Origin: an uncultured Pelagibacteraceae bacterium
GTDB taxonomy: Bacteria; Pseudomonadota; Alphaproteobacteria; Pelagibacterales; Pelagibacteraceae
Direction of reading: 5' to 3'
NCBI GenBank assembly: GCA_902574345.1
Contig: CACGNF010000002.1
Location: 1 to 64,000, forward strand
DNA length: 64,000 bases
This document shows positions 1-64,000 of this stretch, piece after piece (position 1 is the stretch's first letter; every line of letters starts with the position of its first letter). The notes below the pieces were generated by a model that was given only the letters and a program-made list of their open reading frames with translations, was not told where the DNA came from and did not search any database. The position numbers were made by a program, and so were the translations under genes.

Positions 1-1488
1 TGTCAAAGTTTTATAAATATGCCAAAGAATAATAAGAATTGTTGTAACCAATATACAAATTGTAAGAGTTCTATCCCATAAAAACTCCCATGATCCATTA
101 CTTAAAAGTAATGATCTTCTTAGATTTTCCTCCATCAATCCACCGAGAACAAATGCTAATATTAGCGGCGGCATGGGAAAATCATAAAGTCGTAAAAAAG
201 TTGCAACAACTGCTATGCCAATCATTAAATAAATGTCGAAATTATTAAATGACATCACATAAATTCCTGTAATAGAAAAAAATAAGATTAATGGAATCAA
301 ATAATTTTTTGGTACCGCAAGAATTCTAGCGATGTAGGGAATTAATGGTAAATTTAATATTAGTAATATTACCATCCCAATATACATCGACATTATCACT
401 GACCAAAAAATTTCTGGATTGGTCATATAAAGTCTTGGACCTGGCTGAATACCAAATCCCAAAAGTGCTCCAAGCATGACCGCTGTAGTTCCACTACCCG
501 GTATACCTAAAGTTAACATTGGAACAAAAGAACCAGAGCATGCTGCATTATTTGCTGTCTCAGGTGCAGACAATCCATTCACACTTCCTTTTCCAAATTT
601 TTCTTTTTCTTCATCCTTTACTAAATTTCTTTCCATTCCATATGCTAAGAATGATGCAATAGTGGCACCTGCACCAGGTAATACTCCAATCAAGAAACCA
701 ATAACTGAGGATCTTGGAATAGTTCGATACATTTTACCTCGTTCTTCTTTATTAATTCTTATTGATCCAAGTTCTGTTAATGAAACTTGTTTTGCTGCAG
801 CTGTTGGATCATTTCGCTTTAATATGATTGTTAAGGCCTCGCTCATAGCAAAAGTTGACATAACTACTAAAACAAAGCTTATTCCATCTGTTAAATTCAT
901 ATTATCAAAAGTAAATCTTGTAATATCAGATAGAGAGTCTTGACCGACAGATGCTAGCATCAAACCAAGTACAACCATCATCATTGCTTTTAAAAACTGC
1001 CCTTTAGATGAAAAAGCTGCTATTGCCGTTAATCCTAAGATCATTAATGCGAAATAATCTGGTGATCTAAAAGATAAACTTACTTTTGATAAACTTGGAG
1101 CCATAAACAATAAATAAATTGCTGATAGTGTTCCACCTGCAAATGAACTCCAAGCGGCGATAGCTAACGCTTTACCGGCTTTACCTTGTTGTGCCATTGG
1201 ATATCCATCGAAAGAAGTTGCGACAGTTCCTGGAACTCCTGGTGCATTTAACAAAATGGAGGAGGTAGAACCACCAAATACTGCCCCGTAATAAACTCCG
1301 GCCATCAGTATCAGGCCCGTTGCAGGATCAAAACCATAAGTAATTGGTATCATTAAAGCAATTGCTGTCATGGGACCTAAACCAGGTAACATTCCAATAA
1401 TTGTTCCAAAGAAACAACCAATCATAACCATAAAAATATTTTGAAATGATAATGCTGTAGTTAAACCAATTAATATTCCTTCTGTCAT
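1..1488 (-). CDS. tctA: Tripartite tricarboxylate transporter permease, TctA family (C-terminus truncated by window edge)
   Basis: My minus-strand translation from ATG at 1488 reads MTEGILIGLTTALSFQNIFMVMIGCFFGTIIGMLPGLGPMTAIALMIPITYGFDPATGLILMAGVYYGAVFGGSTSSILLNAPG..., a typical TctA N-terminus, open to the window edge; overlaps tctB stop by 4 nt. Not in the ORF track because it runs off the edge. Confidence 0.95.
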   Translation of the reverse strand, partial: MTEGILIGLTTALSFQNIFMVMIGCFFGTIIGMLPGLGPMTAIALMIPITYGFDPATGLILMAGVYYGAVFGGSTSSILLNAPGVPGTVATSFDGYPMAQQGKAGKALAIAAWSSFAGGTLSAIYLLFMAPSLSKVSLSFRSPDYFALMILGLTAIAAFSSKGQFLKAMMMVVLGLMLASVGQDSLSDITRFTFDNMNLTDGISFVLVVMSTFAMSEALTIILKRNDPTAAAKQVSLTELGSIRINKEERGKMYRTIPRSSVIGFLIGVLPGAGATIASFLAYGMERNLVKDEEKEKFGKGSVNGLSAPETANNAACSGSFVPMLTLGIPGSGTTAVMLGALLGFGIQPGPRLYMTNPEIFWSVIMSMYIGMVILLILNLPLIPYIARILAVPKNYLIPLILFFSITGIYVMSFNNFDIYLMIGIAVVATFLRLYDFPMPPLILAFVLGGLMEENLRRSLLLSNGSWEFLWDRTLTICILVTTILIILWHIYKTLT

Positions 1489-1955
1489 CCCATCACTCCA
1501 ATAGATTTTAAAAAGGGATCCCTTAAATAAATTTCAAGAACTCCGTGAAGCAAATACATAAATCCAGCAACAAATGGAAAAGAAAGTAAAAACATTAAAA
1601 CCCATCTTCTCTCACCTAAAAAGTAATAAGAAGCAAATAAAAATAAAGATGTAGTTAAAAAGTAACCCACTTTTAAAATTGTTGCCCCATAGATAATTGC
1701 AATTACAATTAGTAATGCCGTTTTTTTGTACTCTAAATTTCTATGTTCAACTTTTATAGTATCTGGATCTGGTAAGATTAATTTTAAACCAGAAAAAAAT
1801 AAACCAGCATATCCTAAATAAATTGGAAATGTTCTTGCATTAAATGGTGCATTTTCATCGAACGCAAAAACTTGTATTTGATAAGCTGTATATAAATAGA
1901 ATACTGAGAAAATAAAAAAGAGCAGTGATATAATTTTTGTCGTATTTATATTCAC
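1485..1955 (-). CDS. tctB: TctB family small membrane subunit (GTG start)
   Basis: 156 aa, four hydrophobic segments, located between tctC and tctA. Confidence 0.85.
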   Translation of the reverse strand: MNINTTKIISLLFFIFSVFYLYTAYQIQVFAFDENAPFNARTFPIYLGYAGLFFSGLKLILPDPDTIKVEHRNLEYKKTALLIVIAIIYGATILKVGYFLTTSLFLFASYYFLGERRWVLMFLLSFPFVAGFMYLLHGVLEIYLRDPFLKSIGVMG

Positions 1956-1963
1956 TGCTCTTT
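1917..1963 (-). terminator. Terminator-like hairpin between tctC and tctB
   Basis: 12-bp perfect inverted repeat AAAGAGCAGTGA (1917-1928)/TCACTGCTCTTT (1952-1963); on the minus strand it is followed by a T-rich run (CTCTTTTTTATTTT); starts 13 nt after the tctC stop and contains the tctB GTG. Confidence 0.7.
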
Positions 1964-1975
1964 AAATCCAGAGGA

Positions 1976-2956
1976 TTAAATAACTCCTAGTTTCTTCATA
2001 AGAGCTGTCATTTCTTTTGTTTGAGTTTTTAAAAACTTAACAAACTTTTTGTCTGGGTTATAAATATTTACCCAAGCATTTCTTGCTCTTACTGCTTCCC
2101 ATTCAGGAGTTTTTTGTACATCGCCTAACATTTTGGCAATAGCTTTTTTATCTTTGCTACTCATGCCTGGAGGACCAAAAAATCCTCTCCAGTTTACGAA
2201 TTGTACATCATATCCTTGCTCTTTAAGTGTAGGTGCATCTGGTGCATCACCAACTCTATCAGGCGCAGTTATACCAATAATTCTTACTTGGTCTCTTGCT
2301 CCCATTAATTCACCTAAACCTGTAGATATAATTTGAGTTTCTCCAGATAAAAGTCCAGCTAGTGCTTTTCCACCTGCATCATAAGGAATATAAGCTACAG
2401 CATTTGGATCTGCACCAGCAGCTTGAAATGCTAAAGCACCAATTAAATGGTCCATACTTCCTCTAACAGAACCACCAGCCATTTTTATTGAACTAGGGTT
2501 TGCTTTATATGCATCAACAACATCTTTAAAGTTTTTGAAAGGTGAGTCTTTTGCAACTGCAATTGCACCATAATCACCAATTACTCCAGCAATTGGCACA
2601 ACATCTTTATAAGATAAAGTTCCACTTCCACTGACATAACCTTTGTGTCTTGTAATTGATCTCAAAACTAGTGGTGTTGATTGAACTAAGATTGTATTTT
2701 CTGGCTTAGTATTAATCATGTAAGCAAGAGCTTTTCCACCACCACCACCTGACATATTTTCAAATGATGCGCTTTTTAAAAATCCAGCTTTTGTCAAAGC
2801 TTCTCCAGTACCTCTAGCAGTTCCATCCCAACCACCACCAGCACCACCACCAATTACAAAATGTATTTTATCAATTGCAATTGAGTTAACTGTAGTTGTT
2901 GATAATAAAAGAGCGGCAGAGAATAAAACTGAAAAAAAAGATTTAATTAGTTTCAT
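1976..2956 (-). CDS. tctC: Tripartite tricarboxylate transporter substrate-binding protein, TctC/Bug family
   Basis: 326 aa with signal peptide, 'FVIGGGAGGGWDGTARGTGEALTKAG' TctC-like N-domain. Confidence 0.92.
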   Translation of the reverse strand: MKLIKSFFSVLFSAALLLSTTTVNSIAIDKIHFVIGGGAGGGWDGTARGTGEALTKAGFLKSASFENMSGGGGGKALAYMINTKPENTILVQSTPLVLRSITRHKGYVSGSGTLSYKDVVPIAGVIGDYGAIAVAKDSPFKNFKDVVDAYKANPSSIKMAGGSVRGSMDHLIGALAFQAAGADPNAVAYIPYDAGGKALAGLLSGETQIISTGLGELMGARDQVRIIGITAPDRVGDAPDAPTLKEQGYDVQFVNWRGFFGPPGMSSKDKKAIAKMLGDVQKTPEWEAVRARNAWVNIYNPDKKFVKFLKTQTKEMTALMKKLGVI

Positions 2957-3036
2957 TATTTCCTCTCGTTGTTATAGTTAATTACATAGATTAAACATAC
3001 TTTTAGTAATCTAGTCAACAACCAAAGATAGAGCAC

Positions 3037-4116
3037 ATGCAGAACGTGATTCCCTTTAACCGAGAAAGTTTTGGGCAATTATTATCAAAAAAATTTTTAT
3101 TAGTCATTGTGATCTCTATTCCTAGTGCGATTGTCGCTGACTTTTTTAAGGTCCCACTTGCGTGGATGATTGGTCCGATGATAGCAACCTCTTTGATTGC
3201 CCTAAAAGGTTTTCAAGTAATAATGCCAAGATTAGCCCTTAGCTCAATCTTAATTATTTTAGGATTACATATTGGAAACTATATTGATCAAAATTTACTT
3301 AATCAGATGGTTAATTGGATTTGGACCACAATTATAATGTTTTTTTATATTGTTATTAGCATTCTAATTGTTTCTAAATATTTACAAAAATTTTCTGATT
3401 ACAAAGAAAAAACATCAATATTTTCTGCTGCCCCAGGTGCTTTAGGACCATTAATGATTTTAGCAGAGTATGAAAAATCAGATTTATCTCAAGTAGCTAC
3501 AGCTCATTTAATTCGATTAATAATTATAATAACTTTATTCCCTTTTATAATAGTTAGTCTTTACCCAGCTGAAGCTTTAGAATTAGAAAAATTTGATTAC
3601 ATGTCTCAAAACCATTGGGAATTAATTATATTAATTATTGTTTCATTAGTGTTCATATTTTTTTTTGATAAATTTAAAGTTCCAGCTCCACTCTTATCTG
3701 GAACACTCGTTGCAAGTGGAGTTTTACAAATATATGACATCGCGTCATACAAATTACCTGATGCATCAATAAATTTTTGTTTATTAATTTTGGGAGCTTC
3801 TGTTGGATGTAGGTTTGCAAATAAAACATTTAAAGAAGTGGCAAATAACTCTTTTCATGGATTAGTTGCAACCATACTTTTAGTTTTATTAGGTCTGATT
3901 GCAGCATACGTTGCTACATTTTTTGTAGATAATAACATTTTATCACTGATCTTATCCTTTTGCCCCGGAGGTATTTATGAGGTAGCAGTAATAGCGATTG
4001 CTTTTGACCTTGAGCCAGATTTTGTTGCTTTTCATCATATTATAAGATTGTTATTTATACTCTTTGTCGTGCCAGTGATTTTAAGAATAATTGAAAAAAC
4101 TAGGTTAAAGAATTAG
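3037..4116 (+). CDS. AbrB-type membrane protein (duplicated hydrophobic domain family)
   Basis: 359 aa, repeated 'PLAWMIGPMIA' / 'PAPLLSGTLVASG' motifs; divergent from tctC. Confidence 0.8.
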   Translation: MQNVIPFNRESFGQLLSKKFLLVIVISIPSAIVADFFKVPLAWMIGPMIATSLIALKGFQVIMPRLALSSILIILGLHIGNYIDQNLLNQMVNWIWTTIIMFFYIVISILIVSKYLQKFSDYKEKTSIFSAAPGALGPLMILAEYEKSDLSQVATAHLIRLIIIITLFPFIIVSLYPAEALELEKFDYMSQNHWELIILIIVSLVFIFFFDKFKVPAPLLSGTLVASGVLQIYDIASYKLPDASINFCLLILGASVGCRFANKTFKEVANNSFHGLVATILLVLLGLIAAYVATFFVDNNILSLILSFCPGGIYEVAVIAIAFDLEPDFVAFHHIIRLLFILFVVPVILRIIEKTRLKN

Positions 4117-5041
4117 ATAATCTTTCAAAAACTCTTTCAGCACTTAAGTTTTTTAAATCCGTAACTTCAATTGGTTTAAAATTTTCTCTTTCAATACTTA
4201 CTTTGTACGCTGTTGTATGTTTGCCGAATAATGTAAGACCTTTGGCTCCTACATGAGCAGCTATGTGCGCAGGACCAGTATCATTTGCAACAACAAATGA
4301 ACTATCTTTTATCAGGGCAGTAAGTTGAGAAATATCTAGCGCTCTTCCATTATCCAGTAAAGCTAATGCATTAATATTTTTTGCTTCACTGATTTCAGTT
4401 GGTCCAGGAGCTGTAATAACTTTATATTCTTCACCATACTTACTCGATATTAAATCAATAAGCTTGTTGTAATAAGGCCATTTTTTAATTGTTAAATGAG
4501 GTGAACAGAAAGGAAATAATAAAATATATTTTGTTATTTTATAAAAATTTTTAATTTCACTAATGTCTGTAGCAGCCCAATTGAAGTCTGGTCTTAACGT
4601 ATTCAATGTATTTAATCCTGAGTCTTTCAATTGATATTCAAATCTTTCGAGAACCGAATTTTTATCAAATTCGCTTTTGTTTTTTCCTTCTGGTAAAGTT
4701 GTTATTGAGCTCGACCATATTTCCTTGCCTGCTTTTGGAAAAAGAATATTTTTATAAAAGTTAGTTCTAGATGAATTTTGCAAGTCAAAAACTTTAGAAA
4801 AATTATGTTTTTTTATTTCACGCATTAAAAAATATAAATATATTAAATTAAATCTTGGTAGTCTTTTGTCTAAAATAACATTATGAATAAATGGATTTTT
4901 TTTGAATAAATCAATAAATGGTTTTGTAGTAAGAAGATGAATTTGATCATTTTTATGATTTTCAGATATGTCTTGAATAGCACCACTAGCTTGAGATATA
5001 TCTCCTAAAGATCCGTGTTTGATAATTAGTATATTAGACAT
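4100..5041 (-). CDS. Glycosyltransferase family 9 (heptosyltransferase-like)
   Basis: 'MSNILIIKHGSLGDISQASGAIQDI' and 'FVVANDTGPAHIAAHVGAKGLTLFG' GT9 motifs. Confidence 0.88.
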   Translation of the reverse strand: MSNILIIKHGSLGDISQASGAIQDISENHKNDQIHLLTTKPFIDLFKKNPFIHNVILDKRLPRFNLIYLYFLMREIKKHNFSKVFDLQNSSRTNFYKNILFPKAGKEIWSSSITTLPEGKNKSEFDKNSVLERFEYQLKDSGLNTLNTLRPDFNWAATDISEIKNFYKITKYILLFPFCSPHLTIKKWPYYNKLIDLISSKYGEEYKVITAPGPTEISEAKNINALALLDNGRALDISQLTALIKDSSFVVANDTGPAHIAAHVGAKGLTLFGKHTTAYKVSIERENFKPIEVTDLKNLSAERVFERLSNSLT

Positions 5042-5073
5042 ATTTATAACAAGATAACATAGTATTAAATTTT

Positions 5074-5463
5074 ATGAATAAAATTATAGTAGAAGTTTCA
5101 GTTGGAGAACTTTTAGATAAAATTTCAATTTTAGAGATTAAAAAAGAAAAGATAAAAGATGCTGAAAAATTAAAATTCATTAATTACGAACACTCTATTC
5201 TTAAAAATCAGTTAGATGAAAATATCAAATCTGATGAAAAGCTGAATAATCTTTACCAATCTCTTAAAGAAATTAACTCAAAACTTTGGGTTATCGAGGA
5301 TGATAAAAGACAATGTGAGAAAGAAAAGGATTTCGGGGAAAAATTTATTAAGCTTTCAAGAGATGTTCATTTTCTAAATGATGATCGGGCAAAAATTAAA
5401 TTAGAGATTAACAATCACACTGGATCAACTATCAAAGAAATAAAAGAATACACCAGTTATTAA
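5074..5463 (+). CDS. DUF6165-like protein
   Basis: 129 aa 'IIVEVSVGELLDKISILEIKKEKI...' ; divergent from GT9. Confidence 0.7.
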   Translation: MNKIIVEVSVGELLDKISILEIKKEKIKDAEKLKFINYEHSILKNQLDENIKSDEKLNNLYQSLKEINSKLWVIEDDKRQCEKEKDFGEKFIKLSRDVHFLNDDRAKIKLEINNHTGSTIKEIKEYTSY

Positions 5464-5470
5464 ATCATTA

Positions 5471-6622
5471 ATGGGACTTCATTTTTCAAAAGAGGAATTT
5501 AGGGTTAGAAAATCGAAAGTTTTAGACTCTATGAAAGATCAAAACATTGACGCTTTATTAATGTTTAGACAAGAGTCTATGTATTGGTTAACTGGTTATG
5601 ACACATTTGGATATGTTTTTTTTCAAACATTAATTTTAGATAAAAAAGGAAACACAATATTACTGACTAGAGCTCCAGATTTAAGACAGGCACAAAATAC
5701 ATCTAATATTAAAGATATAAGAATTTGGGTTGATAAAGATGGATCAAACCCAACCGATGATCTTAAAGTTATTTTGGATGAGCTAAATCTTAAAGGAAAA
5801 AAATTAGGAATTGAATATGATGCTTATGGATTGACTGGAAAAAATACATTGAAGCTCAATAAGTCTTTAGAGAATTATTGTTCTGTTGAAGATAAATCAG
5901 TCCTAATAACAAAGTTAAGAGTAGTGAAATCCAAAGAGGAAATTGTTTATGTAAAAAAAGCTGCAGAACTGGCTGATCAAGCTTTGGATGAAGTTTGGAA
6001 ATATGCCAAAGCGGGTATGAATGAGTCTAAGATTTTAGCTGAAATGAATAAAGTTATATTTGAAGGAGGCGGAGATTATCCTGCAAATGAATTTATTATT
6101 GGTTCAGGAAAAAATGCTCTTCTTTGCCGTTATCAGTCAGAAAAACAAACTTTAAATGATCAAGATCAATTAACTATAGAATGGGCTGGTACTTATAGAC
6201 ATTACCATTCAGCAATGTTTAGAACAATACCTATAGGTAAAGCAGATCCTAAACATCATAAAATGCATGAGGCGTGTGTTGAAGCGTTAAAGAATTGTGA
6301 AAATAAATTAAAACCAGGAAATAAAATTGGAGAGGTCTTTGATATTCACGCAAAAACTTTTGATAATCTTGGTTTTAATAAAGCAAGAATGAATGCATGT
6401 GGATATTCTTTAGGTACTACTTTTGCTCCAAATTGGATGGATTGGCCAATGTTGTACACAGGGAATCCATACGTTATTGAGCCTGGAAATGTTTTTTTTA
6501 TGCATATGATATTAATGGACTCAGAAAATCAATTAGCAATGAACTTAGGTGAAACTTATTTAGTCACTGAACAAGGTAACGAAAGACTTGGTAAGCAAAA
6601 AATTGATTTAGTTGTGCTTTAA
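5471..6622 (+). CDS. M24 family (Xaa-Pro peptidase / creatinase / ectoine hydrolase-like) protein
   Basis: 383 aa creatinase N-domain plus pita-bread C-domain; 'QLTIEWAGTYRHYHSAMFRT' replaces usual metal-ligand Asp positions. Confidence 0.82.
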   Translation: MGLHFSKEEFRVRKSKVLDSMKDQNIDALLMFRQESMYWLTGYDTFGYVFFQTLILDKKGNTILLTRAPDLRQAQNTSNIKDIRIWVDKDGSNPTDDLKVILDELNLKGKKLGIEYDAYGLTGKNTLKLNKSLENYCSVEDKSVLITKLRVVKSKEEIVYVKKAAELADQALDEVWKYAKAGMNESKILAEMNKVIFEGGGDYPANEFIIGSGKNALLCRYQSEKQTLNDQDQLTIEWAGTYRHYHSAMFRTIPIGKADPKHHKMHEACVEALKNCENKLKPGNKIGEVFDIHAKTFDNLGFNKARMNACGYSLGTTFAPNWMDWPMLYTGNPYVIEPGNVFFMHMILMDSENQLAMNLGETYLVTEQGNERLGKQKIDLVVL

Positions 6623-7293
6623 TTAAAGCTGTATTTCTTTTCTAAAAACTTAATCACATTATGAATTATAAAGGTCATAAATAGATAAATAGCGCCAGCA
6701 ACAATAAATACCTCAATAGGTTTAAAAGTTGTTGAAATTATATATTTTGCAACACCTGTAAGGTCCATTATGGTGACTGTACTTGCTAAAGAAGTTCCTT
6801 TCATCATTAGTATAATTTCATTTCCATAAGCTGGTAAAGATTGTCTAATAGCGATAGGAATTTGAATTTTATAAAAGATTACTTTATTTGAGATACCCAA
6901 ACTTTTACCTGCCTCTATTATTCCAGGTTTAATAGTTTGAAATGCGGATCTCAATATCTCTGAAGTGTAAGCACCCGTGTTTAGAGCAAAAGCAATTATT
7001 GCACACCAATACGGTTCTTTTAAGATTACCCACAAAACTGTCGATCTTAAATATTCAATTTGACCTAATCCAAAATAAATAATGAATATCTGTACTAAAA
7101 GTGGTGTACCTCTAAAAACATACGAATATCCATATGCAAATCTATTGATAAATATATTTTTATTTAATCTAAGAATTGCAAAAAATAAACCAATGAATAA
7201 TCCAATTATTAAAGAAACTGAAAGAAGTTTTAAAGTGATTACAGCAGCATTTAGCAACTTTGGAAAACTATTAATCATTAATTCAAGATCCAT
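6619..7293 (-). CDS. Polar amino acid ABC transporter permease (HisM/ArtM type)
   Basis: 'RGTPLLVQIFIIYFGLGQ' and 'EAGKSLGISNKVIFYKIQIPIAIRQSLPAYGNEIILMMKGTSLAS'. Confidence 0.92.
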   Translation of the reverse strand: MDLELMINSFPKLLNAAVITLKLLSVSLIIGLFIGLFFAILRLNKNIFINRFAYGYSYVFRGTPLLVQIFIIYFGLGQIEYLRSTVLWVILKEPYWCAIIAFALNTGAYTSEILRSAFQTIKPGIIEAGKSLGISNKVIFYKIQIPIAIRQSLPAYGNEIILMMKGTSLASTVTIMDLTGVAKYIISTTFKPIEVFIVAGAIYLFMTFIIHNVIKFLEKKYSFN

Positions 7294-7985
7294 TAGTACC
7301 CCCTACTAAATTTAACTTCTAATCTGTTAATTAATTTCATGCTCACAAAAGTAAGTAGTAAATACAAAACTGCAGCAAATGAATAAAAGAATAATGGATC
7401 TCTCGTTGATCCAGCAGCTATATAAGATTGTCTCATGATTTCAACTAAACCTGTAACTGAAATTAGAGAAGTGTCTTTTAGAGTTATCTGCCAAACATTA
7501 CTTAGATTTGGAATAGCTAATCTTAATGTTTGAGGTAAAATAATTTTAAAAAATTTTCCAAATTTATTTAAACCTAATACATTGGCAGCTTCGAACTGGC
7601 CTTTATCAATTGATTGAATTGCTCCCCTAAAAACTTCAGTTGAATAAGCACCAGAAATTATTCCAATTGCAAATGCACCTGTGATGAATGCATTTATTTC
7701 AATATACTCATTATAACCAAATATTGATGCAACAAACATAACTGCACCAGTTCCACCAAAAAAGAAAAGGTAAATTACTAATAATTCTGGAACACCTCTT
7801 ATTATAGTTGTGTAAGAATTAGCTATGAAATTTAAAAACTTATTTTTAGATAATTTTAATGGAGTAAAGATTAACGCAAAAAGAAAACCTATAATCATTG
7901 CTATAATTGAAACAGCTATAGTCATTAGAGTGGCACGAAATAACTCGTCACCCCAACCAGTATCTCCAAATGCTAGAAGTTCCAT
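7293..7985 (-). CDS. Polar amino acid ABC transporter permease (HisQ/ArtQ type)
   Basis: 'IRGVPELLVIYLFFFGG' and 'EAANVLGLNKFGKFFKIILPQTLRLAIPNLSNVWQITLKDTSLIS'. Confidence 0.92.
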   Translation of the reverse strand: MELLAFGDTGWGDELFRATLMTIAVSIIAMIIGFLFALIFTPLKLSKNKFLNFIANSYTTIIRGVPELLVIYLFFFGGTGAVMFVASIFGYNEYIEINAFITGAFAIGIISGAYSTEVFRGAIQSIDKGQFEAANVLGLNKFGKFFKIILPQTLRLAIPNLSNVWQITLKDTSLISVTGLVEIMRQSYIAAGSTRDPLFFYSFAAVLYLLLTFVSMKLINRLEVKFSRGY

Positions 7986-7990
7986 ATAGA

Positions 7991-8017
7991 TTGGCGACTA
8001 TACATTATAGTCGCCAA
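7991..8017. other. Intra-operonic inverted repeat between SBP and permease genes
   Basis: Perfect 12-bp inverted repeat TTGGCGACTATA-cat-TATAGTCGCCAA; no T-run after it on the minus strand. Confidence 0.85.
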
Positions 8018-8029
8018 ATCTAAAATTAA

Positions 8030-8860
8030 TTACATAGAGGCATCAAAACCAAACCATTTAGTAGCTATTCTACTAATGTCTCCGTTTTTTCTAGCCTTCT
8101 CGATTGCTTTGTTAAATGCTTTTAATAATTCAGTGTCATCTTTTCTAATTCCAACTCCAACACCATTACCAAATGCTCCACCTGAAAAAGTTGGACCTAC
8201 AAGAACAACTGGTTTACCAGATTTTTCAGCATAATCTGTAAAAGCAACTGCAGCTGCTAATGCAACATCACATCTTCCTGATGCTAAGTCTAAATTAACT
8301 TCATCTTGAGTTTTGTAAGTTCTTAGATTTATTTTTCCTACATCACCAGATTCTAAAAAGTTTTGGTGAATAGTTGCTGTTTGTGTACAAACAGTCTTAC
8401 CAGCAAGTGCACCCGTTAAAGTTTTTAAAGTTTTTTTAACACCTGAACCCCCTAGAGTAAGATTGATTCCCTCTGGAGTATCCATACCTTCAAGGTCAGA
8501 ACCTTTCATAACTGCTAAAGATGCAACTTCGTCTGCATAACCTTGTGAAAAGCTAATAGCTTTCTGTCTTTCAGCAGTAATAGACATACCTGCCATAATT
8601 GCATCAAATTTTCTCATAATTAAAGCTGGTATCATTCCATCCCAATCTTGTTCAACAATTTCACATTGTTGTCCAATATATCTGCAAAGTGTGTAGGCTA
8701 ATTCGACTTCAAATCCAATTAATTTACCTGATGCATCTTTAGAATTCCATGGAGGATAAGCGCCTTCTGTTCCAATTTTAATTTTATCAGCATTAACGTT
8801 TCCAATAATTAACAATGAAAACAAAACTGAAAAAATAGTTTTTTTAAATATATTCATCAT
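8030..8860 (-). CDS. Polar amino acid ABC transporter substrate-binding protein (SBP family 3)
   Basis: signal peptide; 'IKIGTEGAYPPWNSKDASGKLIGFEVELAYTLC' and 'QDWDGMIPALIMRKFDAIMAGMSIT'. Confidence 0.93.
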   Translation of the reverse strand: MMNIFKKTIFSVLFSLLIIGNVNADKIKIGTEGAYPPWNSKDASGKLIGFEVELAYTLCRYIGQQCEIVEQDWDGMIPALIMRKFDAIMAGMSITAERQKAISFSQGYADEVASLAVMKGSDLEGMDTPEGINLTLGGSGVKKTLKTLTGALAGKTVCTQTATIHQNFLESGDVGKINLRTYKTQDEVNLDLASGRCDVALAAAVAFTDYAEKSGKPVVLVGPTFSGGAFGNGVGVGIRKDDTELLKAFNKAIEKARKNGDISRIATKWFGFDASM

Positions 8861-8917
8861 TCTCTCCTTTAATAAAAAAATATTATTTCACAAATCAGAG
8901 ACTTTAAAAAGAAAAAA

Positions 8918-9958
8918 CTAATGATTTATTGAAGACGAGAAATTCCAAGAACAATCAAAACTCGGTACATAAACCCTAGATAATTTGGTGTTTCCAAAAT
9001 GATGATGAAAAACATTCATCCAATTTTCAACTTGAAGAGGTTTTTTATCTTGGCTGCCAACTTGTGCTGTGATCACACCCTTTGGTTTTAATATTCTTAC
9101 TAAAGAGTCCATATTTTTTGCAGCCAAATCTATACAAAACTGATCATCATTTAAATCTACAAAGATATGATCGTATGTATCGTCTTTTACTGATTTAATA
9201 CTATTAAACGCATCTCCCCAAACACATTTAACTGAATTTTTCTCTGTAGCTTTTTTTCCAATGTCCCCTAAATGTTTATTACAAACTTCAACTACCTCAG
9301 GATCAAGCTCATACCAATCGATAAAATTAAATTTTTTAGATATGCATTCTCTGGCAACGCCTCCATCACCACCACCAATGATTGCAGCTCTTTCATTGTT
9401 TTTGTTTAACTTCAACCCTGCGCCGACAAATGTTGAGCTATACAAATGTTCATCAGAATCAGCAACTTGAATTTCACCATCAATAAATAATGATTTACCG
9501 AATTGCTCTAACTCTAAAATTTCGATGTGTTGACCCACTTTTGATTTAAAATCTTCTAAAACTTCATTTACAACATATGATTTTTGTAAACCTGGTGAGC
9601 TATAAATATCGTGATAAAGAGATCTTGTGTCTCTGTTAAATTCCTTTTTTACAATTCTTTTGTGCTTAAATTCTTTTTTAACAATATCAATCGCTACTGA
9701 TGGAGTAATTTTTCCACAAGTAAAGAAATCAAAACTTATAATTCCTTTTTCAGGAAATGTATGAAAACTAATATGACTTTCAGCTAATAATGCAAGAATT
9801 GTAAAGCCCTGCGGTTCAAACTTATATTTTGATATATTTAAGATTGTAACTTTAGCTGCTTTAGCAATCTCTTTGATAACTCTTTCATAAACCGATGGAT
9901 CATATTCTTTATCGGTACCAATAATATCTAAAGTAATGTGCTCCCCTACTTTTATCAT
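8918..9958 (-). CDS. Fused S-adenosylmethionine decarboxylase (SpeD) - spermidine synthase-like (SpeE) protein
   Basis: 346 aa; N-part 'LLAESHISFHTFPEKGIISFDFFTCG' (SpeD self-cleavage region), C-part 'AAIIGGGDGGVARECISKKFNFIDWYELDPEVVEVCNKHL' (polyamine aminopropyltransferase). Confidence 0.93.
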   Translation of the reverse strand: MIKVGEHITLDIIGTDKEYDPSVYERVIKEIAKAAKVTILNISKYKFEPQGFTILALLAESHISFHTFPEKGIISFDFFTCGKITPSVAIDIVKKEFKHKRIVKKEFNRDTRSLYHDIYSSPGLQKSYVVNEVLEDFKSKVGQHIEILELEQFGKSLFIDGEIQVADSDEHLYSSTFVGAGLKLNKNNERAAIIGGGDGGVARECISKKFNFIDWYELDPEVVEVCNKHLGDIGKKATEKNSVKCVWGDAFNSIKSVKDDTYDHIFVDLNDDQFCIDLAAKNMDSLVRILKPKGVITAQVGSQDKKPLQVENWMNVFHHHFGNTKLSRVYVPSFDCSWNFSSSINH

Positions 9959-9959
9959 A

Positions 9960-10616
9960 TTACCCTTTTTTATAATCTTTAGCTTTTTCCAAAACTTTTT
10001 TCATTTCTTCTAATGAAAGAATCTTTGGCTCTCCTAACTTTAGTGCAATAGTGTATTGATGACAAATATTTTCTATCTCTAGTGCTAGTTCAAATGCTTG
10101 ATCTAGATTTTTTCCAAAAGCAACCTGTCCGTGATTAGACATCAAACAGGCACTTCTATTTTCTAAAGCTTTAATTACATTTTGTGAAAGTTCTTTTGTT
10201 CCAAAAGTAGCGTATTCAGCACATTTAATGTCTTCTCCTCCCGCAAGAGCAATCATGTAATGAAACGGAGGTATAGATTTTCCGTGAGAAGATACAGCTG
10301 TTGCGTGTGGAGAATGTGCATGAACAATTGCTTCAGCATCTTTTTTATAAACATAAATATCTCTATGAAATCTCCATTCAGAGGAGGGTTTGTTCACTGA
10401 GTCGTTATTTTCTGCTTCTTCATTTAAACCCATAAAAACTATATCTTTTGACTTTAAAGTTTCATATTTTTTTCCAGATGGTGTAATCAAATAACCCTGA
10501 ATACCATTCTCCTCAGATCTTAGGGATATATTACCTGATCTTAATGGTGAAAGATTTGTAGAATTTAATTTTAAAGAGTACTCAATAATTTTATTCCTTT
10601 GTCCTAAATTTTTCAT
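9960..10616 (-). CDS. Class II aldolase/adducin family protein (FucA-like)
   Basis: 'SGNISLRSEENGIQGYLITPSGKKYE', 'PSSEWRFHRDIYVYKKDAEAIVHAHSPHATAVSSHGKSIPPFHYMIALAGG', 'YATFGTKEL'. Confidence 0.92.
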   Translation of the reverse strand: MKNLGQRNKIIEYSLKLNSTNLSPLRSGNISLRSEENGIQGYLITPSGKKYETLKSKDIVFMGLNEEAENNDSVNKPSSEWRFHRDIYVYKKDAEAIVHAHSPHATAVSSHGKSIPPFHYMIALAGGEDIKCAEYATFGTKELSQNVIKALENRSACLMSNHGQVAFGKNLDQAFELALEIENICHQYTIALKLGEPKILSLEEMKKVLEKAKDYKKG

Positions 10617-11683
10617 TTAAATAACTTCTTTAATCCTTCTGTTGAAGCATTACATACACCCCGTTCCGTAATTAAACCTGTAATGTATTTTGCTGGAGTT
10701 ACATCAAAAGCTAAATTCATAGATTTACTATTTTTTGGATAAATTTGTATTTTCTTTATATTTCCTTTTTCATCTAAACCCTTCATATGAGATAATTCCT
10801 CTGAATTTCTCTCCTCGATTGGTATATCTTTATGATCTTTAATATTCCAATCAATTGTTGAACTTGGTAGTGCAACATAAAAAGGAATCTTATTATCATG
10901 AGCTGCTAGTGCTTTTAGGTAAGTTCCAACTTTATTACAAACATCTCCATTGGCTAGAGTTCTGTCTGTTCCAACAATACACATATCAACCTCTCCTCTT
11001 TGCATCAAAATTCCACCTGTGTTATCTGTAATGATTGTATTTTTAATTCCTTCTTCATTTAATTCATATGAAGTAAGATTTGCTCCTTGATTTCTTGGTC
11101 TAGTTTCATCTGCCCATACATGAACTGGGATACCTTTTTTATGTGCATGATATATTGGAGAAGTTGCAGTACCCCAATTAATCGTTGCAAGCCAACCTGC
11201 ATTACAATGAGTAAGGATATTAATTGTATCTTTTTTTTTATTATATATTTCCTCTATAATTTCTAATCCATTTAATCCTATATTTTCACAAAATTTAATA
11301 TCTTCTTCACATATGTCTGTTGCTTCATTAAGGGCTATTTCTAAAATCTTATCACTATTAACGCCTGATAATTTATTCATCATTCTATCAACGGCCCACT
11401 TTAAATTTATCGCTGTTGGCCTTGAACTAATTAAATCATCTGCAGATTTTTTCAAAAATGATTGATCATTATTTTGAATAATAGCTAAAACTAGTCCATA
11501 GGCTGCGGTAGCACCAATCAAAGGTGCGCCTCTTACTTCCATTATTCTTATAGCATTGATTGCATCTTTAATAGTCTTTAGATCCTTTATAATAAATTGA
11601 TGTGGTAGTTTCGTTTGATCAATAATTTTTACAACATTATTTTCAAACCAAATAGTACGATACTCTTTTCCCTCTATTCTCAT
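10613..11683 (-). CDS. mtnA: S-methyl-5-thioribose-1-phosphate isomerase
   Basis: 'IRIMEVRGAPLIGATAAYGL', 'HVWADETRPRNQGANLTSYEL'; 4-nt overlaps with both neighbours. Confidence 0.95.
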   Translation of the reverse strand: MRIEGKEYRTIWFENNVVKIIDQTKLPHQFIIKDLKTIKDAINAIRIMEVRGAPLIGATAAYGLVLAIIQNNDQSFLKKSADDLISSRPTAINLKWAVDRMMNKLSGVNSDKILEIALNEATDICEEDIKFCENIGLNGLEIIEEIYNKKKDTINILTHCNAGWLATINWGTATSPIYHAHKKGIPVHVWADETRPRNQGANLTSYELNEEGIKNTIITDNTGGILMQRGEVDMCIVGTDRTLANGDVCNKVGTYLKALAAHDNKIPFYVALPSSTIDWNIKDHKDIPIEERNSEELSHMKGLDEKGNIKKIQIYPKNSKSMNLAFDVTPAKYITGLITERGVCNASTEGLKKLFK

Positions 11684-12552
11684 TTATTTAAAACTCTACC
11701 CGCAACTGTTTTAAGTTTATCTGTAGTTTTTTTTGTTCTTTTTTCTGGAGAAGTAATAATTGCAACATCTAAACAACTATTTGTTGGATCTTTAGGGTCA
11801 ATATGATTTTCAAAATTTTCTATCAAATTTTTAATCATATTTTTTGCTTTCGCAGCATTTCCTAAAAGGACTTTTATTACTTGTTGTACATCTACATTTT
11901 CATGATCTGGATGCCAACAATCATAATCAGTTACCATTGAAACAGATGCATACCTAATTTCTGCTTCTCTAGCTAATTTAGCCTCTGGCATATTTGTCAT
12001 ACCAATTACATCAGCTTTCCACGATCTATAAAGATTGGATTCAGCTAAAGTCGAAAATTGTGGCCCCTCCATTACTACATAAGTTCCACCTCTTTGATAT
12101 TCTATTTTTTCTTTCTTAATAGCTTCCTCACACGCATTCATTAGACCATTTGATGTTGGATGAGCCATAGAAACATGAGCAACAATTTCCTCATCAAAAA
12201 ATGTTTTATTTCTTGCAAAAGTTCTGTCTATGAATTGATCAACGATTACAAATTTACCTGGTGGTAAGTCTTCTTTTAAAGATCCGACAGCTGATACAGA
12301 AACTATGTCGGAAACACCTAATTGCTTTAACGCATCAATATTAGCTCTAAAATTTATTTTTGAAGGTGAAATAAAATGTCCCCTTCCGTGTCTCGGTAAA
12401 AAATAAATCTCTTTATTTTTATATTTTGTCTTTAAAATTTGATCTGAGGGTTTCCCCCAGGGAGTTTGTAAATCAACTAACTCTCGATTTTCAAATTCCT
12501 CAACATCATATAAACCGCTTCCACCAATAATTGCTAATTTATTTATTGTCAT
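11680..12552 (-). CDS. mtnP: S-methyl-5'-thioadenosine phosphorylase
   Basis: 'LAIIGGSGLYDVE', 'FLPRHGRGHFISPSKINFRANIDALK', 'VIGMTNMPEAKLAREAEI'. Confidence 0.95.
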   Translation of the reverse strand: MTINKLAIIGGSGLYDVEEFENRELVDLQTPWGKPSDQILKTKYKNKEIYFLPRHGRGHFISPSKINFRANIDALKQLGVSDIVSVSAVGSLKEDLPPGKFVIVDQFIDRTFARNKTFFDEEIVAHVSMAHPTSNGLMNACEEAIKKEKIEYQRGGTYVVMEGPQFSTLAESNLYRSWKADVIGMTNMPEAKLAREAEIRYASVSMVTDYDCWHPDHENVDVQQVIKVLLGNAAKAKNMIKNLIENFENHIDPKDPTNSCLDVAIITSPEKRTKKTTDKLKTVAGRVLNK

Positions 12553-12594
12553 CTTAAAATATTTTAATTAATTATTAATATATAATTTACTCTT

Positions 12595-13122
12595 ATGAAT
12601 TTAAAAGATTTTATTAGATCTATTCCAGATTATCCAAAAAAAGGGATTTTATTTAGAGATATAACTACATTAATTAAAAATGAAAAAGCATTTTCTGAAA
12701 CAATAAATCAGATAGTTGAGAGAAGCAAAAAGGTAAAATTTGACAAAATTGCAGCCATTGAATCAAGGGGCTTTGTCTTTGCATCTGCAGTTTCATATAT
12801 ATTAAAAAAACCATTTGTGATGCTTAGAAAGAAAAATAAGTTACCAGCTGATGTTCACTCAGTAGATTTTGAGCTTGAATATGGAACTGCAACTATAGAG
12901 GTGCATAAAGATTCTATTGATGAAAATGATAATGTTTTGATAATTGATGATTTAATTGCAACTGGGGGAACTGCAGAGGCTGCGGCCAAGCTAGTTGAAA
13001 TTTCAAAAGGAAAAGTTGCGGCTTTTATATTTGTAATTAATTTATTTGATTTAAATGGTACTGATAATCTTTTAAAAAAAGGTTATAAAGTTGAAAACTT
13101 AATTGAATTTCCTGGTCATTAA
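12595..13122 (+). CDS. apt: Adenine phosphoribosyltransferase
   Basis: 'IRSIPDYPKKGILFRDITTLI', 'NVLIIDDLIATGGTAEAAAKLVE'; divergent from mtnP. Confidence 0.95.
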   Translation: MNLKDFIRSIPDYPKKGILFRDITTLIKNEKAFSETINQIVERSKKVKFDKIAAIESRGFVFASAVSYILKKPFVMLRKKNKLPADVHSVDFELEYGTATIEVHKDSIDENDNVLIIDDLIATGGTAEAAAKLVEISKGKVAAFIFVINLFDLNGTDNLLKKGYKVENLIEFPGH

Positions 13123-13800
13123 ATGGAAAAGTTATCCAAAATTTCGAAATTATTTAATAAAATTTATTACAATCTATTTATAGAAAATTTTAAGGGTAAA
13201 TTAGAATATAATTTTCCCTCAGATTATTATCGTTGGGATTTAATTAAATATCTAATAAACAAATACAATTATATTGATTATTTAGAGATTGGCTGTGATC
13301 AAGATCAGTTATTTTCTAAAATTAATATCAAAAATAAAGTTGGAGTTGACCCAGTTAGCGGTGGAAATTTAAGAAAAACAAGTGATGAATTTTTTAAAGA
13401 AAATAATAAAAAATTTGATTTGGTCTTTATTGATGGATTGCATACTTATGAACAAGTCAAGAAAGACATAATTAATTCGTTAAATTGTTTGAAAGAAAAT
13501 GGGGTCGTTTTAGTTCATGATTGTATGCCTGATTGTATGAGTAAACAAGCTGTTCCAAGATATAGAATGACTTGGAATGGTGATGTTTGGAAAGCAATAG
13601 TAGATTTAAGACATAATAATGATTTAAATATTTATACTTGTGAAATAGACCAAGGAATTGGGATAATCAAAAAAGGAAAGAATACTTCAATTCTTAAAGT
13701 TGATAAGAAAATCAAAGATCTAAAATTCAAAGATTATTATGAAAATTATAATAAATATTTACGAGTAATTAATATTAATGAATTTAAGAAAATGTTTTAA
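13123..13800 (+). CDS. Class I SAM-dependent methyltransferase
   Basis: 'YIDYLEIGCDQ' ... 'KFDLVFIDGLHTYEQVKKDIINSLNCLKENGVVLVHD'. Confidence 0.8.
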   Translation: MEKLSKISKLFNKIYYNLFIENFKGKLEYNFPSDYYRWDLIKYLINKYNYIDYLEIGCDQDQLFSKINIKNKVGVDPVSGGNLRKTSDEFFKENNKKFDLVFIDGLHTYEQVKKDIINSLNCLKENGVVLVHDCMPDCMSKQAVPRYRMTWNGDVWKAIVDLRHNNDLNIYTCEIDQGIGIIKKGKNTSILKVDKKIKDLKFKDYYENYNKYLRVININEFKKMF

Positions 13801-13806
13801 ATGAAA

Positions 13807-14694
13807 TTAAGTATTATTTTTTATAAATTCAGATATATAATTTCTTAAAGATATTTTTCCATAATGTTTATAAATTTTATTAGATAAATTCATTTTAGTA
13901 AGAGCTGAAGCATATCTTTCACCAGGTCTTTTATCTAAATATTTTATTTTGGAATTAAACATTTTGGCAACCTCTATTATCGAGTAAGACTTTTTACTTG
14001 TTATACTATAGTGTCTACACAAATTCTTTTTCCAAGCATTGTAACAAACCTCTACAGTATCATCGATATGAGTAAACCTTCTTGTTTGTGTACCTGGTTT
14101 AACAATTGTTAAGGGTTTTTTGTTAATAAATTGATCTTCAAATATTCCTATTACAGTCGACATTGGGCCTGTAGATATCTGGTTAGGTCCATAAACGTTA
14201 TAAAAATAAATAATTTCATACTTAAAATTGAACCACTTTTTTAAGTTTTCTAACAAATCTAAATTTTTTGCTTTTGTGAAAGAGTAAGGCGATAAATTTT
14301 TATCTTGTCCTTTATTTCCCAAAGATGCAGAGGTTGCTGAGTAAATTAGTTTTATTTTATGCTTTAAACAAAAATTAAAAACTGCATTTGTACCTATTGA
14401 ATTTGAGTATATACAATCACTCATTCTTAAAAAACTTTGATAAATTCTCGCAAATTCACCAAAATGAAAAATAGATTTAATCTGTTTTGGATATTTAATT
14501 AATTTAAAAATATCTGCAGTGCTACCTTTGATATATTTTACTCGAGAGTTTCGAATGTGATTAGATTTTTTTCCAGATGTATAATTATCTAAACTTAAAA
14601 TTTTATACTGCGTTTTTTTCAAAAGTAATTTAATTAAATTCGTTCCAACAAAACCAGCTCCACCAGTGATAAGAATTTTTTTATTTTTCCTCAT
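13807..14694 (-). CDS. NAD-dependent epimerase/dehydratase
   Basis: 'KKILITGGAGFVGTNLIKLL' Rossmann motif, 'YSFTKAKNLDLL' SDR-like active-site variant. Confidence 0.85.
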   Translation of the reverse strand: MRKNKKILITGGAGFVGTNLIKLLLKKTQYKILSLDNYTSGKKSNHIRNSRVKYIKGSTADIFKLIKYPKQIKSIFHFGEFARIYQSFLRMSDCIYSNSIGTNAVFNFCLKHKIKLIYSATSASLGNKGQDKNLSPYSFTKAKNLDLLENLKKWFNFKYEIIYFYNVYGPNQISTGPMSTVIGIFEDQFINKKPLTIVKPGTQTRRFTHIDDTVEVCYNAWKKNLCRHYSITSKKSYSIIEVAKMFNSKIKYLDKRPGERYASALTKMNLSNKIYKHYGKISLRNYISEFIKNNT

Positions 14695-14724
14695 TAGTAA
14701 TTCGAATATTACAAATCTTACAAA

Positions 14725-15561
14725 TTAATTTAATGATGGTCTATACCATGATTTTTTTAATAAAACAGAGTTAATAATACCCAAAAGTCTGTGCTTGTGT
14801 ATTTCACTTTTATATTTCTTTAAAAAAATTAAGTAAAAAATAAACTTTAGTAATGATGAAAAAAATTTTGGCAAAATTTTAATTAAAGCAAATATATAAC
14901 CATTGTGTTTTTTATTAAAATAAAATGTTGACCACATCCAATGCCAGTTTCTAGATAACTCCATGGGTCGGTTTATTTCTGGCATATGTGAAGAGCCTCC
15001 GAAATGTCTTACTTTTATAGAAGGATCGATAAAAATCTTTATATTTTTCAAACGCAATCTTTTACATAAATCTATTTCCTCCAAATAAAGAAAAAAATTG
15101 TCATCAAAAAAATTACTCCATTTCAAATTTTTCATATGAAAAAACATTGCAAAACCTTTAACATTTTCAACTTCTTTTATGTTAAAGTCCTTAATGGGGT
15201 CAAAATTATCATATCTTTCATCAACAGAAACTGGTGCTATAATTCCAAAATCTAAGATTTTATTCGCTGTTACAAAAAAATTTTCAATACAATTTTTCTC
15301 TAAAACTACATCTGGATTTAAAATTAAGGCAAAATCAGTTTTTACTTTAGATAACGCAAGATTATTTCCACCTGAATAACCTAAATTTTCTGTCGGTAAA
15401 ATACAATTAACATTAGGATATTTTTGTTCTAAATCTAATTTTAGAGTTTGATCATTTGAATTTTCAATAATTATTATTGGAAACTTCTCATCTATTGATT
15501 TTATACATCTATGAAGTATGTCTCCACTTTTGAATGAAACAATTACAATTGTTAGGTCCAT
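14725..15561 (-). CDS. Glycosyltransferase family 2
   Basis: 'TIVIVSFKSGDILHRCIKSID', 'LGYSGGNNLALSKVKTDFALILNPDV', 'DLCKRL'. Confidence 0.88.
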   Translation of the reverse strand: MDLTIVIVSFKSGDILHRCIKSIDEKFPIIIIENSNDQTLKLDLEQKYPNVNCILPTENLGYSGGNNLALSKVKTDFALILNPDVVLEKNCIENFFVTANKILDFGIIAPVSVDERYDNFDPIKDFNIKEVENVKGFAMFFHMKNLKWSNFFDDNFFLYLEEIDLCKRLRLKNIKIFIDPSIKVRHFGGSSHMPEINRPMELSRNWHWMWSTFYFNKKHNGYIFALIKILPKFFSSLLKFIFYLIFLKKYKSEIHKHRLLGIINSVLLKKSWYRPSLN

Positions 15562-15615
15562 TTAAGATATTTAATATATTGTTACAGTTTTGAAAATACT
15601 ATAGTTGTATCTTAT

Positions 15616-16653
15616 ATGAAAAAAAGAGTTTTAATTACTGGAGGAGCAGGTTTTATTGCCCATCATACTATCAGGCATATCCTAAATCATACTGATTGGG
15701 AAATCGTGTCTTTAGATAGATTAGACTACTCAGGAAATTTAAATCGAATCTCGGATATGATGACTGAAATTTCTGAGAAAGATAAAAGACGACTAAGAGT
15801 TGTTCATCATGATCTTCGAGCAGAGGTAAATGATATGTTGGCAGCTGACTTAGGAAAATTTAATTTCATTTTACACATGGCAGCATCTAGTCATGTCGAT
15901 AGATCAATTACTGATCCTTTGACATTTGTATATGATAATGTAGTTGCAACCTGCAACATATTAAATTTTGCAAGGAAAACTAAAAATCTAGAGCTATTTG
16001 TATATTTTAGTACTGATGAAGTTTTTGGTCCAGCACCAAATAAAGTTAAATATAAAGAAAGAGAAAGATACAATTCTACTAATCCTTATAGTGCAACCAA
16101 AGCGGGTGGTGAAGAATTGGCGGTGGCTTTTGAAAATAGTTATCATATGCCAATTTTCATAACACATACAATGAATGTATTTGGTGAAAGGCAACATCCT
16201 GAAAAATTTATTCCAAAATGTATCATTAGTGCAAGAGATGGTTTGTTTGTGGAAATTCATAGCAATAAAAATAAAACTAAAGCTGGGAGCAGGCATTATA
16301 TTCATGCATCGGATGTAGCAGATGGATGTTTGTTCTTGATTAAAAATCGTAAAAAAATAATAAAAAAAAATAAAATAGATTATGGTGGAGCGAAATGTCC
16401 AAAATTTAATTTGGTGGGTCCTATAGAATTAGATAATCTCGAACTTGCAAAATTAATCGCAAAGTCTGTTGGCAAAAAATTGAAATATAAAATGGTTGAT
16501 TTTCATTCAAGTAGACCTGGTCATGATCTTAGATATGCTTTAGATGGTAATTTAATGAAAAAATTAGGGTGGAAACCAAAAGTATCCATAGAAGAAAGAA
16601 TAGATCAAGTAGTTAACTGGACATTAAAAAATAAAAGATGGTTAAAAATTTAA
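15616..16653 (+). CDS. NAD-dependent epimerase/dehydratase, dTDP-glucose 4,6-dehydratase-like
   Basis: 'RVLITGGAGFIAHHTIRHIL', 'FSTDEVFGPA', 'YSATKAGGEELA'. Confidence 0.88.
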   Translation: MKKRVLITGGAGFIAHHTIRHILNHTDWEIVSLDRLDYSGNLNRISDMMTEISEKDKRRLRVVHHDLRAEVNDMLAADLGKFNFILHMAASSHVDRSITDPLTFVYDNVVATCNILNFARKTKNLELFVYFSTDEVFGPAPNKVKYKERERYNSTNPYSATKAGGEELAVAFENSYHMPIFITHTMNVFGERQHPEKFIPKCIISARDGLFVEIHSNKNKTKAGSRHYIHASDVADGCLFLIKNRKKIIKKNKIDYGGAKCPKFNLVGPIELDNLELAKLIAKSVGKKLKYKMVDFHSSRPGHDLRYALDGNLMKKLGWKPKVSIEERIDQVVNWTLKNKRWLKI

Positions 16654-16659
16654 CTTTAA

Positions 16660-16736
16660 TGGTAGCGGGAAGTGGGATCGAACCACTGACCTCGGGCTTA
16701 TGAGTCCCGCGCTCTAACCAACTGAGCTACCCCGCC
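16660..16736 (-). tRNA. tRNA-Met (CAT anticodon, elongator-like), CCA encoded
   Basis: Reverse complement GGCGGGGTAGCTCAGTTGGTTAGAGCGCGGGACTCATAAGCCCGAGGTCAGTGGTTCGATCCCACTTCCCGCTACCA folds as a cloverleaf; anticodon loop CTCATAA. Confidence 0.95.
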
Positions 16737-16828
16737 TTTTGATGAGATTTATAATAGTTTAATAATTTGATTCAATATTTATTAATTACGTAAAAGTTAT
16801 TAATTTAATGAAAATTTCTAATATTTTC

Positions 16829-17035
16829 TTAAAAAATCATTAGACCAAATAAAATCAACCCTGTTGAAGCAGCTGCTGAGAAATATAATTTTTTTCTATT
16901 TTCATTTTTTTTATTAACTGCAATTCTATTAAGAAGAACGTTAATGTTACTACTTTTTGATTGAGCTGATGGTGGATCTTTTTCAAGGTATCTAGCTATA
17001 AGCTTTTCTTTGACGTTTATACCTGAATTTTTCAT
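16829..17035 (-). CDS. Small hypothetical protein with C-terminal TM segment
   Basis: 68 aa, 'KLYFSAAASTGLILFGLMIF' tail. Confidence 0.5.
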   Translation of the reverse strand: MKNSGINVKEKLIARYLEKDPPSAQSKSSNINVLLNRIAVNKKNENRKKLYFSAAASTGLILFGLMIF

Positions 17036-17075
17036 ATTATTATTTAATCACGTAAAATTGATTTTTGCAAATTTG

Positions 17076-17297
17076 TTAGAAAGAAAGATAAATTCCAAAG
17101 GCTCCCACACCGATTATCAGCAAAGATAAAATGAAAATATTTTTTTTGAGTTCCTTCGCTTCTGTTTCCTCTAGCTTTGACTTTAGAATGTTTATATCAA
17201 CTCTCTTCTTTAATGTTTTTAAAGGCTTTTCAGCAACATCAACATCATTTGGGGTCTCGATGTCAGCATGTGTCTCTGCAAAGCCTTTATTATTCAT
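17076..17297 (-). CDS. Small hypothetical protein with C-terminal TM segment
   Basis: 73 aa, 'NIFILSLLIIGVGAFGIYLSF' tail. Confidence 0.5.
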   Translation of the reverse strand: MNNKGFAETHADIETPNDVDVAEKPLKTLKKRVDINILKSKLEETEAKELKKNIFILSLLIIGVGAFGIYLSF

Positions 17298-17342
17298 AGC
17301 AGGATTAGTACATTAAAATATCTGTCGAACAATTTTCCTGAA

Positions 17343-17389
17343 GTTCAATTTGGGTCACTATTAGTTTGACATGTGTTCAATTTGGGTCA
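17343..17389 (+). repeat. 15-bp direct repeat upstream of an HTH-protein gene
   Basis: GTTCAATTTGGGTCA at 17343-17357 and again at 17375-17389, start-to-start 32 bp. Confidence 0.85.
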
Positions 17390-17410
17390 ATATTCTCTAA
17401 TTCAAATTTT

Positions 17411-18391
17411 ATGAGTTTAGAACAAATCGATTTCAGTAAAACCTTAACCGACGATCAGGTTTATGAAAGTATAATGAATAACTACTCTGAATTGGCTAAT
17501 GAGTGGATATCACATCAGTGGAATTGGATGAATAATGTCTACTGGGCGTTTAATGATCACTACAAATACATGATTATAATTTCACTTATAGAAAAAACAC
17601 TTCAATTTTATGATCAAATGAATATTCAGCAATCGTATGAAGAATATTATTCTAAATCATATGTTCAAATAGATAAGTTTAGTATTACTGAATTATGTGA
17701 GAAATTAGATCTACCAAAAGAAACGATAAGAAGAAAAGTTTTAGAACTTGAAAAAGAAGGTGTTATTAAAAGAGATAAAAAAAAAATTGTTATTGACAGT
17801 AAAGCATTTACTTTTGTTAAACCTCAAAATCAAATAAAACTTTCATCAAAATATATCTTATTAGTGGCTGAAGCTTTATATAGAGATAAGCACTTTTCAA
17901 AAAAAGTTGATGTCAAATTAATTGAAGGTTTAATCAAAAAAAAATTTACATTATGTTGGCGGTGGTTTTATCGAATGCAAATACCATTAATAATTGGATA
18001 TCACAAATTCATGCAAGATCTAAGCACATTTCATGTTTGGGGAACTATTTGTATGAATCAATCATTGAACGTAACCAAAAATTTAAAAAATGTAGAAACA
18101 AAAAAATTACCATTAGATCATGGTGCTGCGAGCAAAATACTGATTGATAATGTTGGCTCAACTTCAGGTATAAGCGCAATGTCTATTTCAGACATGACAT
18201 TAATACCAAGAGCAACAGTAATAAGAAAATGCAAATACTTAATAAAAAATGATTTGATAAAACTTAATGAGAAAAAACAATATACTTTATCCTCATTCAA
18301 TTTTAAGAAAATTTTACCTTACCAAACTGAAGCTTTTAAGTTTAAAGCTAAATTTATACGTAAAGTTCTAAATCTTCTTGTAATTTCATAA
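17411..18391 (+). CDS. Hypothetical DNA-binding protein with winged-HTH-like segment(s)
   Basis: Start moved to ATG 17411 (MSLEQIDFSK); 'SITELCEKLDLPKETIRRKVLELEKEGVIKRDKKKIVI' and a second 'SGISAMSISDMTLIPRATVIRKCKYLIKNDLIKLNEKKQYTL'. Confidence 0.75.
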   Translation: MSLEQIDFSKTLTDDQVYESIMNNYSELANEWISHQWNWMNNVYWAFNDHYKYMIIISLIEKTLQFYDQMNIQQSYEEYYSKSYVQIDKFSITELCEKLDLPKETIRRKVLELEKEGVIKRDKKKIVIDSKAFTFVKPQNQIKLSSKYILLVAEALYRDKHFSKKVDVKLIEGLIKKKFTLCWRWFYRMQIPLIIGYHKFMQDLSTFHVWGTICMNQSLNVTKNLKNVETKKLPLDHGAASKILIDNVGSTSGISAMSISDMTLIPRATVIRKCKYLIKNDLIKLNEKKQYTLSSFNFKKILPYQTEAFKFKAKFIRKVLNLLVIS

Positions 18392-18435
18392 ATCTTAAAT
18401 AAATTGTAGACGTTATACTATTATACAGAGGGGTC

Positions 18436-19287
18436 ATGGAGATAGTAACAAAAATAGCACCTATCATACTCGCATTAATAATGTTGGGTTTAGGTTTGGG
18501 ATTAAAGATTGACGATTTTACGAGAATATTAAAAACTCCAAAGGATTTTTTTGTAGGTTTTTTTTCTCAATTAATTATTCTTCCATTAGTTGCTTACTCA
18601 TTAATTATTATTTTAAAAGTACCACCTGAATTAGCAATTGGAGTTATGATTATCGCTGCTGCACCAGGTGGAGTTACATCTAATATATTAACAAAATTTG
18701 CAAATGGAGATGTTGCTTTATCTATTTCTTTAACAGCTGTAATCAGTTTAATTTCTATTATTACCGTTCCTCTTATAATTTTTACATCTGCCGATTTATT
18801 TGGAATTACAAATATTTCTCAAAATATTTCAATGTCTGGTATAGCGCTAAAAATGTTTTTGGTTGTAACTGTTCCGGTAATCTTAGGGATGATTATAAGA
18901 AAATTTGCTGAAAATTTTGTAAGTTCGAAAATTCAAATATTTGAAAAACTTAACATAATATTATTCGTTATTTTTTTTATAGCTGCGTTTTATGAAGAAA
19001 GAGAAAGTTTTATAGATTTTCTAATGCAAGCAGGTTTCATTACTTTTATTCTAAATATAACAATGATGATTGTGGCTTATTACCTTGGTAAAACTTTTGC
19101 CTCAGGAATAAAACAACAAAAATGTATTGCTTTAGAATGTGGATTACAAAATGGTACTTTAGCAATATTTGTTTCTACACAAATATTCGGCACAGATATA
19201 GTTTACATAACTCCAACAGCTGCATATGCTTTGATTATGTACATCACTAGTTTTATATTTGTTTTTCTTTTAAAAAATAAAGTTTAA
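18436..19287 (+). CDS. Bile acid:sodium symporter (BASS) family transporter
   Basis: 'GLGLGLKIDDFTRILKTPKDFFVGFFSQLIILPLVAY', 'IIAAAPGGVTSNILTKFANGDVALSISLTA'. Confidence 0.88.
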   Translation: MEIVTKIAPIILALIMLGLGLGLKIDDFTRILKTPKDFFVGFFSQLIILPLVAYSLIIILKVPPELAIGVMIIAAAPGGVTSNILTKFANGDVALSISLTAVISLISIITVPLIIFTSADLFGITNISQNISMSGIALKMFLVVTVPVILGMIIRKFAENFVSSKIQIFEKLNIILFVIFFIAAFYEERESFIDFLMQAGFITFILNITMMIVAYYLGKTFASGIKQQKCIALECGLQNGTLAIFVSTQIFGTDIVYITPTAAYALIMYITSFIFVFLLKNKV

Positions 19288-21728
19288 TTTGTCTTAAAAT
19301 TGGTCTGTTTTATTGGTTTATTAATCAATTCAATTTCGTATTTCCTTTTCTCAACCTCGATAAATAATTTACTATCTCTCAATTTTTCATTGGAAAAATC
19401 ATTTTTGATGTAACCAAAAGTCAGATTTTTCTTGAAGTTAAAAGAGTAATTCCCTGAAGTTGATCTACCTATTATCTTGTCTTCTAAATAAATAGGCTCA
19501 TCATGAAGTAATAGAGGTTCTCCAGGTTTACTATCTTTTAATGTAAACATAGCAAATCTTGTTTTAATCTTCTCATTATTAATTTTTTCAAGAGCTGACT
19601 TACCAATAAAATCTACATTTTTTTTATTACTGATTGTAAAAGATAAACCTGCTTGATATTGATTTTCCTCAGGTGAAATATCGTGTCCCCAATGTAGAAA
19701 GCCACTCTCCATTCGCATAATATCCATTGCGTGCATACCACAATTTGAAAGATTAAAATTTTTACCTTTTTCTATAATTAATTCATAAATTTTTTTCGCA
19801 TCATTAGCTTTAACGTAAAGTTCATAACCTAATTCTCCAACATAAGACAATCTCTGTATCCAAATTTTAATATCCTCGATTGAAATAAATTTTGCTGTTC
19901 CAAATTTGAAATTTTCATTGTCAAAATTATCTTTACTTAATGAACTTAAAAGATTTCTGCTTTTGGGTCCAAATAAACCAAAAACACAATAATCATCAGT
20001 TACATCTTTCAATTCAATATCTTTATTTAAATGTTTTTTAATGTGGTGCTTGTCTCTTTCTCTTGTTGCGGCAGAACTAATTATTCTAAAATGGTTTTCA
20101 TCTATCGCCACTATAGTTAAATCAGTCTCAATACCTCCATCTGAATTTAACATATGAGTATAGGTACATTTACCAACATCTTTTTTAATATTCGCAGTAC
20201 AAATTCTTTGTAATTCTTGATGGGCTTTATCAGATTTAATTTCAAATTTTGAAAAAGGAGTTAGATCAAATAAACCAACATTTTTTATTGTATTACTTGT
20301 TTCATACTCAGCTGAGGGATACCAACTTTGATAGTTATAACTATATTCATACTCTGCCTTTTCACCATCTAGTGCAAACCACATTGGTCTTTCATATCCA
20401 CCAGAGACACCAAAGCATGCTCCAAAGCTTTTCAAATTATCATGATGTGGAAGTTTTTTTATATCTCGAGAAGTTTTGTGTTGTTTAAAGGGCCAATGCA
20501 TTCCATACAAATCTCCTAATGACTCTGTAATCCTTTTTTTGATAAAACCTAATTCTGAATGAAACTTTTGAAATCTTTTTATATCATAACTAAAAATATC
20601 TTCATTAATATGACCAGTCATCAACCACTCCGCTGTAACTTTACCAACACCACCGCCACTGCCAATCCCAATACTATTTAACCCACAACTTACAAAAAAA
20701 TTCTTAACCTCAGGTACTTCTCCTAATAAAGTGTTGGTATCAGGAGTAAAAGACTCTGGACCTGAAAAAAATTTTCTAATTCCAGCAGTTTCTAAAATTG
20801 GAAATCTTTTTATTGCTGAAGCTAGATAAGGTTCAAAATGTTCAAAATTTTCTTGAAACTCACCAAATGAAAAATCTTCTGGAACTTTATTAGTTTTATT
20901 CCAAGCAGGAATTGAATTTCCTTCAAAAATTCCAACGAGTATTTTTCCTGCATCTTCTTTTATATAAGTTCGATTATCAAAATCTCTTACCACTGGTAAA
21001 GTTTTAGATAAATTTTCAATCGGTTCAGTAATGATGTAAAAATGTTCTGCTGGATATAATGGAATACTGACACCAGCTTTTTCTCCTATTTGTCTTGACC
21101 ACATGCCTGAGGCTAAAACAATATATTCACATTCAATTTTTTGTCCCTTTACTTTAACTCCAGAGATTTTTCCATCTTTCGTTAAAATTTCTTCAACGGG
21201 TGACTTTTCAAAAATTTGTGCACCTTCCATTCTTGCTGCTTTAGCCAACATATGAGTAACACCTGAAGGATCTGCAGCACCATCGCCTGGCATTAAAATT
21301 CCTCCTATAACTTCATCAGTATTGATTATAGGATAATCTTTTTTAATTTGATTTTTATCTAAAATTCTTACATCGACATCGTAGAGTTGTGCTGTGGTTG
21401 CTTGTCTTTGAAGTTCCTGCCATCTCCCTTTATGTTGAGCGATTGAAAGTGCTCCGTTTAATCTTAACCCTGCAGAATGATCAACTTTTTTTTCAAGCTC
21501 TTTATATAAATCTAAAGTATATTTTCTAATTTTTGTAACTGCTGCGGTTGGACCTAATTGACTTACCAAGCCTGCTGCATGCCAAGTTGTGCCTGAAGTT
21601 AATTGATCTCTTTCTAAAAGAATAGTGTCTTTCCAACCAAATTTAGCTAAATGATAAGCTACAGAGCAACCTACTACCCCACCTCCTATCACAACAACTT
21701 TTGTGCTACTTGGAAGTTTTTTTTCCAT
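19284..21728 (-). CDS. FAD-dependent oxidoreductase with GcvT-like C-domain (dimethylglycine/sarcosine dehydrogenase-like)
   Basis: 814 aa; 'VVVIGGGVVGCSVAYHLAKFGWKDTILLERDQLTSGTTWHAAGL' and C-terminal GcvT-type 'YVGELGYELYV'. Confidence 0.9.
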   Translation of the reverse strand: MEKKLPSSTKVVVIGGGVVGCSVAYHLAKFGWKDTILLERDQLTSGTTWHAAGLVSQLGPTAAVTKIRKYTLDLYKELEKKVDHSAGLRLNGALSIAQHKGRWQELQRQATTAQLYDVDVRILDKNQIKKDYPIINTDEVIGGILMPGDGAADPSGVTHMLAKAARMEGAQIFEKSPVEEILTKDGKISGVKVKGQKIECEYIVLASGMWSRQIGEKAGVSIPLYPAEHFYIITEPIENLSKTLPVVRDFDNRTYIKEDAGKILVGIFEGNSIPAWNKTNKVPEDFSFGEFQENFEHFEPYLASAIKRFPILETAGIRKFFSGPESFTPDTNTLLGEVPEVKNFFVSCGLNSIGIGSGGGVGKVTAEWLMTGHINEDIFSYDIKRFQKFHSELGFIKKRITESLGDLYGMHWPFKQHKTSRDIKKLPHHDNLKSFGACFGVSGGYERPMWFALDGEKAEYEYSYNYQSWYPSAEYETSNTIKNVGLFDLTPFSKFEIKSDKAHQELQRICTANIKKDVGKCTYTHMLNSDGGIETDLTIVAIDENHFRIISSAATRERDKHHIKKHLNKDIELKDVTDDYCVFGLFGPKSRNLLSSLSKDNFDNENFKFGTAKFISIEDIKIWIQRLSYVGELGYELYVKANDAKKIYELIIEKGKNFNLSNCGMHAMDIMRMESGFLHWGHDISPEENQYQAGLSFTISNKKNVDFIGKSALEKINNEKIKTRFAMFTLKDSKPGEPLLLHDEPIYLEDKIIGRSTSGNYSFNFKKNLTFGYIKNDFSNEKLRDSKLFIEVEKRKYEIELINKPIKQTNFKTN

Positions 21729-21732
21729 TTAA

Positions 21733-22851
21733 TTAGTTATTGATTGCATCTCCTGGATTAACATATTCATGTCCAAAAACATCTGCAACCGCTTTATAAG
21801 TCACATGACCTTTGTGAACGTTTAGTCCTGCTAGAAAGTTTTTATCTTCTCCAAGAGCTTTTTGATAACCTTTGTTAGCTAATTTAACTAAATAAGGAAG
21901 TGTTGCTTTATTTAATGCTATAGTTGACGTTCTTGGAACTCCACCTGGCATGTTCGCTACACAATAATGGACAACATTATCCACTATAAAAGTTGGATCA
22001 TTAAAAGTTGTTGGTTTACTTGTTTCCACGCACCCACCTTGATCGATTGCAACATCAACAATTACAGAACCTCTTTTCATTAATTTAAGCATATCTTTAG
22101 TAACTAACTTTGGTGCCTCTGCTCCAGGGATTAAAACTCCACCCACTATTAAGTCCGCCTCAGCTACTAACTTTTTTAAATCTATTTTGTTGCTTTGTTC
22201 TGGAATAATTTTATCTCCAAACATTTCAACTAATTGTTTTAATCTTGCTTCTGATTTATCGACAACGTGTACTTTTGCCTTCATACCGGTTGCTATAGTT
22301 GCAGCATTTTCACCTACAACACCTCCACCTAAAATTAAAACATTTGCAGGCTCACCACCAGGAGCACCTCCTAATAAAACTCCCCTGCCTTTTTGGTTTT
22401 TTTCCAAACAATGTGCTCCTGCTTGAACTGACATACGTCCTGCTACAGCACTCATAGGTGCCAACAAAGGAAGTCGTCCATTATCATCTGTAATAGTTTC
22501 GTAAGCAATATTAATACTTTTTGATTTTACCAAACTCTCAGTTAATTCTTTTGCAGCAGCCAAATGTAAATAGGTATAAACAATTTGATTTTCCCTAATC
22601 ATTTCAACCTCAACTTTTTGAGGTTCTTTAACTTTAACAATTATCTCAGCGTCATTAAAAATATCAGCAGCTTTTTCTATAATTTTGGCCCCGGCATTTT
22701 TGTACTGATCGTTATCGAAACCTGCTTCAAAACCTCCATTATTTTCAACTAAAACTTCGTGACCCTCTGAAACGAGAGATTTTACACTATCCGGTGTTAG
22801 GCCAATTCTATTTTCTTGAGGTTTTATTTCTTTAGGTACGCCAATTCTCAT
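21733..22851 (-). CDS. ald: Alanine dehydrogenase
   Basis: 'MRIGVPKEIKPQENRIGLTPDSVKSL', 'VLILGGGVVGENAATIATGMKAKVHVVD'. Confidence 0.95.
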   Translation of the reverse strand: MRIGVPKEIKPQENRIGLTPDSVKSLVSEGHEVLVENNGGFEAGFDNDQYKNAGAKIIEKAADIFNDAEIIVKVKEPQKVEVEMIRENQIVYTYLHLAAAKELTESLVKSKSINIAYETITDDNGRLPLLAPMSAVAGRMSVQAGAHCLEKNQKGRGVLLGGAPGGEPANVLILGGGVVGENAATIATGMKAKVHVVDKSEARLKQLVEMFGDKIIPEQSNKIDLKKLVAEADLIVGGVLIPGAEAPKLVTKDMLKLMKRGSVIVDVAIDQGGCVETSKPTTFNDPTFIVDNVVHYCVANMPGGVPRTSTIALNKATLPYLVKLANKGYQKALGEDKNFLAGLNVHKGHVTYKAVADVFGHEYVNPGDAINN

Positions 22852-22860
22852 TAACGAAAT

Positions 22861-24207
22861 TTAATTCTTTTTACTCTTTGCGTAATTAGTAATTCCAGTT
22901 CTTAGTTTTTCTATAATTTCATCAATGTGTTTTTTTTCACAAATAAACATTGGTGCTATAATTAAACAATCGCCTGTAGCTTTGAAATTTATACCAGCAT
23001 CATAACAATGTTTGAATGTAGCTAAACCTGCTTTTCCAGGTCTGCCATCCATTTTGATATCAATACCACCCATCATTCCATAACCTCTTATGTTGTCAAC
23101 TACATCAATATCTTTTAGTGAAAATAATCCTTCTTGGAAATAAGGAGCAAGTTCTTTTGCTCTATTAAAAATATCATCCTTTTCAAAAATATCTTGCACT
23201 GCTAATGCTGCAGCGACTGAAACTGGAATTCCTGAGTATGTATAACCATGAAATAATTCTATTGCACCTTTTGGAGAATTGTCCATCACTGCATCATAAA
23301 TTTCTTCTTTACATGCAACCACACCAAAAGGAACTATTCCATTCGTTGTTGCTTTTGCCATCGTCATTATGTCAGGTGTTACACCAAATTCTTGAGCTCC
23401 AAAAGCTGAACCAGTTCTTCCCCAACCCGTAATTACTTCATCAAAAATTAATAGTATTTTATGTTTGTCACAAAGTTCTCTTAATCTTTGTAAGTATCCA
23501 ACTGGTGGCACTAAAGTTCCTGTTGAACCAGCGATAGGTTCTACAATACACGCTGCAATATTTTCAGAACCAAAATTAGTGCAAATTCTCTCTAGGTCGT
23601 TTGCAATCTCAGCTCCTGTTTCAGGTTGACCTGAAATAAATTTATGTTCATCTAAATGTGTATGTCTCATATGTACGACACCTGGCATCAATACACTTGC
23701 ATAGGCTTTAACGTTATTGATCATGCCACCTACTGATGTGGCTCCGATATTCATTCCATGATAAGCACGCTCTCTTCCAACAAATCTAAATCTTTGTCCC
23801 TCACCTCTTGCTTTATGGTAAGCGATACTAATTTTAATTGCAGTTTCTACTGCAGTTGATCCACATATCGTATAAAAAATTTTATTTAAATTTCCGGGTG
23901 TGTGTTTTGAAATTCTAGTTGCTAATTCAAATGAACCACCAAAACCTTGTTGAAACGGCTGACAATAATCCAGAGTATTTAATTGATTTGTAATTGCCTC
24001 GATAATTTCTTTTCTTCCATGTCCTAAAGGATTACAAAATAATCCTGAGCTTGCATCAATTTGTGTTTTGCCATGATGGTTTTTTAAATAAACACCTTTT
24101 GCCTCAACAATTAATTTTGGATTTTCTTTGAAATCCTTATTAGATGTAAATGGCATCCAATGTTCATTAAGTGAATTAGGGACCGATGTTCTTTTTTCTG
24201 AGCTCAT
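22861..24207 (-). CDS. Class III aminotransferase (omega-amino acid/taurine:pyruvate aminotransferase-like)
   Basis: 'LNEHWMPFTSNKDFKENPKLIVEAKGVYL', PLP-lysine region 'MTMAKATTNGIVPFGVV'; adjacent to ald and divergent from tauABC. Confidence 0.88.
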   Translation of the reverse strand: MSSEKRTSVPNSLNEHWMPFTSNKDFKENPKLIVEAKGVYLKNHHGKTQIDASSGLFCNPLGHGRKEIIEAITNQLNTLDYCQPFQQGFGGSFELATRISKHTPGNLNKIFYTICGSTAVETAIKISIAYHKARGEGQRFRFVGRERAYHGMNIGATSVGGMINNVKAYASVLMPGVVHMRHTHLDEHKFISGQPETGAEIANDLERICTNFGSENIAACIVEPIAGSTGTLVPPVGYLQRLRELCDKHKILLIFDEVITGWGRTGSAFGAQEFGVTPDIMTMAKATTNGIVPFGVVACKEEIYDAVMDNSPKGAIELFHGYTYSGIPVSVAAALAVQDIFEKDDIFNRAKELAPYFQEGLFSLKDIDVVDNIRGYGMMGGIDIKMDGRPGKAGLATFKHCYDAGINFKATGDCLIIAPMFICEKKHIDEIIEKLRTGITNYAKSKKN

Positions 24208-24278
24208 AATTAAATTTTAAAATACTTAATTAATGAATCCTTAGACTAATTAACTTAAATTAACCACCAAAATAATGT

Positions 24279-24295
24279 CACAACTTAAAGTTGTG
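24279..24295. promoter_or_regulatory. Candidate operator palindrome in the aminotransferase/tauA divergent intergenic region
   Basis: Perfect 8-1-8 palindrome CACAACTT-A-AAGTTGTG. Confidence 0.55.
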
Positions 24296-24382
24296 TAACT
24301 ATAATGATCATTTTTTTGTTTTACATATAGGTAAAATTAATCTTAAAATTGAAACATATAAATAAACAAGGAAGAGGCATAA

Positions 24383-25324
24383 ATGAAAAAAATAATAAGT
24401 TTTATTCTTGGATGTTTTGTAGCTCTTAATCTTTCAATATCTGTTGCTAATTCAGCAGCAAATGAAGTTAGAGTTGCTTACTTCTTAGAGTGGCCAAGTC
24501 CAAATCTAGAGGACATGATGAAGAAAAACTTCGCAAAAGCTCTAGGGGTTCCAGTAAAGTGGACTAACTTTACTAATGGTGGTGCTATGACTGATGCAAT
24601 GTTAGCAGGAGATATTGATATTTCTTATTCTCAGGGTCTAGTTCCATTTATTAACGCTGTAAAATCTAAAGCACCTATCAAATTAGTTGATATTGCTATG
24701 GAATACGGAATGGGCGGAACAACTTGTGTTACATCTAACGCATCTGGGATTACAAAAGCCAACGCAACTGAATTAGAAGGTAAAAAAGTTGCTGTTCCAC
24801 TTGGAACAATGGCAGAATATGTTTTTGATGAGAGTATGAAAGTTGTTGGAGCAGATAGAAAAAAAATGGATATCATTCAAATGGACCCTGAGGAAGGTGC
24901 TGCTGCTTTAGTAAGCGGTGATGTTGTAATGGCATGTTTATTTGGTGGTAATTCTATTAAAGCTGCTGTTGCAGTTGGATCTAGATTACTAACAGTTCAA
25001 GAAGCTAGAGACGCGGGTATCCTTGGGATTGATATTACTTCAGTAACTACAAAGTTTATGAAGGAAAACCCAGGAATGTTAAGAACTTTCATCGAAGTAA
25101 CTCATGAAGCTAATGCAAGATATAGAGCTGGAAAAAGCGATATGAATGCAATGTCAAAAGCTTCCGAAATGAAAATTCCTGATATGAAAGATACTTTAAG
25201 TGGTTTCAAATTTCTAACTCCAGAGGAAACAAAAAGTTCTATGGAAAGTGGAAATCTTGATGCATTCTTAAAAGGAATGGGAACACCAAGAGGAAACGTA
25301 GATACAAGTTTCTTACCTTTATAA
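24383..25324 (+). CDS. tauA: Taurine-type ABC transporter substrate-binding protein
   Basis: signal peptide, 'VRVAYFLEWPSPN', 'DIDISYSQGLVPFINAVKSKAPIKLV'; followed by ATPase and permease of the same family. Confidence 0.88.
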   Translation: MKKIISFILGCFVALNLSISVANSAANEVRVAYFLEWPSPNLEDMMKKNFAKALGVPVKWTNFTNGGAMTDAMLAGDIDISYSQGLVPFINAVKSKAPIKLVDIAMEYGMGGTTCVTSNASGITKANATELEGKKVAVPLGTMAEYVFDESMKVVGADRKKMDIIQMDPEEGAAALVSGDVVMACLFGGNSIKAAVAVGSRLLTVQEARDAGILGIDITSVTTKFMKENPGMLRTFIEVTHEANARYRAGKSDMNAMSKASEMKIPDMKDTLSGFKFLTPEETKSSMESGNLDAFLKGMGTPRGNVDTSFLPL

Positions 25325-25344
25325 TCAAAAGGTAATTAAAATTT

Positions 25345-25387
25345 AAATAGGCGCCAATTTTTTATTAAATTGGTGCCTATTTTTTTA
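25345..25387 (+). terminator. Rho-independent terminator between tauA and tauB
   Basis: Stem AAATAGGCGCCAATTT (25345-25360)/AAATTGGTGCCTATTT (25367-25382) with one G-T pair, followed by T-run. Confidence 0.88.
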
Positions 25388-25414
25388 ATATAAATTCTAA
25401 TATAAAGTGAACTA

Positions 25415-26212
25415 ATGAGTGATCTAGTTTCTCAAAATCTTAATATGATTTTTAAAACTCCAAAGGGAGAAACTGTTCACGCTTTAAAAGATTTAAATTT
25501 TACTCTTAAAAAAGGAGAACTTTTAACAGTTCTTGGGCCATCAGGTTGTGGAAAAACAACTTTATTAAATATTACCGCAGGATTTATTCGACCAACTTCT
25601 GGAAGTATTACTTTAAATAGCAAGGAGATCGATGGACCCGGTGTAGAAAGAGGTATGGTTTTCCAGCAAGGTGCTTTATTTGAATGGTTAACAGTTGCTG
25701 AAAATGTCAACTTTGGATTAAGAATGAAAAAAAAAGATCCAATTGAAACTCAAAAAAAAGTTGATGAATGGTTAGAAATAGTTGGCTTAAAAGGTTTTGG
25801 TAATACCCCAACCTATCAACTTTCTGGTGGTATGCAGCAAAGAGTTGCTCTTGCAAGATGTTTGATTAATGATCCCGATTTAATCTTAATGGACGAACCT
25901 TTGGGAGCTCTTGATGCATTAACAAGAGAAAAAATGCAGTCTCTTGTTTTGAAAATTTGGAAAGAGACAGGGAAAACAATTATTTTAATTACCCACTCAG
26001 TTGAAGAAGCTCTTTTACTTGGTGAGAGATTATATGTTATGGCACCTCGACCAGGTAGAATTCATAAAGAATATAATCTTCCATTTGCATCAATGGGACT
26101 TAAAGAAGATCTAAGAGAGATTAAAAAGAACAAAGATTTCTCAGCAAAACGTGAAGAAATATTAGAGATGATTTGGAATATGGAAGAAGAAATTATGGGG
26201 AAAGATAACTAA
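25415..26212 (+). CDS. tauB: Taurine/nitrate-type ABC transporter ATP-binding protein
   Basis: Walker A 'GPSGCGKTT', signature 'LSGGMQQRVALAR', Walker B 'LILMDEPLGALD'. Confidence 0.93.
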   Translation: MSDLVSQNLNMIFKTPKGETVHALKDLNFTLKKGELLTVLGPSGCGKTTLLNITAGFIRPTSGSITLNSKEIDGPGVERGMVFQQGALFEWLTVAENVNFGLRMKKKDPIETQKKVDEWLEIVGLKGFGNTPTYQLSGGMQQRVALARCLINDPDLILMDEPLGALDALTREKMQSLVLKIWKETGKTIILITHSVEEALLLGERLYVMAPRPGRIHKEYNLPFASMGLKEDLREIKKNKDFSAKREEILEMIWNMEEEIMGKDN

Positions 26213-28138
26213 ATGTTAACTCAAATCGTCACCTTTTTAATTTTTTTTGCAGTTATTGGCTGTATTCTCTATGGAAGAAGATTAATCAAAACTGAAAAGG
26301 TCGATGCTGTTTTTGGAAATCCTGAAAGAGCAAGAGGTGGTACTCACTGGATTATAGTCGGAAGTAGCTTTCTATTATTGGTATGGCTTTACTATTCGTG
26401 GGATATTGCAAAAGGTTTTTACCCAAAATCAGCTAATGAACTTTGCCAAGTAGCAAAGGTTAACGACTCTTTATTGGGTTTAAAATATCAATTTCCAATA
26501 GAGGAAAGAGAATTCAAAAGTACTGCTCAAATTAAGAAAGAAAATAAAAATCTTAAAGCAACTTTAAATGAAATCAAATTTTCTGAAGATCTTAACTTGC
26601 AACAAAAAACTGAGCTTACTGAGTTTATCAACAAAACTATTCAACTAATTCCTTTATTAACCAATGAGGATTTAATTGAAAATGAGACGAAATTTAAAAT
26701 AGATGACATTACTGGTAAAATTAACTTATTAACTGAAAATTTTAGAAAACCTGAATATCCTTTTGAAACAGAACAAGAGGCCAATGAAAGACTTAAAGCA
26801 GTAAGCGAGCAAGGAGATTGGGGAATAATAAAAGTTCAATCTGGAACAGGGTCTATAGAAAATACTATCGAAGTACCTTTAGTTCCGGAGACTAAAAGAG
26901 GTTTAAAATTTGACGCTGCCGCAAAAGAGTTGCAAATTATTAGTGATGAATTCTTTAAGTTAAGAAATCATAATCCACAATTTAAAGATAAAATAAAAGA
27001 GCTCAAAGATGAGATCAAAGCTTATCGAAAAAATTTAGATGATACTCAAGAAGTAGCTTCAACTTACGCTAAAGATATTGTTAAAATTGCCCGACGAATA
27101 GAATTTGCAAGTATATATCCACCTAATGCATTAAATGAAATGCAAAACGCAATTATCAATTTTGACGTTGCCCAAAAAGAAGCTCAAGGAGGATTGAGAT
27201 TTGTAGATATATTTTTATTCCCAGCAGGCACCATTGTTGCAAGTGGGCCAAGCTGTTCTGAACAAGGATCTGGTAGATGGCTACCTAAGCCGTCAGATAC
27301 ATTTGATAAATTTATGCTCATGCTTAAACCGAGTGTAGGTTATAAAGAAATTCCTCTCCTATGGATAGAACTGGTTGATGTTAGTAAAATGATCGGTTTT
27401 ATTTTACCAGATTGGATTGCTGATATTCTACCTGGTGAATACCCAGTTCATACTCAAGATGGAATTGTTAAACAAAATTTTAAAGGCCAAGTTTTTAAAA
27501 TAGTTACAGGAGACTTTAAATTATTTAAAGTGCCCGTGCCTTATGGTCATATTTGGGATTCTTTTTTAAGAGTATTTTTAGGATTAGTGTTTGGAATATT
27601 AATTGGTGTGCCACTTGGATTATTTATGGGACTAAATAGATTTGCTAAAGGTTTTTTTGATCCATTAATTGAGCTTTATAGACCTGTTCCCCCTCTGGCT
27701 TGGGCTCCTTTAATCATTTCAGTTTTAGGAATTGATAATACTGGAAAAGTTTTCTTATTATTTATGGTCTCTTTATCAATCATGATTATTTCTGCAAGAG
27801 CTGGTGCCTCTGGCACCCAGTTGTCAAAAATTCACGCAGCTCACTCACTCGGTGCATCTAAAAAACAAATATTGAGATATGTAATTTTTCCAAATTCTTT
27901 ACCAGAAATACTTACTGGAATAAGAGTTGCTGTCGGTATGTGTTGGGGAACTTTAGTTGCAGCTGAGTTTTTAGCTGGAACAACTGGCATAGGATTTGTT
28001 GAAAACGTTGCAAAAAAATATTTTCAATACGAAGTGATTTGGATCACTATATTTATCATGGGAATGCTGGGTTTATTATTTGATGTCACTTTGAGAAAAA
28101 TAATAGACAAAACAATTCCGTGGCGTGGAAAAGGCTAA
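26213..28138 (+). CDS. tauC: Taurine-type ABC permease with about 400-residue N-terminal extension
   Basis: 641 aa; C-terminal BPD_transp_1 domain ('DSFLRVFLGLVFGILIGVPLGLFMG', 'AAHSLGASKKQILRYVIFPNSLPEILTGIRVAVGMCWGTLVAAE'); N-part has two TM segments and a Lys/Glu-rich predicted coiled coil. Confidence 0.9.
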   Translation: MLTQIVTFLIFFAVIGCILYGRRLIKTEKVDAVFGNPERARGGTHWIIVGSSFLLLVWLYYSWDIAKGFYPKSANELCQVAKVNDSLLGLKYQFPIEEREFKSTAQIKKENKNLKATLNEIKFSEDLNLQQKTELTEFINKTIQLIPLLTNEDLIENETKFKIDDITGKINLLTENFRKPEYPFETEQEANERLKAVSEQGDWGIIKVQSGTGSIENTIEVPLVPETKRGLKFDAAAKELQIISDEFFKLRNHNPQFKDKIKELKDEIKAYRKNLDDTQEVASTYAKDIVKIARRIEFASIYPPNALNEMQNAIINFDVAQKEAQGGLRFVDIFLFPAGTIVASGPSCSEQGSGRWLPKPSDTFDKFMLMLKPSVGYKEIPLLWIELVDVSKMIGFILPDWIADILPGEYPVHTQDGIVKQNFKGQVFKIVTGDFKLFKVPVPYGHIWDSFLRVFLGLVFGILIGVPLGLFMGLNRFAKGFFDPLIELYRPVPPLAWAPLIISVLGIDNTGKVFLLFMVSLSIMIISARAGASGTQLSKIHAAHSLGASKKQILRYVIFPNSLPEILTGIRVAVGMCWGTLVAAEFLAGTTGIGFVENVAKKYFQYEVIWITIFIMGMLGLLFDVTLRKIIDKTIPWRGKG

Positions 28139-29144
28139 TTTGAAAACAGAAAATCTTAAAAAAGAAGTCATTAAAATTTTTAAAAATCACGGATTAAGCA
28201 ATCCTCATGCTGTAATTTCATCAAATGCTTTGATTAATGCTGAGTTAGTTGGTGCTTATGGTCATGGTCTTTCTAGATTAAGAATGTATTGTGAAAGAAT
28301 ATCTAAAAAAGTTATCAATCCAAAACCTAGAATAAAAGTAAAAAAGATATCTCAATCGATTGCTCATATTGATGCTGATAATAGTATCGGCTTTGTTGCA
28401 GCAGATCTTGCAATTAAAAAAGCAATCGAATGTGCGAAAAAAACAGGTATCGGTTTAGTGGCAGTGAAAAATAGTGGTCACTATGGATTGTCTGGTTATT
28501 ACGCTGAGCAAGCAGTTAAAAAAAATTTAATCACTATGATTTATACTAATGCTCCACCTGCAATTGCTCCTTATGGTGCAAAAAAAAGTTTGTTTGGAAC
28601 AAATCCTATATGTTTTGGTTCTCCAACTGGAGCAAGGGTACCTTTTATATTAGATACAGCTATTGCAAAAATTAACAGAGGAAAAATTAGATTTGCAGCT
28701 AGAAATAATCAAAAAATACCAAAAGGTGTTGCATTAGATAAATTTGGCAAACCAACAACAGATGCAAAAAAAGCTCTTTACGGAGTTCAGTTACCTATTG
28801 CTGGTTTTAGAGGTTCTGGTTTGGCGTGGATGGTAGATATTTTGAGTGGTGTTTTAACCGGTGGAAATCATGCAGGTAAAGTTAAGGATCCTTTTGATGA
28901 TTTTTCAGGTCCACAAAATATTGGACATTTGTTTATCACATTTAAAACAAACTTATTTGTCAAGAACTATACTTCAAGAATTAAAAATAATATTAAAACA
29001 ATTAAAAGATTGCCTAAAATTAAAGGAGTAAAAGAGATAATGTATCCTGGTCAAAATAAAGATAAAAGGTTTAAAATGAACTTAAAAAAAGAAATCAAAT
29101 TGTCAAAAATTATTCAAAAAGATTTAATAGATTTAAAAAATTAA
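28125..29144 (+). CDS. Malate/lactate dehydrogenase family 2 (Ldh_2/ComC-type) oxidoreductase
   Basis: 'AELVGAYGHGLSRLRMYCERI', 'VAVKNSGHYGLSGYYAEQAVKKNLI', 'APYGAKKSLFGTNPICFGSP'. Confidence 0.88.
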   Translation: MEKANLKTENLKKEVIKIFKNHGLSNPHAVISSNALINAELVGAYGHGLSRLRMYCERISKKVINPKPRIKVKKISQSIAHIDADNSIGFVAADLAIKKAIECAKKTGIGLVAVKNSGHYGLSGYYAEQAVKKNLITMIYTNAPPAIAPYGAKKSLFGTNPICFGSPTGARVPFILDTAIAKINRGKIRFAARNNQKIPKGVALDKFGKPTTDAKKALYGVQLPIAGFRGSGLAWMVDILSGVLTGGNHAGKVKDPFDDFSGPQNIGHLFITFKTNLFVKNYTSRIKNNIKTIKRLPKIKGVKEIMYPGQNKDKRFKMNLKKEIKLSKIIQKDLIDLKN

Positions 29145-29145
29145 T

Positions 29146-30057
29146 ATGCTTTCCGATAAAGAAATTATTTGTCCTGATAACTTACTTAATGTTGCTCATA
29201 AAAAGAAAGGTGTTAAAGCGGGGATTGTTAATGCCGGAAAACCTTTGCCCATGCAGTCAGTGCAAGATGCTGTTACAGAAAATCTAATTGAACCAATTTT
29301 TATTGGTGATGAAAAAGAAATTAATAAATGCGCCCAGGATCTGAAATGGGATATCTCAAATTATGAGATAATCCATGAGCCTGTTGAGAATAATACAGCG
29401 ACCATTGCTGCAAAACTCGCAAGCGAACAAAAAATTAGAATTATTGTTAAAGGACATATCCATACTGACGTTTTGATGAAAGAAGTTTTGAAAAGAGAAT
29501 ACAATTTACTTGGAAAAACGAGATTAAGCCATATTTGGCATATGACTTTAGGAAAAGAAGACAAACCTTTAATTATTACTGATGGAGCATTAAATGTTTT
29601 ACCTAATGTAAAAACAAAATTACACATTCTCAAAAATGTTATTAATTTTTCAAATAGAATTGGTATTGAAAAACCTAAGGTCGCAATCTTATCTGCTACT
29701 GAGGAAGTTTTAGATAGCGTGCCAAGTTCTAAAGAAGCTGAAGAATTAACTAACTTAGCTAAAAAAGAAAATTTAAATGCTGATGTTTTTGGTCCACTGG
29801 CATTTGATAATAGTATCTCAAAAAAATCTGCCACTATCAAAGGAATACAAAATAGTGTAGCTGGTATGGCTGATGTATTACTGGTTCCAAATGTTGAGAC
29901 TGGGAATGGGTTAGTAAAAATGCTTATATATTTTTGTGGAGCGTGTGCTGCTGGTGTAGTTGTTGGCGGTAAAGTTCCAGTAGTAATAACCAGCCGTTCT
30001 GACGAAGCTCCTGCAAGATTAGCCTCCATTGCTGCAGCCGTTGTTGCTTTAGATTAA
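29146..30057 (+). CDS. Phosphate acetyl/butyryltransferase
   Basis: 'ADVLLVPNVETGNGLVKMLIYFCGACAAGVVVGGKVPVVITSRSDEAPARLASIA'. Confidence 0.92.
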   Translation: MLSDKEIICPDNLLNVAHKKKGVKAGIVNAGKPLPMQSVQDAVTENLIEPIFIGDEKEINKCAQDLKWDISNYEIIHEPVENNTATIAAKLASEQKIRIIVKGHIHTDVLMKEVLKREYNLLGKTRLSHIWHMTLGKEDKPLIITDGALNVLPNVKTKLHILKNVINFSNRIGIEKPKVAILSATEEVLDSVPSSKEAEELTNLAKKENLNADVFGPLAFDNSISKKSATIKGIQNSVAGMADVLLVPNVETGNGLVKMLIYFCGACAAGVVVGGKVPVVITSRSDEAPARLASIAAAVVALD

Positions 30058-30122
30058 TTAATAGATGAAATTAATCTTATTAATCTAAAAGAAAATGTTA
30101 TAATCATTACAAAATTTATTTA

Positions 30123-30839
30123 ATGATTAATTATGATGAACTTTGGACAACTCATCGTTGTCTTGAAATAAAATCTAACAAAAAAAATCAATTATTTAAA
30201 ATTAGAGTTAGACAAGTTAATATTGGTGATAAAATGTGCGATGAGTATATCCTTGAACGGTTTCATTTAAAAAAACAGCATTTAAGAATTTTTTTTGAAG
30301 CAGAATATCCAAGTACAAAAACCTTATTCAAAAATCTAAATTCAAGGGAAAAACTTGAGAGTCAATGGGGAAAAATGGGTCATCGAGCTTATCCAGCAAA
30401 ATATATGAGAAGAATACCAAATTTAATTCTTTTTGAAGTGAATCGAGATGGTTTTGAATTGCCGTTTGATGATAATATTGATGGTAAAAATAAATATTTA
30501 AAGCCTGAGTATTTTCATATCAAAATTTATAGAGATCAAAAAGCTAAAGGAAATCCTTATTATAAAAGAACTTTTAAGGAAATTAAAAATATTTCTCAAG
30601 ATAAATCAGAATTACAATTCAAAGGGATATCTTTTTATAATTACCCAACTTCTGAACAATTTATTATTTTGGGAGGAGCTAAATTATCTGAATTTACTAT
30701 TACTCAAGATTTTGGTGATGAATTTAAAAAATTAGGGTCTGAATTGAAATCTGATTTTAAACAACTGGGTTCTGAAATGAAATCAGATATGAAAGACATA
30801 TTTAGTTCATTTAATATATTCAAAAAAAAACGTAAATAA
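30123..30839 (+). CDS. Hypothetical protein with C-terminal 11-residue tandem repeat
   Basis: 238 aa; 'FKKLGSELKSD FKQLGSEMKSD MKDIF' tail. Confidence 0.7.
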   Translation: MINYDELWTTHRCLEIKSNKKNQLFKIRVRQVNIGDKMCDEYILERFHLKKQHLRIFFEAEYPSTKTLFKNLNSREKLESQWGKMGHRAYPAKYMRRIPNLILFEVNRDGFELPFDDNIDGKNKYLKPEYFHIKIYRDQKAKGNPYYKRTFKEIKNISQDKSELQFKGISFYNYPTSEQFIILGGAKLSEFTITQDFGDEFKKLGSELKSDFKQLGSEMKSDMKDIFSSFNIFKKKRK

Positions 30840-30923
30840 AATATGTTAATTACATGTACGGGTCAAAGATACTGATATCAAAATTTATATTACTAATTTT
30901 TTAAAATTTGCTATTATAATCAT

Positions 30924-31073
30924 ATGAAAAAATTTAAGATAAGAGTTAGAATTGCTGGAGGAAGAATTGTGGATATAGAAATTCAAGCGCCAGATGTTCA
31001 TGCAGCAATGAATATGGCAAAATCTCAATATGGCAATGACAATGTTATGGGTGCGCCAGTAGAAATAAGATAA
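30924..31073 (+). CDS. Small ORF, 49 aa (below ORF-track cutoff)
   Basis: ATG at 30924 to TAA: MKKFKIRVRIAGGRIVDIEIQAPDVHAAMNMAKSQYGNDNVMGAPVEIR; regular alternating-hydrophobic composition. Confidence 0.65.
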   Translation: MKKFKIRVRIAGGRIVDIEIQAPDVHAAMNMAKSQYGNDNVMGAPVEIR

Positions 31074-31118
31074 TAATAAAAGATTAATTGATTAAAACAT
31101 TTTAATTCAAAAATATTA

Positions 31119-32405
31119 ATGACCATAACATATCTTAAAAAATCACCAAAAACATCATCAACAGATGACAATAAAACAACGGGGATTGTTCAAGATTTAT
31201 TAAAAGATATTGAAAGTACAAAAGAGCAAGGTTGTATTGATTTAACCAAAAAATTCGACAAATATGATGGTGAAATCATTGTTTCAAAAGAAAGAATTGA
31301 AGAAATTAAAAAAACTTTAGATCAAAAAACTAAAGATGATATTCAGTTTTCATTTGATCGAGTCAGAAAATTTGCTGAAGCTCAACTAAAAAATTATGGG
31401 CAAGATTTTGAAGTTGAACTTTCCGATGGTTTATATGCAGGTCAAAAATTAGTTCCAGTTAATACAGCAGGTTGTTACATACCTGGAGGAAGATATGCTC
31501 ATATCGCTTCTGCAGTAATGAGTGTGACGACAGCCAAGGTTGCTGGTGTTAAAAATATTATAGCGTGTAGTCCACCAAAAGAAGGGGTTGGTGCACACCC
31601 TACTATTGTCTATACTGCTGATCTTTGTGGTGCAGATGTAATTTTAAACTTAGGTGGTGTGCCTGCGATTGCTGCAATGACTAATGGATTATTTAAAAAC
31701 CCTCCAGCAGACATAATTGTTGGTCCAGGAAATCAGTTTGTTGCTGAAGCAAAAAGAATTTTATATGGCAAGGTAGGTATTGATTTATTTGCAGGTCCAA
31801 CTGAAATTGGAATAATTGCTGATGCAAAAGCTGATCCAGAAATAGTTGCTGTTGATTTAGTAGGCCAAGCGGAACATGGTTATAATTCACCATGTTGGCT
31901 GTATACAACTAGTAAAGAATTAGCTGAGAAAGTTATGAAGAGGGTTCCTGAATTAATTGCAGAATTACCAGAGGTTCCAAGAACTAGCGCAGAGGCAGCT
32001 TGGAGAGATTATGGTGAGGTCATTGTTTGTGATACGGATGAAGAGATTGTGAAAATTAGTGATGAATACGCTCCAGAGCATTTAGAAGTTCAAACAGAAA
32101 ATTTAAAATGGTTTCATGAACGATTAACAAATTACGGATCATTATTTGTCGGTGAAGAAACTACAGTCGCCTATGGAGATAAATGCTCAGGTACAAATCA
32201 TATTTTACCAACTAAAGGAGCTGGTAGATACACTGGTGGTTTATTTGTTGGTAAATTTATTAAAACATTAAGTTTTCAGAGAATGACGAAAGAGTCTACT
32301 GAACTAGTTGGTGCTGCTGCTGCAAGAATATCTAGATACGAAGGAATGGAAGCTCATGCAAGAACTGGTGATGTAAGATTAAAAAAATACGGGTACTCAG
32401 ATTAA
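31119..32405 (+). CDS. Histidinol dehydrogenase superfamily protein, HpsN (sulfopropanediol dehydrogenase)-like
   Basis: 'GCYIPGGRYAHIASAVMSVTTAKVAGVKNIIACSPPKEGVGAHP', 'IVGPGNQFVAEAKRILYGKVGIDLFAGPTE', 'VGQAEHGYNSPCWLYTTS', 'GTNHILPTKGAGRYTGGLFVGKFIK'. Confidence 0.85.
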   Translation: MTITYLKKSPKTSSTDDNKTTGIVQDLLKDIESTKEQGCIDLTKKFDKYDGEIIVSKERIEEIKKTLDQKTKDDIQFSFDRVRKFAEAQLKNYGQDFEVELSDGLYAGQKLVPVNTAGCYIPGGRYAHIASAVMSVTTAKVAGVKNIIACSPPKEGVGAHPTIVYTADLCGADVILNLGGVPAIAAMTNGLFKNPPADIIVGPGNQFVAEAKRILYGKVGIDLFAGPTEIGIIADAKADPEIVAVDLVGQAEHGYNSPCWLYTTSKELAEKVMKRVPELIAELPEVPRTSAEAAWRDYGEVIVCDTDEEIVKISDEYAPEHLEVQTENLKWFHERLTNYGSLFVGEETTVAYGDKCSGTNHILPTKGAGRYTGGLFVGKFIKTLSFQRMTKESTELVGAAAARISRYEGMEAHARTGDVRLKKYGYSD

Positions 32406-33007
32406 AAAAGGTATCCAAACCTTAATCTCGCAGATCTTTTGTGAACTTCCTCAAGATAACGAGACTCTGTATAAAATATATCAAAAGTTGTTTCGTCAAA
32501 ATTTAAGCCTAAGAAGAAATTATCGTTAAAATAATAATCAATTCCCAAACCTCTAGTATAGTAATTATTGATTTTGCTTGGATCGCTGTGGTAAGCAGTC
32601 CATGTGGTATCAATATCACCACCCCCTAAATAGGTAAAAAAATCAAAATCACCAAAATTGTATCCTATCTTAAATTTTGCTTCCTTCATTTTCTCATAAG
32701 TCACACTTCCATTTAATCCTGCAATAGATTGATCTTTACCGATATTTTCCTGAAAATTTGTTTCTGCACCAATAAAAAAGTTATTAAGATAAAAGTTATA
32801 ACCTAAAAAATAACCAAGATTCCTTTTTTCCGAATCAGTTTCTGTATGATAAATTAAAGCATAATCAGGTGATGAAGCTATTGCGCTAAATTTATCAAAA
32901 GATTTATAAATACCTAAATAAAACTTTGTATTTATTCGAGGTAATTCTTTTGTATGTCCTTGAAAAGAAAAAAAAAGAAAAATTAACAAGAATTTAAATA
33001 TTTTCAT
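32402..33007 (-). CDS. Hypothetical outer-membrane beta-barrel-like protein
   Basis: signal peptide, alternating strands, C-terminal 'RLRFGYLF' aromatic end. Confidence 0.65.
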   Translation of the reverse strand: MKIFKFLLIFLFFSFQGHTKELPRINTKFYLGIYKSFDKFSAIASSPDYALIYHTETDSEKRNLGYFLGYNFYLNNFFIGAETNFQENIGKDQSIAGLNGSVTYEKMKEAKFKIGYNFGDFDFFTYLGGGDIDTTWTAYHSDPSKINNYYTRGLGIDYYFNDNFFLGLNFDETTFDIFYTESRYLEEVHKRSARLRFGYLF

Positions 33008-33011
33008 AATT

Positions 33012-33626
33012 TTATAAAAATTTAAATATATCTCTTAAAATGTAAATTGTTATTAAAAACATAAACAAAATAATGAAAATATTTATATATTTCCATATAT
33101 TTCTATCATTCAAATAATTAGAGAAATATTGAGATAAATATCCAATTGAAAAAAAAAATAAAAAAGATGCTGCAGCAGCCCCAATTCCAAAAAAATATTT
33201 CTCTATAATTAAAAGATTTTTAGAAAAATTACCTAAAAAAAATACAGTATCAGAATAAACATGTGGATTTAAAAAAGTAAAACCTAGTGTTTTGAGTATT
33301 ACATTTTTTTTTTCATAAAAATGAGAATTTTGGTTTATTGTTACTTGAGTATTAAAAAATTTTATTTTTGAATAAATAAAGTGAATTAAAAAAATAAGTA
33401 ATAAAATATTAAGTATTAATTCAATTGTTGGGGTAAAATGTTCCGTAAAATAATGAAAAAGAAATATACCTAAAAATATTAAAATAAAATCAGATATAGC
33501 ACAAATTAAACAAACTAAAAAAACATGTTGTTTTTTTAAACCTTGTTCTATGACAAAAACATTTTGTGCACCGATTGCTAATATTAAACTTAATCCTGTT
33601 AAAAAACCTAATAAAGCAAATTCCAT
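33012..33626 (-). CDS. LysE/ArgO family amino acid exporter
   Basis: 'LTGLSLILAIGAQNVFVIEQGLKKQHVFLVCLICAISDFILI'. Confidence 0.9.
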   Translation of the reverse strand: MEFALLGFLTGLSLILAIGAQNVFVIEQGLKKQHVFLVCLICAISDFILIFLGIFLFHYFTEHFTPTIELILNILLLIFLIHFIYSKIKFFNTQVTINQNSHFYEKKNVILKTLGFTFLNPHVYSDTVFFLGNFSKNLLIIEKYFFGIGAAAASFLFFFSIGYLSQYFSNYLNDRNIWKYINIFIILFMFLITIYILRDIFKFL

Positions 33627-33685
33627 AAATTATATATTTGAATTTTTTGAACTTACTTTAAATCTTTAGAAAATAAAAATAATTA

Positions 33686-34147
33686 TCAAGTTTCAGGGAT
33701 AAACAATAAACACAGGCCATTATTACAAAATCTTTTACCGGTAGAGCTTGGACCATCATCAAAAACGTGTCCATGATGGACACCACACTTAGCACAATGA
33801 TATTCAATCCTTTTCATACCAAATGAATAATCTACTTTTGTTTTAAAAGCCCCTGGTAAAGCTTCACTGAATGATGGCCAGCCAGTACCACTATCAAATT
33901 TAGCTTCAGATGAAAATAATTTGTTTCCACAATTTGCACAATGATAAAAGCCTTTTCTTTTTTCTTGGAGCAATTCACTTGTAAATGGTCTTTCGGTACC
34001 TTCATTAAACATAATTTCTTTTTGTTTACTGGTAAGGTTCTGATTAATTATTTTTTTAGTTTCTGAAAGTACAAATTTATATGGATATAAAATCCATGAT
34101 AAACAGGATACACCAATAATTTTTAATAGATTTCTTCTATCGCTCAT
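33686..34147 (-). CDS. msrB: Peptide-methionine (R)-S-oxide reductase, probable exported
   Basis: CxxC pairs 'CANCGNKLF'/'CAKCGVHHGHVFDDGP', catalytic 'RFCNN'; N-terminal 'SDRRNLLKIIGVSCLSW' Tat-like signal. Confidence 0.9.
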   Translation of the reverse strand: MSDRRNLLKIIGVSCLSWILYPYKFVLSETKKIINQNLTSKQKEIMFNEGTERPFTSELLQEKRKGFYHCANCGNKLFSSEAKFDSGTGWPSFSEALPGAFKTKVDYSFGMKRIEYHCAKCGVHHGHVFDDGPSSTGKRFCNNGLCLLFIPET

Positions 34148-34178
34148 TAAAACACACCTGAAAATAATTTAATTAATA

Positions 34179-34589
34179 TTATTCAGAATTTGCTGTTAAT
34201 GTTTTAATTTCTAAAATATTTTCGTTGGGGTCTTTAACAAAGAAGGTTTCTTGCTCATACTTTGTACCTTTAAATCTTAAGTAAGGCTCATCATAGTATT
34301 TTGCACCTTTGTCTTTTAATCTTTGTTTTAAAGTATCAAAATCTTTTCTAGATAAATGAACACCAAAGTGAGGTACTGAAACATTACCCATATCGACATC
34401 GTGTCTTTCATTATCTAATTTATGTTCACTTGCATGAAGTGTTAATTCATTTCCCCAAAAATCAACATCAGCCCACTCTTGAGCAGAATTGTCTAATCTG
34501 CAGCCTAATGTTTCGCTGTAAAATTTTTTTGCTGTCTCTAAATCACCGCATGGTATTGCTAAATGAAAGCAGTTTGTGTTTTTGTACAT
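34179..34589 (-). CDS. VOC (glyoxalase/dioxygenase) family protein
   Basis: 'CFHLAIPCGDLETAKKFYSETLGCRL', 'FFVKDPNENILEIK'. Confidence 0.9.
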   Translation of the reverse strand: MYKNTNCFHLAIPCGDLETAKKFYSETLGCRLDNSAQEWADVDFWGNELTLHASEHKLDNERHDVDMGNVSVPHFGVHLSRKDFDTLKQRLKDKGAKYYDEPYLRFKGTKYEQETFFVKDPNENILEIKTLTANSE

Positions 34590-34661
34590 AATTTCTCCTT
34601 TAAATACTTAACAAAATAACTATATAAGCATTAATTTTTTAAATCAAGTTGGCAAATAATA

Positions 34662-35243
34662 ATGAATGATTTTTTACAATCTATAATAGACAGAGACCCT
34701 GCGGCAAAATCAAAGTTAAGTTTGATTCTTACCTACCCCGGGGTAAAAGCTATTTTTTTTCATAAAATTGCAAATTTTTTTGCAATCGCTAAATTTGATT
34801 TAGTTGCAAGAATCATTTCTCAATTTTCAAGATTCTTAACTGGTATAGAGATTCATCCAAAAGCAAAAATAGGAAAAAATTTATTTATTGATCATGGAAT
34901 GGGTGTTGTAATTGGTGAAACCTCCGAGATAGGAGATAACGTCACGATCTATCACAACGTTACCCTTGGTGGGATTGCTCCAAGTATTAATGCAAATGAT
35001 CAAAGAAATGTTAAAAGACATCCGACATTAGAAGACAATGTAGTTGTTGGATCTGGTGCTCAAATTTTAGGACCAGTTGTAATTGGAAAAAATTCTTTAA
35101 TAGGTGCTAATGCAGTGGTTACTAAAAATGTTTCTGAGAAATCCATCATGGTTGGAATTCCAGCGAAAAGAGTTGGAGATGCCACAAAAGGATTTCAACC
35201 TTATGCGGTTACTGATAAAGATAAAGATAATGACACAAATTAA
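34662..35243 (+). CDS. cysE: Serine O-acetyltransferase
   Basis: Hexapeptide repeats '[44 protein letters not shown]'. Confidence 0.93.
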
Positions 35244-36231
35244 AAATAACTTTCTTGAGTCAATTGGAAATACTCCTTTAATTAAATTAAAAGTAGCTTC
35301 TGAAATCACAGGATGTCATATATTTGGTAAAGCAGAATATCTTAATCCCGGTGGATCGGTTAAAGATAGAGCTGCTCTTGCTTTAATTAAAGATGCTCAA
35401 GAAAAGAAATTAATTTCAGAGGGTGGAATTGTAGTTGAAGGCACTGCTGGTAATACTGGAATTGGTTTATGTCTTTTAGGAAATTCTTTAGGTTATAAAA
35501 CAATTATTGTGATGAATGATAATCAAACACAAGAAAAAAAAGATACTTTAAAAAACATTGGTGCAGATCTTAGGTTGGTGCCACCCAAGCCATATAAAGA
35601 TGATGGCAATTATGTAAAAGTTGCAGGGCGTCTTGCCGAAGAATTAAAAAGTACAAATAACAATGGTGTAGTTTGGGCAAATCAATTTGATAACACTGCC
35701 AATGCAAAAGGTCACTATGAAACCACAGGACCAGAAATCTGGGAACAAACTGATGGTAAGGTTGATGGTTTTGTTTGTGCTTCTGGAACAGGTGGAACTA
35801 TAGGTGGTGTAAGTAAATTTTTAAAAGAAAAAAATAAAGATATCAAAATTTATTTATCTGATCCGACAGGTTCTGCTCTTTATAATTTTATTACGAATGG
35901 TGAATTAAAAGCTGAAGGAGGATCAATTACTGAGGGAATTGGTTCAAGTCGAGTAACTAAAAATTTTGCTGAAGCAAAAATTGATGGAGCTTATTCAATT
36001 AGTGATGAGGAGTCCTTACCGATACTTTATGATTTAATTCAAAATGAGGGTTTAAGTTTAGGAACCAGCTGTGGAGTAAATATTGCAGGTGCAATTAGAC
36101 TTGGAAAAGAACTTGGCCCAGGAAAAACTATTGTAACTATTCTTTGTGATAAGTCCGATAAATACAACTCAAAGATGTTTAATAAATCTTTTTTAAAGGA
36201 AAAAAACCTTCCAATACCTAGCTGGTTATAA
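35230..36231 (+). CDS. cysK: Cysteine synthase family PLP enzyme
   Basis: Start revised to ATG 35230 ([21 protein letters not shown]); '[13 protein letters not shown]'; overlaps cysE by 14 nt. Confidence 0.92.
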
Positions 36232-36246
36232 TATCGCATATCAGCC

Positions 36247-36271
36247 ATGTAACAAAACAGTTACATTTTTA
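36247..36271 (+). terminator. Probable intrinsic terminator after cysK
   Basis: ATGTAAC-aaaaca-GTTACAT followed by TTTT. Confidence 0.55.
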
Positions 36272-36299
36272 GAATAATATTAATTAACATCGAGGGGTC

Positions 36300-36674
36300 A
36301 TGAAAAAATATATAGCAGTAATATTATCTTTTTTAATCTTTACTTCTGCTCATGCGGGTATGAGTAAGGATGATAAATCTAAAGCCTGGGATTGTATTGG
36401 GATTTATATGGCAAATTACTTTTTACCATCTGGTGAAAAATTTGAATATGGGATGAAAGAAAAATCCATTTCAACAGTAAAAGTCCTAAAAGCCTACGCT
36501 CTTGAAATTGGTATCCCTGAAAAAGAATGGGATGAAGGAGTTAATAAAGCAGTTGATAAGCATTATGGCTCAAAATACGACAAAGCTAAAACTGAAAAAT
36601 GTCATACGTTTGTTGAAGCTTTAGTTCCTAATGGAGCTGAAAGAGTTAAAAAAGTAGTTCAAACTTTATATTAG
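36300..36674 (+). CDS. Small secreted hypothetical protein
   Basis: 124 aa, signal peptide 'MKKYIAVILSFLIFTSAHA'. Confidence 0.7.
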   Translation: MKKYIAVILSFLIFTSAHAGMSKDDKSKAWDCIGIYMANYFLPSGEKFEYGMKEKSISTVKVLKAYALEIGIPEKEWDEGVNKAVDKHYGSKYDKAKTEKCHTFVEALVPNGAERVKKVVQTLY

Positions 36675-36695
36675 ATAATAAGTAAGGAGAAAAAA

Positions 36696-36986
36696 ATGGA
36701 AAAAGAAATGTTAGTACATCTTAAGCTTAAAGAGGGTAAATTAGAAACTTTCATGGGTTGGATGCAATCAGATGAAGGGATGAGTGTTAGAAAAAGTGTT
36801 GCCTATCCGGAAAAAACTGTTGGCGCTATGATTCCAGATAAAAGTGGAATGTTATTTAAAGTAAATGTTCATAATGAAGCTGGAATGAAGGAATTTGTAA
36901 CTGGAAATAATCCTACTGCAAAGGCTATTTACGCAGAATGTGTAGAAAGTGCTCAGTTATTTGAATTATCTAAAGTTGATTTATAA
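36696..36986 (+). CDS. Small hypothetical protein, ABM/dimeric alpha-beta barrel-like
   Basis: 96 aa preceded by AAGGAG; 'MLVHLKLKEGKLETFMGWM...' fold impression only. Confidence 0.65.
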   Translation: MEKEMLVHLKLKEGKLETFMGWMQSDEGMSVRKSVAYPEKTVGAMIPDKSGMLFKVNVHNEAGMKEFVTGNNPTAKAIYAECVESAQLFELSKVDL

Positions 36987-36996
36987 AGGAGAAAAA

Positions 36997-37203
36997 ATGC
37001 AAAAAATAATATTAACACTTTGTTTGGTCTTATTTGTTAGCTCAGCATACGCAGGTTCATGTCCAATGTTAGCTAAAAATATTGAAGATAAGATTAAAAA
37101 AGCTCAAGAACTTAAAGATCAAGGTATGGATGCTCATAAAGCTGGTGATCATGCTAAATCTGAAAAAATTTTAAATGAAGCTCTTGCTCTTTTTAAAAGT
37201 TAA
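36997..37203 (+). CDS. Small secreted hypothetical protein
   Basis: Start revised to ATG 36997 after AAAGGAG; signal peptide 'MQKIILTLCLVLFVSSAYAG', 68 aa. Confidence 0.7.
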   Translation: MQKIILTLCLVLFVSSAYAGSCPMLAKNIEDKIKKAQELKDQGMDAHKAGDHAKSEKILNEALALFKS

Positions 37204-37218
37204 ATAGAAAGGAAAAAA

Positions 37219-37509
37219 ATGAAAAACTATATAGTCACACACACATTTAAATCAAAAGAAGCAAAAGCTAAAATGATAGAAGTTACTGGTTCAATGTCTA
37301 TGGAAGATATGACGAAGGCAATGACAAGTGATAATGCAAAGTGTCAAATGAGCTGGAATACACCTGGTGACAATTTAACAATGTATTGTTGGTGGAAAGG
37401 TACTGATCCAGATGCAATTAATAAACAATTAGAATCTATGAACGATTTCTATGAACCTCATAAATTTGTTGAGTGTACTGATGATGTTATAGATTTTAAT
37501 GCTAAATAA
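37219..37509 (+). CDS. Small hypothetical protein
   Basis: 96 aa 'MKNYIVTHTFKSKEAKAKMIEVTGSM...', preceded by AAAGGAA. Confidence 0.65.
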   Translation: MKNYIVTHTFKSKEAKAKMIEVTGSMSMEDMTKAMTSDNAKCQMSWNTPGDNLTMYCWWKGTDPDAINKQLESMNDFYEPHKFVECTDDVIDFNAK

Positions 37510-37543
37510 AAACGCCTAAATTTTTACCAAGTGAGGAAAAACA

Positions 37544-37861
37544 ATGAAGGTAATTTATACTAGAACAATGAGAGTAAAAGATGATGGCCTAGGAAAAGCA
37601 ATGGAAATAGGAAAAGGCTTAGCGGCAGTTAGAAAAAAACATTATCCTAACCATAATGTCTATTTTTCTTTTCAAATGGGTGGGGATCCAAGAACAATAA
37701 GAGAAACTTTAATTGGAACTATGTTTGAAGGTGATAATGAAGCTGACGCTAACATGTCGGCAGATCCTGAATATATAAAACTTTTAGATCAATTAAAAGA
37801 AGTCGCCATAGAAGGAACTATAAAGGACGAGATTAGACCAATATTTAGTGAAGGAGACTAA
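37544..37861 (+). CDS. Small hypothetical protein, ABM-like
   Basis: 105 aa 'MKVIYTRTMRVKDDGLGKAMEIGKGLAAVRKKHYPNHNVYFSFQMGGDPRTI'. Confidence 0.65.
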   Translation: MKVIYTRTMRVKDDGLGKAMEIGKGLAAVRKKHYPNHNVYFSFQMGGDPRTIRETLIGTMFEGDNEADANMSADPEYIKLLDQLKEVAIEGTIKDEIRPIFSEGD

Positions 37862-37905
37862 ATAATGTTGAAAAATTTAATGGAATGTGGAGTAAATGAT
37901 TTTTA

Positions 37906-38193
37906 ATGCCAGGTTTTGTTATTTTTAACATAGAAATAAAAAAACCTGAGGAATACAAAGAATATGTTGATAAGGTAACACCATTAGCTAAAAAGTTTGG
38001 AGGTGAATATATTGTCAGAGGTGGTGAAACTAAAGTAATTGAAGGTGTTTGGACATATCCTAGAACAATTATTATAAAATTTCCAAGTTACGAAAAGGCT
38101 TTAGAGTGGTATAGTTCAGAAGAGTATAAACCAATTAAAAAAATCCGTTTAGACAATTCAGTCAGTAATGGAATAATAATTAAAGGAGTTTAA
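37906..38193 (+). CDS. DUF1330 family protein
   Basis: 'NIEIKKPEEYKEYVDKVTPLAKKFGGEYIVRGGETKVIEGVWTYPRTIIIKFPSYEKALEWYSSEEYK'. Confidence 0.9.
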   Translation: MPGFVIFNIEIKKPEEYKEYVDKVTPLAKKFGGEYIVRGGETKVIEGVWTYPRTIIIKFPSYEKALEWYSSEEYKPIKKIRLDNSVSNGIIIKGV

Positions 38194-38194
38194 A

Positions 38195-38515
38195 ATGTCG
38201 ATGTTAGAGAAATATACAAATGCAATTAATAATAAAGATGAGTCAACTATGAATGAACTTTTGCATGATGACTTTAAATTCACAATGCATAAGTCAGGAA
38301 ATACCATAGGTAAAGCTGATGTTATAAAATGGGCAATGAGTGGTGATATAAACCAAGATAAAGCAAGAGTAGTCTATGAAAATGATGAAGTTGGAGTTCA
38401 TCATTCAATAGTTACGTTTAATGACGGGAATATTGAGGCAGTAATGGCAGTTTATAAATACAAAGATGGAAAAATTATAAGTTTAGAGACTGGCGCTACT
38501 CCAATGCCAAAATAG
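38195..38515 (+). CDS. SnoaL/NTF2-like protein
   Basis: 106 aa 'MLEKYTNAINNKDESTMNELLHDDFKFTMHKSGNTIGKADVIKWA'. Confidence 0.7.
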   Translation: MSMLEKYTNAINNKDESTMNELLHDDFKFTMHKSGNTIGKADVIKWAMSGDINQDKARVVYENDEVGVHHSIVTFNDGNIEAVMAVYKYKDGKIISLETGATPMPK

Positions 38516-38734
38516 GTGGGTCAATTACTTTTTCTTTGTATAGTTTTAACCGCCCTTGATATTTTTTTAATCATCTACGCGTTTACTATTCCTCTTTATC
38601 CAAAAAAATGGCGAAAAGAGGTTAATAAAAAATATAAAAATGAGACTGCTACTGGAGTAACCATAATTTTTGTAACGATGACAGCTTGTTTTTTATGGGT
38701 AATATATTTTTATTTCTTAATTTTTGATTTATAA
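38516..38734 (+). CDS. Small membrane protein (GTG start)
   Basis: 72 aa, two hydrophobic segments. Confidence 0.55.
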   Translation: MGQLLFLCIVLTALDIFLIIYAFTIPLYPKKWRKEVNKKYKNETATGVTIIFVTMTACFLWVIYFYFLIFDL

Positions 38735-38963
38735 TTTTTCTATGATACCAAAAAAATACACTAAAATATTATTTATCTGTCTTATGAGTTTTAGTATGAG
38801 TTTAATAATGACTCTAATAATTACTTACATAAATACAGGTTTTGATGAAATGTACTACAAACGATTCTTTAAAGCTTGGTCTATAAGTTTGCCTGTAGCT
38901 TTGGTTGCAATATCATTAGTTGCTCCCATAGTGCAAAAAATTGTAGATAAAGTTATCGAATAA
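38724..38963 (+). CDS. DUF2798-like small membrane protein
   Basis: 79 aa, two TM segments, 'FFKAWSISLPVALVAISLVAPIVQKIV'. Confidence 0.75.
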   Translation: MIYNFSMIPKKYTKILFICLMSFSMSLIMTLIITYINTGFDEMYYKRFFKAWSISLPVALVAISLVAPIVQKIVDKVIE

Positions 38964-38979
38964 TAATATTCTTTAAATT

Positions 38980-39315
38980 GTGAGTAATATAATTGCCTAC
39001 ATAGTTCTTATACTTGCAGTAATTTTAGGGACTGCAGCAAATGGTTTTGCTAAAGGAGCTAATGGTTTTACATTATTATTACCAAGCTTATTAACAGCAA
39101 TAACAATAGTTGCTTGTATGTTTACTTTATCAATTGTTATGAAAACTATTCCTGTGGGTATTACTTACGCTTCATTTGCAGGTCTATGTATTATCGCCAC
39201 AACAATTGTTGGAGTATATAAATTTAATCAAATGCCAGACATTTACACTATTGTAGGTTTAACTTTGATCATTTCAGGAGTGTTAATAGTTAATCTTCTT
39301 GGTAAAACAAATTAA
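38980..39315 (+). CDS. Small multidrug resistance (SMR) family transporter, first of a pair (GTG start)
   Basis: 111 aa, four TM, 'VGITYASFAGLCIIATTIVGVYKFNQMPD'. Confidence 0.8.
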   Translation: MSNIIAYIVLILAVILGTAANGFAKGANGFTLLLPSLLTAITIVACMFTLSIVMKTIPVGITYASFAGLCIIATTIVGVYKFNQMPDIYTIVGLTLIISGVLIVNLLGKTN

Positions 39316-39655
39316 TTTTATGACTAATTTATCTGGATATATATTTCTTCTATTGGCAATTATATTAGGCATTACTTCGAATGGTTTTTTAAAATCAACT
39401 AATGGATTTACCAATATTGGCCCAACAATTTTTTGTACAATATCAATAGTTGCTTGTATTTTTTGTTTATCTAAAGCAATGAATATTATTCCTGTAGGTT
39501 TCACGTATGCTACATATGGAGGACTTACAATTACTGCAGTAACTTTATTTGGCGTATTTAAATATAATCAAATACCAAATCTCTATGGTGTTATTGGGAT
39601 AGCTCTAATTGTTGTCGGTGTAATTCTTTTGAATACTCTTGGTAAAACTACTTAG
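39299..39655 (+). CDS. SMR family transporter, second of a pair
   Basis: 118 aa, 'IPVGFTYATYGGLTITAVTLFGVFKYNQIPN'; overlaps the first by 17 nt. Confidence 0.8.
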   Translation: MVKQINFMTNLSGYIFLLLAIILGITSNGFLKSTNGFTNIGPTIFCTISIVACIFCLSKAMNIIPVGFTYATYGGLTITAVTLFGVFKYNQIPNLYGVIGIALIVVGVILLNTLGKTT

Positions 39656-40454
39656 TTATTGGTCTAAGCATTTTTAAGATTTTATTATGAATATTGTTAT
39701 TAACTGAAGCAACAATATTTCCACCTTTAACAGCATCAGTATTTTTCCAAGTACTAACAACTCCACCAGCTGCTTTTATAATTGGTATTAAAGGGTGAAT
39801 ATCCCAAATTTTATTTCCACATTGAATAACCACATCAACTTTACCTTCTGCAAGATGTGAGTAACTAAGAGCATCTGCACAAGGAAATTGCATTAGTTTT
39901 AAAATTTTAGGTATTTTTTTTTGTTTATTTAAAGATAACATGCCATGAAAAGCAGCAGACATCTTTATATTTTTAAATAAGATCTTTTTATTAACTTTTA
40001 TTTTTCTTTTTTTTCTTTGATCCACAACATATGCAACTTTATCTGACGCGTTATAATAATATTTTTTAAGAACGGGATAGTTTGCCAGTCCAATAACTGG
40101 GTCACCTTTATAATTTAAAGAGATTAAGTTACTCCAAGTGGGATTACCAATTACATAAGACCTGGTTCCATCAATTGGATCAATTACCCAGGTAAAATCA
40201 CTTTTGGTTTTTTTTTTGCCAAACTCCTCACCTATGACTTGGTGATTAGGAAACCTTTTTCCTATCTCTTTCCTGATAAATTTTTCAAAAGCTTTATCTG
40301 AGGTTGTTACAGGGTCGAATCCCTTACCTCTTAATTTGTTCGAAACCTTAAAGGTTCTATTCAGTTTAGAGTAATAAAACCTAGTAAGATTTCTAGCTAA
40401 GCTATCAACAAACTTAGAATACCTTTTAAAATCTGATGAATTTAATTTAGACAC
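39648..40454 (-). CDS. Inositol monophosphatase family / histidinol-phosphatase-like
   Basis: 'IGEEFGKKKTKSDFTWVIDPIDGTRSYVIGNPTWS', 'DALSYSHLAEGKVDVVIQCGNKIWDIHPLIPIIKAAGG'. Confidence 0.9.
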   Translation of the reverse strand: MSKLNSSDFKRYSKFVDSLARNLTRFYYSKLNRTFKVSNKLRGKGFDPVTTSDKAFEKFIRKEIGKRFPNHQVIGEEFGKKKTKSDFTWVIDPIDGTRSYVIGNPTWSNLISLNYKGDPVIGLANYPVLKKYYYNASDKVAYVVDQRKKRKIKVNKKILFKNIKMSAAFHGMLSLNKQKKIPKILKLMQFPCADALSYSHLAEGKVDVVIQCGNKIWDIHPLIPIIKAAGGVVSTWKNTDAVKGGNIVASVNNNIHNKILKMLRPITK

Positions 40455-40520
40455 AAGGGACTAATACTATTTAATTTATATTGATTAAAGTAAAATTTTA
40501 AATAATCCTTCAATTATTGT

Positions 40521-41621
40521 ATGAAAATAGAATTATCCGATAACAAAGTTTTTTTTGAAAAACAGGGTGCAAAAAAAGAAATCCACCCTTTCTGGCTAAG
40601 AGAACGGGTGAATAGCGAGAACTTTTTAGACCAAAAAACTCAACAAAGATTGTTTGATCCAACAATGCTTAAAAATAGCTCAGAAATTTCAAAAGTAAGT
40701 ATTTCAGATAAAATTCTTAAGGTAAGTTTTAAAGATGGAGCATACGCAAAACTAGTTATCGAAAATATTCTTAAAGAGTTTGAGAAAGATAATGAATTAT
40801 ACTTTATCAATAAAATTTCATGGAAATCAGATTTTAAAAATAACAATATTTTTAAGTTTAATAAAAACTTTTTTGATGAAAAAATAATGTATGAGTCTTT
40901 ATTAAACTTTTACAAATATGGATTTGTCATATTTGAAAATGTTCCTACCCAAGATAACTTCATTGTTAATTTTGCTAATTCAATCGGAAGTATTAGACGA
41001 ACTAACTTTGGTGAATTTTTTAATGTCAAATCAAAACCAAATCCAAATGATCTTGCATATACTTCATTACATTTAGCACCACATACTGACAATCCTTATA
41101 GAAAACCAGTGCCTTGTATACAATTGCTGCATTGCATCGAAAATGAAGTTAGTGGTGGTTTATCAACATTAGTTGATGGGCTTGCCGTAACGGAAAAGTT
41201 AAAAAAAGAACATCCAAGTTTTTTCAAAATTTTAACTGAAATAAAAGTCAGATTTCAATTTGTTGATGATAATGTTGTTTTAGAGGACTGGGCAGAAATG
41301 ATCCAACTTGATGAAAACAAAAGACTTAAACAAGTAAGATTTAGTCCTCGATTAGATTTTGTGCCCTTAATGGATAAGGAAAAATTAGAATTATATTACG
41401 CAGCTAGAAACAAAATTTCAGAAATGTACAATTCAGAAAAATTTAGAATTGAATTTAAATTAAAACCTGGTGATCTATTAATGATGGACAACTACAGACT
41501 TCTTCATGGTAGAACCGAATATAATGCTAATGAAGGTAATCGATTTTTACAAGGTTGCTATATAGATTATGATAGCACTGAGGGAAAACTCAAACACTTG
41601 AAAAGAAAATTCAATATATAG
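40521..41621 (+). CDS. TauD/gamma-butyrobetaine hydroxylase family 2-oxoglutarate dioxygenase
   Basis: 'LHLAPHTDNPYRKPVPCIQLLHCIEN' HxD motif, 'DLLMMDNYRLLHGRTEY', N-terminal BBOX-like domain 'HPFWLRERV'. Confidence 0.9.
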   Translation: MKIELSDNKVFFEKQGAKKEIHPFWLRERVNSENFLDQKTQQRLFDPTMLKNSSEISKVSISDKILKVSFKDGAYAKLVIENILKEFEKDNELYFINKISWKSDFKNNNIFKFNKNFFDEKIMYESLLNFYKYGFVIFENVPTQDNFIVNFANSIGSIRRTNFGEFFNVKSKPNPNDLAYTSLHLAPHTDNPYRKPVPCIQLLHCIENEVSGGLSTLVDGLAVTEKLKKEHPSFFKILTEIKVRFQFVDDNVVLEDWAEMIQLDENKRLKQVRFSPRLDFVPLMDKEKLELYYAARNKISEMYNSEKFRIEFKLKPGDLLMMDNYRLLHGRTEYNANEGNRFLQGCYIDYDSTEGKLKHLKRKFNI

Positions 41622-41622
41622 A

Positions 41623-41802
41623 TTATTTGTTAAAGCAATTGTTTACTAATATTGCCATTAATATCCAAATTACAAATGTTTCCCCATGACTAAATGTGTA
41701 ATCAGCTCCAGCAAAACCTGCTGCAATATTTATAGCGTAAATAATTATAGTAGAGACAATTAAGCTTACAAGTAAGTTAATTAATCCTTTTACATATTTC
41801 AT
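41623..41802 (-). CDS. Small membrane ORF, 59 aa (below ORF-track cutoff)
   Basis: My translation: MKYVKGLINLLVSLIVSTIIIYAINIAAGFAGADYTFSHGETFVIWILMAILVNNCFNK. Confidence 0.5.
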   Translation of the reverse strand: MKYVKGLINLLVSLIVSTIIIYAINIAAGFAGADYTFSHGETFVIWILMAILVNNCFNK

Positions 41803-41898
41803 AATGAAACAATATAGATATTAAAACTCAATGCAATTTTTAATTTTCTATTTTTAAGTGAAGTTTTTTTAAGATGTGGGAAGAATAATAAATAGTTA

Positions 41899-41955
41899 GG
41901 TTGTATTCAAGATATTTATTTACAAATTAATTAAATATATTTCTTGAATACAACC
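41899..41955. other. Long inverted repeat
   Basis: 14-bp perfect arms GGTTGTATTCAAGA (41899-41912)/TCTTGAATACAACC (41942-41955), AT-rich loop. Confidence 0.85.
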
Positions 41956-41974
41956 TTGCTGAAATTTAACTTCT

Positions 41975-42150
41975 AATTAAGGAGGTAGTTTTAATGAATC
42001 AAATGCCACCTGACACTTAGCTGGGTAGCTTCATATTTCATAAAAACGAAAACAAAAAACTTAAAGTCCATTCGGACTTAAATGCCATCAAGGCGACTTA
42101 AGGGAGCTCTTTTGGCTGGAGAGCAAAAGGGCAAACCCTTAAGTAAATTA
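41975..42150. ncRNA. Candidate structured RNA / unexplained GC-enriched element (strand uncertain)
   Basis: Contains AAGTCC-attc-GGACTT (42064-42079), outer stem ACTTAAGGG (42096-42104)/CCCTTAAGT (42136-42144) with inner GCTCT/AGAGC, higher GC than surroundings; no ORF over 30 codons. Confidence 0.45.
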
Positions 42151-42156
42151 ATTTAA

Positions 42157-42861
42157 CTATTTTAAAAATAGGCAGGTTAATTTATCTTTAAAATTTATTC
42201 TTTTGTTATATTTACTGCTGATTTCGCTAATTCCTTTTAAAATTTCTGTATTACTTAAATTCAATAAAGTTGAAATGTATCGATTTTTAATCATTTCCAC
42301 ATATTTCTCTCTCGATATCTTTACTTTGAAAGAAAACGTTTTCGAAATACTTCCAGGATATAAACCATTTATAAATCTCAGTATTTTTTGATCTCTTTTA
42401 AGCGATTTACTCAATTTTTTTTTCATTTTTGCAAAAGTTGGAATTTCATTGTTAGATGTGGCTAACGTAAATATTGCTATTCGACCACCAGAATTAAGAC
42501 AATCCATACTTAGTAAAAGTAGTTTTTTTATATCTTTAAGTGGTAAAAAATGAATTGTTTGTTTAAGTAAAATTAAATCAAATTTTTTTCTATTCTTTTT
42601 TAAGTAACTTATTGCATCTGATTTATTAAAAATAATTCTTTTATCTCTATCTTTATGTTGCTCAATATCAATACCTATTGGCTTATTAATTAATCTAAGC
42701 TTAGATGTTAAGTTTCCTAATATCTTACCTCTGCCACAACCAATATCTAAAATTACTGAATTCTTATTGATTTTTGTTTCTTTAATTAAAAATTTGTTAA
42801 AAAATTTAATATAACTATTTGAAGAAAGCCAAGTTTTATTGTCCCAATTCTTTAATGACAC
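42157..42861 (-). CDS. Class I SAM-dependent methyltransferase
   Basis: 'VILDIGCGRGKILGNL' motif I, 'FDLILLKQTIHFLPLKDIKKLL'. Confidence 0.85.
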   Translation of the reverse strand: MSLKNWDNKTWLSSNSYIKFFNKFLIKETKINKNSVILDIGCGRGKILGNLTSKLRLINKPIGIDIEQHKDRDKRIIFNKSDAISYLKKNRKKFDLILLKQTIHFLPLKDIKKLLLLSMDCLNSGGRIAIFTLATSNNEIPTFAKMKKKLSKSLKRDQKILRFINGLYPGSISKTFSFKVKISREKYVEMIKNRYISTLLNLSNTEILKGISEISSKYNKRINFKDKLTCLFLK

Positions 42862-43298
42862 GCAATATTAAATTTTTTTAATCGCCAATAATTATAAGGC
42901 CAAGGAGTTAAAAAACCAGCTAAGAGCATAATTGGCACAACCCACCATGTTAATATTGCACCACCAGTTAAAAAATAATCAGTTAAATTCATAGCAACTT
43001 CCATACTTATCATTGATATAAAACTCATTCCAATTGCAGTTTTAAAAGCTTTAGAAAAATCAAAACTTTGTCTCATTAATATAATTGTTTCCAAAATGAT
43101 ACTTGTAATCAAACCATTAATGATTGCTAAAATCATAATTCCTAAAACAGGAAATGGAATTTTTGTTAGCTGAAAAAATAAAATTGTACCTAAATCACCG
43201 ATTGCACAACCCAATAAACACCAAGCGGTGTTTTTAGCACTTCTTTTCCAAGTATGTTTGCATGACCAATGAAAATTAGCCTTCGCAGTTGTGTCCAT
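42852..43298 (-). CDS. DUF4396-like membrane protein
   Basis: 'SAKNTAWCLLGCAIGDLGTILFFQ' and several TM segments. Confidence 0.8.
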   Translation of the reverse strand: MDTTAKANFHWSCKHTWKRSAKNTAWCLLGCAIGDLGTILFFQLTKIPFPVLGIMILAIINGLITSIILETIILMRQSFDFSKAFKTAIGMSFISMISMEVAMNLTDYFLTGGAILTWWVVPIMLLAGFLTPWPYNYWRLKKFNIACH

Positions 43299-43302
43299 TA
43301 AG

Positions 43303-43806
43303 TTAATTTATATCAACTTTAGCAATCATTCCAACTTGATAATGGCCAGGAACATTGCAAGCTACTTCAATGTTAACTGCATTATCAAATTTCCAAATGA
43401 TTTCACCCTTTTGTTTTGGTTCAAGTAAAACACTATTGCTATGTGAATGGGCCATAGCTTTATCCATTTTTGCCATTTTTTTCATTTTTTCTTTATCAAT
43501 GGAATCAACTAAAAGAATTTCATTTTCAACCATTTTCATCATTTCTGGTTGATGTTTCATGTGCATCATTTTATTTGCAATATTAAATTCATGAACAAGC
43601 ATACCTGCATTTTCAACTTCAAATTTTATTGTTTCGCCTGATTTAATTTGAAATGAACTTGGTTCATAATAGTTGTCATACATTACAACTTTAATTGTTC
43701 TTGAAACTTCGCTTTCTTTACCTTTTGTGCCAATTTTCATGTTTTTATCTGCGTAGGCAAATGTATTGAAAAATAAAGTTATTAATAAAATTTTAATTAA
43801 TTTCAT
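43303..43806 (-). CDS. Cupredoxin domain protein (copper-binding, CopI/plastocyanin-like)
   Basis: 'SFQIKSGETIKFEVENAGMLVHEFNI', 'VEVACNVPGHYQVGM'. Confidence 0.88.
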   Translation of the reverse strand: MKLIKILLITLFFNTFAYADKNMKIGTKGKESEVSRTIKVVMYDNYYEPSSFQIKSGETIKFEVENAGMLVHEFNIANKMMHMKHQPEMMKMVENEILLVDSIDKEKMKKMAKMDKAMAHSHSNSVLLEPKQKGEIIWKFDNAVNIEVACNVPGHYQVGMIAKVDIN

Positions 43807-43875
43807 GTTTTAAAAATAATATTTTAAAATGTTTTAACAATGGGTCAATTTGTACTATTATGTTATTGTACTAAA

Positions 43876-44556
43876 ATGATTTTCAAACAATTATTCGATG
43901 CAAAATCTTCGACATATACTTATTTAATTTCATCCGGAGAAGGAAGAGAAGCATTGCTTATAGATCCTGTAATAGAAAATGTTAATGAATATATAAATTT
44001 ACTTAAAAAATTAGATTTAAAATTAGTAAAAGTAATTGATACTCATATTCACGCTGATCATGTAACAGGAGCATCTAAGCTCAAAGATATTACTAAATGC
44101 TCTACTATTATGGGTGCTCACACTCCTGCAGATGCCGTTGAAATTAAAGTTAAAGATGATGAATATATTAATCTAGACAATCTTAAAATTAGAGCGATGT
44201 ATACTCCTGGGCATACTTCAGATAGTTATAGCTTTTTAATGGATAATTATCTTTTTTCAGGTGACACACTTCTAATTAACGGGACTGGTCGAACAGACTT
44301 TCAAAATGGTAGTTCAAAAGATGCTTATAATTCAATTTTTAATAAACTTTTAAAATTACCTGAGGAAACTCTTCTATACCCTGCTCATGATTATAAAGGT
44401 GAAAAAGTAAGCACGATTGGAAAAGAAAAAAAACAAAATCCAAGATTACAAGTAAGTAGTGTTGATGAATATATTGAAATCATGAACAATCTTGATTTAA
44501 AAAAACCCGCTCAGATTGATTACAACGTCTCTAAAAATATTAATCTAGGTGTTTAG
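43876..44556 (+). CDS. MBL-fold persulfide/sulfur dioxygenase-like protein (ETHE1-like)
   Basis: Start revised to ATG 43876 (MIFKQLFDAKSSTYTYLI); 'DTHIHADHVTGASKLKD', 'FSGDTLLINGTGRTDFQNG'. Confidence 0.85.
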   Translation: MIFKQLFDAKSSTYTYLISSGEGREALLIDPVIENVNEYINLLKKLDLKLVKVIDTHIHADHVTGASKLKDITKCSTIMGAHTPADAVEIKVKDDEYINLDNLKIRAMYTPGHTSDSYSFLMDNYLFSGDTLLINGTGRTDFQNGSSKDAYNSIFNKLLKLPEETLLYPAHDYKGEKVSTIGKEKKQNPRLQVSSVDEYIEIMNNLDLKKPAQIDYNVSKNINLGV

Positions 44557-44557
44557 A

Positions 44558-44926
44558 TTAAATTGAGGACTCTAAAGCTTTATAAATTAGTGCTTTACTA
44601 GTTTCACCAAGACTTCGATAAACTTCTTTATTATCTTTAAAAATTAAAAGTGTGGTTTGATATTGTACATTAAAGAAATTAGCAATTTCTTTATTCGTGA
44701 CATCGAATGAAAAATATTCAATATTTTTAAAATCATTTTTTGCTTTTTGCAAAACTTTCATTTGACTAGCACATGACATGCAATACTTAATCCATGAGCT
44801 CACTACCACAACCTTACCTTCAGATTGTGCTTGATCAAATAATTCTTTTTTAAAAGTTGTTTCTTTTTCCATGGCATTGACATTGAATGCAATTAAAAGA
44901 AAACATAAAGTTATGATTTTTTTCAT
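44558..44926 (-). CDS. Exported thioredoxin-like protein
   Basis: signal peptide, 'SSWIKYCMSCASQMKVL' CxxC. Confidence 0.8.
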   Translation of the reverse strand: MKKIITLCFLLIAFNVNAMEKETTFKKELFDQAQSEGKVVVVSSWIKYCMSCASQMKVLQKAKNDFKNIEYFSFDVTNKEIANFFNVQYQTTLLIFKDNKEVYRSLGETSKALIYKALESSI

Positions 44927-44932
44927 AATTGC

Positions 44933-45247
44933 TTATACAACAAATATTAAAAACCAATAAGAAGCTAATCCTGAAAATATTGTCGCAATTATACTTCTAG
45001 AGAAAATACCAATAACCATTGCAATTATTGCAGCTAATATCTTTGGATTATCATCTATTTCGAACAAGCCTTTGTCATTAATAAAAATTGCTGGAAAAAT
45101 TATTGCAGGAAATATTGCAGATGGCACAAATGACAATATTTCTCTAATTCTATCATTAAACATTTCCTTTTTAATTAAAGCTATCATGGAAAATCTTGTT
45201 AGATACGTAATCAATCCACAATATAAAATTAATGCCCAGTTGCTCAT
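44933..45247 (-). CDS. azlD: AzlD family branched-chain amino acid exporter subunit
   Basis: 104 aa, 'ILSFVPSAIFPAIIFPAIF'; overlaps AzlC by 4 nt. Confidence 0.88.
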   Translation of the reverse strand: MSNWALILYCGLITYLTRFSMIALIKKEMFNDRIREILSFVPSAIFPAIIFPAIFINDKGLFEIDDNPKILAAIIAMVIGIFSRSIIATIFSGLASYWFLIFVV

Positions 45248-45936
45248 ACTTTTTTATTTTTCGTTGTTAAAATCATTGCAGTAAATAACCCTGCTAAAGC
45301 AGCAACTATGACGTATGCTTTAAAAGGAATGTAATTATACCCAAATGTAGCAACTAATCCTGAAACAATTATTACAATCACATTTATAAATTTTCTAAAG
45401 TCATTAACTAATAAAGCTAAAAAGGTTAAAGGAACTGCAAAACTTAGGCCAAGTTTTTCTGGGATTGCTGCTCCAAGTATAATTCCTAAAAATGTTGTTG
45501 ATTGCCATATTACCCAACAAGTAGCTCCCCCACCTACTAAATGAAAATATCTATTATTATCTTTATTCTTTTTTAAATATTCATTTGAAATTGCAAATGC
45601 TTGATCGATTAAAAAGTATGAAATAATAATTTTCCAAATTAATTTTAAATCCGATAGATGCTCGGATACGACTGCACCATAAAGTAAATGTCTTGAATTA
45701 ACAGCCCCAACTGAACTTATTATTACTAAAGATGAAGCTCCTCCTGAAAATAATTGCAATAATACAATTTGCGAAGCGCCACCAAAAATTATTAAAGACA
45801 TTGCCATTGTTTCAATTGGAGTAAATCCAATATCAATAGCTAATACGCCAAATATCAAACCAAATGGGACCACTGGTATCATAAGTGGGCTTACGTCAAT
45901 AATTCCCTTTAAAAAAACTTTAAAGTTACTTTTCAT
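45244..45936 (-). CDS. azlC: AzlC family branched-chain amino acid exporter subunit
   Basis: 'PVVPFGLIFGVLAIDIGFTPIETMAMSLIIFGGASQIVLLQLF'. Confidence 0.92.
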   Translation of the reverse strand: MKSNFKVFLKGIIDVSPLMIPVVPFGLIFGVLAIDIGFTPIETMAMSLIIFGGASQIVLLQLFSGGASSLVIISSVGAVNSRHLLYGAVVSEHLSDLKLIWKIIISYFLIDQAFAISNEYLKKNKDNNRYFHLVGGGATCWVIWQSTTFLGIILGAAIPEKLGLSFAVPLTFLALLVNDFRKFINVIVIIVSGLVATFGYNYIPFKAYVIVAALAGLFTAMILTTKNKKV

Positions 45937-45953
45937 TTTCTAAAAGGTTTTTA

Positions 45954-47015
45954 TTAGAAGCAAACTATATGATCAATATGAATTGGTCTTTTGATACCAA
46001 ATTTTTCATCCACTTCATGTTGATGTATATGGTGTGAGTGAACAAATACTGGAATTAAAGTATTACTTGGAGCTCTAAGAGTATAAATAAAATTAGTGCC
46101 TCTAAATTTTCGATCAACTACCTCAAGTTTTAAATTACTTGTATCATCATGCTCTAAATCTTCTGGCTGAAGTAATAGTTGCACATTGGCACCTTCTGGA
46201 TACTCTTTTATAAAATTTCCTTCAATAGTACCTAAATCCCAGTTTTCTAAAGTGTTTTTTCCAGTCACCTTTGCTGGAACTAAAATTCCTCTATTTAAAA
46301 AATTTACTACTTCAATAGAATTTGGCAAATGATAAACCTTATAAGGATCATCAAATTGTTTCAGTTCTTGATTTAATATTATTCCACATTTAGATCCTAA
46401 ATAAAATGCCTCATAAGAGTCATGTGTAACAATGATTGTTGTGATCTTTAATTTATTTAAAATTTTTTTTAATCTTACTTGGATTTCTTCTTTAAAACTT
46501 TGATCTACATTTGATAATGGCTCATCAAGTAACAACAAGTCCGGTTGCATTATCAGTGATCTTGCTAATGAGGCTCTTTGTGCTTCACCAGCACTTATTT
46601 CATGCGGGTATTTATTAAGGATGTGAAATATATCTAATAAATCTACAATTTCTTTTAAACTAATTTTTTTCTCTTTTTTCTCCTTATTTCTTTGAGAACC
46701 AAGCGAAATATTTTTTTCAATAGTGTAATGTGGGAATAGGCTGTTATCTTGAAAAGCAAGTGAAACATTTCTCTCTTCTGGCTCTAAGTTAATATTTTCA
46801 GAAGATAAAGTTTTTCCATTTAATATGATTGATCCCTTTTTTAATTTTTCAAGCCCCGCAATCGTTCTTAAGATTGTAGTTTTCCCTATTCCTGAGGGAC
46901 CTAAAAGACATATTACGTCACCTTGATTTTCAATTGCAAAAGAAACGTTTTTAACTTTAGTTTTGTTACCTACACTAAAATCAACGTTGTTAACTTCAAA
47001 AAAATTTTTAGTCAT
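45954..47015 (-). CDS. fbpC: Fe(3+) ABC transporter ATP-binding protein
   Basis: Walker A 'GPSGIGKTT', 'ISAGEAQRASLARSL', TOBE-like C-domain. Confidence 0.9.
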   Translation of the reverse strand: MTKNFFEVNNVDFSVGNKTKVKNVSFAIENQGDVICLLGPSGIGKTTILRTIAGLEKLKKGSIILNGKTLSSENINLEPEERNVSLAFQDNSLFPHYTIEKNISLGSQRNKEKKEKKISLKEIVDLLDIFHILNKYPHEISAGEAQRASLARSLIMQPDLLLLDEPLSNVDQSFKEEIQVRLKKILNKLKITTIIVTHDSYEAFYLGSKCGIILNQELKQFDDPYKVYHLPNSIEVVNFLNRGILVPAKVTGKNTLENWDLGTIEGNFIKEYPEGANVQLLLQPEDLEHDDTSNLKLEVVDRKFRGTNFIYTLRAPSNTLIPVFVHSHHIHQHEVDEKFGIKRPIHIDHIVCF

Positions 47016-48627
47016 TATTATCTCTTAAAATATATTTAGATGTAACAATTATGAAGAAAGTTGCAATCAAAATCAAAAATAATGAGGGTACCGCAGCAGC
47101 CTCAAGTAAATCTTCTGATGCAGAGATATAAGCTGTTGTTGCAAAAGTTTCAAAATTAAAAGGTCTTAAAATAAGAGTAATTGGTAGTTCTCTTATTATT
47201 TCTAAAGAGACTAATATTCCAACAAACAACAAAGAATTTCTCAAAAAAGGAATATGGATATTCATAAACGTTTTTCTTTTTGAGTAACCAAGTAAATATG
47301 AGCTTTCATCAACTGAAATATTAATTTTCTCATAGCCTGATTTAATTCCGTTGTATGCAAGTGAATAAAATCTAATGAAATATACAAGCACTAATCCAAG
47401 AATTGATCCTATAAAAACTTTTTTAATAGAAACAAAACCCAAGTTCTTAATCACACTATCATCAAACCATGCAATAAAGGTTATAAATGCGACAGCTAAA
47501 ATTACTCCAGGAATTGCATAACCTGAGATAGATAATGTGGATAAAATATTTAAAGTTTTATTTTTATTTACTCTGTTTCCATAATTAGAAATTAAACCAA
47601 ATATTATCAATAGCAGACTTGATAAAATTACTAAGTAAAGAGTATTCATTAATAAATCTAAGATTTTTAAATCAAACAAATTTTCTGGAAATTTAATTGT
47701 CCAATACATCATCTGACTAAGTGGAAATAAAAAGCTTAAAAAGAATACTAAAAAACAAAAAGAAAAAGCTAAAAAAGCTTTTTTACCTGAAAGTTGTATT
47801 TTTTGTTTTTGTTTAAATCCTGCCTTGGTATTGAAGTGATATTTGGCATTTTTTCTCGATAAATTTTCTAAGATAAAAAGTGCAAAAATAAATAACAATA
47901 AAAAGAAAGATAATTGATTTGCAAATGCTAAATCGTCAAAGGCAATCCATGAATTATAAATACCCGTTGTTAATGTATTTATTGAAAAGAAATCTACTGC
48001 ACCAAATTCAGCTAGTGTTTCCATAGCCACTAGCGATAAACCAGCAACTATAGCAGGCCGTGCTGCTGGGAGAATAATTGAATAAAAGGCCTTAAACTTT
48101 GTAAACCCTAGGTTCTTTCCCAAATCAATTATGTTTTGTGACTGATATAAAAATGACGCTCTAGCTAGAATATAGACATAGGCATAAAGTGAAAAAGAAA
48201 TTGATAATACCACACCCAATAAACCATCAAATTTAGGAATGATTTGGTTGTAATTACCCTCACCAAATAAATTTTTTAAAATAGTATAGGCGGTTCCATA
48301 ATTTTCAAAAAAAGCTGTTAAAGAATACGCATAGATATAAGGGGGTACAGCAAAAGATAGAATTAGTGCCCATTTAAAAAAATTACTAAACGGAAAATTA
48401 AAAAATGAAACTAAGTAAGCTGATCCTGTCCCTATAAAAAAAGTTAAAATTAAAACACTCACCAATAAGATTAAGGAATTAAAAATATACTCCATTAAAA
48501 AAGTATCTTTTAATACTTGAAAGTAATTAGAAGTATTATCAAAAAAACTCGAAAAGACAGTTATAATTGGAATAATTACAAATAATGAAATTACAAAAGA
48601 AGAAATATACCAAAAATTTATTCTCAT
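47008..48627 (-). CDS. fbpB: Fe(3+) ABC transporter permease (two fused domains)
   Basis: 539 aa; two EAA loops including 'DLGKNLGFTKFKAFYSIILPAARPAI' and 'DESSYLLGYSKRKTFMNIHIPFLRNSL'. Confidence 0.92.
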   Translation of the reverse strand: MRINFWYISSFVISLFVIIPIITVFSSFFDNTSNYFQVLKDTFLMEYIFNSLILLVSVLILTFFIGTGSAYLVSFFNFPFSNFFKWALILSFAVPPYIYAYSLTAFFENYGTAYTILKNLFGEGNYNQIIPKFDGLLGVVLSISFSLYAYVYILARASFLYQSQNIIDLGKNLGFTKFKAFYSIILPAARPAIVAGLSLVAMETLAEFGAVDFFSINTLTTGIYNSWIAFDDLAFANQLSFFLLLFIFALFILENLSRKNAKYHFNTKAGFKQKQKIQLSGKKAFLAFSFCFLVFFLSFLFPLSQMMYWTIKFPENLFDLKILDLLMNTLYLVILSSLLLIIFGLISNYGNRVNKNKTLNILSTLSISGYAIPGVILAVAFITFIAWFDDSVIKNLGFVSIKKVFIGSILGLVLVYFIRFYSLAYNGIKSGYEKINISVDESSYLLGYSKRKTFMNIHIPFLRNSLLFVGILVSLEIIRELPITLILRPFNFETFATTAYISASEDLLEAAAVPSLFLILIATFFIIVTSKYILRDNND

Positions 48628-48663
48628 AATTTATAATCCGCCTTATAAACATGAAAGTATTAT

Positions 48664-48708
48664 GTTCAAGGCCTTAGTAAGGAGACAACTTAACTAAGGC
48701 GCTTGAAC
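48664..48708. other. Intra-operonic inverted repeat between fbpA/small ORF and fbpB
   Basis: GTTCAAGGCCTTAGT (48664-48678) vs ACTAAGGCGCTTGAAC (48693-48708); 15-bp stem with one bulged base, 14-nt loop, no T-run on the minus strand. Confidence 0.85.
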
Positions 48709-48719
48709 ACCCAGAAAAA

Positions 48720-48890
48720 TCAAAAATCAAATACTTTTAGGATATGCGGAACCTCCTCAGTTTTAATTTCTGAAAGCTTTCTGTTATTTACTCTTTTGTT
48801 GATTTTTTCACACTCCAAACTGCATGGGGAACATGCTTTGGAAGACTTATTTAAATCAACTTCAGAAATAAATTTCTTTTTTTCTTCCAT
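48720..48890 (-). CDS. 56-aa Cys-rich small ORF inside the fbp operon
   Basis: My translation: MEEKKKFISEVDLNKSSKACSPCSLECEKINKRVNNRKLSEIKTEEVPHILKVFDF; starts 3 nt after fbpA stop; CxxCxxxC. Confidence 0.65.
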   Translation of the reverse strand: MEEKKKFISEVDLNKSSKACSPCSLECEKINKRVNNRKLSEIKTEEVPHILKVFDF

Positions 48891-48893
48891 TTG

Positions 48894-49922
48894 CTATTTC
48901 CATCCAGCAGCTGTCATTACTTCAACTGCAGCAGCTTGATTTTTTCCATAAGAAGCTAATTTAGTTTTCATATCTTGTTTGAAATCTAATCCTAAATTAT
49001 TGACTACTAATGGACTTGGTGAAACACCATCAATCATTGGGAACTCAAAAGTATTGTTTGTAAAATGCTCTTGAGACTCTGGAGTTAATAAAAACTCTAC
49101 AAGTTTAACAGCGTTAGCTTTGTTAGGTGCACCTTTTACTAAAGCAGCACAACTAACATTCATGTGCGTTCCTCTATCATTTTGATTAGGAAAGAAAGCT
49201 TTAACTTTTTTCGCAGCTTCTTGTTGCTCTGCACCTTTTTTACCTGATAACATGAGAGCTAAGTAGTAAGTATTAGCAACAGCGATGTCAGCTTCACCTG
49301 CTGCGACTGCCATTATTTGTGCTCTGTCATTACCTGTTGGTGTTCTTGCCATGTTGGCAACAACTCCCTCAGCCCATGCTGCTGTTGCAGCTTTTCCATT
49401 ATTCTTAATTAAAGACGCTACAAGAGATTTATTATAAATGTTGCTAGATTTTCTTATTACTAATCTACCTTTCCATTTTGGATCAGCTAAACCTTCATAA
49501 GTCATTCCCGATAATTCAGCACCAGTTACTCTTTCTGGTGAGTAATAAATTATTCTTGCTCTTTTTGCGATTCCAACCCACTTGTTTGTTCTAAAGCTTT
49601 TTGGAACAGCATCTTTAATTGCTGCAGATGTTAAACCACCTTGAAGTGCACCTTTTGCATCCATTGCACCACATCTACCTGCATCTGCAGTGATGTATAA
49701 GTCAGCAGATGAGTCTGCACCTTCACTTATGATTCTTTTTTCTAAAGCACCTGATTTTCCGTTTATCAAATTAACTTTAATCCCAGTCATATTTGTAAAC
49801 TTAGAATAAAGCTCAGAGTCTGCTTTATAATGTCTTGCATTGAAAACATTAACCTCGTTAGCAATTGCTAATGATGATGCAATTACTGAAAAGATTAACG
49901 TTATAATTGATATCTTCCTCAT
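48894..49922 (-). CDS. fbpA: Fe(3+) ABC transporter substrate-binding protein
   Basis: signal peptide, 'VNVFNARHYKADSELYSKFTNMTGIKVNLINGKSGALEKRI'. Confidence 0.93.
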   Translation of the reverse strand: MRKISIITLIFSVIASSLAIANEVNVFNARHYKADSELYSKFTNMTGIKVNLINGKSGALEKRIISEGADSSADLYITADAGRCGAMDAKGALQGGLTSAAIKDAVPKSFRTNKWVGIAKRARIIYYSPERVTGAELSGMTYEGLADPKWKGRLVIRKSSNIYNKSLVASLIKNNGKAATAAWAEGVVANMARTPTGNDRAQIMAVAAGEADIAVANTYYLALMLSGKKGAEQQEAAKKVKAFFPNQNDRGTHMNVSCAALVKGAPNKANAVKLVEFLLTPESQEHFTNNTFEFPMIDGVSPSPLVVNNLGLDFKQDMKTKLASYGKNQAAAVEVMTAAGWK

Positions 49923-49964
49923 TTATTCTCCGTTATTCTTAGTTCTTCCGCATGATTTAATGAG

Positions 49965-49983
49965 AATGAGAACTATTCTCATT
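49965..49983. promoter_or_regulatory. Fur-like box upstream of fbpA
   Basis: AATGAGAA-CTA-TTCTCATT, perfect 19-bp palindrome, followed by a second similar half-site run GAGAATGATTATCA; 43 bp from fbpA ATG. Confidence 0.8.
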
Positions 49984-50016
49984 GAGAATGATTATCAATC
50001 GCAATAGTGTCGCAGT

Positions 50017-50910
50017 CTATTGGGACTTCCAATCGCCTATTTTACTAAATAAGAAATTCCTAAAAGCTGTTACTCTAGCTGTGTTTTTTAATGATTGAGG
50101 ATATACAAAGTGTGCTTCAGTAATTGGTCCCTCTGATTTTGGAAGAACTTTAATTATATTTCTTGAATTACTGACAAGATATTCTGGTAATGCTGCTAAA
50201 CCAACACCAGCTTCTACTGCTAAAAGCAGTCCCATTACGCTATTTACCTTCATAATCGGCTTTCGTTTTTTACCATCATGCATTCCTAATTTTAGCGCCC
50301 AATCTGGATTATAAACTGGTGATGGTGCCCCTTTTCCAAAAGATATAAATTTATGTTTATTTAAATCACCCAGGGTCTTAGGCATACCATGTTTCTCTAA
50401 GTACTTATTTGAACCATATATGAAGTACTTGAGATCAATCAATTTTTTTTGAATATAATTTAGTTGTTTTGGTCTTCTCATAAAAATACCAATATCAGCT
50501 TGTCTGGTACTCAAATCTAACTCTTTGTCCTCAAAAATAAGCTCTATTTCTACCTCAGGGTTTAGACGCATAAATTCTTCAATTCGTGGTGTTAACCAAT
50601 GTGTACCGAAACTTCTAACTGTTGTAATTGTTAATTTGCCAGTAGGTTTATTTTTTTGATCTCCTAAAGAGGTTTCAACTTCTTTTAATTTGCTAATGAC
50701 TTCATGAGCAGTCTTAAACACATATTCTCCATTTTCTGTAAGTGTGAGACCTCTTGCATGTCTTTCAAATAATTGAACTTTTAGATCCTGTTCTAAAGAT
50801 TGAATTTGTCTACTTATTGCAGATTGACTAAGGTTTAAATTAACAGTGGCATTAGTAAAACTTCCTGCCTCCGCTACTGCATGAAAAATCTTAAGTTTGT
50901 CCCAATCCAT
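50017..50910 (-). CDS. LysR family transcriptional regulator
   Basis: 'MDWDKLKIFHAVAEAGSFTNATVNLNLSQSAISRQIQSLEQDLKVQLFER'. Confidence 0.95.
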   Translation of the reverse strand: MDWDKLKIFHAVAEAGSFTNATVNLNLSQSAISRQIQSLEQDLKVQLFERHARGLTLTENGEYVFKTAHEVISKLKEVETSLGDQKNKPTGKLTITTVRSFGTHWLTPRIEEFMRLNPEVEIELIFEDKELDLSTRQADIGIFMRRPKQLNYIQKKLIDLKYFIYGSNKYLEKHGMPKTLGDLNKHKFISFGKGAPSPVYNPDWALKLGMHDGKKRKPIMKVNSVMGLLLAVEAGVGLAALPEYLVSNSRNIIKVLPKSEGPITEAHFVYPQSLKNTARVTAFRNFLFSKIGDWKSQ

Positions 50911-51911
50911 TATTTATTTAAATCAACCAAAACTCTCCCAGAAATTTCACCCTTTAATATTTTAGGATAAGTTTCAATTAACTCCTCTAAGCTAACTGTT
51001 TGAACTGATTTTTCTATTAAATTAAAGTCAATTAGTTTTGCTGCTTCACCCCAAATAAATTCTCTTCTTTTGATGCTGCAATTAGCAGAGTCCATTCCCC
51101 AAAGTTTTATTCCCCGTAACATAAATGGAATAACATTAGTATTAAGCTCATTAGTACTAGCATTACCACAGACTGCTATAATCCCATTTGAATTTGTTTG
51201 AACAATCGCATTTGCTAAAATTTTTCCCCCGACAGTATCAACTACTCCATCCCATAAACCCTTATCTATAAGCTTAGGATCTTTATCATATTCACTACGA
51301 TTAATAACATTTTTAGCACCTAACGATTTTAGATAATTTGCTTTTGAGTCTTTGCCTGAAACAGCTGTTACATTGTATCCCATTTTATTCAGTATCATTA
51401 CCGCAATACTTCCTACTCCTCCTGATGCTCCAGTAACTAAAACATCATTTACTTTTGCACCAAGTAATATTTCTTCTCTTGCTTTAATTGCAAATGCAGC
51501 CATTAAAGAAGTAAAGCCTGCAGTTCCTAAAATCATTGCTTGCTTACTTGTTAGATCATCCGGTTTCTTAACTAAAAAATCACCATTGACTTTTGCCATT
51601 TGCGAGTAACCACCATAGAAGATTTCTCCAACTCTAAACCCAGTTAAAATTACTTGATCACCTGACTTAAACTTTGAATTTTCACTGTCAACAACAGTTC
51701 CTGAAAAATCAATTCCAGGTATGTGAGGAAATTCCTTAACTAATCTTCCACCATTTTTTAAAATCATTCCGTCTTTAAAATTAAGGTCTGAATAATCTAC
51801 TTTGATAGTGACATCGCCATGTTTTAAAAAACTTTTATCTACTGATTTTACTTCTCTTGTAAAGTTGTCACCTTCTTGATTTAAAACTAATGCTTTAAAT
51901 TGATCTGACAC
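50910..51911 (-). CDS. MDR-family oxidoreductase, AcuI/YhdH-like (acryloyl-CoA reductase family)
   Basis: 'KALVLNQEG', 'VDYSDLNFKDGMILKNGGRLVKEFPHIPGIDFSGTV', 'VLVTGASGGVGSIAVMIL'. Confidence 0.88.
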   Translation of the reverse strand: MSDQFKALVLNQEGDNFTREVKSVDKSFLKHGDVTIKVDYSDLNFKDGMILKNGGRLVKEFPHIPGIDFSGTVVDSENSKFKSGDQVILTGFRVGEIFYGGYSQMAKVNGDFLVKKPDDLTSKQAMILGTAGFTSLMAAFAIKAREEILLGAKVNDVLVTGASGGVGSIAVMILNKMGYNVTAVSGKDSKANYLKSLGAKNVINRSEYDKDPKLIDKGLWDGVVDTVGGKILANAIVQTNSNGIIAVCGNASTNELNTNVIPFMLRGIKLWGMDSANCSIKRREFIWGEAAKLIDFNLIEKSVQTVSLEELIETYPKILKGEISGRVLVDLNK

Positions 51912-51913
51912 TT

Positions 51914-52528
51914 TTAATCTTTTGAATTGCTAATTAACCTTAAATATCTATTTTGATAACTTAGGTCTTCTTTGAATTGACCTAAATAATAATTTGTAAC
52001 TGTTGTTGCTTGTTCTTTTTTAATTCCTCTCATCGTCATGCACTGATGAGTTGAGTCTATTGTCACCGCTACTCCTTTGGCATCCAATGCCCCCATTAGT
52101 GTATTCGCAATTTGCATAGTTAATCTTTCCTGAGTTTGCAATCTTTTTGAGAAAACCTCAACAACTCTTGCCAATTTACTTAACCCAACAACTCTTTCAT
52201 TGGGAATGTAAGCCACATGAGCTTTACCTATAATAGGTGCCATGTGATGCTCACAATGACTTTGAACAGAAATATTCTTTTGAATAACCATGTCATCATA
52301 CCCATCGACATCTCCAAATGTTTTATCTAAAACTTGGATAGGATCTTCTTTATAACCTTTAAAATACTCTTTGAATGCTTTGACCACTCTTTTTGGTGTT
52401 TCCAATAATCCTTCTCTACTTGGGTCTTCACCCATCCAAGCTAAAATAGTTTTAAAAGCTTCTTCAGCTTCCTTATCAGAAATCTTTTTAGAATTTTGAT
52501 TATTATCTATATCTTTAACTAATTTCAT
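51914..52528 (-). CDS. folE: GTP cyclohydrolase I
   Basis: 'GLLETPKRVVKAFKEYFKGY', 'SVQSHCEHHMAPIIGKAHVAYIPNERVVGLSKLAR'. Confidence 0.96.
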   Translation of the reverse strand: MKLVKDIDNNQNSKKISDKEAEEAFKTILAWMGEDPSREGLLETPKRVVKAFKEYFKGYKEDPIQVLDKTFGDVDGYDDMVIQKNISVQSHCEHHMAPIIGKAHVAYIPNERVVGLSKLARVVEVFSKRLQTQERLTMQIANTLMGALDAKGVAVTIDSTHQCMTMRGIKKEQATTVTNYYLGQFKEDLSYQNRYLRLISNSKD

Positions 52529-52604
52529 GATGGGTTTTATACCTATAAATGCGTATTTTTAAAATATTTAATATATCGAGATATGTGCTACATAATCACC
52601 GAAT

Positions 52605-53072
52605 ATGTTCAAAAAAAGAGAAAATGTGCTGGAAATTGAAGAGGGGAATCTACTTTCTCCTAAATTTGATAATGATGGATTAATTCCTGTTATTACAATG
52701 TGTTCTCAAACAAAAGAAATTTTAATGCATGGTTATATGAATGTTGAAGCGTTAAAAAAAACTATCGAAACAAAAGAGGCTCATTATTACAGCAGATCAA
52801 GAAAAGCTATCTGGCATAAAGGTAAAACAAGCGGTTTTATTCAAAAAGTAACTGAAATCAAAATTGACGATGACCAGGATTCTGTTTGGTTAACTGTTGA
52901 TATTGGTGATGGCGCTAGCTGTCATGTTGGTTATCGATCTTGTTTTTATAGATCTATTCCACTTGGACCAATTGAAAATGGACGAGAAGTACAGATGAAA
53001 TTTACAGAAAAAGAAAAAAAATTTGACCCTGAAAAAGTTTATAAGGGCCAACCAAATCCAACTAAAATTTAA
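52605..53072 (+). CDS. hisI: Phosphoribosyl-AMP cyclohydrolase
   Basis: 'GLIPVITMCSQTKEILMHGYMNVEALKKTIETKEAHYYSRSRKAIWHKGKTSG'. Confidence 0.95.
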   Translation: MFKKRENVLEIEEGNLLSPKFDNDGLIPVITMCSQTKEILMHGYMNVEALKKTIETKEAHYYSRSRKAIWHKGKTSGFIQKVTEIKIDDDQDSVWLTVDIGDGASCHVGYRSCFYRSIPLGPIENGREVQMKFTEKEKKFDPEKVYKGQPNPTKI

Positions 53073-53079
53073 TATCACT

Positions 53080-53688
53080 ATGAGAGTATTTAATCCTTTT
53101 GGTCCTAAGATTGCTATAACTAAAATTCCAAAAAAAATAATAAATAAAATAAATAAAGAAGTGGATTTAATTGTAAATAATAAATCTAGATCAAAAAAAA
53201 GTGATTATTCTAAAGAACTTGTTGGTCAAGTAAAACAAGAAATAAGATTATCAAATAAATTTGTAAATAAACATATTCTAAAATTCATTAAATTAAATGT
53301 GAAAAAATATATCAAGCAATGTACCAACAAGAATGTAAAAAAGATGAATTTAAAAAGTTTTTGGGTAGTAAGGCAATATAAGAATGAATATAACCCTGTT
53401 CATTTTCATAATGGCAATATCTCAGGAGTTGGCTATTTAAAGATACCAAAAAATATTACTAAAGGGACAAAAAGACTTAAAACTAACGGGACTATAGATT
53501 TTATACATGGTTCAAAATCTTTTTTAAGTAATAGTTTACATAATCACAATCCTAAAGTTGGTGATATGATTATATTTCCAAATTATTTAATGCATACCGC
53601 TTATCCTTTTAAAAGAGAGGGTGAAAGAAGATCTTTTTCATTTAATTTAGATATTGATAAAAAAACATTCAACGTTTTCTATGGATAA
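53080..53688 (+). CDS. Putative 2OG-Fe(II) oxygenase
   Basis: Start revised to ATG 53080; 'FWVVRQYKNEYNPVHFHNGNISGVGYLKIP', 'GDMIIFPNYLMHTAYPF'. Confidence 0.75.
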   Translation: MRVFNPFGPKIAITKIPKKIINKINKEVDLIVNNKSRSKKSDYSKELVGQVKQEIRLSNKFVNKHILKFIKLNVKKYIKQCTNKNVKKMNLKSFWVVRQYKNEYNPVHFHNGNISGVGYLKIPKNITKGTKRLKTNGTIDFIHGSKSFLSNSLHNHNPKVGDMIIFPNYLMHTAYPFKREGERRSFSFNLDIDKKTFNVFYG

Positions 53689-54055
53689 AATTCAAAAAAA
53701 TGTTCTTGGAGAAAAATTAGAGGAATGTTCTCTAGATCCTTTAACAGGTTGGTATCGAGATGGCTGTTGTAATACTGATGAAAATGATCATGGTTTACAC
53801 ACAGTTTGTGCAAAAGTTACAACAGAATTTTTAGAATGGTGCAAAGAAGCTGGGAATGATTTAATTACCCCACACCCTGAATTTGGATTTCCCGGCTTAA
53901 AAGATGGTGATGGATGGTGTGTTTGTGCTACTTGGTATGCTCGTGCAGTAGAAGCTGGTAAAGGTTGTCCAATATTTTTAAAGAGTACTCACGAAAACAC
54001 ACTTAAAATTTTACCAATCGAAACTTTAAAAAAATTTGCAATAGATCTGTCTTAA
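53681..54055 (+). CDS. DUF2237 family protein
   Basis: Start revised to ATG 53681; 'LDPLTGWYRDGCCNTDENDHGLHTVCAKVTTEFLEWCKEAGNDLITP'. Confidence 0.88.
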   Translation: MDKIQKNVLGEKLEECSLDPLTGWYRDGCCNTDENDHGLHTVCAKVTTEFLEWCKEAGNDLITPHPEFGFPGLKDGDGWCVCATWYARAVEAGKGCPIFLKSTHENTLKILPIETLKKFAIDLS

Positions 54056-55681
54056 TTACATGTTGCCATACTTAGGTCCACCACCACCTTCTGGTGTAAC
54101 CCAAGTAATATTTTGTGATGGCTCTTTAATATCACAAGTTTTACAATGAATACAATTTTGAGAATTTATCACAAACTTTTGGACATTGTTTTCATTTTGA
54201 ACCTCATAAACTCCAACTGGACAATATCTTTGAGCAGGTTCATCAAATTTTTCTAACGTATAACTAACTGGCAAATTTGGATCTTTCAATTTCAAATGCA
54301 CCGGTTGATTATCAGCGTGATTTGTACCAGTTAAATATACCGAGCTTGTTTTATCAAAAGTGATGATATTATCAGGTTTTGGGTATTCAATTTTAGGCAT
54401 TTCATTTGCTGGCTTAAGTGTTTCGTGATCAGCATGTTTGTGTTTTAAGGTAAAAGGCATTCTACCTCTGAATAAAATTTGATCTAATCCTGTAAAAATA
54501 ATACCCAAAATAAGACCCCAACTGAAACTTGGTTTGACATTTCTAGCCTTATAAAGTTCCTCATAAACCCAGCTATTTTTGAACTTTTCCTCAAAGATCG
54601 ACAAATTTTTTTTCAATTTAAAATGTTCATCAATAGTTTCAGCAGCTATCATTCCACTTTTCATGGCTGTATGCGAACCTTTTATTTTAGGCATATTAAG
54701 CGTACCCGCATCACATCCGACTAGTAATGCTCCAGGCATAAACATTTTCGGTAAACTTTGAAAACCACCTTCAATTAAAGCTCTTGCCCCATAAGAAATT
54801 CTTTTTCCACCTTCAATAATTTTTCTAATTGCTGGATGAGTTTTAAATCTTTGAAATTCATCAAAAGGAGATAAGTGAGGATTTTTATAATCTAATCCAA
54901 TAACATAACCTAAAAAAACTTGTTTATTTTCAGCATGGTAAATAAAACTTCCACCATAAGTATTTTTATCTAATGGCCAACCAGCCGTATGCATGACCAT
55001 CCCCTCTTCATGATTTTTTCCATCTATTTCCCAAATTTCTTTAAAACCAATTCCATATTGTTGAGGATCTTTTCCTTTATCTAATTCAAACTTATTAATT
55101 AATTGTTTACCCAAATGACCTCTACAACCTTCTGCAAAAACAGTTACTTTACCAATAAGATCAATGCCAGGCTCATAACTATCTTTTTTATTTCCTTCTT
55201 TATCTAAACCCATATCTTGAGTTGCAACTCCTTTAACAGAGCCGTCATCGTTATATAATATTTCACTTGCCGGAAATCCTGGAAAAATTTCAACACCTAG
55301 TGCCTCAGCTTGTTCTGCAAGCCATCGACATAAGTTTGCAAGACTAATTATATAATTTTTATGATTTTTTTGAACTGCTGGAAGTAACCAGGTTGGCCAG
55401 CTTAATGATTTATTCTTTCCTAAAAATAAAAATTTTTCTTTAGTAACTTTAGTTTTGATAGGTGTATCTAATTCTTTCCAACCAGGAATTAATTCATCTA
55501 AAGCTCTTGTTTCAAAAACATTCCCACTTAATATATGAGCACCTATTTCAGATGCTTTCTCTAACAAACAAATATTTAATTCTGAATTAAGTTGTTTTAA
55601 TCTAATGGCTGTGGCTAGTCCTGATGGACCCCCACCTACAATAACTACATCATATTCCATTGTCTCTCTGGACATACTCAA
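54056..55681 (-). CDS. Electron transfer flavoprotein-ubiquinone oxidoreductase
   Basis: 'DVVIVGGGPSGLATAIRLKQL', C-terminal Fe-S 'CPVGVYEV...NSQNCIHCKTCDIKEPSQNITWVTPEGGGGPKY'. Confidence 0.96.
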   Translation of the reverse strand: MSMSRETMEYDVVIVGGGPSGLATAIRLKQLNSELNICLLEKASEIGAHILSGNVFETRALDELIPGWKELDTPIKTKVTKEKFLFLGKNKSLSWPTWLLPAVQKNHKNYIISLANLCRWLAEQAEALGVEIFPGFPASEILYNDDGSVKGVATQDMGLDKEGNKKDSYEPGIDLIGKVTVFAEGCRGHLGKQLINKFELDKGKDPQQYGIGFKEIWEIDGKNHEEGMVMHTAGWPLDKNTYGGSFIYHAENKQVFLGYVIGLDYKNPHLSPFDEFQRFKTHPAIRKIIEGGKRISYGARALIEGGFQSLPKMFMPGALLVGCDAGTLNMPKIKGSHTAMKSGMIAAETIDEHFKLKKNLSIFEEKFKNSWVYEELYKARNVKPSFSWGLILGIIFTGLDQILFRGRMPFTLKHKHADHETLKPANEMPKIEYPKPDNIITFDKTSSVYLTGTNHADNQPVHLKLKDPNLPVSYTLEKFDEPAQRYCPVGVYEVQNENNVQKFVINSQNCIHCKTCDIKEPSQNITWVTPEGGGGPKYGNM

Positions 55682-55697
55682 TTTTTTACAGATTATA

Positions 55698-56651
55698 TTA
55701 TTTTTGTATAGTGTTTAATTTGTTCAATTCCTCTAAGAACTGAGGAACTGCCTCAAAAAGATCAGCTTCAAGTCCATAATCTGCGACACTAAAAATTGGT
55801 GCTTCACCATCTTTATTGATCGCCACAATCACTTTACTTTCCTTCATACCAGCTAAATGTTGAATAGCACCTGAGATACCAACAGCGATATACAAATCAG
55901 GGACAACAACTTTTCCGGTTTGACCAACCTGATGATCATTACTTATATATCCCGCATCAACTGCGGCTCTTGAGGCTCCGATAGCTGCATTTAATTTATC
56001 AGCTAAAGAAGTAATTAATTTAAAGTTATCACCACTCTGCATTCCTCTTCCACCAGAAACAACAACTCTTGCTGTACCAAGTTCAGGTCTGTCTGATTTG
56101 ACTTCTTCTCTTTTAATAAATTTTGTTTTTGCAAATTCTTCACCAGGATCTGCTTTTTCTATAGGAGCTGATCCGCCTGAGCTTTCACATGGATCAAAAG
56201 ATGTAGGTCTAATGGTTACACATTTTTTTGCATCCTTGCTTTTAACAGTTGCGAAAGCGTTTCCTGCATAAATTGGTCTTAAAAAGGTATCATGCGCAAT
56301 AACTTTGATAATATCACTTATTTGAGATGTATCTAAAGCAGCAGCAATTCTTGGCATTAAATTTTTGCCAAAAGTATTCGCTGAACTGATAATATGTGAA
56401 TAATTTTCAGCTAATTTTACTATTACGGGCGCAAAATTTTCAGCAACAAAGTTTTCATAGTGAGCAGCTTCAACTTGAATAACTTTTTTGATTAATGGTA
56501 ATTCTGAAAGCGCTTTTGCAGCTTCATCACAATTATTGCCAATAATTACTGCATGTACGTCACTATCAATTTGAGAAGCTGCTGTACTTGCATTAAGCGT
56601 AAATGGTTTTAACTCTTTATTATTGTGTTCTGCAATTAATAAAACCGACAT
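55698..56651 (-). CDS. etfA: Electron transfer flavoprotein alpha subunit
   Basis: 'VVVSGGRGMQSGDNFKLITSLADKLNAAIGASRAAVDAGY'. Confidence 0.96.
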   Translation of the reverse strand: MSVLLIAEHNNKELKPFTLNASTAASQIDSDVHAVIIGNNCDEAAKALSELPLIKKVIQVEAAHYENFVAENFAPVIVKLAENYSHIISSANTFGKNLMPRIAAALDTSQISDIIKVIAHDTFLRPIYAGNAFATVKSKDAKKCVTIRPTSFDPCESSGGSAPIEKADPGEEFAKTKFIKREEVKSDRPELGTARVVVSGGRGMQSGDNFKLITSLADKLNAAIGASRAAVDAGYISNDHQVGQTGKVVVPDLYIAVGISGAIQHLAGMKESKVIVAINKDGEAPIFSVADYGLEADLFEAVPQFLEELNKLNTIQK

Positions 56652-57400
56652 TATATTACCTTAGCTTCATTTTTTAATTTTTGAACCAACTCAGCAACAC
56701 TTGAAACTTTTATTCCAGCTTTTCTCTTTGGTGGCTCTTCAACTTTAACTTGCTCGATTCTAGGAGTTATATCTACCCCTAAATCTGACGCATTCAATTG
56801 TTCTATGGGTTTTTTCTTTGCTTTCATTATATTTGGTAATGAGGCATACCTTGGTTCATTTAATCTCAAGTCACAAGTTACTATTGCAGGAACATTAATT
56901 TCAATTGTTTCTAAACCTTCATCTATCTCTCTAGTAACTTCTAATTTACCATCTTTAATTTCAATTTTTGATGCAAAAGTTGCTTGTGGCCAATTTAAAA
57001 GTGCGCTTAACATTTGACCTGTTTGATTACAATCGTCATCTATTGCTTGCTTACCCATAAAAACTAAATCTGGTTTTTCTTTCTCAACAATTTTTTGTAA
57101 CAATTTTGAGACAGCGAGCGGTTCAATTATACCATCAGTCTTAACAAGTATTCCTCTATCTGCCCCAACTGCTAAAGCTTTACGAACTGTTTCTTGAGCT
57201 TTCTCTTCGCCGATACTTACTGCAACAACCTCTGTGGCTTTACCAGCTTCTTTAATTTTTACGGCTTCTTCGATAGCATTATCATCAGGTGGATTGGTAG
57301 ACATTTTAACATTGTCAGTTACTACACCTGTGTTGTCTTCTTTAACTCTGATTTGAACGTTGTAATCAATTACTCTTTTTACTGCGACTAAAATTTTCAT
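56651..57400 (-). CDS. etfB: Electron transfer flavoprotein beta subunit
   Basis: '[20 protein letters not shown]', '[25 protein letters not shown]'. Confidence 0.96.
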
Positions 57401-59832
57401 TAAGCTCTCAATAATTTATTTTCAGCGTCATAAGGACTTTCATCTAATATTGTAGCTTCATACATCTTGCCTAAAATATCAACCTTTAGTTTCTCCCCTA
57501 CATTAGCCAAGTCTGGTTTCACCATTGCTAATGCAATTGACTTATCTAATCTAAATCCATATTCACCACCTGTCGCTCTTCCAACAACTTTGTCATCTTT
57601 ATAAATTGGATTATTGCCTAATACATCTGAGTCAGTTGTATTATGAACTTCGAGAGTAACTAATTTATTATCAAAACCTTTTTCTCTCCATTTGTTTAAT
57701 GCTTCTAAACCTATGAAATTTCCTTTGTTGGGATGTACAAACCTATCTAAACCTGACTCATAAGGTGAATATTCTATTGATAATTCTGTTCCAACTAATT
57801 TATAAGATTTTTCAATTCTCAAACTATTCATTGCTCTGATTCCAAAAGGTTTCAGTCCTAAATCTTTTCCAGCTTCCATTAATTTATCAAAAATATGATT
57901 TTGATACTCAATTGGATGATGTAATTCCCAACCCAGTTCTCCAACAAAGTTTACTCGCATTGCATTTACTGGGGCATAACCAACATTAACATTTTTAGCT
58001 GTTAACCATTTAAAGTTTTCATTTGAAAAGTCATCTGTAGAAACTTTTTGCATTAATTGTCTTGCTTTTGGTCCAGCTACAACAAGCACCCCTGTGCTAT
58101 TAGTTAAATCTTCAAATATCACTGATCCATCAGTTGGCATCCACTTTTGTATCCAATCATGATCTAGTCTTAAATTTGCACCTGCTGAAACAAGGTAGAA
58201 GCTGTTTTCAGCCTCTTTCATGATTGTAAATTCTGAATGAACTCCACCCTTAGTATTTAGCGCATGACATAAATTTATTCTGCCAATTTTTTTAGGAAGT
58301 TTATTTGCCACCAAATAATCTAAAAATTCTTCAGCTTTAGGACCTTTAATTCGACATTTTGCAAATGCCGTCATATCTAATAGGCCAACATTTTCTTTTA
58401 CATTTTGACACTCTTTTTTAATTGCATCAAACCATTTTGATCTTCTAAATGACCAATCATCTTTTTGTTCCATACCATCCGTTGCAAAAAAATTGGGTCT
58501 TTCCCAACCAAATTTTTGACCAAACACTGCACCTAAATCTTTCATTCTCTCATAACAAGGAGATGTTCTTAATGGTCTTGCGGCTGGTCTTTCCTCATCT
58601 GGATAATGAACAATAAAAACGTGGCTATAAGCTTCTTCATTTTTTGCTTTTAAATAAGATTTGGTTGCATAATTTCCGTAACGTCTCGGTTCAACACCAA
58701 GCATATCAATTGTTGGTTCTCCATCAACAATCCACTCTGCTAGTTGCCAGCCTGCTCCACCAGCAGCTGTGATACCAAAACTATGACCTTCATTAATCCA
58801 AAAATTTTTTAATCCCCAAGCTGGACCAACTATTGGATTGCCGTCAGGCGTATAACAAATTGCTCCATTGTAAACTTTTTTAACTCCCACTTCGCCAAAA
58901 GCAGGAACTCTATGAATAGCGCCTTCAATATGAGGTGCTAATCTATCTAAATCTTCTTGGAACAATTCGTATTCAGAATCTTTTGAGGGTCCCTCAACAT
59001 AACAAGCTGGAGCACCATCTTCATAGGGACCTAATATTAATCCTCCTGCTTCTTCTCTCATATACCATCTGCTATCACTATCTCTTAAGACTCCCATCTC
59101 AGGTAATCCTGCTTTTTTTCTTTTTTGAATTTCTGGATGAGGTTCTGTCACTATATATTGATGTTCAACAGGTATTACTGGAATATCCAATCCAACCATT
59201 TCACCTGTTTGACGTGCAAAATTTCCTGAGCAAGAAATAACATGTTCACATTCGATTGAACCTTTATCAGTCTCAACTACCCAGCCACTTTTTGTTTGTC
59301 GGATTGCTTTAACGGCAGTATTTCTATAAATCTCTGCTCCTCTATTTCTTGCACCTGCGGCTAAAGCTTGCGTTAGATCAGCTGGCTGAATGTATCCATC
59401 CTCAGGGTGTTGAATAGCTCCGATTAAATCATCGGTATGACATAAAGGCCAAATTTCTTTTACTTGTTGTGGTGTTAAAAATTTTACATCAACACCAATT
59501 GTTTTAGCAACACCGGCATACTGATGATATTCATCCATTCTATCTTTGGTGCTTGCTAGACGAATATTTGAAACAACACTAAAGCCAACATTTTTTCCAG
59601 TCTCTTCCTCTAATGTTTTATAAAGATTGACTGCATACTTATGCAATTGACCAACTGAGTAACTCATATTAAAAAGCGGAAGTAATCCTGCTGCATGCCA
59701 AGTTGAACCAGATGTAAGTTCTTTTCTCTCAACTAAAACAACATCAGACCAGCCTTTTTTTGCTAAATGATAAAGAGCACTTACTCCAACGACACCACCA
59801 CCAACCACAACAACTTTAGTTTTTGATTTCAT
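57400..59832 (-). CDS. FAD-dependent dimethylglycine/sarcosine dehydrogenase family protein with GcvT C-domain
   Basis: 810 aa; '[46 protein letters not shown]'; overlaps etfB by 1 nt. Confidence 0.93.
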
Positions 59833-59886
59833 TAAGCGATTCCTACTAAATTTTTATTCATAACGAAACAAAATTGTCATTTTTAA

Positions 59887-60360
59887 TCATATGGAGCTCC
59901 CTAATGGGATTGGGCTGGAGACCATGGTTGTTAGCCAGCAATCTTTTAGTGGACCATCTGTTTCATACTTTTCAACTTGCCAGTTAAACTTATGATAAAT
60001 TTTATCTTTATCTAAAAGGATCACTTCAAATTGAGCCCAATTTTCACCACTTCCAAGCTTTGTTATGGTGTGACTTAAGTGATTGATCATCATTTGATAA
60101 GAGTCTCCTTTAATCATTCTTTTAAATTTATCTAAAGGACCAGTAACTTTTTTATTGTTAGGATGAGCAAAGTTCCAGGTCTGCTCTATGCCACTATCCT
60201 TGTAGATAAGGTCATTATTTTGAAGACCTGATAATTGAATTTCTATAACTCTATCAGGTTTGATGTCACTATTAGGTTTTAGCAATTCTGCCTTTGCTAT
60301 TGTTATAAAAATAAAAAAAATAAAAAGAGTTATTGATATTATTTGAATTTTTTTTATCAT
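59887..60360 (-). CDS. DUF4864-like secreted protein
   Basis: signal peptide; 'VIEIQLSGLQNNDLIYKDSGIEQTWNFAHPNNKKVTGPLDKFKRMI'. Confidence 0.8.
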   Translation of the reverse strand: MIKKIQIISITLFIFFIFITIAKAELLKPNSDIKPDRVIEIQLSGLQNNDLIYKDSGIEQTWNFAHPNNKKVTGPLDKFKRMIKGDSYQMMINHLSHTITKLGSGENWAQFEVILLDKDKIYHKFNWQVEKYETDGPLKDCWLTTMVSSPIPLGSSI

Positions 60361-60379
60361 TTTCTAAAAATTTTTGATT

Positions 60380-60814
60380 TTAGTCTTGGAGAACAGGAAA
60401 GGCTTGACGTATTTTTAAGAAATGCTTTTGATATTCCATTTTGGTACATCTGTCCTCGATATATTCAATTTTGTTTTTAATAACTAATTTTTTTGCTTGT
60501 TCATTTTTAATTCCAAGCTGTAACCACAAAACTTTTGCCTTAATATCAACTACATCTTTAGCAATATCTAAAGCTTCATTTGAAGGTCTAAATACATTTA
60601 CTATATCAACTTTATCTTTAATATCGGTAATTTTACCACACACGTCTTCTCCCAAAATTTTTTGACCTTCAGCTTTAGGATTTACGGGGTAAACTTTAAA
60701 ACCATATTTCTGCATATACTTCATGACAATAGTTGATGCTTTTGTAGGATCATTGCTGACCCCAACCATTGCAATCTTTTTATATTTTGAGAGGATTTCT
60801 TTTATATCATTCAT
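60380..60814 (-). CDS. CoA-binding protein (YccU-like)
   Basis: 'KIAMVGVSNDPTKASTIVMKYMQKYGFKVYPVNPKAEGQKILGE'. Confidence 0.92.
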   Translation of the reverse strand: MNDIKEILSKYKKIAMVGVSNDPTKASTIVMKYMQKYGFKVYPVNPKAEGQKILGEDVCGKITDIKDKVDIVNVFRPSNEALDIAKDVVDIKAKVLWLQLGIKNEQAKKLVIKNKIEYIEDRCTKMEYQKHFLKIRQAFPVLQD

Positions 60815-60996
60815 TTTTTATTTTGGATTTTTTGCTTACAAAACTCTTTAGCTTCTTCAACTGTCATAGGGGTATCTAACTTTTTACTCCCAGCAATACA
60901 AGCTTCAATTGCTTTATTTTGATTGTGGCCTCTAAAGTTATAAATAATAACTATTCCAATTATTAAAAAAAAAATAAGTAAAATATTTTTTTTCAT
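60811..60996 (-). CDS. Small membrane-anchored hypothetical protein
   Basis: 61 aa with N-terminal TM; 4-nt overlap with downstream gene. Confidence 0.65.
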   Translation of the reverse strand: MKKNILLIFFLIIGIVIIYNFRGHNQNKAIEACIAGSKKLDTPMTVEEAKEFCKQKIQNKK

Positions 60997-61772
60997 TACC
61001 TATTTTTCCATTTAGGCTTTCTTTTTTCTAAAAAAGCAGAAATCCCCTCTTTAGCATCCAAAGCCATCATATTAACTGTCATCATTTTACTTGTATGGGC
61101 GTACGCTTTTCTAAGAGGCATCTCTAATTGTTTATAAAATGTTCGCTTACCGATTTTAATTGTTAGATTTGATTTAGATGCAATCTTTTTTGCAATTTTT
61201 AAAACCTCATTATTTAATTTAGATTTTGAAAAACAATCATTTATTAAACCAATTTCTTTTGCAAAATTTGCTTTAATTGGCTCGCCTGTAAGTAACATTT
61301 TCATCATTGGTTTTTTATTAATTTTTCTACTTACAGCAACCATTGGTGTACTACAAAATAATCCAATATTTACTCCAGGAGTTGCAAATAATGCATCTTT
61401 AGTACTATAGGCTAGATCACAACTAGCAACTAACTGACAACCAGCAGCGTAGGCTGCTCCATGTACTTTGGCAATTACAGGTTTATTACCCTCTACTATT
61501 TGAAGCATTAACTTAGAACACAGATTAAATAATTTTTGATATTTGTTTTTTACCTTTAAACTTTTTACTTCTTTAAGGTTATGACCCGCACTAAAACCTT
61601 TTCCAGCACCTTCTATGATAATTACTTTTGTTTTTTTGTCTTGATCAAGTTTTTTTAGAACTTTAATTAGATCATTTAAAGTTTTAAAAGATAATGAATT
61701 ATATGTTTTAGGATCATTAATTAGAACTATAGATATACCGCTGGATAAGTTCTTCACTAATATATTCATCAA
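60996..61772 (-). CDS. Enoyl-CoA hydratase/isomerase family protein
   Basis: 'GAGKGFSAGHNLKEVK', 'VIAKVHGAAYAAGCQLVASCDLAYS'. Confidence 0.92.
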   Translation of the reverse strand: MMNILVKNLSSGISIVLINDPKTYNSLSFKTLNDLIKVLKKLDQDKKTKVIIIEGAGKGFSAGHNLKEVKSLKVKNKYQKLFNLCSKLMLQIVEGNKPVIAKVHGAAYAAGCQLVASCDLAYSTKDALFATPGVNIGLFCSTPMVAVSRKINKKPMMKMLLTGEPIKANFAKEIGLINDCFSKSKLNNEVLKIAKKIASKSNLTIKIGKRTFYKQLEMPLRKAYAHTSKMMTVNMMALDAKEGISAFLEKRKPKWKNR

Positions 61773-61777
61773 AAATT

Positions 61778-62152
61778 CTATTTGAGTTTGCCTTCTTCTC
61801 TCATTTTGGCTCTTATCTTCGTTGCCGATATTTTTTGTATTTCTTCTGACAACACTATCTCTTCAATTTTGTATCCAACCCCTCTACCATAACAAATATT
61901 TGTAATATTAGGGACTAACATAATTTTAAAACGACCTTCGAACTCTGGATTAAGTCTATCTTCTATATTTTTTTTAACTGTATCAAAATTGAAAGGATTA
62001 TCATCTACACCTTGTACGTCTCTTATTTGAATACAAACTTGTCCTGTTTTTTTAATAATTTCTTTAAATAAGGTGTAATGGCCATCGTGAAATGGTTGCC
62101 ATCTTCCTAACATTTGTGCTGTTGGCTTTTTATTATCCCACTGATATGTCAT
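61778..62152 (-). CDS. Cytidylyl/adenylyltransferase-like protein
   Basis: 'AQMLGRWQPFHDGHYTLFKEII', 'KISATKIRAKM'. Confidence 0.88.
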   Translation of the reverse strand: MTYQWDNKKPTAQMLGRWQPFHDGHYTLFKEIIKKTGQVCIQIRDVQGVDDNPFNFDTVKKNIEDRLNPEFEGRFKIMLVPNITNICYGRGVGYKIEEIVLSEEIQKISATKIRAKMREEGKLK

Positions 62153-62559
62153 TGTACTATATCCTTATATATTTTTGGTGCCCAATTTTTAGCATCTTGT
62201 GTAGTAACATGAAAGTTATACTTGTCTGGTTTAACAAACATCTTATTAGTATCATCAAACCTACCCTCTTTAATAGTATCAACCCAAATAACATAATCTG
62301 AGGGAAATAAGCTTCTGGCCTCTGGTGTTGGACAGATAAAATCTGCAACAACATAGTCATTATCTTTTCGAAGTTTTAAAGCAAAATCAGCCATTCTTTT
62401 AGCCTGTCTTTTTCTTCCTTCTTCAGAGAAATCCCAATCATTTGCCTCTTTTCTTACTTCATCTGCGTTAAGCCTTTTAGCATTTAATAATGGTGCAAGT
62501 TCGTTAGCCAAGGTTGTTTTTCCTGATCCTGGTAGACCCATTATTAAGATAATTTTCAT
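62149..62559 (-). CDS. P-loop kinase resembling adenylyl-sulfate kinase
   Basis: 'IILIMGLPGSGKTTLANELAPLLNAKRLNADEVRKEAND'; overlaps next gene by 4 nt. Confidence 0.82.
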   Translation of the reverse strand: MKIILIMGLPGSGKTTLANELAPLLNAKRLNADEVRKEANDWDFSEEGRKRQAKRMADFALKLRKDNDYVVADFICPTPEARSLFPSDYVIWVDTIKEGRFDDTNKMFVKPDKYNFHVTTQDAKNWAPKIYKDIVQ

Positions 62560-62658
62560 TAATTTATTTCGTTTGGTTATTAGGCATTAAATAGATTGGG
62601 ATTATATTACACGATTAATTTCTTTGACAGCATTTTCAAAAAATATAATCATTATTAG

Positions 62659-63387
62659 ATGAATTTTTCTTTAGAAATTGGACCTCAGACAGATCTGGAT
62701 ACTGTCCCTGCTGTAAAAGATATTTATATCACTATGCTACCTGGGGGAGATTATAAAGAAACAGCTCACCAAGCAGTTGAGTTAGTAAAGAAAGGTTTTA
62801 ATCCCGTCCCGCATTTTCCTGCAAGATCTATGCAGGATGAAAAACAGCTAAAAGATTATGTTTCGAGATGTAAAGATGGTGGCGTCAAACAAGTTTTAGT
62901 TATAGGAGGAGGAAGAGAGCCAATGGGAAAATTCGATAGCTCTTTTCAACTTTTGGAGACTGGTTATTTTGAGAAGATGACGATAGGAATTGCTGGACAC
63001 CCAGAGGGGAGTCCTGATATATCCGATTCAGATTTAGAAAAAGCTATGAAAGATAAAAAGCCTTACGCTGATTATATTGTAACTCAATGGTTACTAGACC
63101 CTCAGCCAATTATAGACTTTATTTCTAAACAAAGTGTACCAGTGCATGTGGGAATTACTGGGCCTCTAAAAATATCTAGCTTAATAAAATTTGCTAATAT
63201 AGTTGGTGCAAAAAATTCCTTAAATTTTCTTAAATCTAATTTTAGTAAGGCGTTAGATTTATTAAAACCTAAAGACCCTAATGATTTAATTGGGAAAATT
63301 AAATCGCACACTGATTTTTTCCACATTTATACATTCGGCGGCTTGAAGGAAACTAACAAGTGGTTGAAGGAGAATAGTTATGTCTAA
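62659..63387 (+). CDS. Short methylenetetrahydrofolate reductase-like protein
   Basis: 242 aa MetF-like barrel; 'FNPVPHFPARSMQDEKQLKDYVSRCKDGGVKQVLVIGG'. Confidence 0.85.
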   Translation: MNFSLEIGPQTDLDTVPAVKDIYITMLPGGDYKETAHQAVELVKKGFNPVPHFPARSMQDEKQLKDYVSRCKDGGVKQVLVIGGGREPMGKFDSSFQLLETGYFEKMTIGIAGHPEGSPDISDSDLEKAMKDKKPYADYIVTQWLLDPQPIIDFISKQSVPVHVGITGPLKISSLIKFANIVGAKNSLNFLKSNFSKALDLLKPKDPNDLIGKIKSHTDFFHIYTFGGLKETNKWLKENSYV

Positions 63388-64000
63388 AGAATTTGACTAT
63401 ACTAATTTAAAGCATGTTACTTCTGTAGATCAATCAGATCGAAAAGTACCATATAACTTAAGACAAAGTGGACCAACAAAAGTTGAAATGTTAATTTCAA
63501 CAAGAGTAAGAAAATCACCTTATTGGCATTTATCTATGCAAGCAGGTTGTTGGAGAGCGACAGTTTACAATCGTATTTATCATCCAAGAGGTTATGTAAA
63601 ACCAGAAGACGGTGGTGCAATGGTTGAATATGATGCAATTGTTAATCATGTAACTATGTGGAATGTTGCAGTTGAAAGACAAATTCAAGTTAAAGGTCCA
63701 GATGCAGAAAAATTCGTTGATTATGTAATCACAAGAGATGCAACAAAAATTTCACCAATGAGAGCAAGATACGTTATTTTGTGTAACGCTTATGGTGGGG
63801 TTTTAAATGATCCAATCCTTTTAAGAATTTCAAAGGATGAGTTTTGGTTTTCATTATCAGACTCTGATATTGGTTTGTACTTGCAAGGTGTAAATGCAGA
63901 TGGAAGATTTAATTGCACTATTGAAGAAATCGATGCTTGTCCTGTTCAAATACAAGGTCCAAAATCAAAAGCTCTAATGAAAGATTTGTTAGGTGATCAA
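63380..64000 (+). CDS. dmdA: DMSP demethylase-like GcvT-family protein (truncated by window edge)
   Basis: My translation from ATG 63380: MSKEFDYTNLKHVTSVDQSDRKVPYNLRQSGPTKVEMLISTRVRKSPYWHLSMQAGCWRATVYNRIYHPRGYVKPEDGGAMVEYDAIVNHVTMWNVAVERQI...; 8-nt overlap with the MetF-like gene. Confidence 0.88.
   Translation, partial: MSKEFDYTNLKHVTSVDQSDRKVPYNLRQSGPTKVEMLISTRVRKSPYWHLSMQAGCWRATVYNRIYHPRGYVKPEDGGAMVEYDAIVNHVTMWNVAVERQIQVKGPDAEKFVDYVITRDATKISPMRARYVILCNAYGGVLNDPILLRISKDEFWFSLSDSDIGLYLQGVNADGRFNCTIEEIDACPVQIQGPKSKALMKDLLGDQ

Follow-up and report, generated by a model that had tools for sequence, protein, structure and literature searches.

What is the short interval that ends just before position 42,157 of the window, the 64,000-nucleotide stretch of DNA analysed here? 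It is richer in G and C (0.34-0.40) than the sequence around it (about 0.18-0.30), as an earlier note on the same letters had remarked, and that note left two explanations side by side: a new structured RNA or a decayed small gene. The genome in question (G000) is that of an AT-rich, SAR11-type alphaproteobacterium, 0.8 Mb in size and 67.5% complete. Few cells on Earth are as abundant as SAR11 bacteria, whose genomes are very small and hold few regulators.

The interval folds more stably than dinucleotide shuffles of itself, with z = -4.7 for 41960-42156 and z = -7.8 for 41897-42150, where the upstream repeat is included. We place the copy of the element in the window at 41,886-42,145 on the + strand. 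Its parts, and the gene that faces it, are as follows.

41886..41891, + strand: -10-like hexamer, TAATAA here and TANNAa in 48 relatives; putative promoter of the element's own
41898..41921, + strand: 5' box, AGGTTGTATTCAANaAaTaTATTT, almost invariant, reaching 2.0 bits at many positions across 48 diverse copies
41942..41955, + strand: right arm of a 14-bp inverted repeat with perfect arms, predicted to pair with the box as a 5' hairpin (P0) in this copy
41979..41985, + strand: Shine-Dalgarno sequence AAGGAGG, kept in aligned homologues
41994..42020, + strand: mini-ORF MNQMPPDT-stop, its frame kept in 167 of 167 copies scored; the conserved part is the C-terminal PPDT and the stop only
42021..42023, + strand: CTG directly after the stop; three of 167 copies depart from it
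42064..42079, + strand: hairpin P1 (AAGTCC/GGACTT), two-sided changes in 6 of 6 pairs
42084..42094, + strand: hairpin P2 (GCC/GGC), two-sided changes in 3 of 3 pairs, 96% paired
42100..42140, + strand: helix P3, AAGGG (42100-42104) with CCCTT (42136-42140), closing the 3' hairpin; two-sided changes in 4 of 5 pairs
42106..42132, + strand: helix P4, GCTCTTTT (42106-42113) with AAAAGGGC (42125-42132); two-sided changes in 5 of 8 pairs
42157..42861, - strand: convergent neighbour from the ORF list, methyltransferase-like as judged from its sequence only; outside the element

Several of these parts had already been picked out by the earlier note, and we find them as it described them: the inverted repeat (41899-41912 with 41942-41955), the AAGGAGG with the ATG and TAG of the mini-ORF behind it, the AAGTCC/GGACTT hairpin, and the outer AAGGG/CCCTT stem. 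Its observation is confirmed, and its interpretation is partly supported.

How widely does the element occur? When 60 relatives were searched at the DNA level, the interval turned up in many genomes of the same genus. A pattern made of the Shine-Dalgarno sequence, an ATG and CCNCCNGAYACNTAGCTG, run on public contigs, matched at least 119 contigs, and among the matches listed the ATG was in frame in 119 of 119. The covariance model R1, which is not tied to the reading frame and which recovered the divergent copies, found the element in 148 of the 398 genomes sampled from the order, exactly once in each and always within one family (3 of 13 genera). Relatives with the element that carry names are Pelagibacteraceae. 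Among genomes with a completeness of at least 90%, R1 finds the element in 74 of 151, leaving roughly half without it. A broader model, R2, gave no convincing match when other families of the order and class were searched, and its weak matches outside Pelagibacteraceae were without Shine-Dalgarno sequence and PPDT-stop where inspected. INPHARED phages held no copies. On this comparison, the element is a structured-RNA family, in our sample confined to Pelagibacteraceae (SAR11). One R1 match (L180:1-4001, genome G166) is without the ATG of the mini-ORF and has a weakened P4, in the same neighbourhood as an intact relative; this copy is apparently decaying.

The case for structure comes from compensatory change. 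A first alignment of 33 distinct sequences was made with MAFFT and no structural guidance. In it, 94.5% of cells in P1-P4 are paired and two-sided changes number 55, where shuffled controls give 17.4; none of 500 shuffles reached the observed value, and versions of the structure slid along the alignment gave at most 10. A second alignment, with 19 more copies (divergent ones included), was fitted to the structure, which makes the first the independent test; here 96.4% of cells are paired, and two-sided compensatory changes number 113, spread over 18 of 22 pairs, where shuffles give 25.5. Compensatory changes thus exceed the controls, in that 0 of 500 shuffles match either the covariation score or the count of two-sided cells, and slid versions fall far lower. 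As for the strand, P1-P3 do not discriminate. The extended P4 does, with G-U and A-C apposed 55 to 4 when it is read as the + strand, so the P4 helix acts as + strand RNA. Throughout the roughly 120 nt that follow the stop of the mini-ORF, structure is conserved and sequence is variable. The outer stem, P3, has 9 bp in the window and a conserved core of about 5 bp among relatives. The two-state switch once read into the 3' hairpin, from mutually exclusive inner pairings, does not survive this comparison, because the loop of P4 varies from relative to relative.

Selection has also left its mark on the mini-ORF, at one end of it. In 167 copies, chosen by a pattern that left third codon positions free and accepted each of the three stops as well as LPDT (the tally is valid within those bounds), a Shine-Dalgarno sequence and an in-frame ATG precede a C-terminal PPDT and a stop, with departures of one residue each in three copies: LPDT in two related copies and PPET in one, the sole amino-acid changes. 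The codons of PPDT change synonymously (CCA/CCG, CCT/CCA, GAC/GAT, ACT/ACA), and the stop swaps among TAG, TAA and TGA. The length runs from 6 to 10 codons, and the residues before PPDT vary freely. A tiny ORF with conserved C-terminal residues and a conserved stop is a trait of arrest peptides. Such selection on frame and on PPDT-stop implies that the mini-ORF is probably translated. The CTG that follows is possibly stop-codon context. In the window the stop is TAG, a minority choice: 10 of 64 long ORFs end with it, against 46 of 64 with TAA.

Two other accounts of the reading frame can be weighed here. Decay of a protein gene would explain why short ORFs lie in several frames, and the earlier note had pointed to a 24-codon ORF at 42082 and to a frame that continues past the TAG. 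Relatives do not conserve that 24-codon frame: its ATG is missing from 55 of 167 homologues, and in the rest the frame spans about 4-54 codons. Read-through would meet TAA or TGA in relatives, and relatives hold no longer frame of which the 8-codon ORF could be the stub; the ORF is intact, and it and the structure are maintained. We give decay practically no credence. The second account deserves more respect. The RNA may be chiefly a messenger for a functional micropeptide (MxxxPPDT), whose folds merely stabilise or terminate the message, and a C-terminus and stop kept through synonymous changes behind a strong Shine-Dalgarno sequence are what such a messenger would have. Yet just four residues are conserved while the N-terminal ones are free, about 120 nt past the stop are conserved in structure, and the 5' box surpasses the ORF itself in conservation. 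We regard the micropeptide account as doubtful, though worth keeping in mind.

That 5' box brings us to where the transcript would begin. In 48 copies a T and an A are invariant 13 and 12 nt before the box, and an A at 9 nt carries 1.5 bits; the spacing from this -10-like site suggests that transcription probably starts at about 41898. We saw no good -35 for the putative promoter. Another candidate promoter, TTGAAT-17-TAACTT, was dropped, the upstream -10-like site being far better conserved. The earlier note had seen the inverted repeat and left it unlinked to the rest; the aligned copies place it within the element, its left arm inside the 5' box and the -10-like sequence before it. P0 has no covariation support, because the right arm drifts in relatives and the left arm does not.

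Does the RNA serve a gene beside it? The layout, with a Shine-Dalgarno sequence, a short ORF and hairpins, resembles that of a cis-acting leader (an attenuator or a riboswitch). Gene order contradicts this. Where the flank is long enough, the gene that comes next downstream lies on the opposite strand in 161 of 161 loci, and a sense-strand gene directly downstream was found at 0 of 161. The element is thus not a leader, attenuator or riboswitch in cis, a reading to which we allow next to no chance. Nor is there a constant neighbour family to act as its partner: the facing genes belong to 13 unrelated families, and the commonest neighbour is near 85 of 167 loci. In element-lacking genomes compared at the same site, the neighbour gene is absent too. 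Near a divergent copy a glycine riboswitch (L177:1449-1535, + strand) lies on the opposite strand, pointing away.

Convergence suggests another thought, that P1 and P3/P4 are a shared terminator ending both transcripts, with nothing else functional. A convergent gene always adjoins, and the - strand has T-rich DNA after P1. What this leaves unexplained is the conservation of the 5' box, the Shine-Dalgarno sequence, the frame and PPDT-stop; the same element also lies beside 13 unrelated gene families, and on the + strand most copies have no T-run 3' of P3. We consider a mere terminator very unlikely. As a point apart, on the - strand P1 (42064-42079) is followed by a T-run, and our consensus terminator scan recovered the terminator-like site suspected there from the start, placed for the convergent methyltransferase-like gene. 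An A-rich stretch at P1 is common among relatives.

Taken together, comparison among copies establishes a gene with a conserved + strand structure, with no gene in cis to serve, and with selection on its mini-ORF. By that evidence the element is neither a cis leader nor a decayed gene; gene order and the conserved -10-like site support an autonomous RNA gene, probably transcribed on its own.

Has anyone met it before? Rfam 15 has no match at gathering score over the element, in the window or in seven further loci that include divergent copies; permissive thresholds brought up chance matches of microRNA type only, over the AT hairpin. With no family match, an alignment that conserves the element through compensatory changes, and a gene that stands alone, the new structured RNA first suggested for this interval is supported. 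We found no description of the element in the open-access literature on SAR11 small RNAs. One copy (genome G066, 762682-762836, - strand) lies between ORFs that end at 762677 and 763013. In Candidatus Pelagibacter ubique HTCC1062, Meyer et al. (2009) list an intergenic region, 762678-763012, between SAR11_0785 and qacH, with no RNA assigned (PMC2704228). It has 27.76% GC and 76 BLAST hits, under the authors' cut of 200 (PMC2704228). The boundaries match, and by that match the G066 copy lies in this region. On these searches the element is previously undescribed, and it fills a P. ubique intergenic region left without an RNA in the 2009 survey, which had set out to find structured RNAs.

What might such a gene do? 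The reading we prefer is of a small RNA that acts in trans and is gated by its own mini-ORF: translation of this ORF, with the ribosome pausing at PPD or at the stop, would set the state of the RNA. We would give this reading an even chance. The promoter at about 41,886 would drive a transcript of some 245 nt that begins with the near-invariant box AGGUUGUAUUCAA and carries a strong ribosome-binding site, an ORF of 6-10 codons ending Pro-Pro-Asp-Thr-stop, and then three hairpin domains (P1, P2 and P3/P4). A ribosome would pause at PPD or at the following stop and, depending on the capacity for translation (EF-P, proline supply, termination), would protect or refold the RNA; the RNA would in turn regulate other transcripts or a protein. 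The conserved -10-like site, the Shine-Dalgarno sequence, conservation limited to the C-terminus and stop, and the 3' structure together suggest that translating the ORF has a bearing on the state of the RNA. One ribosome-profiling study of E. coli saw PPD and PPN among the pausing diproline motifs only in cells that lacked EF-P (PMC4140641), and EF-P is encoded in 10 of 10 SAR11 genomes checked. A search for Hfq gave no match in six Pelagibacteraceae genomes (G066, G012, G067, G062, G144, G366), against matches in 5 of 14 control genomes, which makes a classical Hfq-dependent small RNA unlikely. PPD pausing in E. coli, EF-P in SAR11, the minority TAG stop and the undetected Hfq favour a translation-gated, Hfq-independent regulatory RNA. 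More tentatively, it may be a free-standing translation sensor, in which arrest at PPDT-stop switches a trans-acting RNA, much as if an attenuator-type sensor had been uncoupled from its downstream gene. The LPDT and PPET copies show that a strict Pro-Pro-Asp pause does not hold throughout and cannot be essential in every lineage. Further points against the preferred reading are a 5' box with no long antisense match elsewhere in six genomes, the lack of a constant neighbour gene, and the absence of the element from roughly half of the well-completed genomes.

A plainer role can also be imagined, that of a structural or otherwise non-regulatory RNA whose mini-ORF just recruits ribosomes, as a decoy or a ribosome-associated RNA. 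Its single copy, autonomy, strong fold and strong Shine-Dalgarno sequence would suit. Recruitment, though, would need neither the frame nor the C-terminal residues to be kept, and the patchy distribution speaks against a housekeeping role, so we think this role unlikely.

Small RNAs with a dual, translated function include SgrS/SgrT, RNAIII and SR1. Our element is like them in also carrying a short ORF; here, however, that ORF has 6-10 codons and is conserved at its C-terminus and stop alone, and Hfq is undetected in the hosts. Leader peptides that arrest the ribosome, such as TnaC and mgtL, control a gene in cis. They share with our element a tiny ORF that keeps its C-terminal residues and its stop and contains a diproline motif, and differ in having the downstream sense gene that is missing from all 161 loci. 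A further small RNA with a short ORF is rnTrpL/peTrpL of Sinorhizobium, another alphaproteobacterium, where the leader peptide peTrpL has been shown to have a role in trans (PMC7298713). peTrpL derives from a transcription attenuator, whereas our element is never upstream of a gene that it could lead. The SAR11_0636 element of P. ubique, at 622388-622552, is a candidate structured RNA proposed to be separately transcribed (PMC2704228); it too is a GC-enriched intergenic SAR11 RNA, at another genomic site. The two-piece tmRNA of alphaproteobacteria is likewise a structured RNA with a short reading frame, but our element has its own Shine-Dalgarno sequence and ATG, a PPDT end rather than a tmRNA-type tag, and no Rfam match, and P. 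ubique has a separate tmRNA (PMC2704228). The combination seen here is unusual: a conserved, single-copy RNA gene, a tiny peptide with its last four residues and stop kept, and no gene in cis. If our preferred reading is true, a separately encoded, translation-coupled RNA would be added to the known kinds.

Some smaller observations concern the 5' end. The 5' box was found at the element in five other complete genomes. Its matches away from the element, in six genomes, have 3 mismatches, apart from the inverted arm of the box itself in G062 and a near-copy in G000. The latter (L003, contig C1, about 28152-28175, - strand), AGGTTGTATTCA..AAATTTATTT, sits just ahead of the start of a small predicted protein of 86 aa, with orthologues in only 3 of 25 relatives. 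Across the six genomes the box has no long antisense match elsewhere. The 57-bp segment bounded by the 14-bp repeats (41899-41955) is an exact inversion of that in close relatives (L006, L090), its loop identity being 1.00 when reversed and 0.71 otherwise. In L147 the segment is inverted too, and the flanks in the window are closer to those of uninverted relatives than to those of L147, which suggests more than one inversion. Inversion at this repeat is probably recurrent. The -10-like site lies outside the inverted segment, so the inversion probably arises incidentally from the repeat rather than serving to switch a promoter.
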